Source of the DNA: Acidimicrobiia bacterium
GTDB taxonomy: Bacteria; Actinomycetota; Acidimicrobiia; Spongiisociales; ZC4RG35
NCBI GenBank assembly: GCA_012270885.1
Contig: JAAXHN010000035.1
Coordinates: 1-45,235, forward strand
Reading direction: 5' to 3'
Length of the DNA: 45,235 nt
The notes under the pieces are model-generated. The model made no database searches and was not told the DNA's origin. It saw only the letters and a program-made list of their open reading frames with translations. Below are positions 1 through 45,235 of the stretch, piece after piece. Every line of letters starts with the position of its first letter. Positions within the stretch are counted from its first letter, which is position 1. A program made the translations under genes and the position numbers.

Positions 1-374
1 CCTCCACGATCTGGGGGGAAGCCCAGACATAACATCAGCACTCATTGAGGCCTCCTGGATAGGTGACTAAGCACCACCAATTCCAGCGAGGCCTCAACCC
101 CTAACCAAGGACCTCAACCTCCCCCCTCCCCACAAAAACGCGAAGCCTCACCTTTCATAACGCCGACCGGAACATCTCTCTACCAAAGACTCATCACGAT
201 CCATTCCTTGTCGTTCAGCTCTCCAGTTTTACCACTTGCGCATTGCCGACCTGGGCGGGACGACTCGGGACACAGGTAAGGACGACAATCCGGCAGTGCT
301 GTCCGGCCAATCTGTGTTGGGCTACTCTTCGCTGACGATGCACGATTCGACACCCAAGAGACTCAGTTTCTGAA
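1..374. other. Left-edge non-coding stretch
   Basis: No convincing gene is seen before the helicase start at 375. The only open frame, on the minus strand at 215-415, is short, overlaps the helicase start and resembles nothing. The stretch is visibly less GC-rich than the housekeeping part of the window. No clear promoter or Shine-Dalgarno is visible ahead of the ATG at 375, so the helicase may be leaderless or poorly expressed. Confidence 0.5.
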
Positions 375-2132
375 ATGCCCGAAACCCCCAAAGACCTGCA
401 GCTGATCAGGGCCAAGTACCCAGGGTCTTGTCAGTCCTGTGAACGGTCACTCAGCAAGAAGTGGAGGGTGTACTGGTCGCGGTCTGAACGGAAGATTTGG
501 TGTTATCACTGCGGGCGGCCCGAGAAAAGTACCGATCTACCTCCCGGGAAACGGCCACCACTCCCCAAACCTTCCCGGGTGACCACGAGACGGAAAACCA
601 AAGAGCCCGGGCCAAACCAAGAGAGGTGGGAACAACTCTGTGGCTACCTAGGGGATTGCGTTAGAGCAGAGGCCGCCGACACACTGGCGGAACTCCGCCT
701 ACGTAACGACGAATGGTTTCTTCATCTGGGCGTAACCGAGCTGCTTGTCACCGGAAAGGCTGACTCCGTCCCCATACCCAAGGAACTCGCCCGACTCGCC
801 CGCCGCCGACAGCAACCGGATCCCCCGATGTCGGTCCTTTACGGTTGGCCTACGCTGGTCGCTCCTGACACGAAAAACCGACTTAGGGTTGCGCCCTTGT
901 TTGTCCTGCAAGTTGAGGTGGATACCCAAAAAGGGGAACTGCTGGCCGATTCCGAACCGGAGTTCAATGTGGGTGTCACCGCGGGTCAACTATTCAATCC
1001 CTCGGTTTATGAAGAAATAAGAAACATTGTGGGAGACGGCGTGCCATTCGGAGACCGCCCTTCTTTAATGATTCTCGCTGCCAGGATCAGTGATGCGCTT
1101 CCAGTTGAGATCTGCTCCGAGTTGGACCCTGACAAGCTGCAACCGCGCCTAGGTAGGCATCCGGGAATGTACAACGCGGCTATCTGTATTGCCTCCGAGA
1201 ACTCGCTCCACTACGTTGTCTCCTTGCTGAAGGAACTTGAGAGCCTGGCAAAACGCACCGACTGGAAAGACACGGCCGCGGCCTGCTTGCTCGGCATGAG
1301 TGGCCGGCGCTCAGCGGGTAAGAGACTCTCCACCCAGCCGCTCGCCGCTCCTCTGGTGACCAACCATTCGCAAGAGACGGCTCTTGAGCCCATGAGAACC
1401 CAACCTCTTACCGTGATAAAGGGACCGCCTGGCACGGGGAAAACCCAGTTGGTGGCCAATGCGGTGAGCAATGCCTGGCTTGATCGGGAGACAATCCTGG
1501 TCACATCAACCAACAACACCGCTGTGGACGTGGCTGTAGATCGCACCAACCGCGATATATGCCGAGGGGTGCTGTTCCGCACCGGGAAAAGAGAGGTGCG
1601 CGAGAACCTCAAGGAAACCGTTTTGGAGGCGACTGCGGAGGCTGGTCTGGTGCGGTTTTCTGAGAAGAGGGCCAAGCGGCGCCTCGCCCGGGCACATGCT
1701 CAACGCTCTGTCCTCCTGGAGAACCTGGAACGACAGACAAGGATCCGCAAGGACTTACTCGAAGTGGTCGAACACTTGGAGAAGATCGCCCTTGCCATTT
1801 GGGGACGTTCTCGATCTCCTGAAATCCTGCTTAGTCTCCACGTTCTTGCTCACCGGGCAGACCGTCTCCAGAAGGTGTGGTTTTTCCGTCGCCGACGTAC
1901 CAGGCGCTTGCTCCGGAAGATCGGTTCTACCAATGCGGAGGTCACTTTGAACAAGGTGAAGTCCTGGGTTACCTACGAAGCTAAACGTCTGCGGCTGATG
2001 AGGAAGTTGGACCTATTGGCGGTGACATCGGCTGTCCCGAAGAAGCAGTTAGAAGGGTCGACACAGTGTGGGCCGAAGCGAGCCGGGAAGCGGTCCAAGC
2101 CGTTGTGGCATCAAAGTTGCGCCCTGAAGTGA
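375..2132 (+). CDS. SF1 (UPF1/DNA2-like) helicase, N-terminal half, broken by a frameshift
   Basis: This is the N-terminal half of a superfamily-1 helicase of the AAA_11/AAA_12 (UPF1/DNA2-like) type. Residues 19-46 hold a four-cysteine knuckle (CQSC ... CYHC), probably a zinc finger. A region of about 300 residues of unknown fold follows. The Walker A motif GPPGTGKT lies at 350-357, followed by the Ia-like stretch ILVTSTNNTAVDVAV. The frame should continue into the entry at 2066-3487, which carries Walker B and the later motifs; instead it runs out of frame and stops at 2132. The natural join is near 2036-2045, where '..LLAVTSAVP' would lead into '..EEAVRRVDTVWAEA' after restoring one base. 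No slippery heptamer is visible, so I infer a one-base deletion or a sequencing error. Without motif II this half cannot hydrolyse ATP. Confidence 0.8.
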   Translation: MPETPKDLQLIRAKYPGSCQSCERSLSKKWRVYWSRSERKIWCYHCGRPEKSTDLPPGKRPPLPKPSRVTTRRKTKEPGPNQERWEQLCGYLGDCVRAEAADTLAELRLRNDEWFLHLGVTELLVTGKADSVPIPKELARLARRRQQPDPPMSVLYGWPTLVAPDTKNRLRVAPLFVLQVEVDTQKGELLADSEPEFNVGVTAGQLFNPSVYEEIRNIVGDGVPFGDRPSLMILAARISDALPVEICSELDPDKLQPRLGRHPGMYNAAICIASENSLHYVVSLLKELESLAKRTDWKDTAAACLLGMSGRRSAGKRLSTQPLAAPLVTNHSQETALEPMRTQPLTVIKGPPGTGKTQLVANAVSNAWLDRETILVTSTNNTAVDVAVDRTNRDICRGVLFRTGKREVRENLKETVLEATAEAGLVRFSEKRAKRRLARAHAQRSVLLENLERQTRIRKDLLEVVEHLEKIALAIWGRSRSPEILLSLHVLAHRADRLQKVWFFRRRRTRRLLRKIGSTNAEVTLNKVKSWVTYEAKRLRLMRKLDLLAVTSAVPKKQLEGSTQCGPKRAGKRSKPLWHQSCALK

Positions 2133-3487
2133 CGAACCTCCTTCGTGGAGTAGCCAGCAGGTCCAAGGTGTTCAAGCGCGGCATCCGAGATGTGATGAAA
2201 CACGCCTCCGGCTGGGCATGCACCGCCCTGTCAATGGGCCAAAACTTCACGCTGAAACCGGGCTTGTTTGATCTCGTCGTCATCGACGAAGCCAGCCAGT
2301 GCTCACTGGCCCAAGCATTGCCCCTAGCCTACCGGGCCAAACGACTCGCGGTCGTGGGCGATCCCAACCAGTTGACCCCGATCGACAACCTGCTTCCGAA
2401 GGTTCACGACAGAATAGCCGATCACGCCGGGCTGGATACAGAAGAACTCGACCGACAAGGCATACACCACCGCAAGGGATCGGCCTACCTGGCCTTCGAG
2501 CACCAAGCACGGCGGCTGGATCAACTACAGCCCATCCTTTTGAACGAGCACTACCGATGCCTACCGGAGATCGCCCGATGGTTCAACCGCGAGTTCTACG
2601 ACGATCAGCTCACGGTGCTGACCAACCTGGAGCGCCACACCGGCGCTGGATTGACACCAAACGGGAGGCAGGCGGCTGTCTTGTGGAAAGCCGTCGAGGG
2701 GCGCGCCACCAAGGGCCCACGGGGCAGTTGGGTGAATCAAGAGGAAGCAAAGCAAGCCGTGCAGGAGGCAACCAGATATGTGTCACGCGGGAACCTTACA
2801 GTTGGGGTGGTCACACCCTTCAGGGAGCAGGTACAACTCGTCAAGCGGCTGGCCGGTCGGCACCTCAAGAGGTCCATGGAGAACGACCAGTTCAGATGCG
2901 GAACGGCGCACGGATTCCAAGGCGACGAGCGCGACGTGATGATTTTCTCGACGGTTGTAGCACCCGGCATCGGATCCTATGCCGCCGACTGGATAGAGAG
3001 AGAACGGAACCTACTGAACGTCGCCGCCAGCCGCGCCCGCGCATTGCTGATCGTGTTGGGACACCCGGACATAGAACAGTTCGGGAGCTCAACACTGGTA
3101 TCGTTGCGTCGCTACGCCATTGAAGAACTCAACACAGACCGGAGGGTCGACCTTGAGGGCCTACACAGAACCGACAGCAGACCGGAGCAACTGCTGTTGG
3201 ATGCTATGAGGAAAGCAAGGCTCGACCCGGTAGCCAAACTCAACCACTCGGGCTACGAACTTGACTTCGCCATTTTTGATCAGGATGTCCATTTGAACAT
3301 CGAAGTAGACGGAGACCAACATCTCGACGCTAGAGGCCAGCAGCGGCGCCAGGACATCACCCGAGATCGGGTGCTGACCCGCGCCGGTTGGAAAGTCATA
3401 CGAATCTCTGCATGGCGATGTGTCTGGGATACCGACGGCGCCGTGCAAACAATAAAAGAGGCTCTGCAGGAATATGCGATTGATTAG
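2066..3487 (+). CDS. SF1 helicase C-terminal half with Vsr/DUF559-like nuclease domain
   Basis: This continues the helicase begun at 375. The frame is open from about 1985, and GTG 2066 is only the first start codon, so it is probably not an independent gene. Visible motifs are Walker B VVIDEAS (71-77), motif III VVGDPNQLTP (96-105), motif V GTAHGFQGDERD (279-290) and motif VI LLNVAASRAR (316-325). After about residue 370 comes a PD-(D/E)xK nuclease fold resembling Vsr/DUF559 endonucleases, with ELDFAI (398-403), IEVDGDQH (412-419) and a downstream GWKVIRISAW. The architecture is therefore zinc knuckle, SF1 helicase, nuclease. This combination is common in phage-defence and DNA-processing proteins. 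A PLD-family gene follows after about 200 bp on the same strand. Function as defence is inference. The split makes the whole 375-3487 locus a probable pseudogene unless the frameshift is artefactual. Confidence 0.8.
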   Translation: MWAEASREAVQAVVASKLRPEVTNLLRGVASRSKVFKRGIRDVMKHASGWACTALSMGQNFTLKPGLFDLVVIDEASQCSLAQALPLAYRAKRLAVVGDPNQLTPIDNLLPKVHDRIADHAGLDTEELDRQGIHHRKGSAYLAFEHQARRLDQLQPILLNEHYRCLPEIARWFNREFYDDQLTVLTNLERHTGAGLTPNGRQAAVLWKAVEGRATKGPRGSWVNQEEAKQAVQEATRYVSRGNLTVGVVTPFREQVQLVKRLAGRHLKRSMENDQFRCGTAHGFQGDERDVMIFSTVVAPGIGSYAADWIERERNLLNVAASRARALLIVLGHPDIEQFGSSTLVSLRRYAIEELNTDRRVDLEGLHRTDSRPEQLLLDAMRKARLDPVAKLNHSGYELDFAIFDQDVHLNIEVDGDQHLDARGQQRRQDITRDRVLTRAGWKVIRISAWRCVWDTDGAVQTIKEALQEYAID

Positions 3488-3693
3488 GTCTTGTCGCAAA
3501 CCGAGGGCCGCCCAATACCCACTTCCCCAAACACAGTACCTCGCCGCGACGCCATATTGTAGACAGCCCTCAGAGCCTGACGGTAGTGCGCTGTTCCAAC
3601 CCGTGCAGGGTGGGAGGGAAGGAGACCTGACGGTGGCCCGCTGTAATATGGAGTCGGTGATGAGTATCGACACTGCTAGGCGGGAGGCGAGGG

Positions 3694-4368
3694 TTGGTTG
3701 AATTCCTTACGACTACCGGGGTGTCCCACCACCTTGAGGAGTTGATAAAACAGAGCAACGAACGCCTGGTGCTTATCAGCCCCTTCCTACGCCTCAGCAC
3801 GCGGATGCGAGAACTTCTCGAAGACAAGAACAGGATGAAGATTGATATCCGTGTTGTCTACGGAAAAAGCGAACTGAGGCCTGATGAAAACAATTGGCTG
3901 GAGAGCATGACATCGATCAGGACGAGCTTCTGCTCTAACTTGCACGCCAAGTGCTACATGAGCGAACAAGCGGCATTGCTCACATCCATGAACCTATACG
4001 AGTTTTCTCAAGTCAACAATCACGAGATGGGCGTGCTGGTCGACAGGAGTCAATCGGAGGATCTCTACAGGAAGATCTACGACGAGGCGATGCGCATTAT
4101 CCGTTTAAGCGACGAGATTCGGGTCAAGGTTGCCCGGGTACCGAAAGAGCCCGTCGGGCATGCCCCACCCGACACGACCCCCACCTGTCCGAAGTGCAAC
4201 AAGATAATGGTGACTCGCACAGCCAAAAAAGGGGACAAGAAGGGCGAAACCTTTTGGGGGTGCAGCACCTACCCCACGTGCTGGGGCACGAGGCCTCACG
4301 AAGCTGCTCCGGTTGCCCCAAAACCCCCGCGGCGACGGCGATCCCGCTCCCGTCGGAATCGTTCTTAG
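3694..4368 (+). CDS. Phospholipase D-like protein with topoisomerase-type zinc finger
   Basis: A 224-residue protein of the PLD superfamily, possibly a nuclease. A single HKD-like motif, HAKCYMSE...TSMN, lies near residues 87-103; the canonical Asp is Glu and the usual GS is TS. The stretch after it, NLYEFSQVNNHEMGV, is typical of PLD-like proteins linked to DNA metabolism. Residues about 162-193 form a C4 zinc ribbon of the topoisomerase I type (CPKC ... CSTYPTC), which suggests nucleic-acid binding. The tail is very basic, rich in Arg and Pro. One HKD per chain implies a dimeric active site. The start is TTG 3694, supported by GGGAGG upstream and an in-frame stop at 3661. It lies 206 bp after the helicase-nuclease and probably works with it. 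Confidence 0.75.
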   Translation: MVEFLTTTGVSHHLEELIKQSNERLVLISPFLRLSTRMRELLEDKNRMKIDIRVVYGKSELRPDENNWLESMTSIRTSFCSNLHAKCYMSEQAALLTSMNLYEFSQVNNHEMGVLVDRSQSEDLYRKIYDEAMRIIRLSDEIRVKVARVPKEPVGHAPPDTTPTCPKCNKIMVTRTAKKGDKKGETFWGCSTYPTCWGTRPHEAAPVAPKPPRRRRSRSRRNRS

Positions 4369-4543
4369 CGAGCATGACCGAGTTCGGGGGTCTCGCACCC
4401 AAAATGCAGGACTCCTCAGCCCGCAGGTTTGAACACAAAAGCCAGATGTCTAACCAGAAGCCCTAGCGTCTTGCTTCCCTACCCAAGGTCGTATCGGTTG
4501 CGGGCATGGTTACTCTGGAAATCTAACCGAGGAAGGAGATGCC

Positions 4544-4960
4544 ATGAAGCAATCGGAGAATATCACCATCAGTGCTTCCCCGGAAAGAGTTTGGAGGGCT
4601 TTGACCGATCTGGAGGATCGGGTCAGATGGAATAACCGTCTGCACGAGATGTCGGTGATAGGTGGTGGTGAGTTGGCGCTGGGGAGCCGGATGCGGATAA
4701 AGGTGGACAGAAGCAGATTCAAGGTAACCGTCACGGAGTTCAGCCCCCCGTCCCGAATGGTCTCGGGAGCCAAGAACCCTGTGATGAGCTACTTCCACGC
4801 TTACCACATCTCCGAGGTGTCCGAAGGGGTCACGGAGTTGACCCTGACCGGCAGCATGGGAGGTCCGCTCGGCGCGGTGATGGGCCTCTTCTCCAAGAAC
4901 CGCATGCAGCAGGACCTTCGGGACGAATTGGCGCCCATCAAAGACGCCGCCGAAGCGTAG
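4544..4960 (+). CDS. SRPBCC (START/polyketide cyclase-like) family protein
   Basis: A 138-residue SRPBCC-fold protein. The opening ENITISASPERVWRALTD is the hallmark first strand and helix of this family, and the C-terminal helix RMQQDLRDELAPIKDAA closes the hydrophobic pocket. Members bind small hydrophobic ligands or act as cyclases or toxins; the ligand here cannot be read from the sequence. The start at ATG 4544 is set by a strong AGGAAGGAG just upstream. It is transcribed alone after the PLD gene (175 bp gap) and before a gene-poor stretch. Confidence 0.8.
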   Translation: MKQSENITISASPERVWRALTDLEDRVRWNNRLHEMSVIGGGELALGSRMRIKVDRSRFKVTVTEFSPPSRMVSGAKNPVMSYFHAYHISEVSEGVTELTLTGSMGGPLGAVMGLFSKNRMQQDLRDELAPIKDAAEA

Positions 4961-5306
4961 CAGCCTGGATGATGCTGGATTACGCCTCCCACCAACTGGA
5001 CGAGGAGCAGCTGACGGACCTGGTGGGGAAGCGCCTCTACCATTTGGTATAGGGCCTCAACATGGGGAATTGCGGTGATCGACCCTGGGTCTTCGCTGAT
5101 CGCCATCCGATCTAGCCGAAGCGGACAATGCCGCGCTCTATGCTCCCGACACTTGGCCCGGCATCCCCAGGCTTGTCATGTGTAACGCGGGAAGTCAGCG
5201 GTCGGATGTCGGGTAGGTGAGGATGCGTGTTCGGGTCTCTGCGGTAGGGATGTCGCCACCACCCGGATGCTGAGACAGGCCTCCATACCAGATGGATCGA
5301 ACCGGG
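4961..5306. other. Gene-poor stretch between SRPBCC gene and propeller remnant
   Basis: No complete gene is recognised. A 27-codon plus-strand frame (4970-5053, starting ATGATGCTGGAT) is too short to support. The stretch adjoins a truncated beta-propeller fragment, so it may contain further eroded sequence. Confidence 0.4.
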
Positions 5307-5459
5307 CTATTTGTTGAGTTGTCTTCGATCGGAGCCGTCGACGTTCACGACCCAGATACCCTTCGAAGAATACGACGGTCCGCCACTATAGGTGATGCGG
5401 GCACCGTCCGGTGACCAAGCCGGAGCATAGGAGAACCTACTGGTTTCCGTTCCCGCCAT
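5307..5459 (-). pseudogene. Remnant of a TolB/PD40-type beta-propeller protein
   Basis: Reading the minus strand from an ATG at 5459 gives 50 residues ending in TAG at 5307. They contain a full PD40 (WD40-like, TolB family) signature: SYAPAWSPDGARITY, then GIWVVNVDGSDRRQLN. This matches a single blade of a propeller that normally has six or more blades, so the gene is a 3' fragment. It overlaps the last codons of the SLH-CAP gene in another frame; the two lie on the same strand. I infer that recombination joined the SLH-CAP gene to the tail of a former propeller gene. It is probably not functional. Confidence 0.6.
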
Positions 5460-7443
5460 CGATAAGGCATGTGGCGTACTGGTAGGGGGTTTGAGCCGTG
5501 CCGCCCAAGCTCACGTTGGTGACGGTGATTTTGTAGCAATCGAGTTCAGAGAAGGTTGGTACCTCACCGGAGTTCTTGTCGCCGTACACCGCCCACACCA
5601 CAGCCGGACCTCCGTAATTAGAGTTCCTGTCGATGACCTCGACCGGTATGGGCCCCTGGTTGTTTGAGACCGTGACAGTCGCTTCGCTGAAGTCCGCCCC
5701 CGGTAGCTGGAACGACCAGCGGCCCCATACGACTTCTGCCGGTACGTAGCCGGCGGGAGGCCACGCTACAAAACCACGTTGCTCTCGTATATCGACTTGG
5801 CGCCGTGCTTCTCCCAACACGTATAAAGCGTTTGTGGCGTAGGAGGGAATGTTGCCGGTACCGATCACTCCCAGCGGCGGGTACAGGATCCAGCGACGAT
5901 GGCCAACAGGATAGTTGGCGCCGCCGCTGTCTCGCATGTAAAAGTCGATACCGTCGGTCCCCATCTTTCCTAGGGCGAGGTTGCTTTTCGCGGCGCCTGA
6001 CCGGCCGGTTCCGGTGTAGCAAATCCAGTCGCTTCCCGGTCTGTGTGACAGGGCTCTCTGAGCTGACATCATTAGTGCGGCATGTTGGGCGGCCGTTGTG
6101 TAATCCGGTCGTTCGGTGACGGTGTAAAGGCCTGCCATCTGCCGGTACCAGTTGACCCGTTGCACCACGCTGTCCCGGAAAGCCTGGCTGGTGGTCCCCG
6201 CCTCGCAGGAGGCGACGCTGCCTGTGAACTCGATGTCGGGTTTTTCTCTTTGGAACTCCGTCAGATAGGCGTCTACGACCGCGTCCCGGTCCCAGGTGTC
6301 CAAACCCGGACCGGGATGGCAGCCGCCATGTTCGAGAGTCCTCACCAACAGTCCGGAGGGCAGGTTCGGGTTGTCCTCGACATCATGTGCTACCCCCTCC
6401 GCTATTCGCACCACGACCGTGCCTTCGGCTGCTGGGACGATTGTCATTTCATAGTCGGATCCGGAACCGGTCAGACCGGTGGCCTTACCATTGACCACGT
6501 CCACACCGCCTATACCGAAGCCGGTCACCGCCCGAGCAAAGGAGACCGCCACGTTGAAGGAACCGGTCACCGCCCGCGACGTGGCTGAGTCGATCGTCAC
6601 AGAAAACGGATCACCAGCAGGGGCCATCCCACCCGTCGTTGTAGTGGTGTCCGCAGGTGCGTCACCATTCTCTTTGGTGGTATCCGGAAGTGGGTCACCA
6701 TTCTCTTTGGTGGTATCCAGAAGTGGGTCACCATTCTCTTTGGTGGTATCCGGAAGTGGGTCACCGTATTCGGCGCGGTATAGGAATGTGGCCATCTGCC
6801 CTCGGGTTGTGTCGTCGCCGGGACAAAACCTGGACCCGTCACCGCATCCCTTGGTAATCCCCGACCCCGCCAGGCGAGCCACCTCCTCCGCATACCACGT
6901 GTCAGCAGGCACATCCACGAAACCAGGGTCCGGGGCAGCAGGAAGTACATAGGCGCGGGAGATGAACGCCGCCATCTGAGCACGGGTCACATGATCATCA
7001 GGACAAAACACAGATCCGTCACCACATCCCCTGGTTACCCCCAACTCGGCCATCCGCTCGATGAACGGCGCATGAAAACCATCCGCGTCCACATCCTCGA
7101 ACCTCGACCCGGAAACCGACGGTGGGTCCTCATAGTCAAGAATCCGGACCACCCACACCGCCATCGTCTTGCGATCGATGGCCTCGTCGGGGCAGAACCC
7201 GGCTACACAACCCGTCCCGTCGAACACTCCGGCTTGCTCCAGTTCAATGACCGGGGTCGTGTAATAGACACCATCGGGCACATCATCAAAGCCGGCCGAC
7301 TGGGCCCCCGCCGGAGACCCCACCATGGCCAACACCAACACCACCACCAAAACCCACGAACCGCCACGGCGGGGGCTCTCCCCTTGCCCGCAAGAAGGCC
7401 CCGAGATGACACCCCCCCGGCCGGGCACTCGCAATGGCTTCAT
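5437..7443 (-). CDS. Secreted SLH-domain protein with Ig-like and CAP domains
   Basis: The chosen start is ATG 7443 (668 residues), because GAAGGGAC sits just upstream and a signal peptide follows (hydrophobic WVLVVVLVLAMVG, cleavage near AGA-QS). An extra 16 codons are possible. Three S-layer-homology repeats follow, each with a C.xGFCPD/GCGDGSxFCP..xxTRxQMA signature, which would bind the protein to the cell wall. Next come an 11-residue repeat linker (GDPLPDTTKEN, see repeat entry), a bacterial Ig-like domain (SGSFNVAVSFARAVTGFGI ... VVVRIAEGVAHDVEDN) and a C-terminal CAP/SCP domain (VNWYRQMAGL ... AAQHAALMMSAQRALSH ... GHRRWILYPP). CAP domains act in extracellular binding or proteolysis; the role here is unknown. 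The gene stands alone and faces away from the acyl-CoA ligase. Confidence 0.85.
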   Translation of the reverse strand: MKPLRVPGRGGVISGPSCGQGESPRRGGSWVLVVVLVLAMVGSPAGAQSAGFDDVPDGVYYTTPVIELEQAGVFDGTGCVAGFCPDEAIDRKTMAVWVVRILDYEDPPSVSGSRFEDVDADGFHAPFIERMAELGVTRGCGDGSVFCPDDHVTRAQMAAFISRAYVLPAAPDPGFVDVPADTWYAEEVARLAGSGITKGCGDGSRFCPGDDTTRGQMATFLYRAEYGDPLPDTTKENGDPLLDTTKENGDPLPDTTKENGDAPADTTTTTGGMAPAGDPFSVTIDSATSRAVTGSFNVAVSFARAVTGFGIGGVDVVNGKATGLTGSGSDYEMTIVPAAEGTVVVRIAEGVAHDVEDNPNLPSGLLVRTLEHGGCHPGPGLDTWDRDAVVDAYLTEFQREKPDIEFTGSVASCEAGTTSQAFRDSVVQRVNWYRQMAGLYTVTERPDYTTAAQHAALMMSAQRALSHRPGSDWICYTGTGRSGAAKSNLALGKMGTDGIDFYMRDSGGANYPVGHRRWILYPPLGVIGTGNIPSYATNALYVLGEARRQVDIREQRGFVAWPPAGYVPAEVVWGRWSFQLPGADFSEATVTVSNNQGPIPVEVIDRNSNYGGPAVVWAVYGDKNSGEVPTFSELDCYKITVTNVSLGGTAQTPYQYATCLIDGGNGNQ
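6661..6771 (-). repeat. 33-bp tandem repeat inside the SLH-CAP gene
   Basis: Three head-to-tail 33-bp copies lie at 6661-6693, 6694-6726 and 6727-6759, with one base difference (6719), followed by a partial copy to about 6771. They encode the 11-residue linker unit GDPLPDTTKEN between the SLH repeats and the Ig-like domain. The near-identity of the copies implies recent expansion, so copy number may differ between strains and change the reach of the surface domain. Confidence 0.9.
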
Positions 7444-7984
7444 ACCAAAAGTCCCTTCAGATTCACACCAAACCGATAACCGATCCGACAATAATAGGGT
7501 CCGTTGATTTTGAGCGGTTGCTCAGGCACGTCGTACAGGATCACGTCCCGGCGCAGTTTCCAGTCTTTTGGAACCGGGTCCTTATCATGAGTCAACTTGA
7601 TGGGAAAGGGACGATTGCAGTACAGCCCGGAGACTGTCTCGTCGGCCACATATCGGTCGGCAAAGGGCGATTGTTCGACTCGAAACCAACTCAATCGGAC
7701 AGTATCGAACAACTTGCCATTAAGTGCTTGCCACCGGTCATCTTCGCCTTCACCTGAATAAGCGATTCATAGTAACATAGTAACAACGTAAAGCCACAGA
7801 TGGGAGACCATCAGCTGAGCAAGCGCTCCGAACTCTTACCGATAGCAACTGGCAGCCTCTCTCCCCTAGCCTTGATTCCGTAGGTCGGTTGATCATCGGA
7901 GAGAAGATGCCTCAGTAATCGTACGCAATCGAGACCTCGGTCAAGCCGCTCGGGAGGCTACTCCCCTGCGTTAGCCTATGAGCT
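7444..7984. other. Divergent intergenic region between SLH-CAP and acyl-CoA ligase
   Basis: About 540 bp with no convincing gene. It must hold the promoters of two divergent genes. Overlapping open frames occur on both strands (7434-7757 plus, 7440-7712 minus) but resemble nothing, and both reach into the SLH-CAP gene start. The region is AT-richer than its surroundings. TAGCCT at 7972-7977, seven bases before the ligase ATG, could be a -10 for a leaderless transcript; no good -35 is seen. Confidence 0.4.
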
Positions 7985-9601
7985 ATGCCTCATATGATGG
8001 ACGACTTTCCCCTGCTTCTCTCCACGCTCTATGACCGAGCAGTCCGGCTGTTTCCCAACCAGGAGATCGTCTCCATCGAGGCGGACAGATCGCTAATCCG
8101 CTCCAGCTATCAGGAAACGGATCAGCGCGTCCGGCGTCTAGCCACTGCCCTGAACAGAAAATTGGGTGTCAAGCAGGGACAGGCGGTCGGCACTTTCGCT
8201 TGGAACAACCAGCGCCACCATGAGCTCTATTGGGCAACCGCTAACAGTGGCCGGATCTGCCACACGCTCAACATCCGCCTGTTCGCAGACCAACTCATCT
8301 ACATCATCAATCACGGCGAAGATCAGGTGGTGTTCGTCGACCCGGATCTGATCGGATTGATCGCGCCGATCGTGCCCGATTTGAAGACCGTGAAAGCCTT
8401 CGTGGTGATGAGCGACGACGCCTCCGACTCCGACCTCCCCAACGCCATCGCCTACGAGGACTTGATCGCCGATGTGGCGCCCCATGGCGCCTGGCCGGAG
8501 CTTTCGGAACGGTCGCCTCACATGTTCTGCTACACCTCCGGGACGACGGGTGATCCAAAAGGCGTGGCCTACACCCAGCGCTCCACCTACATGCACGTCA
8601 TCTCGAATCTCGCCACGGTGCACATCGGGCCGGAGGACAACGTGATGCCGATCGTGCCCATGTTTCACGCCTCCGCCTGGGGATACCCGTTCATGGCCAC
8701 CACCCAGGGGGCCCGGCTGACCTATCCCGGCCCGGACCTGAGTGCCGAGGCCCTGGTGCCGCTGATCGAATCGGAAGGCGTCACCTTCTCCGCCGGCGTG
8801 CCAACGGTGATGCTAGGCATGAAGCAGTATCTCGAGGAGAATCCCGAAGCGGACATCTCCTCGCTCCAGGCTTTTCTGTGCGGCGGGTCGGCGGTGCCCC
8901 GTTCCCTCATCGAATGGTTCTGGACATCCCAGGGGGTTCGGGTCATCCAGGGATGGGGCATGACCGAGACCAACCCGGTGGCCAGTGTCGCCCTGCTCAA
9001 GCCTCATATGACTAAGTGGGACTTCGACCGACAGCTCGACGTTTTGGAGACCGCGGGATTGCCGACCGCCGGACTGCAGGTCAAGATCGTGGACGATGAC
9101 GGCAATCGACTCCCCGAGGACGGTGAGGCGTTCGGCGAACTGCTGATCCGAGGCCCCTGGGTGACCGCCGAGTACTACAACGATCCCCGCACTCCCCAAT
9201 CCTTCCAGGACGGATGGCTGCGCACCGGCGACGTGTGCAAGATCACCCCGGAAGGGTATGTGCGGATCACCGACCGGGCCAAGGATCTGATCAAATCGGG
9301 CGGCGAGTGGATCTCGTCGGTGGATCTGGAAAACCGGTTGATGGCGCACCCCGAAGTCACCGAAGCCGCCGTGGTGGGAGCCAGACACGAAAAGTGGCAG
9401 GAGCGCCCGGTGGCGCTGGTGGTCTCCCGGCAGGGATCGGACGTCACCGAAGCGGATTTGCTGGAATTCCTCCGCCCTCATGTGGCAGGTTGGTGGCTTC
9501 CCGACCGAGTGATCTTCATCGACGAGGTTCCCAAAACCGGCACCGGCAAGTTCGACAAGAAGGTGCTGCGGGACAGCCATCGGGACGTGCTGTCGGGGTG
9601 A
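7985..9601 (+). CDS. Fatty acid-CoA ligase (AMP-binding enzyme)
   Basis: A 538-residue adenylate-forming enzyme of the medium/long-chain acyl-CoA synthetase type, expected to activate a carboxylic acid with ATP and transfer it to CoA. Motifs seen are the phosphate loop YTSGTTGDPKGV, the adenine-binding GWGMTE, the hinge region DRAKDLIKSGGEWIS, and the C-terminal catalytic lysine in PKTGTGKFDKK. The ATG at 7985 has no Shine-Dalgarno, and a possible -10 sits seven bases before it, so a leaderless mRNA is plausible. It is the first gene of a plus-strand run that continues with a small membrane protein, an InhA-like reductase, a hydrolase, MurF-like and Ddl genes. The substrate is not readable; the neighbourhood points to lipid metabolism tied to envelope building. 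Confidence 0.9.
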   Translation: MPHMMDDFPLLLSTLYDRAVRLFPNQEIVSIEADRSLIRSSYQETDQRVRRLATALNRKLGVKQGQAVGTFAWNNQRHHELYWATANSGRICHTLNIRLFADQLIYIINHGEDQVVFVDPDLIGLIAPIVPDLKTVKAFVVMSDDASDSDLPNAIAYEDLIADVAPHGAWPELSERSPHMFCYTSGTTGDPKGVAYTQRSTYMHVISNLATVHIGPEDNVMPIVPMFHASAWGYPFMATTQGARLTYPGPDLSAEALVPLIESEGVTFSAGVPTVMLGMKQYLEENPEADISSLQAFLCGGSAVPRSLIEWFWTSQGVRVIQGWGMTETNPVASVALLKPHMTKWDFDRQLDVLETAGLPTAGLQVKIVDDDGNRLPEDGEAFGELLIRGPWVTAEYYNDPRTPQSFQDGWLRTGDVCKITPEGYVRITDRAKDLIKSGGEWISSVDLENRLMAHPEVTEAAVVGARHEKWQERPVALVVSRQGSDVTEADLLEFLRPHVAGWWLPDRVIFIDEVPKTGTGKFDKKVLRDSHRDVLSG

Positions 9602-9607
9602 AGTCCG

Positions 9608-9985
9608 GTGTCTGCTTTGGTTCAACTCCACACCTCCCTGAGTTGGTGGGTGGTCGGGGCCACCGGCCTGGTGGGTTTGTGGGGGGTGGTTCTGGCGATC
9701 CTTCGCCGACCACCGGGCCGCGCTTTCCATGCGGCCGCCGCGACGGTGATCGTCGCCATGATCGGACAAGTGATATTGGGACTGGCGGCGTTGAACCTGA
9801 CCACCACCCGGTTGCCGGGCAGCCAGCACATCTTCTACGGCGTGCTGGTTCTTTTCACTTTCGCCTTCGCCTACATCTACCGGGCCACGCTGCGCCGCCG
9901 GCCCGCACTCTATATCGGATTGCTGCTGTTGTTCGTGATGGGCCTGGGCATCCGGGGCATTTCCACCTTCGGGGTGTCTTTTTGA
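9608..9985 (+). CDS. Small four-helix membrane protein of unknown function
   Basis: A 125-residue protein with four predicted transmembrane helices (about 12-32, 43-65, 75-93 and 100-121). It starts with GTG six bases after the ligase stop and ends 13 bases before the reductase, so it is clearly inside the operon. I do not recognise the family. The short loops and absence of conserved polar motifs give no catalytic hint; a structural or membrane-targeting role beside the ligase or reductase is only a guess. Confidence 0.7.
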   Translation: MSALVQLHTSLSWWVVGATGLVGLWGVVLAILRRPPGRAFHAAAATVIVAMIGQVILGLAALNLTTTRLPGSQHIFYGVLVLFTFAFAYIYRATLRRRPALYIGLLLLFVMGLGIRGISTFGVSF

Positions 9986-9998
9986 AAGATCTGCTCCC

Positions 9999-10823
9999 AT
10001 GACGATGCTGCTGGAGGGCAAGCGACTGCTCATCACCGGCATCCTCACCTCGGATTCGATCGCCTGGCACGTGGCGCGGATCGCCCAAGAGCAGGGGGCG
10101 GAGATCGTCGCCACCGGTTTCGGGAGGGGGATCCGAATCACGCAGCGTTCGGTCAGACGACTTCCGGCGCCTTGCCCGGTCTATGAACTCGACATCAACC
10201 AACCCGCCCATCTCGATGACATCGCTTCGGAATTGCAGACCAGATGGGGAGGACTGGACGGAGCGCTGCATGCCATCGCCTTCGCTCCCGCCGACGCTCT
10301 AGGAGGCAACTTCCTGACCGCCCCCGCCCATAGCGCCGGGGTGGCCTTCCAGACCTCCGCCTTCTCCTACAAAGCGCTGGCGGTGGGGCTGCTCCCCCTG
10401 TTCCAAGCCGCCGGAGGCGGGGCGCTGGTCACTCTCGACTTCGACAACACCCAGGCCTGGCCCGCCTACGACTGGATGGGGGTAGCCAAGGCCGCGCTGG
10501 AAGCAGTGACGCGCTATCTCGCTCGGGATCTTGGTCCCTTCGGCGTGCGGGTCAACGCGGTCTCGGCGGGGCCATTGGGCACGGTGGCCGCCAAGTCCAT
10601 TCCCGGATTCTCGCTGTTCCAGGAAGTGTGGAACGACCGGGCTCCGCTCCGCTGGGACACCACCAACCCCGATGCGGTGGCCCAGATGGTATGCCTGCTG
10701 CTGTCCGACTGGACTCCGATGACCACGGGAGAGATCATCCACGTCGACGGTGGTTTCCATGCCGTTGCGGTAGGCGTCCGGAAGCCGTCCGGCGATCCTG
10801 GAGCGGTCAAGGAATCGCAGTGA
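9999..10823 (+). CDS. fabI: Enoyl-ACP reductase (FabI/InhA-like SDR)
   Basis: A 274-residue short-chain dehydrogenase most like InhA, the mycobacterial enoyl-ACP reductase that reduces trans-2-enoyl-ACP with NADH in FAS-II. The N-terminus LEGKRLLITGILTSDSIAWH matches the NADH-binding start typical of FabI, not of generic SDRs. The catalytic set is present: Phe148 in LDFD, Tyr157 in WPAYDWM and Lys164 in GVAKAAL, in the InhA spacing. The C-terminus GEIIHVDGGFHAV is also typical. The loop usually covering long acyl substrates (around 185-215) differs from InhA, so chain-length preference is open. The last base pairs overlap the GTG start of the hydrolase (GTGA). A nearby acyl-CoA ligase suggests a dedicated acyl chain pathway. 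Confidence 0.85.
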   Translation: MTMLLEGKRLLITGILTSDSIAWHVARIAQEQGAEIVATGFGRGIRITQRSVRRLPAPCPVYELDINQPAHLDDIASELQTRWGGLDGALHAIAFAPADALGGNFLTAPAHSAGVAFQTSAFSYKALAVGLLPLFQAAGGGALVTLDFDNTQAWPAYDWMGVAKAALEAVTRYLARDLGPFGVRVNAVSAGPLGTVAAKSIPGFSLFQEVWNDRAPLRWDTTNPDAVAQMVCLLLSDWTPMTTGEIIHVDGGFHAVAVGVRKPSGDPGAVKESQ

Positions 10824-11584
10824 CACCCGCGCCACTTCGGGCGCTGGGTGGTGGCGCCCTGATGGCCCGCTTCTTCGGGGATCGGCCTCCCAGGGTCATG
10901 GCTCTGCACGGCTGGGGGCGGGAGAGCGCCGACTTCACGGAGGTGTTGGATGGGATGGCGGCGGTCGCCCTCGATCTGCCCGGCTTCGGATCCTCCCCTC
11001 CGCCAGACCGAGCATGGGGCGCCGACGATTACGCGGTCGGGGTCATTGCGGTCCTCGAAGAGATGCACTCTCCCATGGTGGTGCTCGGTCACTCTTTCGG
11101 AGGGCGGGTGGCAGTCTGCGTAGCAGCCCGGAGAGCCGACCTGGTGGGGGGGCTGATCTTGACCGGCGCACCGCTGGTGGGAGGGGTTCGTAGACCCCGG
11201 CCCCACCCCGCCTACCGCCTAATCCGCTGGGGACACCGCCACGGTCTGGTCTCCGATAAACGCCTGGAATCGCTCAGACGCCAACATGGATCCAGCGACT
11301 ACCGGGCCGCGCGGGGGGTGATGCGTGACGTGTTGGTCAAGGTGGTGAACGAATCATACGAAGAGCAGCTCGACACGCTATCTGTTCCGGTTCACCTGGT
11401 GTGGGGGGCCCAGGACCGGGAAGTTCCGGTGGTGCGGGCCCGACAGGCATACCGGCGCCTCAGGGAGAGTGGCTGTGCGGTCCGGCTCCGAGAGGTCGAC
11501 GGCGTCGGGCACGACCTGCCCCTTTCCCGCCCCGACGTACTCCGGGAAGCGATCCGAGGGATGCTGGAAGGAACCGGCCGGTGA
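10820..11584 (+). CDS. Alpha/beta hydrolase
   Basis: A 254-residue alpha/beta-hydrolase. The chosen start is GTG 10820, which overlaps the reductase stop by four bases (translational coupling); longer frames upstream only read through the reductase. The oxyanion region is HGWGRES, the nucleophile elbow GHSFGG carries the serine, the acid is probably Asp in VWGAQDREVP, and the histidine lies in VDGVGHDLPLS. Substrate unknown. It ends in a GTGA overlap with the MurF-like gene, so it is made in step with peptidoglycan enzymes. A role in removing or editing an acyl or peptide group on envelope precursors is inference. Confidence 0.85.
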   Translation: MTPAPLRALGGGALMARFFGDRPPRVMALHGWGRESADFTEVLDGMAAVALDLPGFGSSPPPDRAWGADDYAVGVIAVLEEMHSPMVVLGHSFGGRVAVCVAARRADLVGGLILTGAPLVGGVRRPRPHPAYRLIRWGHRHGLVSDKRLESLRRQHGSSDYRAARGVMRDVLVKVVNESYEEQLDTLSVPVHLVWGAQDREVPVVRARQAYRRLRESGCAVRLREVDGVGHDLPLSRPDVLREAIRGMLEGTGR

Positions 11585-13101
11585 CCCTGTGGGAATGGGC
11601 GGTGATCCTGGGCTGCGGAGCGGCCTCGGTTCCCGCCGGTCTTCGCTGGCTGCGGATCGCCCAGCGGGAACACTATCTGGCACCCGTCGTAAGCCGGTTC
11701 TCGGTGAGATGGTGGACGGCAGGCTACGTCAACCGGGCACTGGCCGCCGCCGCCATCCTCGCGGCCGCCGCCGAATGGTGGTGGACCGGAGTGGGGCTGA
11801 TCACCGTGGCCATAGAAGGGTATGGACCTGTGAGGTTGGGGTTACGAGGAACCACCGGCCCGCTGGTATGGACCAAGCGGCTGGTCCGGGTGGCCGTCAC
11901 CACCGGGGTGCTCATGGTCGCGGCGCTTGCCTGGTCGGCCGCTTCCGGCCGGACAGGCCTGTCGGCGGTCGTATTGGTCATGCTGCCCACCATGGTGGAC
12001 GTTGCTCTGGCGATCAACCGCCCCTTGGAGAGAGCCATGAGCGAAAAGTGGGTCACCGAGGCCGCCGGGCAACTGGTCCGGGTGGCGCCCCGGGTGGTGG
12101 CAATCACCGGCTCCTATGGCAAGACGTCCACCAAGCTTTACCTGGCCCACCTCTTGGCGGGACAGGCCCGGGTCGTGGCCAGCCCGGCCAGCTTTAACAA
12201 CCGCATGGGTCTGGCCAGGGCCATCAACGAGCGGCTGACAACCGACACCGAGATCTTCGTGGCGGAGATGGGAACCTACGGACCCGGCGAGATTGCCGAG
12301 ATGTGCACCTGGATCCCTCCCGATGTGGCGGTGATCACCGCCATCGGTCCGGTTCACCTGGAGAGGATGCGAACCGAAGAGCGGATACTGGCCTGCAAGA
12401 GGGAGATCCTGACCGATGGCGCAACGGCGGTGATTGGGGTCGACCATCCCCGGTTGTCCGAGCTGGCGGAGAGAGAAGCGCTCAACGGCAGGAAAGTGAT
12501 ACGCTGCTCGGGCGCCGGGAATCCCGCCGAGGTGGGGGTTGATCCCCGGAGCGGAGCGGTGATCGTAGAGGGCAAGCCGATAGGACTAATCGATCCGGGG
12601 TCTCATCATCCTCTGAATGTGGCCGCCGCGGTGGGAGCCGTTTTGGCCCTGGACATCGATCCTGTCGAGGTGGCCCCTCTCCCGGGGACCCTCCCGTCAC
12701 CCGAACACCGGTTGGTCACCCTGGTCAATGATCGGGGGGTGACCGTCCTGGATGACACTTTCAACGCCAACCCGGCCGGGGCCGCCGCCGCGCTGTGTCG
12801 GCTGGTGGAAAACTCATCGCCGGGAGGCAAGCGGGTGGTGGTCACTCCGGGCCTCGTGGAGATGGGACCGCGCCGGGGGGTTGAGAACCGGCGGCTGGCT
12901 AAGGCGGCCGCCGAGGTGGCCACCCACCTGCTGGTGGTGGGGCGCACCAACCGCCGGGACCTGGTGAGAGGCGCCGGAGAAGGCGAGGCGGTGGTGCTAG
13001 TGTTGGAAGACCGAAGACAGGCGGTTCGTTGGGCTCGATCGAATCTCGACAGGGGCGATGTGATCCTCTATGAAAACGACCTCCCCGACCACTACCCATA
13101 G
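11581..13101 (+). CDS. murF: Membrane-anchored MurF-like Mur ligase
   Basis: A 506-residue protein starting at GTG 11581 (GTGA overlap with the hydrolase). Residues 1-150 contain four or so predicted transmembrane helices, which the usual cytoplasmic MurF lacks. From about 165 on it is a Mur ligase: ATP loop TGSYGKTSTK (176-185), SFNNRMGLARAI, VAEMGTYGPGEIAEM, the His-containing IGPVHLERM and the MurF-like DDTFNANPAGAAAAL. MurF adds D-Ala-D-Ala to the UDP-MurNAc-tripeptide. The following gene is a D-Ala-D-Ala ligase, which supports this assignment. The N-terminal membrane domain replaces the normal UDP-binding domain of MurF, so the acceptor could be a lipid-linked precursor or a different peptide; this is inference. 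Whether a standard murF exists elsewhere in the genome decides its role. Confidence 0.8.
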   Translation: MTLWEWAVILGCGAASVPAGLRWLRIAQREHYLAPVVSRFSVRWWTAGYVNRALAAAAILAAAAEWWWTGVGLITVAIEGYGPVRLGLRGTTGPLVWTKRLVRVAVTTGVLMVAALAWSAASGRTGLSAVVLVMLPTMVDVALAINRPLERAMSEKWVTEAAGQLVRVAPRVVAITGSYGKTSTKLYLAHLLAGQARVVASPASFNNRMGLARAINERLTTDTEIFVAEMGTYGPGEIAEMCTWIPPDVAVITAIGPVHLERMRTEERILACKREILTDGATAVIGVDHPRLSELAEREALNGRKVIRCSGAGNPAEVGVDPRSGAVIVEGKPIGLIDPGSHHPLNVAAAVGAVLALDIDPVEVAPLPGTLPSPEHRLVTLVNDRGVTVLDDTFNANPAGAAAALCRLVENSSPGGKRVVVTPGLVEMGPRRGVENRRLAKAAAEVATHLLVVGRTNRRDLVRGAGEGEAVVLVLEDRRQAVRWARSNLDRGDVILYENDLPDHYP

Positions 13102-13128
13102 CCCGGGGACGACACCGGACCGCCACCC

Positions 13129-14199
13129 ATGACGAGGATCGCCACGGTGTTCGGAGGCCCCTCCCCCGAACACGACGTCAGCGTCTCCACCGGATTGCAG
13201 GCGGCCCGGGTGCTGCCGGAAGCCGATTGCCTCTATTGGTCTTTGACCGGAGATTGGTATCTCACATCGCGGGATTTGGAGCTATCCGACTTCGCCGATG
13301 GAGTCCCCCGAAAGTCACGACGCCTGGACCTGGTTGTGGGTCCGGGCGGGGGATACCGTTTAGGGCGCAAGCGACTCGCATATGACGTGCTGGTCAACTG
13401 CTTTCATGGCGGACCTGGCGAAGATGGGACAGTCCAGGGAATCTGGGACATGGCAGGTCTTTGCTACACCGGACCCGGCCAAGGCGCCTCGAGCCTGGGA
13501 ATGGACAAGTTGATCTTCGCCGCCGCGGTCCGGGCGGCGGGAATGTCCACCGTGGACCGACATCTGGTCGCGCCCCGGTTCGCTCCCGAATTCGACCCGC
13601 CCTACATCGTGAAACCTCGAAGCGGTGGTTCCTCAATAGGAATAGTCGTGGTAGACGACTACCCAACTGCTCTGGCGGTCTCCAGGTCCTCCCCTCATCT
13701 GACGGACGGAGCCGTGATCGAACCCTATCTGGAGGGAGCTCGGGATATCCAGGTGGCGGTACGCCGCTATCCGGAGTTGGAGTTGTCTGCTATCGAAGAA
13801 CCCACCCGCACAAATCAGAGGGAGATTCTCACCTACAGCGAAAAATACCTGGCCTGGGGAGATTCTCCTGCCATCGAGCGCCAGCTGCCGGTGGTACTCC
13901 CCTCGTCTCTGGAGAACCAAGTCCGTGCCCAAGCGGTTGCCGTGGCGGAACTGGTGGGAATCCGGGGAATCTCCCGGGTGGATTTTCTGGTGCATGAGGG
14001 ATATCTGTACGTCAACGAGATCAACACTCTGCCGGGGAGTCTGGCCGTCTATCTCTGGATAGACCCTCCCCGCACCAGGGCCGAGTTGCTAAGGGACATG
14101 ATCGCCGAAGCCCTGGCCAACCCCAGGGTGCTGAACACCGCCGGGGCAGACGGAACGGCTCTCCGAGGCGGAGGCGCCATCGCCGCCAAACTGGCTTGA
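13129..14199 (+). CDS. ddl: D-alanine--D-alanine ligase
   Basis: A 356-residue ATP-grasp ligase that should join two D-alanines for peptidoglycan. Seen are FGGPSPEHDVS at the N-terminus, NCFHGGPGEDGTVQG (90-104), YTGPGQGASSLGMDK, the phosphate-binding IVKPRSGGSSIGI, the omega-loop tyrosine in YSEKYLAWG (typical of D-Ala-D-Ala rather than D-lactate ligases) and the metal-binding DFLVHEGYLYVNEINTLPGS. It follows the MurF-like gene by 27 bp and ends the operon. Ddl plus MurF side by side would supply and attach the terminal dipeptide. It is diverged from textbook Ddl in the N-terminal domain, but all key loops are present. Confidence 0.88.
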   Translation: MTRIATVFGGPSPEHDVSVSTGLQAARVLPEADCLYWSLTGDWYLTSRDLELSDFADGVPRKSRRLDLVVGPGGGYRLGRKRLAYDVLVNCFHGGPGEDGTVQGIWDMAGLCYTGPGQGASSLGMDKLIFAAAVRAAGMSTVDRHLVAPRFAPEFDPPYIVKPRSGGSSIGIVVVDDYPTALAVSRSSPHLTDGAVIEPYLEGARDIQVAVRRYPELELSAIEEPTRTNQREILTYSEKYLAWGDSPAIERQLPVVLPSSLENQVRAQAVAVAELVGIRGISRVDFLVHEGYLYVNEINTLPGSLAVYLWIDPPRTRAELLRDMIAEALANPRVLNTAGADGTALRGGGAIAAKLA

Positions 14200-14332
14200 C
14201 AAGCGTATCAGGCAGCCCTGAGCCGCATCCACGATGAGGAGCTTGCCGTGACGGTCCTCAGAGACTCTGTCCGCCTCGCCTATCCCTACACCCGAACCCT
14301 GGAGGGGATTCGGCGACGATCTGGGCTCTGCG

Positions 14333-14548
14333 TTGCGTCGTCTCGCAGCTCGGGAGAGAATCTCTTTGAACCAGGCGGCGCTGAGACTGCTACACCGGGG
14401 CGCCGGGCTGAGCGACCACGCCGAACCCGCCGACAAAGTGGGATCATCCCTCGATCACCTGATCGGTAGTTGGACCAGCGAAAAGGCCGAAGAACTTAAT
14501 AGGGCGCTGGAGGACTTCGAGACCATCGACGCGGATGCCTGGGCGTGA
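14333..14548 (+). CDS. FitA/CopG-like antitoxin, N-terminus uncertain
   Basis: A short protein whose body, RRLAARERISLNQAALRLLHRG, is the helix-turn-helix part of ribbon-helix-helix antitoxins, and whose tail SSLDHLIGSWTSEKAEELNRAL...FETIDADAW is the toxin-neutralising part. Upstream of TTG 14333 the frame stays open (GFGDDLGSAL) but no good start codon exists before a stop at 14249. The usual first strand (DNA-contacting beta-ribbon) is not recognisable in that frame. A GTG at 14248 opens a different frame. Either the N-terminus is damaged or a rare start is used. The stop overlaps the toxin start (GTGA), as usual for VapBC-type pairs. Confidence 0.6.
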   Translation: MRRLAARERISLNQAALRLLHRGAGLSDHAEPADKVGSSLDHLIGSWTSEKAEELNRALEDFETIDADAWA

Positions 14549-14916
14549 GAGTCCTGCTGGATTCCAGCGCCTACTCCCTGCTCATGCGAGGGCACCAGCA
14601 GGTGGCCGAGTTGGTGAGAAGAGCTGAAGAACTGCGGTTCTCCGCCATCGTGGTCGGCGAGCTTCTGTGTGGATTCCGGCAAGGATCCCGTTTCGAGCAA
14701 AACGCCGCCGAACTGCGCTCGTTACACGCCAGCCCGTATTCGTCGTTCGTAGAGGTGAGCTCGGTAACCGCCGACCGCTACTCCCGGATCGCCGCATCCT
14801 TGCGGGCCAAAGGCCGCCCTATCCCGACCAACGATGTCTGGATTGCCGCTCACACCCTCGAGACCGGTGCCGACCTCGTCTCGGTCGATCGACACTTCGA
14901 GACATCAACGGCATAG
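14545..14916 (+). CDS. vapC: VapC-type PIN-domain toxin with frameshifted C-terminus
   Basis: A 123-residue PIN-domain ribonuclease, normally cutting tRNA or rRNA. Acidic residues expected in the active site are present: Asp6 (LLDSSAY), Glu39 (VVGELL), Asp97 (TNDVWIAA) and Asp115 (SVDRHF). After HFE the frame reads TSTA and stops. In the next frame the sequence continues DINGIVWIPIAAT to a stop at 14942, which is the expected PIN ending. Adding a single G (GAGAC to GAGGAC near 14900) restores HFEDINGIVW. So one base has been lost, or misread. All catalytic residues lie before the break, so activity might survive. Start GTG overlaps the antitoxin stop. Confidence 0.8.
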   Translation: MRVLLDSSAYSLLMRGHQQVAELVRRAEELRFSAIVVGELLCGFRQGSRFEQNAAELRSLHASPYSSFVEVSSVTADRYSRIAASLRAKGRPIPTNDVWIAAHTLETGADLVSVDRHFETSTA

Positions 14917-15080
14917 TCTGGATCCCAATCGCGGCCACCTGACCCCCAGTCAGGCGTTGGCCGCCAACATCTCAACCCAACACAGGGCACGTATCCAAGG
15001 GGATTGTTCGGCGAACCTACAATTCCGCCCGAGACCGGCAAACAAAGCTCGGCCCAACCCTCCAAACAGGGGACAGCACT

Positions 15081-16442
15081 GTGCGCAACTTCGACCTGAT
15101 GATCATCGGCACCGGATCCGGCAACTCGGTGATCGGTCCTGAGCATGACGGGTGGGAGATCGCCGTCGTGGAGCGAGGCCCCTTCGGCGGAACCTGTCTG
15201 AACGTCGGCTGCATACCGTCGAAGATGTTCGTGTACGCCGCCGAAATGGCCGAGTTGGCGGCAGACAGCGACCGCCTGGGAGTCCATACCCGCTTCGACG
15301 GCGTAGACTGGCCCTCGATACGGGATCGGATATTCGGCCGGATCGACCCGATCGCCGAGGGGGGACTCGTCTACCGGGAGGGCCTCCCCAACGTCACCGT
15401 GTATGCCGGATCAGGCCGGTTCGTGGGACACAAGCAGGTGGCCGTCGGTGACGAGGTGATCACCGCCGACCGGATTGTGATCGCCGCGGGCGGACGGCCC
15501 ACCGTGCCCTCCGTGCCGGGCCTGGAGGACTGCGGACACCACACCTCGGACACGATCATGCGCCTTGACGACCTGCCCGAGCGGCTGCTGGTGATCGGCG
15601 CCGGCTACATAGCGGCCGAACTGGGCGGCGTGATGGGAGCTTTCGGATCGAAGGTTACCTTCCTGCTGCGGGGCGACACCTTCCTGCGCCGGGAAGACCA
15701 CGACATCAGCAGCCGGTTCACCGCCGCCTACTCCCGCCGATTCGAGGTACGCACCCACACCCGGCTGCTCGGAGCCCGCCGAGACGGCGACCAAGTGGTG
15801 ATAAGCCTGGCAGATGGCGAAGGCGACTCTTCGGAGGTGAGGGGAGATGAGTTGCTGGTGGCGACCGGACGAAGACCCAACACCGACCAACTCGACGTGG
15901 AGGCAGGAGGGATCGCCGTCGACAACCGGGGATTCGTGATCACCGACCAACAACTGCGAACCAACATCGACGGCGTGTGGGCGTTGGGCGACATCACCAA
16001 CCCGGTGCAGTTGAAGCACGTCGCCAACCACGAGGCCCGGGTGGTGCGCCACAACCTCACCAACCCGGACCACCCGGCCACCGTCGACCATCGATTCATC
16101 CCCCATGCGGTGTTCGGCTATCCCCAGGTCGCCGGCGTCGGCCTCACCGAGCAGGAATGCCGCCGCCGGGAGATACCGTATGTGAACCACGTACAACCCT
16201 ATGCGGCCGCGGCCTACGGCTGGGCGATGGAAGACACCGACAGCGTCGCCAAGGTCATCGCCCATGCCGAGACCCGCCGCCTCCTCGGAGCGCACATCAT
16301 CGGACCGCAGGCGCCCACCCTCATCCAGCAACTCATCCAGGGCATGCACTTCGACCTGACCGTCGACCAGATGGCCCGCGGACAGTACTACATCCACCCC
16401 GCCCTGCCGGAAGTCGTTGAGCAGGCCCTACTGGAACTCTGA
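15081..16442 (+). CDS. mtr: Mycothione reductase
   Basis: A 453-residue FAD/NADPH disulphide reductase that reduces oxidised mycothiol (mycothione), the main actinobacterial thiol. The FAD-binding start FDLMIIGTGSGNS, the redox pair in GGTCLNVGCIPSK (Cys39, Cys44), the phrase MFVYAAEMAEL, the NADPH motif VIGAGYIAAELGG, the second FAD motif GVWALGDITNP and the C-terminal base region HPALPEVVEQAL (His about 439, Glu about 444) follow mycobacterial Mtr closely. The phrase KHVANHEARVVRHNL is specific to Mtr rather than lipoamide or glutathione reductases. Start GTG 15081 has AGGGGA upstream. It stands alone and marks a mycothiol-producing host. Confidence 0.95.
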   Translation: MRNFDLMIIGTGSGNSVIGPEHDGWEIAVVERGPFGGTCLNVGCIPSKMFVYAAEMAELAADSDRLGVHTRFDGVDWPSIRDRIFGRIDPIAEGGLVYREGLPNVTVYAGSGRFVGHKQVAVGDEVITADRIVIAAGGRPTVPSVPGLEDCGHHTSDTIMRLDDLPERLLVIGAGYIAAELGGVMGAFGSKVTFLLRGDTFLRREDHDISSRFTAAYSRRFEVRTHTRLLGARRDGDQVVISLADGEGDSSEVRGDELLVATGRRPNTDQLDVEAGGIAVDNRGFVITDQQLRTNIDGVWALGDITNPVQLKHVANHEARVVRHNLTNPDHPATVDHRFIPHAVFGYPQVAGVGLTEQECRRREIPYVNHVQPYAAAAYGWAMEDTDSVAKVIAHAETRRLLGAHIIGPQAPTLIQQLIQGMHFDLTVDQMARGQYYIHPALPEVVEQALLEL

Positions 16443-16458
16443 AGCCATTCCAACCCGA

Positions 16459-16483
16459 CCGGGGAGGGACTTTCCCGCCCCGG
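16459..16483 (+). terminator. Hairpin after mycothione reductase gene
   Basis: CCGGGGAGGGA, loop CTT, then TCCCGCCCCGG forms a stem of about ten pairs with one mismatch, 16 bases after the stop codon. No T-run follows, so this is a possible terminator of the GC-rich, U-poor kind or an mRNA-stabilising hairpin. Confidence 0.45.
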
Positions 16484-16694
16484 CATCTCAGGGGTAGCCC
16501 TTCACCTCCCGCCTAAGCCCCGCCTTGGTAAGTCCCGGCGCCGGTGCCCAACCGCTGATAAGACGAATAGAAACCTCTCTACCCACCAGAATCAGGATTC
16601 TCTACCCGGCAAACGCAGTTCATGACATCGCGGAAGCGTTAGCGTACGCTGCCTGGGTCACGAAAGAGCGAGAGGCGCCGCTGCCCACCTAGGC

Positions 16695-18101
16695 CTAATC
16701 GAACTCCTCGTCGAACTCTTCGGGGACCAGCAGGAATTCGGGGTAAGACTCGATACCCAGTTCGCCGGCGTCCTGGCCGAGTCTTTCGATGTCGGGTGCC
16801 ACCCGCAGACCCATCCACCTGTCGAGTAGGTTCCAGATCACCCAGGAGACCACGAAGACGAACATTCCAATGGTCACTATCCCGAGTAACTGGACGCCGA
16901 AGGGAGCGCCGCCGGTGATGCCGACCACCAGGGTCCCCCAGATGCCTGACATCAAGTGGGCAGGGATGGCACCCACCACGTCGTCGATCTTGCGGTTCTC
17001 CAGGAATCTGATCCCGGCAACCACGATCAAACCGCCCACCGCGCCGATGAGAATCGACCAGTAGTGGTCCACCAGGTCCGGCCCGGCGGTTATGGCCACC
17101 AGTCCGGCGATGGCACCGTTCAAACCCGCGAACAGATCGACCCTTCCCAGCAGGGGCCGTGATACGAACAGGGCCATCACCACTCCCGCAGCCGCCGCCA
17201 GGTTGGTGTTGACCAGAACATTGCTCATCGCCACCGCGTCCAGCGCGCTTCCGAGCGCCAACTGGGAACCACCGTTGAACCCGAACCAACCCAGCCACAG
17301 TATGAAAACTCCCAGCGTCACCATCAGGACGTTGGAAGGCGGCGTGGGCTTGACCGTGCCGTCCTTTCTGAACTTTCCAAGACGGGGGCCGATCACCAGC
17401 ACACCCGCCAAGGCCGCCCACCCGCCCGTGCCGTGGACGATGGTCGATCCGGCGAAATCACTGAAACCCATCTCGCTGAGCCATCCCCCGCCCCAGGTCC
17501 AGGCGCCGACGATCGGATAGAGCACCCCGGTGAGGATCAGCACGAACACGAAGAAAGTCCACATCTTCACCCGCTCAGCGATGGCGCCCGAGACGATCGA
17601 GGCGGCGGTGGCCACGAACACCATCTGGAAGAACCAGTCCGACATGACCGCGTATCCGTTACTCACCACGTCGGCCAAAGCATCCCCGGCGCCATCGAGA
17701 AGGGCGATCTCGCTTGCCGAAGACGAGTAGAACAACTGGAAGGACCCTATGACGCTCCCGACATCTACATACATGAGGTTGTAGCCGATGACGTAATATG
17801 CCAGACCGGCGATCGAATAGATTCCGATGTTCTTCAGACAGATCATGGAAGAGTTCTTGCTGCGCACCGCCCCCGCCTCGAGCATGGTGAACCCCGCGGC
17901 CATCCACATGACCAGCCCTCCCCAGATCAGGAAGGCGAAAGTGTTGAAGACGAACTGCGATTCGGCCGACACCATCTCCTGCGCCTCGGCCAATCCGGGC
18001 CGGAGCAGAATGAGCCCCAATACGAGAAGGGCCACAGCGCCCAAGACAACGTGCACCCTTCGCCTTTCGGGTCTCAACGATTTACTGTGAACGACGGTCA
18101 T
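16695..18101 (-). CDS. amt: Ammonium transporter (Amt family)
   Basis: A 468-residue Amt/MEP/Rh channel for ammonium uptake with a signal-like first hydrophobic segment and about eleven transmembrane helices. The twin-histidine pore pair is present: His223 in STIVHGTGGW and His382 in AIPAHLMSGIWG. Phe and Trp residues of the outer site fit the family (GAVRSKNSSMICLKN, VMSDWFFQM). The tail is acidic (LLVPEEFDEEFD) and long. No glnK is adjacent, which is unusual since amt and glnK are often linked. Its nearest nitrogen partner in the window is glnA, about 9 kb away. Confidence 0.93.
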   Translation of the reverse strand: MTVVHSKSLRPERRRVHVVLGAVALLVLGLILLRPGLAEAQEMVSAESQFVFNTFAFLIWGGLVMWMAAGFTMLEAGAVRSKNSSMICLKNIGIYSIAGLAYYVIGYNLMYVDVGSVIGSFQLFYSSSASEIALLDGAGDALADVVSNGYAVMSDWFFQMVFVATAASIVSGAIAERVKMWTFFVFVLILTGVLYPIVGAWTWGGGWLSEMGFSDFAGSTIVHGTGGWAALAGVLVIGPRLGKFRKDGTVKPTPPSNVLMVTLGVFILWLGWFGFNGGSQLALGSALDAVAMSNVLVNTNLAAAAGVVMALFVSRPLLGRVDLFAGLNGAIAGLVAITAGPDLVDHYWSILIGAVGGLIVVAGIRFLENRKIDDVVGAIPAHLMSGIWGTLVVGITGGAPFGVQLLGIVTIGMFVFVVSWVIWNLLDRWMGLRVAPDIERLGQDAGELGIESYPEFLLVPEEFDEEFD

Positions 18102-18303
18102 TTAGACGCTCCCCTATGGTCGCAGGTTTCGGTTCCGGGTTGGCGCGGGCCCTATTTAGGCAAGGATCCTTGGCAGTTTAGATTAACACATCCGATGGGT
18201 TCGAGCCTGGTAAAGACCGGGGTGGCGGCACGCGGGGATGATCGGCAGCGCCTCCTACTCCCTGGATGTGTTTTGAAACTCCGGCCCGGTTAGCATTCTG
18301 CCG

Positions 18304-19176
18304 ATGGGTCGAATAGGCAACTCGATATCGCTGGCCAAGGCATCCCTCAGGGTCCTCAAGGCCGATAAGGAACTTCTGATGCTCCCGGTCCTTTCCGGCA
18401 TCGCCACCCTGGTGGTGGCCGCCACCTTCTTGGTGCCCCTGCTGACCCGAGCCGATTGGGAGGTATCGGGCCAAGGCTATGTCTCTTTGTTCTTCCTCTA
18501 CCTGGCGCTTGCCTACATCACCATCTTCTTCAACACGGCGTTGATCAGCGCCGCCCACGAGCGTCTAACCGGAGGGGACCCTACCCTGGGAAGCGCCCTG
18601 CGCGGCGCCGCCCGGAGAGCGGGTCGGATCCTTCCCTGGGCGTTCATCTCGGCGGTGGTCTCCATAGTGCTGCGAGCGATCGAGGAACGAGCCGGCTTCG
18701 TGGGCAGGATAGTGGTGTCCCTGGTGGGGATGGCTTGGGCGGTGGTGACGTTCCTGGTGCTTCCGATAATCGTGGTGGAGGGAATCGGGGCAGGGGCGGC
18801 CATCAAACGCTCCGCCGAGCTTTTCAGGCGCACCTGGGGCGAGAACCTCAGCGCCCATTTCGGCTTGGGCATGGTCGGCTTTCTCCTAGTGCTTCCCGCG
18901 GTGGCGGTGGGAGCCCTGGGACTGAGCCTGGGGGGAGGAGCTTCTTTTCTGCTGGTCGGCGCCGCCGTGGCGTGGGTGATGGTGACCGCGGTGGTGATGG
19001 CCGCCCTTTCCGGGATCTATCAAACCGCTCTCTATCACTTTGCGGTGGGCGGAGCGACCCCCGGCGGGTTTTTTGAAAGCGAACTCCTGGCAGAGGCCTT
19101 CCGACCACGCAAGGGACGCCGCGGGGACAGAGACGGCGGCGGTTGGTTCGGATCCGCCGGGTTCACCGATCAATGA
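18304..19176 (+). CDS. DUF6159 family membrane protein
   Basis: A 290-residue membrane protein with roughly six transmembrane helices. The start GRIGNSISLAKASLRVLKADKELL is typical of DUF6159, a family of unknown function common in actinobacteria and haloarchaea. Its C-terminus is hydrophilic and glycine-rich. It runs toward the glycosylase gene and overlaps its end by seven bases. No enzyme motif is visible. Confidence 0.75.
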   Translation: MGRIGNSISLAKASLRVLKADKELLMLPVLSGIATLVVAATFLVPLLTRADWEVSGQGYVSLFFLYLALAYITIFFNTALISAAHERLTGGDPTLGSALRGAARRAGRILPWAFISAVVSIVLRAIEERAGFVGRIVVSLVGMAWAVVTFLVLPIIVVEGIGAGAAIKRSAELFRRTWGENLSAHFGLGMVGFLLVLPAVAVGALGLSLGGGASFLLVGAAVAWVMVTAVVMAALSGIYQTALYHFAVGGATPGGFFESELLAEAFRPRKGRRGDRDGGGWFGSAGFTDQ

Positions 19177-19772
19177 GGTCGATTCATTCCTCGGGGTGAG
19201 CGGTAGCCGACACCGGTAGCCAGGAGCCGCCAGGGTCTCCGAACCGCCTTGGTGATGCCCACCCGCGGCGTGGCCGTCCACTTCACCTCGCCCAGGCCGC
19301 TTTTCTCCAGCCACACCTCCTCTCCCCCCGACAGCGAGAGTCCGTCATGGCTTCCGTCGATGCCCAGGGCCTTGGTCAGCTTTCCCGGCCCGTTGCACAG
19401 GTGATCCTCCCGTCCCCGCCGGGCAACCATGGCCTCCACACCCCGTTCCGGTAGCCCACCCCTCAGAAGCACCGCCTCTCCCTGTCCCCTCGGTCCGGTG
19501 ACCACGTTGGCGCACCAGTGAATTCCATAGGACCGGTATACGTAGAGGGTTCCCGCCGATGCGAACATGGAGCGGTTGCGGACCCTGACGCCCCCGAACG
19601 CATGACTCGCCGGATCGTCAGCGCCGCCGTAGACCTCCACTTCGCAGATGAGCGCCGACGTGAGCGCGCCGCCTATCCGGGTGACGATCCGCATCCCCAG
19701 CAGGCGAGCCGCCACCTCAGGCGGCGAACCTGCAAAAGCCCCCGAACCGACCGCTTCGGGCGACGGACTCAA
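19170..19772 (-). CDS. 3-methyladenine DNA glycosylase (MPG/AAG family)
   Basis: A 200-residue member of the AAG/MPG family, which removes alkylated purines in base-excision repair. Typical blocks are EVEVYGGADDPASHAFGG, RNRSMFASAGTLYVYRSYGIH, NVVTGPRGQGEAVLLRGG and the C-terminal NGPGKLTKALGID. The catalytic glutamate lies in CEVEVY. The TTG start overlaps the argF stop (TTGA), so it is coupled to the pheST-argF operon. It overlaps the DUF6159 gene at its 3' end. Confidence 0.92.
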   Translation of the reverse strand: MSPSPEAVGSGAFAGSPPEVAARLLGMRIVTRIGGALTSALICEVEVYGGADDPASHAFGGVRVRNRSMFASAGTLYVYRSYGIHWCANVVTGPRGQGEAVLLRGGLPERGVEAMVARRGREDHLCNGPGKLTKALGIDGSHDGLSLSGGEEVWLEKSGLGEVKWTATPRVGITKAVRRPWRLLATGVGYRSPRGMNRPH

Positions 19773-20659
19773 GTCAGCAGATGAACCAGCAGCGCCCCGA
19801 AGGAGTGGAGGCGATTCTCCGCCTGGTCGAACACCACCGAACGGGGCGACTCCAGAACCTCCGCGGTTACCTCCTCACCCCGATGGGCGGGGAGACAATG
19901 CATGAACACCGCCTCGGAGTCAGCCCGGTCCATCAAAGCCGAATCAACGGTGAACCCGGCGAAAGCCGCGAGGCGCTCGGCGGTCTCCTCCTCTTGTCCC
20001 ATAGAAGTCCACACGTCGGTGTACACGGCGTCGGCACCCTCCACCGCCGCGCCAGGGTCGTCGAAGATGGACACCGGGCCCCATTCCCGCGCCCGGGACA
20101 CCACCCCGGCCTGGGGCCGGTAGCCGGGCGGGCACCCCACCCGCACCTCCATCCCCGCCATGGTCCCGGCCAGTAGCAGAGAATGGCAGACGTTGTTGCC
20201 GTCACCCACGTAGGCGAGGACCGCGCCGGGTAGTGGGCGTCTCTCGGCAATAGCCATCAGGTCGGCCACCGCCTGGCAAGGGTGTTCCCAATCCGACAGC
20301 AGGTTCACCACCGGGGCCTCCATGTGGGCGTCCAGTTCCTCGAGGAGGGAATGCTCGAAGACGCGCATCCCCAGAACATCCAGATAGCCGTCGAGAACCC
20401 GGGCCACGTCGGCGGGTTCTTCCCGGGTTCCCACCCCGGAAGTTTCCTGGTGGATGGGGATGGGATGGGCGCCCAGGAGGGCCGTGGCCGCTGTGGATGA
20501 CACCCAGGTTCGAAGCGACGGCTTCTCGAAGAACAGTCCCACCGTCTTCCCGGCCAGCATCCCCCGGTAACGGTCCGGATCTCGTTTGAGGTCGATGCTC
20601 GACTCCACCAGGCGCTCAAGACCCTCGGGACCCGGATCGGCCACCGACAGAAAGCTCAA
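19769..20659 (-). CDS. argF: Ornithine carbamoyltransferase
   Basis: A 296-residue OTC-type carbamoyltransferase (arginine synthesis: ornithine + carbamoyl phosphate to citrulline). Carbamoyl-phosphate site: FFEKPSLRTW at 43-52 where textbook OTC has K-S-T-R-T-R; here Leu replaces Thr and Trp52 replaces the second Arg. HPCQ is at 126-129, DVWTSMGQE (ornithine side) follows, then MHCLPAHRGEE, with the ornithine-binding Cys, and DQAENRLH. The ATGA overlap with pheT couples the two. In many actinobacteria pheST is followed by the arg cluster (argCJBDF...); here only argF remains. The Arg-to-Trp change may alter affinity, but the other catalytic residues are intact. Confidence 0.88.
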   Translation of the reverse strand: MSFLSVADPGPEGLERLVESSIDLKRDPDRYRGMLAGKTVGLFFEKPSLRTWVSSTAATALLGAHPIPIHQETSGVGTREEPADVARVLDGYLDVLGMRVFEHSLLEELDAHMEAPVVNLLSDWEHPCQAVADLMAIAERRPLPGAVLAYVGDGNNVCHSLLLAGTMAGMEVRVGCPPGYRPQAGVVSRAREWGPVSIFDDPGAAVEGADAVYTDVWTSMGQEEETAERLAAFAGFTVDSALMDRADSEAVFMHCLPAHRGEEVTAEVLESPRSVVFDQAENRLHSFGALLVHLLT

Positions 20660-23061
20660 AGGTCGCCTCGCAACTCCGCTCCCACCGCCCGGGCCGCGTC
20701 GGCCATGGAACGCAAGGCCTTTCCGGTCTCCTCACCCGACAGGGTCCGGTCGGGCGCCCTGAGGGTGTAGTTGATAGCCAGACTCTTCCGGCCGTCGGGG
20801 AGGGGTGGTCCCCGGAACTCGTCGAACACCCGGGCCGACTCCAGCAAGTCGCCGGCCGCCGCCACGGTGGCCGCCAGCAGATCCTCGGCCGCCAACTCTT
20901 CGAGGGCCTCGAACGCCAGGTCGAAGGTGTAGGGAGGAAAAACGCTGGGCGCCCGAAATAGCCAGTGATCCCGATCGGCCACCAGGGGATCGAGTTCCAA
21001 CTCCATGGCGATCACCCTCCCGGCGAGCTCCGCCTTCCTCACCACCGCGGGATGGATCTCTCCCATGATCCCCACCGCTTCTCCATCCAGAATCAGCCGG
21101 GCGGCGCGGGCGGGATGCCAACCCGCCGCCTCGACGGGATCCAACCGCCACTCTCCCAGGTCGAGATGGCGGGACATCGCCCGCCACACCGCCGACACCG
21201 TGTAAAAATCCACCTGCCGCCCGGACAATCCCAAACCGGTTCCGCCCAGACGCCCCGCCGCCAGAATCCCGATGCGCTCGGGCTGGTCCGGAACCTTAGG
21301 CAACACCGGATGAGGACGGTCCAGGAAAACTCTGCCCATCTCGAAGATCGCCACGTCTTCCAGCCCGTGTGAGTGGTTGTAGTTGGCCACCCTCAGCAGG
21401 CCCGGCAGCAGTGTGGTGCGCAGGATCGACTCCTCTTCCCGAAGCGGATTCTTGAGATGGATGCTTCGGGCCCGCTCATCGCGGTCCTCCCATCCCCACA
21501 GGTCGATCTCCGCCGCCCTCATGAAACTGAGGGACACCGACTCCGAGAAGCCCACACCGCAAAGCGCCCGGCGAAGAATACGAATGCGCCGCTGAGCGAC
21601 CGAGCGGCCCCCACCGGGACCGCGGGGCACCCGCTCGGGGAAGTTGTTGTATCCCCACAACCGCGCCAACTCCTCAACGAGGTCGATGGGCCTGGTCAGG
21701 TCGGGTCGGAAAGTGGGGACCTCGATCTTCATCGGATCGTCACCCTTCACTACAAGGTGAAGCCGCGACAGGAGGTCGGTCACCCGGGCGGTGTCGAACC
21801 CCGGGCCCAGGATGCGTTCGGCCTCTCGGAGCCGAAAGTCGATGGTCACCGGAACCATCCGGTCTTCACGGGCGATCACGTCCGTCACCATCCGGAGCGC
21901 CTCGCCTCCGGCCAGGCGGGTAACCAACTGTGCCGCCCGAGCCGCGGCCCGCGCCGGGAGTTGGGGGTCGACGCCCCTTTCGAAACGGGCGGAGGCCTCG
22001 GTCCGCAGACCATGACGCTTGGACATGTGCAGCACCGTGGGAGGGTCCCACGAGGCGGCTTCGATCAGAACCTCGGTGGTGCGACCGGTGACTTCGGAGA
22101 CGCCGCCTCCCATGGTGCCCGCCAAAGCCGACGCCCGCTCCCGGTCGGCGACCACCAAATCCGAAGCCGTCAGTTCCCGGTCCACCCCGTCCAGGGTGGT
22201 GAGCCTCTCCCCCGTCCTGGCCCTTCTCACCACGATCCCCGCCCCGCCCAGTGTTTCCAGATCGAAGGCGTGGATGGGCTGTCCCAACTCCAAGAGGACA
22301 TAGTTGGTGATGTCCACCACATTGGAGATGGGCCGCTGCCCGGAAGCCCGGAGCCGGGTTCTCATCCAGAAAGGAGAGGAAGACACCTCACATCCCCACA
22401 CCTCCCGGCCTACGAACCGGTAGCAACCGCTGGGGTCCTCGATGGTTATGTCGATTCTCGGGGTGGCGTCGACCTTCGGGAAGTCCGGGTCGGGAAGGCG
22501 GTAGCCGACCCGGTAGTAGGCGGACAACTCCCGGGCCACCCCAACATACGACATCACGTCGGGCCGGTTCGGATTGATGCTCAGGTCCAGGACCGCGTCG
22601 GTGAGCGCCTCGAAGCCGGCCAGGTCCTCCCCCGGCGGGGTTTCGGAGTCCAGAACCAGGATGCCCTCCGCATCTTCTCCCAACCCGAGCTCTCTCTCCG
22701 AGCAGATCATCCCGTTGGAGACCACTCCTCGGATAGCCCGCCGGCCGATCTCCATGCCGTCGCTCAGAGTCGAGCCGGGAAGGGCAAGGGCCACCATGGC
22801 CCCGGCATCGAAATTCCAGGCCCCGCACACCACGGTCATCGGCTCCTCCCCGGCCGTCACCCGGCAGATCCTGATGCGATCCGCCCTGGGATGCGGCTCC
22901 ACCTCCACGACCCGGGCGGTCACCACCCGGCGGAACCGCGGGGCAAGACGGTCGATCTCCTCCACCTCATAACCCAGGGACTCCAACACGTTCGCCTGAA
23001 CGACGGGATCCCAGGACGGAAGATCGATGTAATCGGCCAGCCAGTTCAGAGAGACTCTCAT
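20656..23061 (-). CDS. pheT: Phenylalanyl-tRNA synthetase beta subunit
   Basis: An 801-residue PheT, partner of PheS in the alpha2-beta2 enzyme that charges tRNA-Phe. Domains in order: tRNA-binding (OB) domain at about 40-150; B3/B4 editing region at about 205-370 (GREVWGCEV, VVDITNYVLLELGQPIHAFD); B5 at about 400-470 (RMVTDVIAREDRM ... RPDLTRPIDLVEELARLWGY); catalytic-like core; and the C-terminal FDX-ACB anticodon domain from about 705 (FPPYTFDLAFE ... LAINYTLRAPDRTL). The ATG start overlaps the pheS stop (ATGA). Length is normal. Confidence 0.96.
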   Translation of the reverse strand: MRVSLNWLADYIDLPSWDPVVQANVLESLGYEVEEIDRLAPRFRRVVTARVVEVEPHPRADRIRICRVTAGEEPMTVVCGAWNFDAGAMVALALPGSTLSDGMEIGRRAIRGVVSNGMICSERELGLGEDAEGILVLDSETPPGEDLAGFEALTDAVLDLSINPNRPDVMSYVGVARELSAYYRVGYRLPDPDFPKVDATPRIDITIEDPSGCYRFVGREVWGCEVSSSPFWMRTRLRASGQRPISNVVDITNYVLLELGQPIHAFDLETLGGAGIVVRRARTGERLTTLDGVDRELTASDLVVADRERASALAGTMGGGVSEVTGRTTEVLIEAASWDPPTVLHMSKRHGLRTEASARFERGVDPQLPARAAARAAQLVTRLAGGEALRMVTDVIAREDRMVPVTIDFRLREAERILGPGFDTARVTDLLSRLHLVVKGDDPMKIEVPTFRPDLTRPIDLVEELARLWGYNNFPERVPRGPGGGRSVAQRRIRILRRALCGVGFSESVSLSFMRAAEIDLWGWEDRDERARSIHLKNPLREEESILRTTLLPGLLRVANYNHSHGLEDVAIFEMGRVFLDRPHPVLPKVPDQPERIGILAAGRLGGTGLGLSGRQVDFYTVSAVWRAMSRHLDLGEWRLDPVEAAGWHPARAARLILDGEAVGIMGEIHPAVVRKAELAGRVIAMELELDPLVADRDHWLFRAPSVFPPYTFDLAFEALEELAAEDLLAATVAAAGDLLESARVFDEFRGPPLPDGRKSLAINYTLRAPDRTLSGEETGKALRSMADAARAVGAELRGDL

Positions 23062-24095
23062 CGGAACTGGGAAAGAACTCGCAGATCATTGTCGAAGAAG
23101 TGGCGCAGCGGAGAGACGCCATGACGCACCTGGGCGATACGTTCCACCCCCATGCCGAATGCGAAGCCACTTACCCGAGAAGAGTCGTACCCCACCCACT
23201 CGAAGACATTGGGATCCACCATCCCGCAGCCCAGCAGTTCGATCCATCCCACTCCCCCGCAGACCCGGCACTGTCCGCCACCTTCACAGGCAAAACAGGA
23301 GGCATGCATCTGGGCCGACGGTTCGGTGAAGGGGAAGAAGTCGGGCAGCATGCGGATTCGCCGCTCGGATCCGAAGAACTCCCTGGCGAAGTAGGCGAGG
23401 GTGCCCCGCAGGTCGGAAAAGGTCAGGTTCTCGTCGACCGCCAAGCCCTCGATCTGGTGAAAGACCGGCGAATGGGTGGCGTCGGGCGTGTCTGCTCTGA
23501 ATACTTTTCCGGGCACCACCACGTACACGGGCGGATCGTGGCTCTCCATGTAGCGGGCCTGCATGGGCGAGGTGTGAGTGCGGAGCAGGATCTCGTCGGC
23601 CGGGTCACCCCAGTCGAGATAGAGCGTGTCGGACTCCAATCGGCTGGGATGGGTGGGCGGGGTGTTGAGGGCGTCGAAATTGTAGAGCGCCGATTCGGCC
23701 TCCGGTCCCCCCACGACGCGGTAGCCGAGTCCTAAGAAAATGTCGCACACCTCTTCGATGGTAGAGGTGATCAGATGGGTGTATCCCTCCGGATATTCCA
23801 ACGCCGCCAGGGTGACGTCCACCCGGTCGGACGCCAGCATTAGGCGCTCCCTTTCGGTCTCGAGTCGGCGCCTCTGGGTCTCGATCAGCTCGCCGAGGAC
23901 CCGCCGCGCCTCCTGGATCGCCTTCCCGACCGCAGGCCTCTCCTCGGGCGGCAGCCTTCCGATCCCCCTCTGGAACTCGGCCACCACCGAACGCCTGCCC
24001 AGAAGTTCAGCCTCCGCCTCGGATAGTTCATCAAGGGTGGCCGTGCCCTTGACCAGGGTCGGAGCCCTTTCCAACAGAGCGTCGAGACTTTCCAT
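23058..24095 (-). CDS. pheS: Phenylalanyl-tRNA synthetase alpha subunit
   Basis: A 345-residue class II synthetase catalytic subunit. An N-terminal coiled-coil tRNA-binding arm (about 1-90) precedes the catalytic core with motif 2 PGKVFRADTPDATHSPVFHQIEGL (start of motif only), and motif 3 GFAFGMGVERIAQVRHG near the C-terminus. The class-typical cysteine block CFACEGGGQCRVCGGVGWIE is present. It begins 15 bases after the SpoU methylase and overlaps pheT by four bases. Confidence 0.96.
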   Translation of the reverse strand: MESLDALLERAPTLVKGTATLDELSEAEAELLGRRSVVAEFQRGIGRLPPEERPAVGKAIQEARRVLGELIETQRRRLETERERLMLASDRVDVTLAALEYPEGYTHLITSTIEEVCDIFLGLGYRVVGGPEAESALYNFDALNTPPTHPSRLESDTLYLDWGDPADEILLRTHTSPMQARYMESHDPPVYVVVPGKVFRADTPDATHSPVFHQIEGLAVDENLTFSDLRGTLAYFAREFFGSERRIRMLPDFFPFTEPSAQMHASCFACEGGGQCRVCGGVGWIELLGCGMVDPNVFEWVGYDSSRVSGFAFGMGVERIAQVRHGVSPLRHFFDNDLRVLSQFR

Positions 24096-24110
24096 GCCAG
24101 CTATAGCAGT

Positions 24111-24875
24111 TTAGGTTGGGGGACGCCGGTTTCCGGCGCCGGAGCGCAGGTCCGCAAGCCGATGGCAGATGATCGCACCCGCCGCCGCGGCGTTGAGGCT
24201 CTCCGTTCCACCGGACATGGGGACCGAGCACCATAGATCGACCCGGTCGGCGTGCTCGGGAGAAACACCCCGGGACTCCTCGCCTATGATCAACCACCAC
24301 CGCCGACTGTGATCCAGGAGGGAGCCCAGTTCGGTAAGCGGGACTCCTCCCCGGGGAATCGCGGCCACCACCATTGCTTCGGAAGGAGCTTCCTCCACAT
24401 CCCCGACGGCCACCCGGAAATGCCCGCCGGCTCCCGCCCGGAGCACTTTGGGCGCCCAGGGGTCAACCGTCCCAGGGCCCATCGCCACATCCCATCCGAA
24501 GGCCGAGGCGGTGCGGATCAGGGTCCCGGCGTTACCCGGTTCGGAGACCATAAGCCACAGGGTGTCCTTACCGGCGGGTCGGTACCGGGGGATGGAAAGC
24601 ACCGCGATCGGACCCCGAGGTGTCTTGGTGTCCGCGAGCCGGGCCAGAACTTGGCCGCTGACCGCGGTCAGGGGTATCCCGTGCTCCTCACAAAGATTGC
24701 GAGTCACCGCGTCTTCCCCCAAGGCCAGAACCTCCAGAACCTCCTCCTTCGCGTCCAAAGCCTCCGACAGGAGATGAGGACCCTCCAACAGGGTTCTCCC
24801 GGCAAGTTTGCGATGACGTGGCCGGTGCAGCCTGGCCAATTCGGCGATCCGGGGGTTACGCCGGGAGAGGATCAA
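24111..24875 (-). CDS. SpoU/TrmH-family RNA 2'-O-methyltransferase
   Basis: A 254-residue SPOUT methyltransferase, probably acting on 23S rRNA or tRNA ribose. An N-terminal substrate-binding domain (LLEGPHLLSEAL) precedes the SPOUT knot motifs: PGNAGTLIRTASAFG, IIGEESRGVSPE, and VPMSGGTESLNAAAAGAI. TTG start overlaps the rplT stop (TTGA). This methylase commonly sits between rplT and pheS in actinobacteria, which supports a ribosome role. The exact nucleotide is not known. Confidence 0.92.
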   Translation of the reverse strand: MILSRRNPRIAELARLHRPRHRKLAGRTLLEGPHLLSEALDAKEEVLEVLALGEDAVTRNLCEEHGIPLTAVSGQVLARLADTKTPRGPIAVLSIPRYRPAGKDTLWLMVSEPGNAGTLIRTASAFGWDVAMGPGTVDPWAPKVLRAGAGGHFRVAVGDVEEAPSEAMVVAAIPRGGVPLTELGSLLDHSRRWWLIIGEESRGVSPEHADRVDLWCSVPMSGGTESLNAAAAGAIICHRLADLRSGAGNRRPPT

Positions 24876-25222
24876 GCCTCTTGGGCTATCTTCACCAATT
24901 GCGAGAAGGCTTCCGGATCATTGACCGCCATATCGGCCAGCATCTTGCGGTTTATCTCCACGCCCGCCGAGTTGAGACCCGCCACAAACCGCGAGTAGCT
25001 CATCCCGTTCTGACGGGCGGCGGCGTTGATCCGGGTGATCCACAAGCGCCGGAAGTCGCCTTTCCGGGCGCGGCGATGGCTGTAGGAGTCGGCCATGGCA
25101 TGCATGACCTGCTCGTTGGCGGCTCGGAACGTGCGGCTCTTGGCTCCCCGATAGCCCTTGGCCCGGGCCATCACCTTGCGGCGGGCGCGGCGGGCGGAAG
25201 AGGCGTTCTTTGCTCTTACCAT
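24872..25222 (-). CDS. rplT: 50S ribosomal protein L20
   Basis: A 116-residue L20, a 23S rRNA-binding assembly protein. Typical sequence: RRKVMARAKGYRGAKSRTFRAA, HRRARKGDFRRLWITRINAAAR, and SYSRFVAGLNSAGVEINRKML. It follows rpmI by 13 bp. Confidence 0.98.
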   Translation of the reverse strand: MVRAKNASSARRARRKVMARAKGYRGAKSRTFRAANEQVMHAMADSYSHRRARKGDFRRLWITRINAAARQNGMSYSRFVAGLNSAGVEINRKMLADMAVNDPEAFSQLVKIAQEA

Positions 25223-25235
25223 GATCGGCGCCTAC

Positions 25236-25430
25236 CTAGGTCTTGATCATGCGACGAACGATCCGATCGTCGCCCGGCGATAAGCCATCGGTGCCGTCCA
25301 GGCGACGGAACCGGCTCTTGCCCTTGGCGAGCCGGTAGTGCCCCCTGCCGGCCTTGCGTCGCATGAGTTTGCCGGATCCGGTGGTTTTTATTCTTTTGGT
25401 GAGACCGCGATGGCTCTTCTGCTTAGGCAT
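25236..25430 (-). CDS. rpmI: 50S ribosomal protein L35
   Basis: A 64-residue basic L35 with the standard start MPKQKSHRGLTKRIKTTGSG, followed by KLMRRKAGRGH. It sits between infC and rplT in the conserved infC-rpmI-rplT order. The ATG is preceded by a GGAGG-like site. Confidence 0.97.
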   Translation of the reverse strand: MPKQKSHRGLTKRIKTTGSGKLMRRKAGRGHYRLAKGKSRFRRLDGTDGLSPGDDRIVRRMIKT

Positions 25431-25460
25431 GGGTCCTCCTGGATCGGATTAGAGAGATTT

Positions 25461-25997
25461 CTATCTCTTCTGCCTCTGTCTGCCCGAGCCGTGGTTGGCA
25501 GGTGCCAGCATCATGGTCATATTGCGACCCTCCATCTTGGGCGCCTGTTCCATCACCCCCTCCTGGCTAACCGCTTCGGCCAGCCTGGCCAGAAGCCTTT
25601 GGCCGTACTCGGGTCTTTCCCGCTCCCGACCACGAAACCGAACGGTCAACTTCACCTTGTCCCCACCCGAGAGAAAGGAAATAACCTTGCGCGTCTGCAT
25701 ATCGAAATCGTGGTTTTCAATCCGGGGCCGAAGCCGCAACTCCTTGATGACGGTCCGTGACTGACTCTTGCGAGCTGCTCTCTCCTTGATCGAGCGCTCG
25801 TACTTGAATCGTCCGTAGTCCATAAGCCGGCAGACGGGAGGATCGGCCATCGGCGCCACTTCCACCAGGTCCAGATCCAACTGTTCTGCCAGCCACATTG
25901 CCTCCTCGAGTTTCTTGACGCCGATCTGTGCTCCGTCCGGCGCCACCAAACGCACCTCGGCGGCCCTGATTGTGTCATTCACTCGAAGTTCTGCGAT
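25461..25997 (-). CDS. infC: Translation initiation factor IF-3, probable ATC start
   Basis: A 178-residue IF-3 that keeps 30S subunits free and checks start-codon pairing. The N-terminal domain begins ELRVNDTIRAAEVRLVAPDG; the linker is KYERSIKERAARKSQS; the C-terminal domain contains RPRIENHDFDMQTRKV and VRFRGRE. A longer frame exists (to 26093), but it has no supporting ribosome-binding site. AGGAGG at about 26004-26009 (minus strand) lies six bases before an ATC at 25997-25995, exactly where IF-3 should begin, so ATC is the likely start. IF-3 genes in other bacteria use AUU for autoregulation, so the same mechanism fits. Head of the infC-rpmI-rplT-SpoU-pheST-argF-mpg operon. Confidence 0.9.
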   Translation of the reverse strand: MAELRVNDTIRAAEVRLVAPDGAQIGVKKLEEAMWLAEQLDLDLVEVAPMADPPVCRLMDYGRFKYERSIKERAARKSQSRTVIKELRLRPRIENHDFDMQTRKVISFLSGGDKVKLTVRFRGRERERPEYGQRLLARLAEAVSQEGVMEQAPKMEGRNMTMMLAPANHGSGRQRQKR

Positions 25998-26140
25998 GGT
26001 TGTCCTCCTGTTTCCAGAGATGGCGACAAAGAAAAGACGAATCCGCTCCCGAAGAACCGCGGCGCACCCGAAGAGTGGCCGGGTGGGAAGCAAATCGGCT
26101 TCCGCTTCGTACTATGCAACTGAGTCAAAGTATAACCCCT
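25998..26140 (-). promoter_or_regulatory. infC leader with possible promoter and hairpins
   Basis: On the minus strand a TATACT box (near 26127-26132) is preceded by TTGGGA at 18 bases, a plausible promoter. The roughly 120-base leader contains two small stem-loops: GGAAGC/GCTTCC and CACCCG/CGGGTG with a nine-base loop. In other bacteria the infC leader is a site of control by L20 or by IF-3. Here such control is inference; the hairpins and box positions are seen. Confidence 0.4.
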
Positions 26141-26167
26141 ATCCGACCGGCCTCCCAAGCCGATCGC

Positions 26168-26890
26168 TCAGATCCGAGTTATCTCAGATCTGAGAGCGTT
26201 CACCACCGCCCGTGCGGCTTGGGAGCCAGCATTGGAACCGGGCTGGCTGCGGGCCACCGCCTGCTCCCAGTCGGAGACCGCCAGCACCGCGTTGCCCACC
26301 GGCACCCCTGTCTCCACCTGAAGTTGGATCAGTCCCTGGACTGCTCCTTCGACCACCGACTGGAAGTGGTGGGTCTCTCCCCTGGCAACCACACCGGTAG
26401 CCACTACCGCCTGGCAGCCCGCCTGGATCAGCCGGCTGGCTCCCCACGGAAGTTCCCATGCTCCGGCGACCTCAAGTTCAAGGATGTTCTGCGGCAGGAT
26501 CCCCAACTCCTCCAGGGTCTTCCGGGCCCCCTGCCCCAATCGCTGGGACACCGGAGTGCCCTCCACCTTGTCGAATCGGGCCATCACCAACCCCACCGTG
26601 GGATCTCTCCGGGCCCACCGCAACACAATGAGCCATCCAAGGCCGATCAGGGAACTGATGAGCACCCCCGCGCCAGCCAGCAGGAAGACCAGAAAAAAGC
26701 TCCACTCCAAATCGTCCCTGAAATAGAGCAGGCCCACCAATCCCACCGCCGAGACACCCACCCAGACGATCGTTATGGAAATCGCAACCCGGCGGTAGAG
26801 CTCGAAGTTTGCAGACCTTCGATACTCGAAGTTCGCCAGCCGCTGATAGAAGGAGGGACTTCCGGGAAACACCCGCGAAAATTTTAGCAA
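26168..26890 (-). CDS. ribH: Membrane-anchored lumazine synthase-like protein
   Basis: A 240-residue protein. Residues 98-236 match 6,7-dimethyl-8-ribityllumazine synthase (riboflavin pathway): VGLVMARFD (Phe106 equals the substrate-stacking Phe22 of the Bacillus enzyme), AGAWELPWGASRLIQ, GVVARGETHHFQSV (His175 equals His88) and AVARSQPGSNAGSQAA (Arg214 equals Arg127). Residues 1-95 are unusual: a basic-aromatic head, then two transmembrane helices at about 35-57 and 65-90, in one uninterrupted frame. Ordinary RibH is soluble and forms pentamers or 60-mers. No other rib gene is adjacent. Either the enzyme is anchored at the membrane or the domain has a new role. Start is TTG 26890, or a GTG 15 bases downstream; uncertain. 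Confidence 0.75.
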   Translation of the reverse strand: MLKFSRVFPGSPSFYQRLANFEYRRSANFELYRRVAISITIVWVGVSAVGLVGLLYFRDDLEWSFFLVFLLAGAGVLISSLIGLGWLIVLRWARRDPTVGLVMARFDKVEGTPVSQRLGQGARKTLEELGILPQNILELEVAGAWELPWGASRLIQAGCQAVVATGVVARGETHHFQSVVEGAVQGLIQLQVETGVPVGNAVLAVSDWEQAVARSQPGSNAGSQAARAVVNALRSEITRI

Positions 26891-26985
26891 GCCGTTAGCC
26901 GGCGGCTCCCATGGTGTTTATCCCAACCCCACTCCCTGCTGCATCAGGTAGAGGTATGGGGCATTGCTGTAACGAGTCGCGGCCC

Positions 26986-27564
26986 TCAACGCTCACGGGG
27001 CGTTCGGCCCAACATGTGGAACTCGGGGTTCGCCATCATGTGTCCCAGGTGAGCCAGCCGGTTGGACATGGCGAAGAAGGCGGTAATCGCCCCGATCTGC
27101 CAGATCTCATCGTCGGTAAAACCCTCCCGGTAGAGAGGCTGGTAGTCGGAGTCCTCTATCTCTTCGGGGGTGCGGGCCAGCTTCACCGCGAAACGAAGCA
27201 TGGCAAGCTGTCGTCCCGACACGGGCGCCGTACGCCAGTTGGCTGCGATCTGATCCGCAAGGAGCGGATCCCCCGACCGGATGCGAAGAATCGCCCCGTG
27301 AGCCACGATGCAATAGGGACACTGGTTGACCGCGCTGGTGGCGACCACGATCATCTCCCGCTCGGCCTTGGAAAGGCCCTCCTCCGTCTCCATCAGGGCG
27401 TCGTGGTAGGCGAAAAAGGCCCTCGCCTCATCCGGGCGGTGTCCCAATGACAGCATCACATTGGGAGTGAAACCCAGCTTGGAGCGAACGAACTCCGCCC
27501 GTTGGCGAAGGTCGTCAGGAAGGTCGGAGACCGCCTTCATGGGAAACCGGGGAGACTCTGTCAC
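26986..27564 (-). CDS. AhpD-like peroxidase-related (carboxymuconolactone decarboxylase fold) protein
   Basis: A 192-residue helical protein of the AhpD/carboxymuconolactone decarboxylase superfamily, 'uncharacterised peroxidase-related' subgroup. It has the redox motif CPYCIVAHG with the nearby Glu and His residues of AhpD-type proton relay (EEGLSKAEREMIVVATSAVNQ). It may reduce hydroperoxides through a thiol partner. Start GTG 27564 is chosen for the AGAGGA upstream; a longer frame to 27672 overlaps the glnA start region. It is divergent from glnA with 74 bp between. Confidence 0.85.
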   Translation of the reverse strand: MTESPRFPMKAVSDLPDDLRQRAEFVRSKLGFTPNVMLSLGHRPDEARAFFAYHDALMETEEGLSKAEREMIVVATSAVNQCPYCIVAHGAILRIRSGDPLLADQIAANWRTAPVSGRQLAMLRFAVKLARTPEEIEDSDYQPLYREGFTDDEIWQIGAITAFFAMSNRLAHLGHMMANPEFHMLGRTPRER

Positions 27565-27638
27565 AGCATCCTCTTGTTGTCGCGTAACCCTGACTTTCGC
27601 TATTCTACGCTCCCGCAAGCAACCGCAGGAAAGGTCCG
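27565..27638. promoter_or_regulatory. Divergent control region of glnA and the AhpD-like gene
   Basis: This short gap must hold two promoters. For glnA, TATTCT with TTGTCG 18 bases before it forms a weak sigma-70-like promoter, and AGGAAAGG precedes the ATG. I see no clear GlnR box. The AhpD-like gene has AGAGGA ahead of its GTG. Confidence 0.35.
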
Positions 27639-29057
27639 ATGACAACTCCAGCCGAGGTTTCGGTCCTCGCACAACAGTACGAATTCGTGGATTTTCGCTT
27701 CCCGGATCTGCCGGGAAAAATGCATCACTTCACGATGCCATCCGAGCATCTCACCGAGGACGCCTTCGAGGAGGGATTCGGATTTGACGGATCTTCAATC
27801 CGGGGATTCCAGTCCATTGAAGAATCGGACATGCTCCTCATCCCCGATCCCAACACCGCCTATGCCGATCCCTTCTATGCTCGACCCACGCTCGCCATCC
27901 ACTGTTTCATCAAGGATCCGGTCAGCGGTGAGTGGTACCACAAGGACCCGAGACGGGTGGCCCGGAACGCGGAGGAGTACCTGCTCTCCACCGGCATAGC
28001 CGATGTCTCCTACTGGGGACCGGAGGCGGAATTCTTCATCTTCGACAAAGCCCGGTACTCCCAGGTTGATCATCAAACCAACCTGTCCTTTTACGAGATC
28101 GACTCGGGAGAGGCCGCCTGGAACTCGCTGCAAGATGGTGACAACCTCGGCCACCAGATGCGCCACAAGGAAGGGTATTTCCCGCTATCTCCGAACGACA
28201 CCCAACAGGACATCCGCTCGGACATGGTGGCCGAGATGATGGGAGTCGGCATCCCGGTTGAGATCCACCACCACGAGGTTGGAACCGCCGGCCAGGCCGA
28301 GATCGACATCCGCTATGCGCCGCTACTCCTGCAAGCCGATCGCCTGATGATGTACAAGTACATCTGCAAGAACGTGGCTCTACGGGCAGGAAAGACCGTG
28401 ACTTTCATGCCCAAGCCGATCTTCTCCGACAACGGTTCGGGGATGCATACCCACCAGAGCCTTTGGAAGGACGGAAAGCCTCTTTTCTACGAGGAAGGCA
28501 CCTATGCCAACCTCTCGGATGTGGCTCGCTGGTACGCGGGCGGGCTGATCGCCCACGCGCCCGCCATCCTGGCCTTCGCGGCCCCCGGAACCAACTCCTA
28601 CCGGAGACTGGTGCCCGGGTTCGAAGCGCCGGTCAACCTGGTCTACAGCCAGCGCAACCGCTCCGCGGCGATCCGCATCCCCACCTATTCGGATGCGCCT
28701 GCCGCCAAGCGGCTCGAGTTCCGCTGCCCCGATCCCTCCTGCAATCCCTACTACGCCTTCGCCGCCATGCTGATGGCCGGCTTGGACGGGGTCCGGAACC
28801 AAATCGATCCGGGAGAGCCGGTGGACGTGGACCTCTATGAGTTGAGCCCCGAAGAGGCGGCCGGTTTGAACACCGTTCCCGGCACGCTGGATGAGGCCCT
28901 GGACGCCCTGGAGGCCGACCACGACTTCCTCACCGAGGGAGGGGTGTTCGACCAGGACCTGATTGACACCTGGATCTCCTACAAGCGGGATAACGAGGCG
29001 AGTCTGGTAAGACGGCACCCCACCCCGGTGGAGTACGAGCTCTACTACGACATCTAA
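27639..29057 (+). CDS. glnA: Glutamine synthetase type I
   Basis: A 472-residue GSI-beta enzyme converting glutamate, ammonia and ATP to glutamine. Seen are the N-terminal latch region GFGFDGSSIRGFQSIEESDM, the metal glutamates in GPEAEFFIFD and HHHEVGTAGQAEID, the glutamate-binding PGTNSYRRLVPGFEAP, the ATP/phosphate block NRSAAIRIPTYSD and the adenylylation-site motif DLYELSPEE, with Tyr400. Adenylylation control is therefore expected, though no glnE is in the window. RBS AGGAAAGG. Single-gene transcript ending at a hairpin pair just downstream. Confidence 0.97.
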   Translation: MTTPAEVSVLAQQYEFVDFRFPDLPGKMHHFTMPSEHLTEDAFEEGFGFDGSSIRGFQSIEESDMLLIPDPNTAYADPFYARPTLAIHCFIKDPVSGEWYHKDPRRVARNAEEYLLSTGIADVSYWGPEAEFFIFDKARYSQVDHQTNLSFYEIDSGEAAWNSLQDGDNLGHQMRHKEGYFPLSPNDTQQDIRSDMVAEMMGVGIPVEIHHHEVGTAGQAEIDIRYAPLLLQADRLMMYKYICKNVALRAGKTVTFMPKPIFSDNGSGMHTHQSLWKDGKPLFYEEGTYANLSDVARWYAGGLIAHAPAILAFAAPGTNSYRRLVPGFEAPVNLVYSQRNRSAAIRIPTYSDAPAAKRLEFRCPDPSCNPYYAFAAMLMAGLDGVRNQIDPGEPVDVDLYELSPEEAAGLNTVPGTLDEALDALEADHDFLTEGGVFDQDLIDTWISYKRDNEASLVRRHPTPVEYELYYDI

Positions 29058-29075
29058 ATCACCGAAAGCCTCAAG

Positions 29076-29111
29076 GGTGGTTCCCCCACCCGGGTGAGCG
29101 CCCTTGGGCGT
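29076..29111 (+). terminator. Hairpins after glnA
   Basis: GGGTGG/CCACCC around a five-base loop (29076-29092) is followed by a second stem (CGCC/GGCG, 29100-29111). They begin 19 bases after the stop and are followed only by TTAAAG. A terminator role is likely but not shown. Confidence 0.4.
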
Positions 29112-29158
29112 TAAAGTCAGGATTCTGCCTTCCGCGGGAGCGGATTGCCCGGCATCGG

Positions 29159-29230
29159 CGCCCTCGGCAGGACTCGAACCTGCGCACCCGGTTCCGGAGA
29201 CCGGCGCTCTGTCCCCTGAGCTACGAGGGC
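29159..29230 (-). tRNA. tRNA-Arg(CCG)
   Basis: On the minus strand a full cloverleaf is readable. Acceptor GCCCTCG pairs with CGAGGGC, the anticodon loop CTCCGGA gives anticodon CCG (reads CGG), and the T arm is CAGGTTCGAGTCCTG. No CCA is encoded; the gene lies between glnA and whiB. Confidence 0.92.
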
Positions 29231-29301
29231 AAAATAGGCGGCTTCCTCAAAGGCTAGCCCGAAAAACCGCATCTATTGCAAGAAAAAAATGGGGTCTTTG
29301 C

Positions 29302-29330
29302 TTGACAAATCCATTCGGGGACTCTAATCT
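29302..29330 (+). promoter_or_regulatory. Strong sigma-70-like promoter of whiB
   Basis: A perfect TTGACA at 29302-29307 and TAATCT at 29325-29330 with a 17-bp spacer. It is the best consensus promoter in the window and points at the WhiB gene. Between it and the start lies GTGAA-AGTG-TTCAC (about 29379-29392), a small inverted repeat that could bind a regulator. Confidence 0.75.
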
Positions 29331-29409
29331 TTTCGTTTGGAACCGATTTCTTGTAAGGCTTTCGCAGGGCAGAATCTTGTGAAAGTGTTCACAATCTTAT
29401 ATTCAGGAG

Positions 29410-29694
29410 ATGACTTCTTTGATCACTATCACCACCGACTGGAGGGACTTGGCCGCCTGCCTTGACTCCGACCCGAATCTGTTCTTCCCGATCGGCAGCA
29501 CCGGACCTGCGGTGGAGCAGATCGCCATGGCAACTGCCATCTGCACCGAGTGCGCAGTGCAGGAAGAGTGCTTGGACTACGCCTTGAACACGAACCAGGA
29601 GTCAGGAGTCTGGGGGGGCTTGTCGGAAGAGGATCGCCGGAGACACCGCAAGCGCTGGCTGGCCAAGCGTCGCCGCCGCTACCTCGCCTCCTAG
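29410..29694 (+). CDS. WhiB-family iron-sulphur transcription regulator
   Basis: A 94-residue WhiB-like protein, an actinobacterial regulator with a [4Fe-4S] cluster that works with the major sigma factor. The four cysteines are present: Cys17 (DLAACLDSD), Cys45 and Cys48 (AICTECAV), and Cys54 (QEECLDYA). The turn GVWGGLSEEDRRR and the basic tail RKRWLAKRRRR (DNA contact) follow. AGGAG directly touches ATG 29410, leaving no spacing, so TTG 29419, nine bases after it, could be the true start. A consensus promoter lies upstream. It is convergent with, and overlaps by 4 bp, the DUF3107 gene. Confidence 0.93.
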   Translation: MTSLITITTDWRDLAACLDSDPNLFFPIGSTGPAVEQIAMATAICTECAVQEECLDYALNTNQESGVWGGLSEEDRRRHRKRWLAKRRRRYLAS

Positions 29695-29921
29695 CCACCC
29701 GAAGCGAAACCCACCCCCGAGCGCCCTTCGGCTCTTTCGAACTCGACAAAGGCCAGCATATCCAGCGGGATGCCGATCTGGGTCCCGTCGGTGTCCTGAA
29801 GCCACACCATCGGTCGGGAGCCCGCAAAGGCCTCCTCTACCTGAGAGCGCACTTCCTCTGCATCCTGGCTTTCGATCTCTATCACCCGATCGGTGTGGGC
29901 GATCCCGACCTTGATCTTCAT
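29691..29921 (-). CDS. DUF3107 family protein
   Basis: A 76-residue protein of DUF3107, a small actinobacterial family of unknown function. The sequence KIKVGIAHTDRVIEIESQDAE followed by GTQIGIPLDMLAFVEF fits the family. AGGAGG sits ten bases before the ATG; TAATAT (about 29953-29958) may be its -10. The 3' end overlaps whiB. Confidence 0.8.
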   Translation of the reverse strand: MKIKVGIAHTDRVIEIESQDAEEVRSQVEEAFAGSRPMVWLQDTDGTQIGIPLDMLAFVEFERAEGRSGVGFASGG

Positions 29922-30203
29922 TCTCGATGTTCCTCCTGCTGAGGTGCCCGCCCGATATTAACAGTCAAACACTCACCGCAAGTCGCATATAACCCGGCCA
30001 GCCCGTGGTTTGCGTGGCCCCGAAGCCGTACCCATGTTTGAAAGAGAACCAACCACCAGCCCCGCCCACGCAAATCATCTCACAAGTGCCAAAACGTACA
30101 CCTATGTCGGGAAAACCGGCCCGCTTCACCGTTTCCAAACTGAACCAACACCCTCCTCTCACCACCATGGCTTCGTCCGAGCGGCCCGCTCGCCTCCCGA
30201 GGC
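29922..30203. other. Intergenic, DUF3107 leader and yjbQ downstream region
   Basis: No gene is supported here. Open frames on both strands lack a recognisable family. It contains the likely DUF3107 promoter near its left end, and the 3' side of the glmU-prs-yjbQ transcript. Confidence 0.4.
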
Positions 30204-30608
30204 CTACGCGGGGATGAAGCTCAGACGCACCTTTCTCGCCGGATTGTCCCGGTTGGGATCCACCAGCACGATCGACTGCCAGACGCCCAGTGCCGGGCGG
30301 CCATCCAAGACCGGTACCACAAGGCTCGGAGAGACGATGACCGGCATTACATGGTCCGCCCCGTGGCCCGGCGATCCGTGGCGGTGGCGCCAGTCAAAGC
30401 CGCGCGGCAGGATGCTCTCCAGCGCTGCCAGGAGATCCCTGACGCTCCCCGCCCCCTTCTCGATCACGGCAACCCCACAGGTCGAGTGTGGAGCGAACAC
30501 CGAGACCAACCCGTCGCCCCGGGACATGCAAAACTTCATTATCTCCGGCGTCAGATCCGCAACGGCCGGTTGGCGGCCGGTACGAACCTCTAGAACGTGG
30601 GTATCCAA
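30204..30608 (-). CDS. YjbQ family (UPF0047) protein
   Basis: A 134-residue member of the YjbQ/UPF0047 family, some of which show weak thiamine-phosphate synthase activity in vitro. Family hallmarks are APHSTCGVAVIEKG (usually HTTAAL), HRHGSPGHGADHVMP (metal-binding histidines), SLVVPVLDGRPALGVWQSI and a closing RKVRLSF. TTG start seven bases after prs places it last in the glmU-prs-yjbQ operon. Confidence 0.85.
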   Translation of the reverse strand: MDTHVLEVRTGRQPAVADLTPEIMKFCMSRGDGLVSVFAPHSTCGVAVIEKGAGSVRDLLAALESILPRGFDWRHRHGSPGHGADHVMPVIVSPSLVVPVLDGRPALGVWQSIVLVDPNRDNPARKVRLSFIPA

Positions 30609-30615
30609 GCGCGGT

Positions 30616-31584
30616 TCAGGCGTTTTCGCCCAAGAAGATCTGGCTCACAGATCCCTCGGTGAAGATGGCATGCACCGACTTCGCCACGATCGAGGCGATG
30701 GACAGTACCTTCAGGTTGTTGATCTGATCTGCTGCCGGAACCGGGAGGGTGTTGGTGACCACAATCTCATCGACCTCGCTCTCGCTCAGGCGCTTGACGG
30801 CCTGCTCGGACAGGACCGCGTGAGTGGCCGCGATCCGCACGGAGGCAGCCCCCATGTCCCGGATGAGTTCGGCCGCGTTGCAGACCGTGCCGGCGGTGTC
30901 GATGATGTCATCCACTATTACCGCATGCCGACCCTCAACGTCGCCGGTCACCGCCAGAGCCTCGGAGAAATTGTGCACATGGTCGTCCCGCCGCTTGTAT
31001 ACCAGCGCCACGTCTGCATCCAACTGCCTTGCATACTTCTCGGCCCGCTTACCGCCTCCCGCGTCGGGAGACACGATGGTCACATCTCCACTGGTCACCG
31101 TGGCCAGATATTCACTGATGATCGGGATGGCGGTGAGGTGATCGAAAGGCTTCGTAATGAACCCTTGCAACTGGCCGGTGTGGAGATCGACCGAGACCAG
31201 GCGGTCCGCCCCCGCTGCTATGTACAGATCGCCCACCAACCGGGCAGTGATCGGCTCACGGGGGAGCACCTTCTTGTCCTGGCGGCAGTAGCCGTAGTAG
31301 GGCATCACCGCGGTTATTCGCCGAGCCGAGGCGCGGCGCAGCGCGTCGATGATTATCAACTGCTCCATTACCGCATCGTTGATCGGGAACGAGTGGCTCT
31401 GGAAAACAAAGCAGTCGAAGCCCCGCACGCTCTCCCCGGCTCTCGCGTAGAGTTCTCCGCTGGAGAACGTGGACTTGTGCAACCGTCCGAGGGACACACC
31501 GAGAAGTTCGGCGACCTCCTCGGCGAGTTCAAGATTGTGACTGCCGGAAAAAATCCGCATCTCCTTGCGGTCGGCTATGTCCAT
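30616..31584 (-). CDS. prs: Ribose-phosphate pyrophosphokinase
   Basis: A 322-residue PRPP synthase (ribose 5-phosphate + ATP to PRPP, for nucleotides, His, Trp). Motifs: FSSGELYARAGESVRG, YYGYCRQDKK, SVDLHTGQLQGF, IVSPDAGGGKRAEKYA and the PRPP-binding VIVDDIIDTAGT. Some positions differ from the usual (YCRQDKK for YARQDRK), but catalytic blocks are kept. It starts 14 bases after glmU, the conserved glmU-prs pair. Confidence 0.96.
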   Translation of the reverse strand: MDIADRKEMRIFSGSHNLELAEEVAELLGVSLGRLHKSTFSSGELYARAGESVRGFDCFVFQSHSFPINDAVMEQLIIIDALRRASARRITAVMPYYGYCRQDKKVLPREPITARLVGDLYIAAGADRLVSVDLHTGQLQGFITKPFDHLTAIPIISEYLATVTSGDVTIVSPDAGGGKRAEKYARQLDADVALVYKRRDDHVHNFSEALAVTGDVEGRHAVIVDDIIDTAGTVCNAAELIRDMGAASVRIAATHAVLSEQAVKRLSESEVDEIVVTNTLPVPAADQINNLKVLSIASIVAKSVHAIFTEGSVSQIFLGENA

Positions 31585-31598
31585 CCGGGAGTCTCCAT

Positions 31599-33032
31599 TT
31601 AGCTGTCGCCGGTCGGCTCGGGGGGCGCCGACGGTGAGTGGTCCTTTCCGTCCCCCTCACGGTAGCGGGCTGCCCGGCGCTCGGCATAACCCCGGATGTT
31701 TCTCTGCTGTGAACGCTCCACCGCCAAAGCTCCCGACTCCACCGGTCGAGTGATGGTTGATCCGGCCCCAATCCATCCTTCCTCTCCGACCTCCACCGGC
31801 GCCACTAGGACCGTGTTGGAACCGATCTGCGCCCCCGGCCCGATGGTGGTGCGGTGCTTTTGGTACCCGTCGTAGTTGGCGGTGATGGTCCCCGCTCCGA
31901 CGTTGGCCCCCTCCCCTACGTCGGCATCGCCCAGATAGGAGAGATGAGGCGCTTTGGCGCCCTTCCCCAGCCGGGTGTTCTTGATCTCCACGAAAGTACC
32001 GGCCTTGGCGCCCGCTTCGATCCGGGTGCCCGGTCGGAGCGAGGCGTAGGGGCCGACTTCCACGCCCGGGCCTATCTCGGCTTCCCGCACGACGGAGTAC
32101 CACACCCGGGCGCCGGCCCCGACTCGGCTGTCGCGGATGTGGACATCAGGTCCCAGGACCGCCCCCTCCTCCACCTCCACGTCGCCTTCCAGGTGCACCC
32201 CCGGATACAGTCTCACCCCCGGCGCAAGCCTTACACTGGCCTCCACGTAGATCCGGTCGGGATCCTCCATCCTCACCCCGGCCAGCATGTGGCGGTTGAG
32301 GATGCGTCGCCTCATCAGGGCGGACGCCTCAGCCAGCTGAGCCTGGTCATTCACTCCCAGGGAGTCCCCGAAAGGTATCAGCCGGGCCGCCACGTCCCGG
32401 CCGTCACCCACCATCACCCCGATCACATCAGGCAGGTAATACTCACCCTGCCGGTTGCCGATCCCGATCCGTCCCAACGCGTCGCCGAGAGGACCCGCCG
32501 CGAAGACGTAGATGCTGGTGTTGATCTCCCGTATCTCCCGCTCGGCCTCAGTGGCGTCGACATGTTCCACCACTCCCCGAACCCGTCCTTCGGCGTCCCG
32601 CAGCACTCTCCCGTATCCGGAAGGATCATCCGCCCTGGCGGTGAGCATGGTGGCCGCCCCACCCCCCGACCGGTGGGATTCCACGGCCCCCGAGATCACA
32701 TCGGCCGAAAGGAGCGGCACATCACCCGGAAGCACCACCACCGGAGAGGGGTCCGGCAGTTCTCCCAGGGCATCCATCGCCACAGAGACCGCGTCTCCCG
32801 TGCCCCTCCTCTCGGACTGAAAACAGGTCTCCACCCAGCGGGGAAGGAGCGACCTCACCCGGCGGGCCCCGGATCCCACCACCACCATCATCCGTTCAGG
32901 GCCACAAGCCGCGGCCGCCTCCACTATCCAGGACAGGATGGGCCGACCCGCCAAGGGGTGCAGCACCTTGGGCGTGTCCGATCTCATCCGGACGCCGTCG
33001 CCGGCCGCCATGATTATCACCACATGGCTCAT
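31599..33032 (-). CDS. glmU: Bifunctional GlmU (GlcNAc-1-P uridyltransferase / acetyltransferase)
   Basis: A 477-residue enzyme making UDP-GlcNAc for peptidoglycan. Start ATG 33032 has GGAGG five bases upstream; longer frames would read through the tRNA-Gln gene and are rejected. N-terminal nucleotidyltransferase: MAAGDGVRMRSDTPKVLHPL, QSERRGTGDAV, VLPGDVPLL. C-terminal left-handed beta-helix with hexapeptide repeats and the acetyltransferase block KNTRLGKGAKAPHLSYLGDA, then GAGTITANYDGYQKHRT. Confidence 0.96.
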   Translation of the reverse strand: MSHVVIIMAAGDGVRMRSDTPKVLHPLAGRPILSWIVEAAAACGPERMMVVVGSGARRVRSLLPRWVETCFQSERRGTGDAVSVAMDALGELPDPSPVVVLPGDVPLLSADVISGAVESHRSGGGAATMLTARADDPSGYGRVLRDAEGRVRGVVEHVDATEAEREIREINTSIYVFAAGPLGDALGRIGIGNRQGEYYLPDVIGVMVGDGRDVAARLIPFGDSLGVNDQAQLAEASALMRRRILNRHMLAGVRMEDPDRIYVEASVRLAPGVRLYPGVHLEGDVEVEEGAVLGPDVHIRDSRVGAGARVWYSVVREAEIGPGVEVGPYASLRPGTRIEAGAKAGTFVEIKNTRLGKGAKAPHLSYLGDADVGEGANVGAGTITANYDGYQKHRTTIGPGAQIGSNTVLVAPVEVGEEGWIGAGSTITRPVESGALAVERSQQRNIRGYAERRAARYREGDGKDHSPSAPPEPTGDS

Positions 33033-33075
33033 GGTTACCTCCACGTCAGGCTGGAGCCGGGCGGTGCGGCCCTGG

Positions 33076-33147
33076 CTGGGGGGATAGGACTTGAACCCAT
33101 ACCGGCGGGACCAAAACCCGCTGTGCTGCCGGTTACACCACCCCCCA
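33076..33147 (-). tRNA. tRNA-Gln(TTG)
   Basis: Minus-strand cloverleaf with acceptor TGGGGGG/CCCCCCA, anticodon loop TTTTGGT (anticodon TTG, reads CAA) and T arm ATGGGTTCAAGTCCTAT. It sits between ispE and glmU; a tRNA-Gln next to glmU is a common actinobacterial arrangement. No encoded CCA. Confidence 0.93.
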
Positions 33148-33172
33148 AGGGGAAAGAAGGGCACATCGTTTA

Positions 33173-34033
33173 CTAGGTTACCGCTTCCTCGCGCACCGGG
33201 CCGTGCGGTAATAAATCCGCTCCCACCGTAACCGAAGCCAGCCCATCGACTTCCTGAGCCGCCCCGGCCGCTTCCTCGACGTCCACAAAGAATGAGAACA
33301 GCGAGGACCCGCTGCCCGACATGGCCACCGGCCTCTCCCACTCCCCGGCCAACGCCTCCATCAGGTCTCCGAGTTCTGGACGAAGCAGGAGGGCAGCGGG
33401 AGTCAAGTCATTCCGTACCGGTGCCGAACGGCGAAGAGAAGGGGGCAGAAACCGGGAGGGAAACTCCCGTCCCCGCGGTTCGGAGAGTTCGTCCCACATC
33501 CTGTAGACATCGGCTGTCAACAACGGGAAGTGGGGCACTACCACCGCCACCGCAAACCCGGTGAGATCGGGATGACGGGTGACTGCCTCCCCAAACCCCT
33601 CCGCCCACACGGTCCCTCCCGACAGGGCGGCCGGAACATCCGATCCAATCGAGGCCGCCGCATTGTGCAACCTCACCGGAGCGACACCGAGCATCTCCCC
33701 CAAAGCCTTGAGCACCGCGGCGGCGTCGGCGCTTCCTCCCCCGAGTCCGGCTCCGACCGGGAGGCGCTTTTGGAGATTGATCCGGAGCGGGGGACGCCTC
33801 AGGCCGGCCTCCTTCTCCAGGGCGGAAACCGCCTTCCACACCAGGTTCTCCCCTCCATCGGGAAGATCGGCGCCTTCGATCTCCAGTCGATCCTCTCCTC
33901 CCTCCACCAGCGTCAGCCGATCACACCAGTCGAGGGTCTGGATCAGAGACCGGACAGGGTGGAGTCCGGAAGCCGATCTCGGCCCGACCAACAGCGAGAA
34001 GTTCACCTTGGCGGGGGCAAGCCAGGAACTCAT
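33173..34033 (-). CDS. ispE: 4-(cytidine-5'-diphospho)-2-C-methyl-D-erythritol kinase
   Basis: A 286-residue GHMP kinase of the MEP isoprenoid pathway. Seen are APAKVNFSLLVG with the substrate Lys, the ATP loop PVGAGLGGGSADAAAVL, the catalytic Asp in SIGSDVPA and the C-terminal MSGSGSSLF. The ATG start overlaps the rsmA stop (ATGA); a longer frame upstream only reads through rsmA. Confidence 0.94.
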   Translation of the reverse strand: MSSWLAPAKVNFSLLVGPRSASGLHPVRSLIQTLDWCDRLTLVEGGEDRLEIEGADLPDGGENLVWKAVSALEKEAGLRRPPLRINLQKRLPVGAGLGGGSADAAAVLKALGEMLGVAPVRLHNAAASIGSDVPAALSGGTVWAEGFGEAVTRHPDLTGFAVAVVVPHFPLLTADVYRMWDELSEPRGREFPSRFLPPSLRRSAPVRNDLTPAALLLRPELGDLMEALAGEWERPVAMSGSGSSLFSFFVDVEEAAGAAQEVDGLASVTVGADLLPHGPVREEAVT

Positions 34034-34863
34034 CCGGCTGACTCCCAACCGCGGGCCACCCCTGCCAGCCGCAGGAAGTCGGTGGGCAGCAGCGACTCGG
34101 GGCGCCCTTCGGGGCAGATGCCCGCCGCAACCAGCATCCGTTCGGGAGAGGGCAGAACCGACTCCAAGGACCGACGGAGCATCTTGCGACGTTTTCCGAA
34201 CGCGCTGGCCGCCAGGGAGATGGCCCGGGCGGTGTCCGGATGCGGGCGGATCCGGTCCATCACCACCACCGAGGAGAACACTTCCGGGCGGGGAAAGAAC
34301 ACTTGGGGGGGCAAGTCGAAGGCCCGGCGGACGGAGGTGTGAAGACCTGCGATCACCGAAGGGAGGCCATAATCCCGGCTGGAAGGGGAGGCCAGAAGCC
34401 GGTGGGCCACTTCCCGCTGCAGCATCACCACGAACCGGGTAATCGAGGGAACGTTCTGGACCATCTCCATGAGGAGCGGAGTGCCGACGCCGTAGGGCAG
34501 ATTGGAGACCATCACCCAGTCCTCGCCGTCCAGGGCCGTATTCCAATCAACCGCCAGGGCATCCTCCATGTGTACCTCGACGCGCCCGGCATGGCCAGCG
34601 AGTGTCTCCTCCAGGACCGGGCCGAGACGAAGATCAATCTCATAGCAGACCACCTGGGCGCCTGTTTCCGCCAGCGCGGCGGTGAGGTTCCCGACCCCCG
34701 CCCCCACTTCCAGAACCCGGTTGCGGGGTCCGATCCCGGCGGTCCTCACGATCTTTCCCACCAGGTTGGCATCCACCAGGAAGTGTTGCCCCAGCCGCCG
34801 CGACGGCGCTATGCCGTGGTGGCGCAGTAGGTCGGTGAGGCGGGAAGGGGTGAAGGTGTTCAA
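34030..34863 (-). CDS. rsmA: 16S rRNA dimethyladenosine transferase (KsgA)
   Basis: A 277-residue methyltransferase that dimethylates the two adjacent adenines near the 16S 3' end. Motifs: RRLGQHFLVDANL, SAM-binding VLEVGAGVGNLTAAL, the N-L-P-Y catalytic block in VSNLPYGVGTPLL, and FFPRPEVFSSVV. The TTG start overlaps the tatD stop (TTGA); the longer open frame belongs to tatD in another frame. Confidence 0.95.
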   Translation of the reverse strand: MNTFTPSRLTDLLRHHGIAPSRRLGQHFLVDANLVGKIVRTAGIGPRNRVLEVGAGVGNLTAALAETGAQVVCYEIDLRLGPVLEETLAGHAGRVEVHMEDALAVDWNTALDGEDWVMVSNLPYGVGTPLLMEMVQNVPSITRFVVMLQREVAHRLLASPSSRDYGLPSVIAGLHTSVRRAFDLPPQVFFPRPEVFSSVVVMDRIRPHPDTARAISLAASAFGKRRKMLRRSLESVLPSPERMLVAAGICPEGRPESLLPTDFLRLAGVARGWESAG

Positions 34864-35651
34864 CCGGGCCCCCCTTCGGGGACGCAGAAGATCTGCCGGG
34901 CCGTGGAGCTGGTGATACGGGCCACTTCCCCGATCTCCATTCCCCACACCCGCGCCAGGGACTCCCCCACCAGAACAACCCAGGCCGGCTCGTTGGGCTC
35001 TCCCCGGTGAGGCGGCGGGGCGAGATATGGTGTGTCGGTCTCCACCATCCCCCGGGAGGGGGGGACCACCTCGGCGCCCCTCCTCACCGTGTCGCCGGTA
35101 GGAAAGGCAACTGGGCCGGCAAAGGAGAACTTCACCCCCAGGTCGAGGAAACGCCTGGTCCAGCGAGGTCCACCAGTCCAGCAGTGCATCACCGCCGCCG
35201 GACCGGCTCCCGTTTCCTCCAGCAGTCGGTGGACTTCGGAGAAGGCGTCCCGACAATGCACCACCAGGGGTTTGCCGTGTGACATGGCAAGCTCGATCTG
35301 GGAACGGAACGCCTCCAACTGGTGCGGTCGGGACGAGAGGTTCCGGTAGAAGTCCAGTCCGGTCTCCCCCACCGCCGCCGCCCCCCGAGCCAACTCCGCG
35401 ATGCCATCACCCTGCGACGACCACTGGCTCGCTTCATGAGGATGAAGACCCACGGTGGCCACTACACGGTCAGGATGCTGAGCCGCCAGCCGGAGGGCTG
35501 ACCGGGAGGACTCCAAGTCCACTCCGGGAGTCACCACCCAGTCCACCGAGGAGGCGCGCTCCAGCAACTCCACCGCAGGCCGTCGGTCCAACTGCAGATG
35601 GCAGTGAGTGTCCACCCAGCCAGGCCCACCGGTGTTCGCCGACACGGTCAC
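34860..35651 (-). CDS. tatD: TatD family metal-dependent DNase
   Basis: A 263-residue TIM-barrel metal hydrolase. Metal ligands are in WVDTHCHLQ, VGETGLDFYR, HCRDAFSE and VETDTPYLAPPPHRGEPNEP. The family acts as 3'-5' DNase and in DNA quality control. GTG start overlaps the rsmI stop by four bases. Confidence 0.93.
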   Translation of the reverse strand: MTVSANTGGPGWVDTHCHLQLDRRPAVELLERASSVDWVVTPGVDLESSRSALRLAAQHPDRVVATVGLHPHEASQWSSQGDGIAELARGAAAVGETGLDFYRNLSSRPHQLEAFRSQIELAMSHGKPLVVHCRDAFSEVHRLLEETGAGPAAVMHCWTGGPRWTRRFLDLGVKFSFAGPVAFPTGDTVRRGAEVVPPSRGMVETDTPYLAPPPHRGEPNEPAWVVLVGESLARVWGMEIGEVARITSSTARQIFCVPEGGPG

Positions 35652-36484
35652 TCCTTCCCACCGTGTGCCGACTCATAGAGGTCCCGGCGGGACATGCCCG
35701 TCAGGCGGGACACCTCTCTTACCGCCGCCGAGGTGGAAAGCCCCTCGGCCACCAGCCGTTCCACAGCCTCGGTAGCCTCGCTCATCGGCAGGCTCTCGGT
35801 CATCTGCCCGCGGCCCGCCAAAACCAGGGTGAACTCGCCTCGGGGAGGACGGCCGGTCCACTCTGCGAGCGCCTCCGACACTGTGCCCAGCCAAATTTCC
35901 TCGTGGAGCTTGCTGAGTTCGCGGGCGACCGATACGGAACGGTCTCCCAGCCCCGCCTGCGCCAGGTCCGAGAGATCATCCACCAACCGGTGGGGAGAGG
36001 AGAAAAGCACCACCGTCTCCGCAGACGAGGCCACCGCCCGGATGCGCCGGGCGCGCCTCTCCCCCGAACGGGGCAGGAAACCCTCGAATGAGAAGCGGTT
36101 GGCCGGCAGCGCGGACACGGCCAGGGCGGCGGTCACCGCACTCGGACCCGGTATGACCGTGACCTGGGCTCCCTGGTCGCGAGCCGCGCTCACCGCCGAC
36201 AACCCCGGATCGGAGATGCCGGGCATCCCCGCGTCGCTGAGCAGCGCCACGGTCTCTCCCGCCGCCAGCCGACCGGCCAGTTCCGCCGTGCGTGACGACT
36301 CGTTGCCGGCGAAGTAGGACCGGAGTCTCCGGGGCCGGACACCCAGGGCATCCAGTAACCTGCCAGAGCGCCGGGTGTCCTCGGCGTAGATACAGTCGGC
36401 CTTGGAGAGCGCCTCCGCAAGCCGGGGCGGAGCATCTCCCAGGTTGCCGAGCGGAGTGCCACACAGGATCAGGAGCCCGGCCAC
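35648..36484 (-). CDS. rsmI: 16S rRNA 2'-O-methyltransferase RsmI
   Basis: A 278-residue tetrapyrrole-methylase-fold enzyme that methylates the ribose of C1402 of 16S rRNA. Motifs: ILCGTPLGNLGDAPPR, YAEDTRRSGRLL, ALLSDAGMPGISDPG, VIPGPSAVTAALAVSALP, and the C-terminal helix MSRRDLYESA. Start GTG 36484 is chosen for AAGGAGG nine bases upstream; an ATG at 36517 would add 11 residues. It overlaps the DUF192 3' end by 16 bases. Confidence 0.94.
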   Translation of the reverse strand: MAGLLILCGTPLGNLGDAPPRLAEALSKADCIYAEDTRRSGRLLDALGVRPRRLRSYFAGNESSRTAELAGRLAAGETVALLSDAGMPGISDPGLSAVSAARDQGAQVTVIPGPSAVTAALAVSALPANRFSFEGFLPRSGERRARRIRAVASSAETVVLFSSPHRLVDDLSDLAQAGLGDRSVSVARELSKLHEEIWLGTVSEALAEWTGRPPRGEFTLVLAGRGQMTESLPMSEATEAVERLVAEGLSTSAAVREVSRLTGMSRRDLYESAHGGKE

Positions 36485-36804
36485 GGGGAGACGCCTCCTT
36501 TCCAGGACAGCCGCCATCCCACATGGGGAGGAATCCGGTCGCCTCGGAGTTCGAGCACCGCGGACGCCTCCCTGAACGCCACCAACCCGCCGGGTCGGAG
36601 ACCTCGCACCCCCACCACCCGTAGTGCCCTGTCCAGTCCGACCGCCCAAAGCCGCGATGCGGTGAACAGCCCGTGCACCGAGCGGCCCGGGATCAGCACT
36701 CCCCATCGACGGGGGACGGCGTGAATGCCCCTCAGTCTCCGCCAGAAGGTATCAGCCACCATCACCGGACCTGAACTCCATTCCCCACAGAGCAGTTCCC
36801 CCAC
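36469..36804 (-). CDS. DUF192-like protein
   Basis: A 111-residue protein. The stretch VADTFWRRLRGIHAVPRRWG, then a non-polar core and AVLELRGD, fits the DUF192 fold, a small beta-barrel family of unknown function. It is shorter than usual and lacks the common M.NT.IPLD block, so the assignment is moderate. GTG start three bases after the metallopeptidase gene; M15 is an alternative. Part of the rsmI run. Confidence 0.6.
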   Translation of the reverse strand: MGELLCGEWSSGPVMVADTFWRRLRGIHAVPRRWGVLIPGRSVHGLFTASRLWAVGLDRALRVVGVRGLRPGGLVAFREASAVLELRGDRIPPHVGWRLSWKGGVSPWPGS

Positions 36805-36807
36805 CGC

Positions 36808-38325
36808 TCAGGGAAGATACGGGGCGGTGACAGATGGACAGACCTCGGGGTCCGAGCAGGCCACCATCACCATGCCCGAGGGGATGGGAGCGACGAAGAC
36901 ATAGTCCTCACCCGAGGCCGAGAACCCCAGGTCCTCCCGGAATTGAAGCTCTCCCACGTGCATCGCTCCCTTTGCGTATCCACCGAGAAGGACGACCAGT
37001 TCATCGGCCTCGTCCTGGCTGTCTCCCGTGTATTCCCAGACCAGCACCACCTCGCCCTCCTCGCTGTATCCCACCAGGCTGCGCCCCCCGCCCCATCCGG
37101 TCGCCGCCTGCAGCGCAACATCGGGGCCGAGCACCTGCTCGAACATGACCAGGATGTCCAAGAAGCCCCATGTGTAGTCGTATTTCTCCTCATATCCCAC
37201 GGGAAGCACACCAGCGGGCCTCCCCATCTCTATCACCTCCGTGGCCGGAGAGGGAGCACCCACGTGGATCTCTTCGGTGGAACCAGGCGGGTCAAGGTAC
37301 ATCCTGTTCACCGCGGGCCAACCGCCTTCTCTCCACCGATTCACCACGTACTCGAAGCCTGCCTCGTAAGGGAAGTAGAGAGCCAACTCCATGAACAACG
37401 GGATGTCGATGTCCGGTGGCTCAAAGTCGGCAAACTCCCTCACCAGGCGATTCCGCTCGGAAGGGTCGAGGTTTTGCACATAGACGAACTCCGCCAGGGT
37501 GGCGTCTCCCTCCGCCACGCCGACCAGACCCGAGGCGGGATCGTACAACTGGCTGTCCACCAAATCCTCCATCCTCGTGCCGAAGTCGAAGTGCTGATCG
37601 GTGAGGGCGTGAATCAACTCGTGAACCAGCGTCAGGGTCTGCATTCCCGTGAACTCTTCACCTGATGCAGGAATCACCAATTCCTTGTCTTCGCTGGAGT
37701 AGAACCCCGCCACGCTCTCGCCATACAGTTCCCCGTACAGCGCCCTCAGATCGTCGTCGGGCTCCAGAAGGCCGAGCAGTTTGAACAGGGCCTCGTCGAC
37801 CTCGATGTCCTCTAAGTCGGAGTCCACCTCCATCCGAACCCGTGCCTCGAAGTCTTCAGGGGAAAGGACGGTGATGACCGGCAGTTCCTCGAAGTCCAAC
37901 CCCCTTATGCCCTCGGTGACCTCCACGGCGTCCCAGACCAGCGCCGAGATCTCCGGGCTGAGACCCTCGATAACCGGCAAGTCCGGATCCGGTTCGGCCA
38001 CGGTCGTGGTGGTGGCGGGGGCCGCCGCAGTGGTGGTCGTGGGGACCGCCGTAGTGGTAGTCGTTGCCGTCTCGGTCGTGGTGGCTTCGGTGGTCGTGAC
38101 CGGAGCATTAGTGGTGGTGGGCGCTTCGGTGGTGGTCAGAGGAGCCGTAGTGGCAGTTGTGGCGGGCGCCGCGGTAGTGGCCGCCACCGCCTCCTCGGTA
38201 GCCCTGGTGGCCGTTGAGTCCGAGGCGCCTCCGCAGGCTGCCACCACCAGGGCCCCCACCACAATCGCCGACATGAAGGTCGACCGAACTGGACGGCTCG
38301 GACTCGAGTGGTCTGTGCGTTTCAC
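36808..38325 (-). CDS. Lipoprotein zinc metallopeptidase with HExxH
   Basis: A 505-residue lipoprotein: a signal peptide with lipobox LVVAAC (Cys31), a Thr-rich linker (about 40-110, mostly TTT/APT runs, likely O-glycosylated), then a compact domain. It contains LTLVHELIHALTDQHF (HExxH at 235-239) and, 33 residues on, GVAEGDATLAEF with Glu272 as probable third zinc ligand: a gluzincin-like plan. The family is not one I can name with certainty. It sits upstream of a paralogue (38458-39807) that has lost HExxH. It would act on the outer face of the cell membrane or in the wall. Confidence 0.75.
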   Translation of the reverse strand: MKRTDHSSPSRPVRSTFMSAIVVGALVVAACGGASDSTATRATEEAVAATTAAPATTATTAPLTTTEAPTTTNAPVTTTEATTTETATTTTTAVPTTTTAAAPATTTTVAEPDPDLPVIEGLSPEISALVWDAVEVTEGIRGLDFEELPVITVLSPEDFEARVRMEVDSDLEDIEVDEALFKLLGLLEPDDDLRALYGELYGESVAGFYSSEDKELVIPASGEEFTGMQTLTLVHELIHALTDQHFDFGTRMEDLVDSQLYDPASGLVGVAEGDATLAEFVYVQNLDPSERNRLVREFADFEPPDIDIPLFMELALYFPYEAGFEYVVNRWREGGWPAVNRMYLDPPGSTEEIHVGAPSPATEVIEMGRPAGVLPVGYEEKYDYTWGFLDILVMFEQVLGPDVALQAATGWGGGRSLVGYSEEGEVVLVWEYTGDSQDEADELVVLLGGYAKGAMHVGELQFREDLGFSASGEDYVFVAPIPSGMVMVACSDPEVCPSVTAPYLP

Positions 38326-38457
38326 TGTCCCCCAACCCTCCCGGCCGGGGAGAGTGTCCGGGTTGCGACAACGGCTCCGGGCGGCGGAAATGTCACTACC
38401 CAGAGCCTATCCCCGTTGCAGGGAATGAGGAGGGGAAACAGGACCATTCGAAAACCC

Positions 38458-39807
38458 TCAGCCACCCCGGGAAGCCCGCAACCCGCGTCCAACCTCCACG
38501 TCGGAAGCGGCTATAAAGGCCAGTGCCTGGTCTTCTCCACCCAGCCAGGCATAGGTGGCGCCGGAGAACTCCACCCCATCGTCGGTCACCATGGGTCCTC
38601 CCGCATCCATGGCGTCCACTATGTACTCCACCAGGGCGGCCCGCATCTCGTCGGTGTCCGCAACCGTATCCCCCACGTAGTCCACCACCAGGGCGATGTC
38701 TTCACCGTCGCTGAAGACCAGATACCGGTCGCCTCCCCAACCCCGTGAGGCAACCGCCGCCTGCTCGGGGGGAAGTGCTGAAGCCAGAAGGGCATTCCAT
38801 CCCCACTGTCCCCACACGGAGTCGGAGACCAACTGGTACGCCTCCGGAGGAGAGGCCCCCGGCTTGGGCAGAAGCACGGGATCCAGCCGCCCGACACCCT
38901 GCTCCAGTATGAACTCGGTGGAATCAGGCGGGTTGCGATGGGTCTGATTCACCAAATCCCAGCCGCCCGACTGAAACAGCACCTGTAAGAACTCGAGAAC
39001 CGGACCCGACGCGAAACCGAGGCTGTGGGTCAGAAACGTTGGGAGAACCAGGTCGTGGGAGGCGACTTCCCACGCCTCTTCGAGCACCTGCTCTCTAGCC
39101 GTGTCACTCATGCCGTCCATGAACAGCAACTCCACCAGGGTGGCGTCGGCCTCCGCCATGCTTCCCAGGACCGCCAGGTAATCGCTGTCACCCACCCGGG
39201 CCAAACGGGATTGGCGCCTCCAGACACCCAGGTGCCGGTCCACCAGGGCTTTGGCGATCTCGCCCACCAGCGTCATCTCCTCAAGGGGACTCGGGTCCTC
39301 CAGGGTGGAAACCATCCACAGCTTCTGGCTGGCCACATCGTAGTAACCGGGAACGGGACGAGCCCGGAAACCCGACAGGACCGTCGCCCAGTCATGGGTT
39401 GGGTCGATCAGACCGAGCAGCCCGAACAGCGGCTGATCGACCGCGGAGAGTCGCGGGTCATTGCCGACGCCGGCGCGAAGCCGTCTCACCATCTCCTGGG
39501 ACGTGATCCCCTCGATCTGCAGGGGTTCCACAAAGGTGAAGCCACGAAGAGCCTGGGTCTCCTCCACCAGTTTCACCATCCTCTCCCGGAAGGACTCGGG
39601 CAGGAACAACAAGCCCTCCACCGAAACCGGCTGGGTGGTTGGCGTGGTAGTGGTCGGCACGGTCGCGACGGTGGTGGCGCTCACTTCGGAAGTCACCTCC
39701 ACCATCACGGTGGAGGCGGGAGAAAGGGCCGGATCATCAGCGCAGGAACCCACCAACAAAGCCAACCAGGCCGCTGCGGACCATCTCACAAGAGAGCTTC
39801 GCCTCAC
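38458..39807 (-). CDS. Lipoprotein paralogue of the metallopeptidase lacking HExxH
   Basis: A 449-residue lipoprotein (lipobox LLVGSC, Cys22) with a short Thr-rich linker. It aligns with its downstream neighbour throughout: QALRGFTFVEPL versus EGIRGLDFEELP, PLFGLLGLIDPT versus LFKLLGLLEPDD, and GWGGDRYLVFSD versus GWGGGRSLVGYS. At the active site TLVHELIHAL becomes TLVGEIAKAL (182-186): both zinc histidines are lost while the Glu and the third ligand Glu219 (SMAEADATLVEL) remain. It is therefore probably a catalytically dead partner, inhibitor or substrate-binder. The two genes are in tandem, 132 bp apart. Confidence 0.75.
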   Translation of the reverse strand: MRRSSLVRWSAAAWLALLVGSCADDPALSPASTVMVEVTSEVSATTVATVPTTTTPTTQPVSVEGLLFLPESFRERMVKLVEETQALRGFTFVEPLQIEGITSQEMVRRLRAGVGNDPRLSAVDQPLFGLLGLIDPTHDWATVLSGFRARPVPGYYDVASQKLWMVSTLEDPSPLEEMTLVGEIAKALVDRHLGVWRRQSRLARVGDSDYLAVLGSMAEADATLVELLFMDGMSDTAREQVLEEAWEVASHDLVLPTFLTHSLGFASGPVLEFLQVLFQSGGWDLVNQTHRNPPDSTEFILEQGVGRLDPVLLPKPGASPPEAYQLVSDSVWGQWGWNALLASALPPEQAAVASRGWGGDRYLVFSDGEDIALVVDYVGDTVADTDEMRAALVEYIVDAMDAGGPMVTDDGVEFSGATYAWLGGEDQALAFIAASDVEVGRGLRASRGG

Positions 39808-39893
39808 TGCTCGGAGGCTACCTTATCTTCGATCCATCACGGAGACGACCGGCTAGTCTATGCCCCGATCACCGATGAAAGGGTGACTTGTCC

Positions 39894-39984
39894 GGAGGGA
39901 TCGCATAGTCCGGCCTAGTGCGCGGCACTCGAAATGCCGTAGGGGGTTACCACCCCCTCGTGGGTTCGAATCCCACTCCCTCCG
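39894..39984 (+). tRNA. tRNA-Ser(CGA)
   Basis: A 91-base class II tRNA: acceptor GGAGGGA/TCCCTCC, anticodon loop CTCGAAA (anticodon CGA, reads TCG), a long variable arm TAGGGGGTTACCACCCCCT and T arm GTGGGTTCGAATCCCAC. The first of two tandem serine tRNAs. Confidence 0.93.
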
Positions 39985-40014
39985 CTCGGCGACCACGTCC
40001 GGCTTCGACCCGAT

Positions 40015-40099
40015 GGAGGGATGACCGAGCGGCCTAAGGTGACAGTCTTGAAAACTGTTGGGCATCCGTGCCTCGTGGGTTCGAATCCCACTCCCTCCG
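40015..40099 (+). tRNA. tRNA-Ser(TGA)
   Basis: An 85-base class II tRNA: acceptor GGAGGGA/TCCCTCC, anticodon loop CTTGAAA (anticodon TGA, reads TCA), a variable arm and the same T arm and acceptor end as the tRNA-Ser(CGA) 30 bp upstream. The shared 3' end suggests descent by tandem duplication. Confidence 0.93.
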
Positions 40100-40136
40100 C
40101 CTCAAACTCAAGCACGCTGCTCTCGCTTCCGGCTGT

Positions 40137-41792
40137 TCAATGACCGTCCAGCCACTCCCGGACAATCGAGCGGAGGGTGCCAAGTGGGACGGCACCGTTG
40201 CCGAGGACAGTTCTGTGGAAGCTCTTGACATCGAATGCCGAGCCCAACCGTGCTTCGCACTCGGCGCGCAGGGACTCGATTTCGAGGCGACCGAGCATGT
40301 AGGAGAGGGCCTGACCCGGAGTGGCGATGTACCGGTCGATCTCCTCGGTGATCTCGTGGAGGGACATGGGCGCATGGTCGGCGAGGAACTGGATGGCCTT
40401 GCGGCGCGACCAGCCCAGCGCGTGGATACCGGTGTCCACCACCAGTCGGCCGGCCCGCAGGGAGTCGGCGGTGAGCATGCCGACCCGCTCCCAGTCGTCC
40501 TCGTAGAGGCCCATCTCGTCGGAGAGGCGCTCGGTGTACAGGCCCCACCCTTCGCAGAAAGCCGGCAGGTAGTTGCGGTGGATGTCGTGGATGCCGGGGT
40601 TCTCGATGGCCAGAGCCATCTGGAGGTGATGGCCTGGTATGCCCTCGTGATAGGCGATGCCGGGAATCTGGAACCTGGCCCAGGCGGTCGGGTCTGCCAC
40701 ATTGAAGAAGAAGACGCCCGGTCGGACGCCGTCGGCGGACGGCGGGTAATAGTAGGCCATGGACCCCACGTCGATGGGATGGGCCTGACAGGGCGCCCTC
40801 GGAGTGGGATCAAACCACCCTCCCATCGCGACGGCAGCCTTGTCGAGACAGCGCAGGGCGTCCGCGACCAGCTCATCGGAGCCTGCATACCGGAGCCCCG
40901 GATCGTCGCGCAGGCGGGTGTATATCTCGGCGACTTCGTTTGTGCCGAGCAACGGTCCGGCCACGCGCCGGTATTCGTCCTCCAGCATCCCGACTCGCTC
41001 CAGGCCCAGCTGGTGGATGGCCTCAGGTTCCTTTTCGAGGGTGGTGTGGCTTCTGACCATGTCTCGGTACACCCCATCGCCGCCCGCCAGGTGGCACAGC
41101 CCGGGCCGGTCATCGGGACGTCCGGAGGGAAGGGTGATCTCAGCCAGTGCCTCCCGGAAGCGGATCAGGCCGGGGCGCAAGCCCGTCTCGATCGCGGTCA
41201 CCACGTCGGCCCGCCACGAGGTGGCGCCATCCAGACCAAACTCGGTGGGAGGGGACTGGTTGGCGATCGGGTCTTCGGCCGGTGGCAGAGACAGGATTTG
41301 TTCGAGCTTGCCGATGGTCTGGCGGACATGGCGCGCGAGAGGGACCAGCCCGTTTGAGCGGCCCTCCCGAAGCCGGTCCACCAGTTGATCGACCATCACC
41401 GGGAAGCCCCGCAGCTTCTCCAGATACCTGCGTCCGTGGTCGGCGGTGACCAGAGGCTGGAGGTAGAGCGCCGGAATGAGGGACCTCAGCAGCCCGCTCT
41501 GGGTGCTCGCTGCCTGTAGCTCCGACCACCAGACCGTGACGCTCGCATCCATGAAGGCGGCTGCCGCAAGGGTCTCCGCAAGGATCCGGTCGGATGGCTC
41601 CTCGGCGATCACCTGGGCCGCCTCGGCGGCGAACCGGAGGAATGCATCCCTGGAAACCGTAATTCCTTCAGCGGAAAGATCGTCCCAACGCTCCAGGCGG
41701 CTCAGCTCGCCGCGGGAGAGGTTGGCGAAGTGACGATGCTCGAGCCGGAACTCCCAGTACTGGTCGGCCAGAGCCCGGGCGGTTTGGGTCAT
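40137..41792 (-). CDS. DUF885 family zinc peptidase-like protein
   Basis: A 551-residue protein of the DUF885 family (M3/M32-like zinc metallopeptidases). The key motif IAYHEGIPGHHLQM contains HExxxH-H-type zinc ligands; a later Glu in CEGWGLYTERL is the likely third ligand, and AYYYPPSADGVRPGVFFFN matches the family core. No signal peptide, so probably cytoplasmic. Start ATG 41792 overlaps the nitroreductase stop (ATGA); a longer frame to 42155 is rejected because it reads through that gene. Confidence 0.88.
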   Translation of the reverse strand: MTQTARALADQYWEFRLEHRHFANLSRGELSRLERWDDLSAEGITVSRDAFLRFAAEAAQVIAEEPSDRILAETLAAAAFMDASVTVWWSELQAASTQSGLLRSLIPALYLQPLVTADHGRRYLEKLRGFPVMVDQLVDRLREGRSNGLVPLARHVRQTIGKLEQILSLPPAEDPIANQSPPTEFGLDGATSWRADVVTAIETGLRPGLIRFREALAEITLPSGRPDDRPGLCHLAGGDGVYRDMVRSHTTLEKEPEAIHQLGLERVGMLEDEYRRVAGPLLGTNEVAEIYTRLRDDPGLRYAGSDELVADALRCLDKAAVAMGGWFDPTPRAPCQAHPIDVGSMAYYYPPSADGVRPGVFFFNVADPTAWARFQIPGIAYHEGIPGHHLQMALAIENPGIHDIHRNYLPAFCEGWGLYTERLSDEMGLYEDDWERVGMLTADSLRAGRLVVDTGIHALGWSRRKAIQFLADHAPMSLHEITEEIDRYIATPGQALSYMLGRLEIESLRAECEARLGSAFDVKSFHRTVLGNGAVPLGTLRSIVREWLDGH

Positions 41793-42289
41793 TGGCTGAA
41801 CGACTCCTGGTGAAAGATCTCCTCGGCCGGTTTGCGCCCCCCGTACCGGGACGGGCGGGCATCGGGAGCCGGGTACCCGAGCGCGACGGCGTAGCGGCAC
41901 GTCCAGTCGGGCGGCAGCGCCAGCACGCGGGCCGTGTCCTCGGTGCGCTGCAGGGTTATCGGGCAGGTGGACATCCCCAGAGCATCGGCCGCCAGCATGA
42001 CATTCTGCGCCATCCGTCCCGTGTCGAACTCCCGGGTATTCGGTTCCTGGACAAGGGCAAGCGCCACTGCCGCCGCCCGGAGCGGGGTGGTGAAGTTGCC
42101 GCAGTCGGCCAACCGTTCGATCTGGTCCGGGTCGCGGATGACCACCACTGCCCACTGCTGGAGGTTCTTCGAACTACCCGTCCACCTGGCTGCCTCCAGC
42201 ACCCGGTCGAGGTCTTCCTGACGGATCGGACGCTCCTTATAATTGCGAATGGCCCGCAGGCCGAGGATGTTTCGGTAGGTCTCACTCAT
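41789..42289 (-). CDS. Nitroreductase family protein
   Basis: A 166-residue FMN-dependent nitroreductase. Seen are LRAIRNYKERPIRQEDLDRVLEAARW with the flavin-binding arginines, SSKNLQQWAVVV, AAADALGMSTCP in the NAD(P)H/FMN region, and the C-terminal YAVALGYPAP. Start ATG 42289 is chosen because the family begins there; upstream starts at 42340 and 42397 are possible. It is coupled to the DUF885 gene by a four-base overlap. Confidence 0.85.
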   Translation of the reverse strand: MSETYRNILGLRAIRNYKERPIRQEDLDRVLEAARWTGSSKNLQQWAVVVIRDPDQIERLADCGNFTTPLRAAAVALALVQEPNTREFDTGRMAQNVMLAADALGMSTCPITLQRTEDTARVLALPPDWTCRYAVALGYPAPDARPSRYGGRKPAEEIFHQESFSQ

Positions 42290-42507
42290 GGAGCAGCACA
42301 ATACCGCGAGGTGATGAGAATCGGTCTCCTGCTCCCCCATGGCCTTCCCGACGTCCTTATCGCTTGAACGCGCCCCATCGGCAGTTTTCACGTCCATTGG
42401 GGCCCCATGGGGCGGTGTGGCGGACCGGGTAGAGTCATGTAGACCGACAATACGAGGATTGCCCGCGCCACCATGACGGGTCGTGGGTGGGATAGGCAGG
42501 TGCGACC

Positions 42508-43422
42508 GTGTCTAGAGCCATAGAGACCTCGGGTCTCACCAAGTACTACGGGGACACTGCGGGGATCGTCGACTTGGACCTGGCGGTCGATGTGGGTGAG
42601 GTGTTCGGTTTCATCGGTCCCAACGGGGCGGGCAAGACCACCACCATCCGCCTGCTTCTCAATTTCCTGAAACCCTCCAGGGGTTCGGGGTCCATATTCG
42701 GGTTGGACATCGAAGGAGACTCGCTGGCCATCCGCGGCCGGGTCGGCTACCTTCCGGGCGAGTTGGCGCTTTACCCCTCCATGACCGGTCGGGAGTTCCT
42801 GCTCTACTTCAGCAAACTGCGAGGCATCGATACCGCAGCCTCCACCACTAAGCTGGCGGAGCGTTTTGAGTTAGACCTCGACCGCCGTATCAAGGAGTAC
42901 TCGAAGGGCAACCGCCAGAAGGTCGGCGTGGTGAATGCTTTCATGCACGAGCCGGAACTGCTGATCCTCGACGAACCCACCGGCGGTCTCGACCCCCTCA
43001 TGCAACAGGAGTTCGCCGAACTGTTGACCGAGGTCCGCGCCGAAGGACGGACCGTTTTTCTTTCCTCCCACTACCTTCCCGAAGTGGAGCGGGTGGCGGA
43101 TCGGGTGGGAATAGTCCGCCAGGGCCGTCTCATCGACGTGGACACCCTCTCGGGGTTCAGGTCGAAGGTGCAGTCCAACCTGTCGATCAAGTTCGGCTCG
43201 CCGGTCGACCCCGGCGACTTTTCCTCCTTGGAGGGGGTGACCGTGATCGATCTCCTGGACGGCGGCACCCTGTTGCGACTGAGCATCGCTGGATCCCAGA
43301 AGGCGGTGATCGGAGCGGCTTCGTCAAGGGACGTGATAACCCTCACATCCGAAGAGGCCGATCTAGACGAAGTGTTCCTCTCCTACTACGGGTCCGACGC
43401 CCATCCGGACCCGGCGGGCTGA
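42508..43422 (+). CDS. ABC transporter ATP-binding protein
   Basis: A 304-residue ABC ATPase of the drug/lipid exporter (CcmA/DrrA) type: Walker A GFIGPNGAGKTT, signature YSKGNRQKVG (S-K-G-N, a common variant of LSGGQ), Walker B LLILDEPTGGLDP and switch histidine LSSHYLPE. A C-terminal domain of about 80 residues follows. GTG start with AGG-rich leader; a near-palindrome CCATTGGGGCCCCATGG lies about 90 bp upstream and might be an operator. It partners the permease four bases downstream. Confidence 0.93.
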   Translation: MSRAIETSGLTKYYGDTAGIVDLDLAVDVGEVFGFIGPNGAGKTTTIRLLLNFLKPSRGSGSIFGLDIEGDSLAIRGRVGYLPGELALYPSMTGREFLLYFSKLRGIDTAASTTKLAERFELDLDRRIKEYSKGNRQKVGVVNAFMHEPELLILDEPTGGLDPLMQQEFAELLTEVRAEGRTVFLSSHYLPEVERVADRVGIVRQGRLIDVDTLSGFRSKVQSNLSIKFGSPVDPGDFSSLEGVTVIDLLDGGTLLRLSIAGSQKAVIGAASSRDVITLTSEEADLDEVFLSYYGSDAHPDPAG

Positions 43423-43426
43423 GTCG

Positions 43427-45106
43427 ATGATTCCTGCCATTCTCGGGAAGACCCTTCATGACCGCCGGCGGGCCGTCATGGGGTTCGGCCTGGGGATTGT
43501 GGCGCTGTCGGTCTGGTTGGGGGTGATGTTCACGGTGATGCGCGAGTCTGACGACTTCATCGAGTTCATGAACAATCTCCCCACCGGGTTGCTGTCCGCA
43601 TTCGGGATAGACTCCGCCACCTTTCTCTCGGCGGCGGGCTTCCTCTCTTCCTACCTCTTCACGCTGTTCGCTCCCCTGTTCGTCCTGTTCTTCGTGATCA
43701 GCGCGGCTGCCAACGAGGTCATGGCAGAGGAACGGGACGGTCTCATCGACATGCTCCTCTCCTCTCCCGTATCCCGAACCCGGGTCTTCCTGGAGAAGAC
43801 GGGGGGAGTGGCATTGGCGGCTCTGGTGCTGGTGGCCGTCCTGACCGCGGCTCTCTTGGTGGTGAACCCGATCTTCGATCTGTCCCTCTCGGTGACCGGG
43901 ATACTCGCCGCCGGCCTGTCACTGTGGTTGCTGGGATTGGTGTTCACAGCGTTGACGCTCGTGGCGGGCACGTTTACCGGTCGCAGCGTGATGGCAGGCG
44001 GTGTGGCGGGCTCAGTGGCGTTCCTGGCCTGGTTCGTCAGCGGTTTCTCCGATCTGTACGCGCCGCTGGAGAGCTTCGACAAGGCCAGCCCGTTCACTTG
44101 GTACCAGGAGCCTCATCCCCTCACTGACGGAATGGGCGCCGGACAGCTGTGGCTGGCTGCAACGGCCGCGGTACTGATCACGGCGGCCACCCTTATGTTC
44201 CGCCGCCGTGACCTCTCCACCGAGCGAGCGCTGCTGCCGACCACCAGCATCCCCCGACTAACTCGTAAGCGGAAAGGCCGTTCGGTCCGGGCGGCGTGGT
44301 TGCTGACCGGGTCGTTTCGCAAGACCGTCTGGGACCGTCGCCGCTCGGTTTGGGGTTGGGGCGGAGGTCTGGGACTCCTCACGCTGGTCATGTTCTCGGT
44401 CTGGCCGACCATGGCTGCAGACGCCGAGGCGCTTGCCGGCCTCATCACCTCCATGCCCAGAGAGGTGTTCGCCATGTTCGGCATGTCCGACCCCCAGGCG
44501 ATAGTAACACCGGCCGGCTTTGTCTCCTCCCGCACCTACCAAGCCATAGGCCCGATCCTCATCATCATGTTCGTGGTCAGGGGAGTCTCCATGGCGATGG
44601 TCAAGGAGGAGAGCGACGGCGCCTTCGACCTGGCGCTCTCGGTTCCCGCCTCCCGCAAGAGGGTCATTGCGGGAAAGGCGCTGGGAGTGGCGTTCTCGAC
44701 CGGCCTGGTAATCGTGATCATCACGGTTGCCGCGCTGGTGGGAAATCTCGCTTGGGAGACCGAACTGGGCACCGACCGGATCCTCGCCGCCGGCGCGGGC
44801 CTGGGCCTCCTCGGCCTGTTCTTCGGCGGGTTGACCATGGCGATCTGGGCTTTGGGAGGGTCGTCCTTCCCCGCGGTCCGGATAACCGCGGTGGTAGCGA
44901 TGGCCACCTTCCTTCTGAACGGCCTCGGATCTCTCAGCCCCGCCCTGGAAACCGCCCGGGTCGTCTCTCCCTTCTACTGGTACTTCGGAGACGCTCCGCC
45001 ACTCGCCAAGGGATTCGAGCCGAACTACTTCCTGCTGCTTGCCGGGGCGCTCGTCACCGGGTGGGCGGCCATCACGAAGATCGACCGGAGAGACATCGCC
45101 ACCTGA
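43427..45106 (+). CDS. ABC exporter permease with internal duplication
   Basis: A 559-residue permease with about twelve transmembrane helices built of two similar halves. Compare ILGKTLHDRRRAVMGFGLGI with SFRKTVWDRRRSVWGWGGGL, FLSAAGFLSSYLF with IVTPAGFVSSRTY, and MLLSSPVSRTRVFLEKTGG with LALSVPASRKRVIAGKALG. One gene thus supplies both membrane domains of an exporter. Substrate unknown. Cotranscribed with the ATPase. Confidence 0.88.
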   Translation: MIPAILGKTLHDRRRAVMGFGLGIVALSVWLGVMFTVMRESDDFIEFMNNLPTGLLSAFGIDSATFLSAAGFLSSYLFTLFAPLFVLFFVISAAANEVMAEERDGLIDMLLSSPVSRTRVFLEKTGGVALAALVLVAVLTAALLVVNPIFDLSLSVTGILAAGLSLWLLGLVFTALTLVAGTFTGRSVMAGGVAGSVAFLAWFVSGFSDLYAPLESFDKASPFTWYQEPHPLTDGMGAGQLWLAATAAVLITAATLMFRRRDLSTERALLPTTSIPRLTRKRKGRSVRAAWLLTGSFRKTVWDRRRSVWGWGGGLGLLTLVMFSVWPTMAADAEALAGLITSMPREVFAMFGMSDPQAIVTPAGFVSSRTYQAIGPILIIMFVVRGVSMAMVKEESDGAFDLALSVPASRKRVIAGKALGVAFSTGLVIVIITVAALVGNLAWETELGTDRILAAGAGLGLLGLFFGGLTMAIWALGGSSFPAVRITAVVAMATFLLNGLGSLSPALETARVVSPFYWYFGDAPPLAKGFEPNYFLLLAGALVTGWAAITKIDRRDIAT

Positions 45107-45235
45107 CGGGTGAGTAGGTCTAGCGTGTCCTGTTTCTGAGTTGTAGCGACACCCGGGTGGGAAATGCCGGGTTGGTGGGGTGGGGCGGTGCATCCTGTTG
45201 CTTGAAAACCACATCGAGCAAGAGAGGACACACCG
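45107..45235. other. Right-edge sequence, possible mobile-element end
   Basis: After the permease stop the sequence holds TGTCCTGTTTCTGAGTTGTAG (start 45126) and, near the edge, AGAGAGGACACACC; tgtcc and ggaca are inverted, a pattern seen at element ends. No transposase is visible within the window, so the call is only a suggestion. No gene is supported here. Confidence 0.2.

Follow-up and report, generated by a model that had tools for sequence, protein, structure and literature searches.

A frameshifted SF1 helicase–nuclease gene and an adjacent PLD-family gene in an Acidimicrobiia bacterium: probable chance neighbours in an accessory region

Introduction

The left end of a 45,235-nucleotide contig of an Acidimicrobiia bacterium (C132 of a 2.6-Mb genome; the whole stretch is referred to here as the window) carries a gene for a helicase joined to a nuclease and, shortly after it, a gene for a phospholipase D (PLD)-type protein. 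A preliminary description, made from the sequence alone, proposed that the two form a defence module, which raises the question of whether these genes belong together or have simply come to lie side by side. Both proteins belong to known kinds. The helicase-bearing contig of a same-genus genome (G002) is identical to MPNA01000010 of ‘bacterium OM1 bin76’, a member of the OM1 clade of the Acidimicrobiia from a study of the sponge Aplysina aerophoba (PMC5649159), and the bacterium of the window is itself marine and probably sponge-associated. Sponge symbionts are reported in that study to be enriched in restriction-modification and toxin-antitoxin genes (PMC5649159).

Organization of the locus

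The helicase, encoded at window positions 375–3487 and spread over two open reading frames (ORFs), is of the SF1 (Upf1/Sen1-like) kind; it carries a CxxC zinc motif in its N-terminal part and a nuclease of the Vsr/DUF559 type at its C terminus. The locus is composed of the following features:

375–2132, + strand: N-terminal part of the helicase, with a CxxC...CxxC zinc motif, a conserved stretch that has no name in Pfam and AAA_11 with Walker A; a frameshift leads to an early stop
1980–2060, + strand: zone of frame loss relative to the intact same-genus copy (L009:4671-7817), with a one-base length difference in the alignment
2066–3487, + strand: C-terminal part of the helicase, with the second part of AAA_11, AAA_12 and an MTES_1575/DUF559 nuclease (Vsr-type PD-(D/E)xK)
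3488–3693, + strand: intergenic gap of 206 bp, of which the relative's PLD locus matches only the last ~14 bp (ribosome-binding site)
3694–4368, + strand: PLD-family protein of 224 aa, with a single HKD motif, Zn_ribbon_Top1 and a basic C-terminal tail

The genome of G002 harbours an uninterrupted helicase of 1048 aa, which shares 83% DNA identity with the window over positions 322–3480 and, at the protein level, 75–76% and 84% identity with the N- and C-terminal ORFs, respectively. As this copy is uninterrupted, the split ORFs represent one helicase gene with a one-base frameshift rather than two genes. A programmed frameshift was also considered and rejected, as the same-genus copy reads straight through. 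The dN/dS ratios against the relative (0.25 for the N-terminal part and 0.18 for the C-terminal part, which lies beyond the frameshift), together with that of the PLD gene against its closest copy (0.18), point to purifying selection on both helicase halves and on the PLD protein. Given selection on both halves, the frameshift is either recent or an error of assembly and, unless the latter applies, the helicase of the window is probably inactive. The PLD ORF begins with a TTG codon preceded, about 9 nt upstream, by a GGAGG.

The lower GC content ascribed to this region in the preliminary description was confirmed, with values of 0.55–0.60 at the two genes versus 0.61–0.68 in most of the window; GC3 is similarly reduced (0.64–0.69 versus 0.76–0.83 for genes further right), and both figures are consistent with acquired DNA. 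Scans for sigma-70 promoters and terminators across positions 200–4600 gave no excess over shuffled sequence and are uninformative as to an operon. To the right of the PLD gene lie genes for SRPBCC and SLH/CAP proteins. One of the latter (5437–7491, − strand) is of a secreted type and combines SLH repeats with a Big_12 and a CAP domain; it also contains several short ‘GDPLPDTTKEN’-like repeats. Near the contig start, positions 40–160 hold a repetitive intergenic element; related copies occur at three other sites in the genome, and the same-genus relative has about six.

The helicase–nuclease and its relatives

The fusion of a helicase to a PD-(D/E)xK nuclease that was originally read from the sequence is supported by Pfam, with matches to AAA_11 in each half (4e-11 and 1.5e-9), AAA_12 (1.2e-28), MTES_1575 (2.3e-12) and DUF559 (4.4e-8), and by motifs, as GPPGTGKT, DEASQ, GDPNQL and NVAASRA of the helicase and EVDG of the nuclease are all found, distributed over both ORFs. 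The closest solved structures are those of Sen1 and Upf1. Residues 1–330 are covered by no Pfam domain, and this N-terminal half is undescribed. It is conserved in the three full-length homologues, which have the zinc cysteines in common; C33, C36 and C60, numbered as in the uninterrupted copy, do not vary among these three, and the N-terminal zinc cysteines are retained in most copies of the helicase. An AlphaFold model of the intact protein, built on only three aligned rows, had a mean pLDDT of 32 and was unusable.

Searches for the helicase covered 138 genomes of the order, 395 of the class and 396 of the phylum, these sets being overlapping. Close-range matches occurred in only 2 of the 138 genomes of the order, and the genomes sampled yielded three full-length homologues outside the window, namely that of G002 and two from the same class (G059 and G100; 41% identity). 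A scan of GTDB contigs returned the same-genus copy as its sole match, and one of viral contigs returned none. In G059 the helicase gene lies directly after BrxHI (914 bits) and near PglZ (656 bits) and BrxC/PglY (BrxC, 996 bits), with a DruE-like gene on its other side, while in G100 the homologue is found near an integrase. More distant relatives adjoin BrxL (936 bits) and PglZ in G501, and DruE-like and DpdE genes in G130. These BREX and Dpd/Druantia-like surroundings make a defence role plausible for the helicase by itself; judged by neighbourhood alone, with G059 as the only close-range case, such a role is reasonable.

Several of these neighbourhoods hold features of their own. The G059 locus (L035:3-17929) combines a BREX-type cluster (BrxC/PglY, PglZ, BrxHI), a helicase–Vsr homologue and a DruE-like gene, such that two types of defence are apparently intermixed. 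Beside the integrase of G100, a gene on the + strand (L036:12705-14618), divergent in orientation from that of the helicase homologue, encodes a 637-aa protein with no Pfam or PADLOC match. The distant relative in G609, another genome of the phylum, is a fusion of a caspase domain (PF00656) to an SF1 Upf1-like helicase (L124:8150-11791, − strand; 1213 aa) and is a possible defence effector. The intact same-genus helicase gene is immediately followed by a remnant of an IS3-like transposase, named by eye (L009:3895-4536), which may have rearranged that locus.

Given that the helicase core is closest to Upf1 and Sen1, the protein could alternatively be a house-cleaning helicase of RNA surveillance or repair with no part in defence. 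We regard this as unlikely, as it is present in so few genomes of the order, is fused to a Vsr-type nuclease and has homologues in BREX loci or near an integrase, all of which are traits of an accessory gene. Another alternative is that the locus is the remnant of a larger defence island, of BREX or another type, that has been cut by the end of the contig, with the helicase as an accessory component. One of the nearest full-length homologues from beyond the genus does lie within a BREX cluster, GC content is low, and position 1 of the window is where the contig starts. Only 374 bp precede the helicase, and further members of an island could have been lost with the absent left flank. However, no other defence gene was recognized to the right of the PLD gene, and inspection by eye of the ORFs in 16 kb around the intact same-genus copy revealed no BREX gene. 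We therefore consider an island remnant to be quite improbable.

The PLD protein and its exchangeable tails

The downstream protein was likewise correctly described from the sequence as a PLD protein with a single HKD motif and a zinc ribbon of the topoisomerase type, encoded on the same strand 206 bp further on. Pfam assigns it PLDc_2 (9e-8) and Zn_ribbon_Top1 (3.4e-9), and residues 1–183 match PHROG 9329 (phrog_9329; 3.9e-68), a very common family without an assigned function. Its single HKD motif (HAK...E...TSMN) is invariant in homologues. AlphaFold modelled residues 1–147 well, except for 101–105, and a Foldseek search with this model ranked the endonucleases Nuc of Salmonella and NucT of Helicobacter first (E about 2e-7; TM to target 0.64–0.68). 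The window protein has the predicted fold and the single HKD motif in common with these two enzymes, but sequence identity is only about 11–13% and the zinc ribbon is an addition.

Relatives in PHROG 9329, on plasmids and in Vibrio filamentous phages share the same single-HKD domain, with 45–63% identity in the better matches, and the window protein differs from them only at its C terminus, where the module is variable across the family. A Top1 zinc ribbon is found on the window protein, on two same-genus copies and on an Aeromonas copy (57% identity); a double-CxxC ribbon takes its place in G330 and in the second PLD copy of the window genome, and the copies of Vibrio phages have a non-zinc tail. 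The C-terminal modules are thus exchangeable on one PLD domain.

Members of the family were found in 620 plasmid records, under the name ‘phospholipase D family protein’; of these plasmids, 577 are predicted to be conjugative. They also occur in 65 viral contigs and in seven records of Vibrio phages, which are filamentous. Inspection of several of the viral contigs revealed Zot-like filamentous-phage genes (named by eye). The second PLD gene of the window genome lies between uvrB-like and amidohydrolase-like genes (names again by eye). The family is accordingly an accessory gene that has spread over conjugative plasmids and filamentous phages without the helicase. In loci from Aeromonas (L129:6001-7459) and Pandoraea (L110:6001-7344), a gene for a NERD-domain nuclease directly follows the PLD homologue. 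NERD was considered as a conserved partner of the family, but the arrangement is clear in these two loci only and forms no general rule.

Do the two genes travel together?

A functional module would be expected to recur. G002 is the sole same-genus genome with both genes, and there the helicase is on contig 42, while two PLD copies are on contigs 2 and 33. The homology blocks at 322–3480 and 3680–4374 of the window thus match two different contigs of this relative, and the join between the genes is not conserved. A further 77 PLD loci were available, of which 5 are chromosomal, 7 come from PLSDB records and 65 from phage contigs. The helicase is absent from the surroundings of them all (0/77), although most of the viral loci belong to Vibrio inoviruses that hardly differ from one another, and fewer than 77 loci are thus independent. 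A helicase-family profile gave no match in the neighbourhoods of the 65 viral and 6 plasmid loci, nor in those of the 5 other chromosomal loci and the Aeromonas locus. It also gave none in the whole records of 26 PLD loci, a weak result obtained without a positive control. Conversely, a PLD profile found no member around 20 other loci of the helicase family (0/20), some of which end at contig edges.

The pair was not encountered a second time. The two genes are therefore best regarded as having come together by chance in an accessory region, not as a two-gene defence system, and the module put forward in the preliminary description, for which homologues that never occur together had been named as the refuting observation, is not upheld. 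The proposed defence role remains plausible for the helicase by itself, through its BREX and Dpd/Druantia-like neighbours, but not for the pair. With good confidence, we interpret the locus as two independently mobile or acquired nuclease genes that have become neighbours in an accessory stretch of lower GC. Close homologues of the helicase are few (three outside the window), and the two genes may on rare occasions co-occur elsewhere; the transposase remnant behind the relative's helicase could also mark an event that parted an original pair.

Comparison with known defence systems

The system most similar to the pair is Mokosh, in that both combine a helicase core of the SF1 Upf1-like type with a PLD nuclease domain. 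A study of Hachiman (PMC10925250) groups Hhe, MkoA and MkoC, all of them defence helicases, under SF1_Upf1. The core of the window helicase, with Sen1 and Upf1 as its closest structures, matches the PADLOC models of MkoC (5e-52) and MkoA (1.6e-37), while the PLD protein matches MkoB (4e-9). These matches, the common strand and the 206-bp spacing would suit a Mokosh-like module in which the helicase recognizes and unwinds foreign nucleic acid that the PLD protein then cuts in trans, and the MkoC model, which joins helicase and PLD regions in one chain, indicates that such a combination is known in use. However, the conserved pairing of MkoA and MkoB in type I has no counterpart in the PLD and helicase-family loci surveyed, and this distribution largely refutes the proposal. 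The PLD protein matches MkoB over 133 residues only (positions 307–443 of a 610-position model) and scores no better for it than for DrmC (34 versus 32 bits). Unlike the single-chain MkoC of type II, the window has separate ORFs, and its helicase already ends in a Vsr-type nuclease of its own, has a zinc motif and shows no detectable kinase. Moreover, the helicase is broken in the window while the PLD gene is intact. Taken together, we judge a Mokosh-like module to be very improbable. DISARM fares no better, as the PLD protein reaches 30 bits for DrmC against a cut-off of 133 and no drmA, drmB or other DISARM gene is among the neighbours.

Hhe, ProA and PDC-S37 of PADLOC resemble the window helicase in being large proteins that join an SF1 helicase to a Vsr/MTES-type region at the C terminus. 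The C-terminal ORF matches the ProA model over residues 55–469 (4e-30; helicase and nuclease region), PDC-S37 over 68–461 (8.8e-27) and Hhe over 63–457 (2.2e-16), although its scores lie far below the NCBIfam cut-offs for Hhe (58.5 versus 2000) and ProA (104 versus 1500). The window helicase has about half to two thirds of the length of these proteins and differs in its N-terminal half, which consists of the zinc motif and the unnamed domain; the N-terminal DUF4011 of Hhe has no Pfam match in either window half or in the three full-length homologues. Nothing was found in the literature on a helicase–Vsr architecture with DUF4011, nor on BREX with DUF559. Among BREX loci with accessory helicases, the 41%-identical homologue of G059 sits inside a BrxC/PglY-PglZ-BrxHI cluster; in the window no core gene was recognized to the right of the pair, and the left flank lies off the contig. 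The helicase is most probably a protein of defence islands whose build resembles that of Hhe and ProA.

Implications

If the two proteins are considered separately, the helicase would translocate on foreign DNA or RNA and cut it with its C-terminal PD-(D/E)xK domain, either by itself or as an accessory to BREX and similar islands. The PLD protein, by similarity of fold, would be a stand-alone minimal nuclease of the Nuc/NucT kind, dimeric and metal-independent, aimed by a replaceable C-terminal module that is here a topoisomerase-type zinc ribbon. On plasmids, in filamentous phages and in chromosomal accessory regions, it probably cuts or processes DNA during the competition or entry of mobile elements. 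A more specific model can be offered tentatively, in which the helicase represents a small, unnamed defence family that can act alone and has been recruited as an accessory into BREX loci, and the PLD protein is one of a broad set of inter-element nucleases that change target by exchanging the C-terminal module.

The analysis removes a plausible but unsupported candidate for a two-gene defence system. In its place stand two narrower leads, namely a BREX-associated helicase–nuclease with an undescribed N-terminal half and a common PLD family, PHROG 9329, with exchangeable tails.

Follow-up and report, generated by a model that had tools for sequence, protein, structure and literature searches.

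The window analyzed here, 45,235 nucleotides in all, comprises positions 1 to 45,235 of contig JAAXHN010000035.1 from an Acidimicrobiia bacterium (assembly GCA_012270885.1). Upstream of infC it carries a gene (ribH) for lumazine synthase, which catalyzes the penultimate reaction in the formation of riboflavin, vitamin B2; its product has a predicted membrane hairpin in front of the enzyme domain. The features discussed below are listed here, with F100, H169, R208, and A215 numbered from the GTG codon at 26872.

25461-26093, minus strand: infC (Pfam IF3_N and IF3_C), the downstream neighbor, which by synteny keeps the ancestral ribH-infC order
26168-26872, minus strand: most likely extent of the full gene for the membrane-hairpin lumazine synthase, 234 aa, an open frame with a GTG start conserved in 6/6 congeners
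26192-26599, minus strand: lumazine synthase (DMRL_synthase) domain (PF00885, E=8.7e-34 in the genome search; TIGR00114 above cutoff)
26228-26230, minus strand: A215, at the site of the Lys135 equivalent in relatives (K in 23 and R in 1 of 24 relatives, A in 6/6 congeners)
26249-26251, minus strand: R208, equivalent of Bacillus subtilis Arg127 by alignment
26366-26368, minus strand: H169, equivalent of B. subtilis His88 by alignment
26573-26575, minus strand: F100, equivalent of B. subtilis Phe22 by alignment
26621-26701, minus strand: predicted transmembrane helix 2, about residues 57/58-84 (Kyte-Doolittle peak 2.45), preceded by the acidic loop RDDLEW
26720-26788, minus strand: predicted transmembrane helix 1, residues 29-51 (Kyte-Doolittle peak 2.28, no charged residue in 23)
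26789-26872, minus strand: N-terminal 28 residues, net positive by charge count and predicted to be cytosolic, the part most constrained by omega (<=0.06 in pairs with measurable dS)
26881-26886, minus strand: TAAAAT, a -10-like hexamer 8 nt 5' of the GTG, its TANNNT form conserved in the congeners (by consensus only)

Gene structure, enzyme domain, and predicted membrane hairpin

The minus-strand open reading frame 26168-26890 is real, open, and a single continuous frame. Its previously assigned start, TTG 26890, has no in-frame start at the equivalent site in three of the six congeners compared (G000-G005, that is, the window genome and five sampled members of its genus), whereas GTG 26872 is in frame in all six, with a TANNNT-like motif just upstream. 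Therefore the gene is taken as 26168-26872, most likely encoding 234 aa, and the TTG is replaced by the conserved GTG. With its -10-like TAAAAT, ribH is possibly a leaderless gene with its promoter at this site.

The frame is continuous across the six congeners, the sole length difference being two codons, in-frame. Selection was measured among them as pairwise NG86 omega: the 27 residues preceding helix 1 gave at most 0.06 (pairs with measurable dS), the hairpin gave 0.05-0.33, and the RibH domain gave 0.02-0.13. The low values in the hairpin and in the residues before it show that the N-terminal region is translated. The initial annotation had cautioned that a frameshift or start error might assign the helices to a different gene; this was checked and does not apply, and the fusion stands, with purifying selection acting on both the hairpin and the domain. 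Apart from that caution, nothing favors an artefact in which a frameshift, a wrong start, or a misassembly joined two genes, and we regard it as ruled out, with a probability close to nil, by the same frame in six separate genomes, the single two-codon difference, and omega below 0.35 throughout.

The enzyme part of the protein matches Pfam DMRL_synthase (PF00885) over residues 98-233 (E=1.8e-33, 115.8 bits against a cutoff of 26.7) and exceeds the threshold of the curated NCBIfam lumazine synthase equivalog TIGR00114 (88.1 against 84.6 bits). The equivalents of Phe22, Gly55, Glu58, Thr86, His88, and Arg127 are retained in the congeners, with Phe22 replaced by Tyr in one of them. Thus the domain is complete, as had been proposed, and has the active-site Phe, His, and Arg (F100, H169, and R208); the earlier reading overlooked that the active-site loop has changed and that the N-terminal strand has been lost. 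Compared with 24 relatives, all six congeners carry the changes N23D, T27S/A, D87H, Y89F, K135A, and E138Q; four residues are inserted after position 25, and one is deleted in the 127-135 loop. The equivalents of Lys135 and Glu138 are therefore absent, being A and Q in every congener and K/R and E in all 24 relatives. Lys135 has been listed among the key residues together with Arg127 and His88 (PMC4735121). By sequence comparison, however, the solved yeast enzyme (1ejb) has His at this position; thus members of the family do not strictly need Lys135, and a protein that has lost it is not necessarily inactive. In the icosahedral enzymes the N-terminal strand pairs into the sheet of a neighboring subunit (PMC2935281); here this strand is lost, and its place is taken by the last part of helix 2 together with a linker some eight residues long.

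In Kyte-Doolittle profiles, charge-free hydrophobic segments at about residues 29-51 and 57/58-84 recur in all six congeners, so that the sequences bear out the original claim of two transmembrane helices fused to the domain. A long helix spanning residues 57-87 appears in a low-confidence AlphaFold2 model; with an alignment of six close sequences the mean pLDDT was 49.7 for the full protein and 50.1 for the domain alone, and these models are too poor for use. Charges in the six congeners amount to +5 to +6/-2 on the N side, +1/-2 or -3 in the loop, and +4 or +5/-2 or -3 after helix 2. Since positive charges flank the helices and the RDDLEW loop is negative, both ends of the hairpin should be cytosolic, which would place the RibH domain on the cytosol side, where its substrates are. 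Judged from these sequence features, RibH in this genus is probably held on the cell membrane. Searches with the hairpin alone detected no relatives of it elsewhere in the window genome or in four genomes from other genera of the family, and the only Pfam match to it was DUF3054 (E=0.019), below the cutoff of that family. In Mycobacterium, a membrane PH-domain gene follows ribH, and the hairpin might derive from such a neighbor.

Genomic context, distribution, and divergence

In nearly all genomes of the same family and order in which the locus was examined, the gene order is rpe, ribD, ribE, ribBA, ribH, infC, rpmI, rplT, pheS. In all six congeners ribH stands alone upstream of infC-rpmI-rplT, and rpe-ribD-ribE-ribBA is located elsewhere (on contig C133 in the window genome). 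Comparison of these gene orders shows, at the level of sequence, that the ancestral cluster was split exactly between ribBA and ribH, and that ribH remained beside infC and gained the hairpin. Because of this cut, no other riboflavin genes are found near ribH, as the initial annotation correctly stated; they sit together on the other contig. Since ribH lies beside infC as in the relatives, synteny identifies it as a positional ortholog, rather than a paralog, of the ordinary ribH. In one relative (G029, locus L080), about 2.6 kb separates ribH from infC, the distance being a few hundred bases or less in other relatives.

Exactly one PF00885 match, the hairpin protein, was found in each congener genome (approximately 94-96% complete; window genome 94%), and a separate soluble ribH was found in none of the six. 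RibD, RibE, RibBA, and RibF are present in all of them. RibE has 197 aa and ends soon past the conserved AKYVEKLL, in the genus and in the soluble relatives alike; a tail for cage localization is not obvious in it. A search for NMN/PnuX-type transporters detected no importer of this type, and the rib cluster showed no FMN riboswitch.

Of 395 genomes from the class Acidimicrobiia, 312 had a match to a profile built from the six congener proteins. Among the matches listed, the hairpin aligned only in the six sampled genus members and in no other genome of the class, the remaining listed matches beginning at about residue 82 or later; thus, in this class-wide survey, the fusion looks like an invention of the genus. 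A scan of viral contigs yielded no RibH relative, and a plasmid search yielded, among the matches listed, only ordinary RibH aligned over the domain at approximately 36-38% identity. The genus members are uncultured MAGs (e.g., 'Acidimicrobiia bacterium isolate SB0665_bin_24'), which we take to originate from marine sponges.

In the RibH tree the genus nests inside the group containing its family, on a stem of 1.9 changes/site with short branches within; the corresponding RibBA stem is 0.32. RibH identity between the genus and its relatives is 0.44, versus 0.54 among the relatives; the same drop is almost absent in RibD and RibE, smaller than that of RibH in RibBA and InfC, and larger in RplT. 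These values suggest that RibH changed in a burst around the time when the fusion arose and was constrained afterwards; the very long RibH stem could also mean a change of function.

Several side observations were made in the window and in the same order. The product of rplT (24872-25222 of the window), L20, is 0.65 identical to its relatives versus 0.80 among them, a larger drop than in RibD, RibE, and RibBA. On the minus strand, 5437-7491 encodes a 684-aa protein with S-layer homology, Ig-like, and CAP domains, likely a surface protein, and 36808-41113 holds three long consecutive open reading frames with no confident Pfam match (36808-38325, 38458-39807, and 40034-41113), some of which may not be genes. 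Three nearly complete genomes of the same order (G038, G045, and G053; L053-L055) are without RibH, RibE, and RibB and keep a RibD_C-type gene, and another (G047; L048) has RibD and RibBA and neither RibE nor RibH. From their gene content, these four look like riboflavin auxotrophs or users of another route.

Proposed mechanism and alternative explanations

We propose, with a probability of about 0.6, that in the ancestor of the genus the ordinary and sole lumazine synthase was remodeled as a membrane protein, and that it is an active, cytosol-facing, tethered pentamer with no closed shell. Membrane insertion, topology, activity, the pentameric state, and any benefit of membrane placement are predicted features of this scheme. 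As the sequences show, the cluster rpe-ribD-ribE-ribBA-ribH-infC-rpmI-rplT was cut between ribBA and ribH, the N-terminal strand of RibH gave way to a 28-residue basic segment and a two-helix hairpin, and the fused gene was thereafter under purifying selection. Pentameric lumazine synthases exist, the active sites form between neighboring subunits of the pentamer, and the N- and C-termini point outward at the particle surface (PMC7369331). With the termini on the outer face of the ring, the hairpins would hold that face against the membrane: five of them would fix the pentamer flat, so that what was once the inner face would be exposed to the cytosol. The enzyme would still join 5-amino-6-ribitylaminouracil and dihydroxybutanone phosphate, although its handling of phosphate may have changed, and the lumazine would be handed over to soluble RibE. 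A closed 60-subunit shell is unlikely, because the hairpins would point outward on all sides, in the cytosol. Of the two possibilities raised originally, a membrane-bound assembly fits, although probably as a pentamer rather than a closed shell, whereas a new role is not needed: since this is the only RibH, a positional ortholog, with the rest of the pathway present, the old role performed on the membrane is more likely. More tentatively, and at somewhat less than even odds, this would be a natural ring-form RibH on the inner membrane that has abandoned the shell or soluble form, has rebuilt its phosphate-binding loop, and organizes the last riboflavin steps there, for respiratory flavoproteins or flavin release.

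The joint loss of the Lys135 and Glu138 equivalents and the long stem branch followed by slow change could also reflect an anchored protein that has lost catalysis, or nearly so, and has another job, such as flavin or lumazine binding for regulation or handover, with lumazine forming slowly without an enzyme or riboflavin being imported. Lumazine can form slowly in the absence of the enzyme, although a literature search on this slow non-enzymatic formation returned no confirmation. We consider the loss of catalysis unlikely, as the Phe22, His88, and Arg127 equivalents are kept, the TIGR00114 equivalog cutoff is exceeded, the remaining pathway is kept in 6/6 genomes, no PnuX-type importer was found in the transporter search, and yeast 1ejb has His at the Lys135 position.

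It is quite doubtful that the gene additionally yields a soluble RibH that coexists with the anchored form, whether through an internal start around residue 93 or through cleavage past the hairpin. In the window, V93 is encoded by GTG and closely preceded by an SD-like GGAG, and an ATG at M97 is present in all six congeners; however, GGAG occurs in only three of the six, one of which has ATA in place of GTG93, and a start at M97 would truncate the first core strand. When the congeners were compared, the start around residue 93 proved not to be conserved. Assembly of lumazine synthase usually tolerates fusions at its termini (PMC7369331), which speaks for a tethered enzyme still building shells or partial shells, for instance open caps or flat membrane-bound arrays. 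Nevertheless, this seems very improbable, given the loss of the N-terminal strand that is paired with a neighbor in icosahedral enzymes (PMC2935281), the short linker between hairpin and domain, and the expected incompatibility of 60 outward hairpins with a closed cytosolic particle.

Comparison with known lumazine synthases

Lumazine synthase serves as a model of protein shells and as a scaffold for vaccines, and the papers considered here describe it as a soluble pentamer, decamer, or shell. Judged by title and abstract, no natural membrane form was apparent among the matches listed from the open literature mentioning both 'lumazine synthase' and 'transmembrane'. If the sole RibH of this genus is indeed membrane-anchored, the shell would be shown to be dispensable, the genus would be a natural experiment bearing on the reason that certain bacteria house riboflavin synthase in a shell, and it could be asked whether flavins are made at a site on the membrane.

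The RibH proteins of the same family (e.g., G019 and G029; L077 and L080) share with the window protein the domain, the position at the side of infC, the sole copy, and the Phe/Trp22-His88-Arg127 pattern, with approximately 42-43% domain identity. In contrast, they have no hairpin, retain the N-terminal segment that precedes the core as well as Lys135 and Glu138, and lie in the rib cluster. The icosahedral lumazine synthase/heavy riboflavin synthase of B. subtilis and Aquifex aeolicus belongs to the same fold family and, by homology, catalyzes the same reaction. However, these enzymes form a soluble 60-subunit shell, whereas the two N-terminal transmembrane helices of the window protein would leave no room for a closed one, and the free N-terminal strand on a soluble subunit, a feature of icosahedral shells, is here replaced by the hairpin. 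Finally, the pentameric yeast enzyme (1ejb) resembles the window protein in its ELPW motif and the absence of Lys at 135, and its free pentamer is the state proposed here; it differs in being soluble, with no membrane segment, and in having its insertion after Arg127, that of the window protein being after residue 25.
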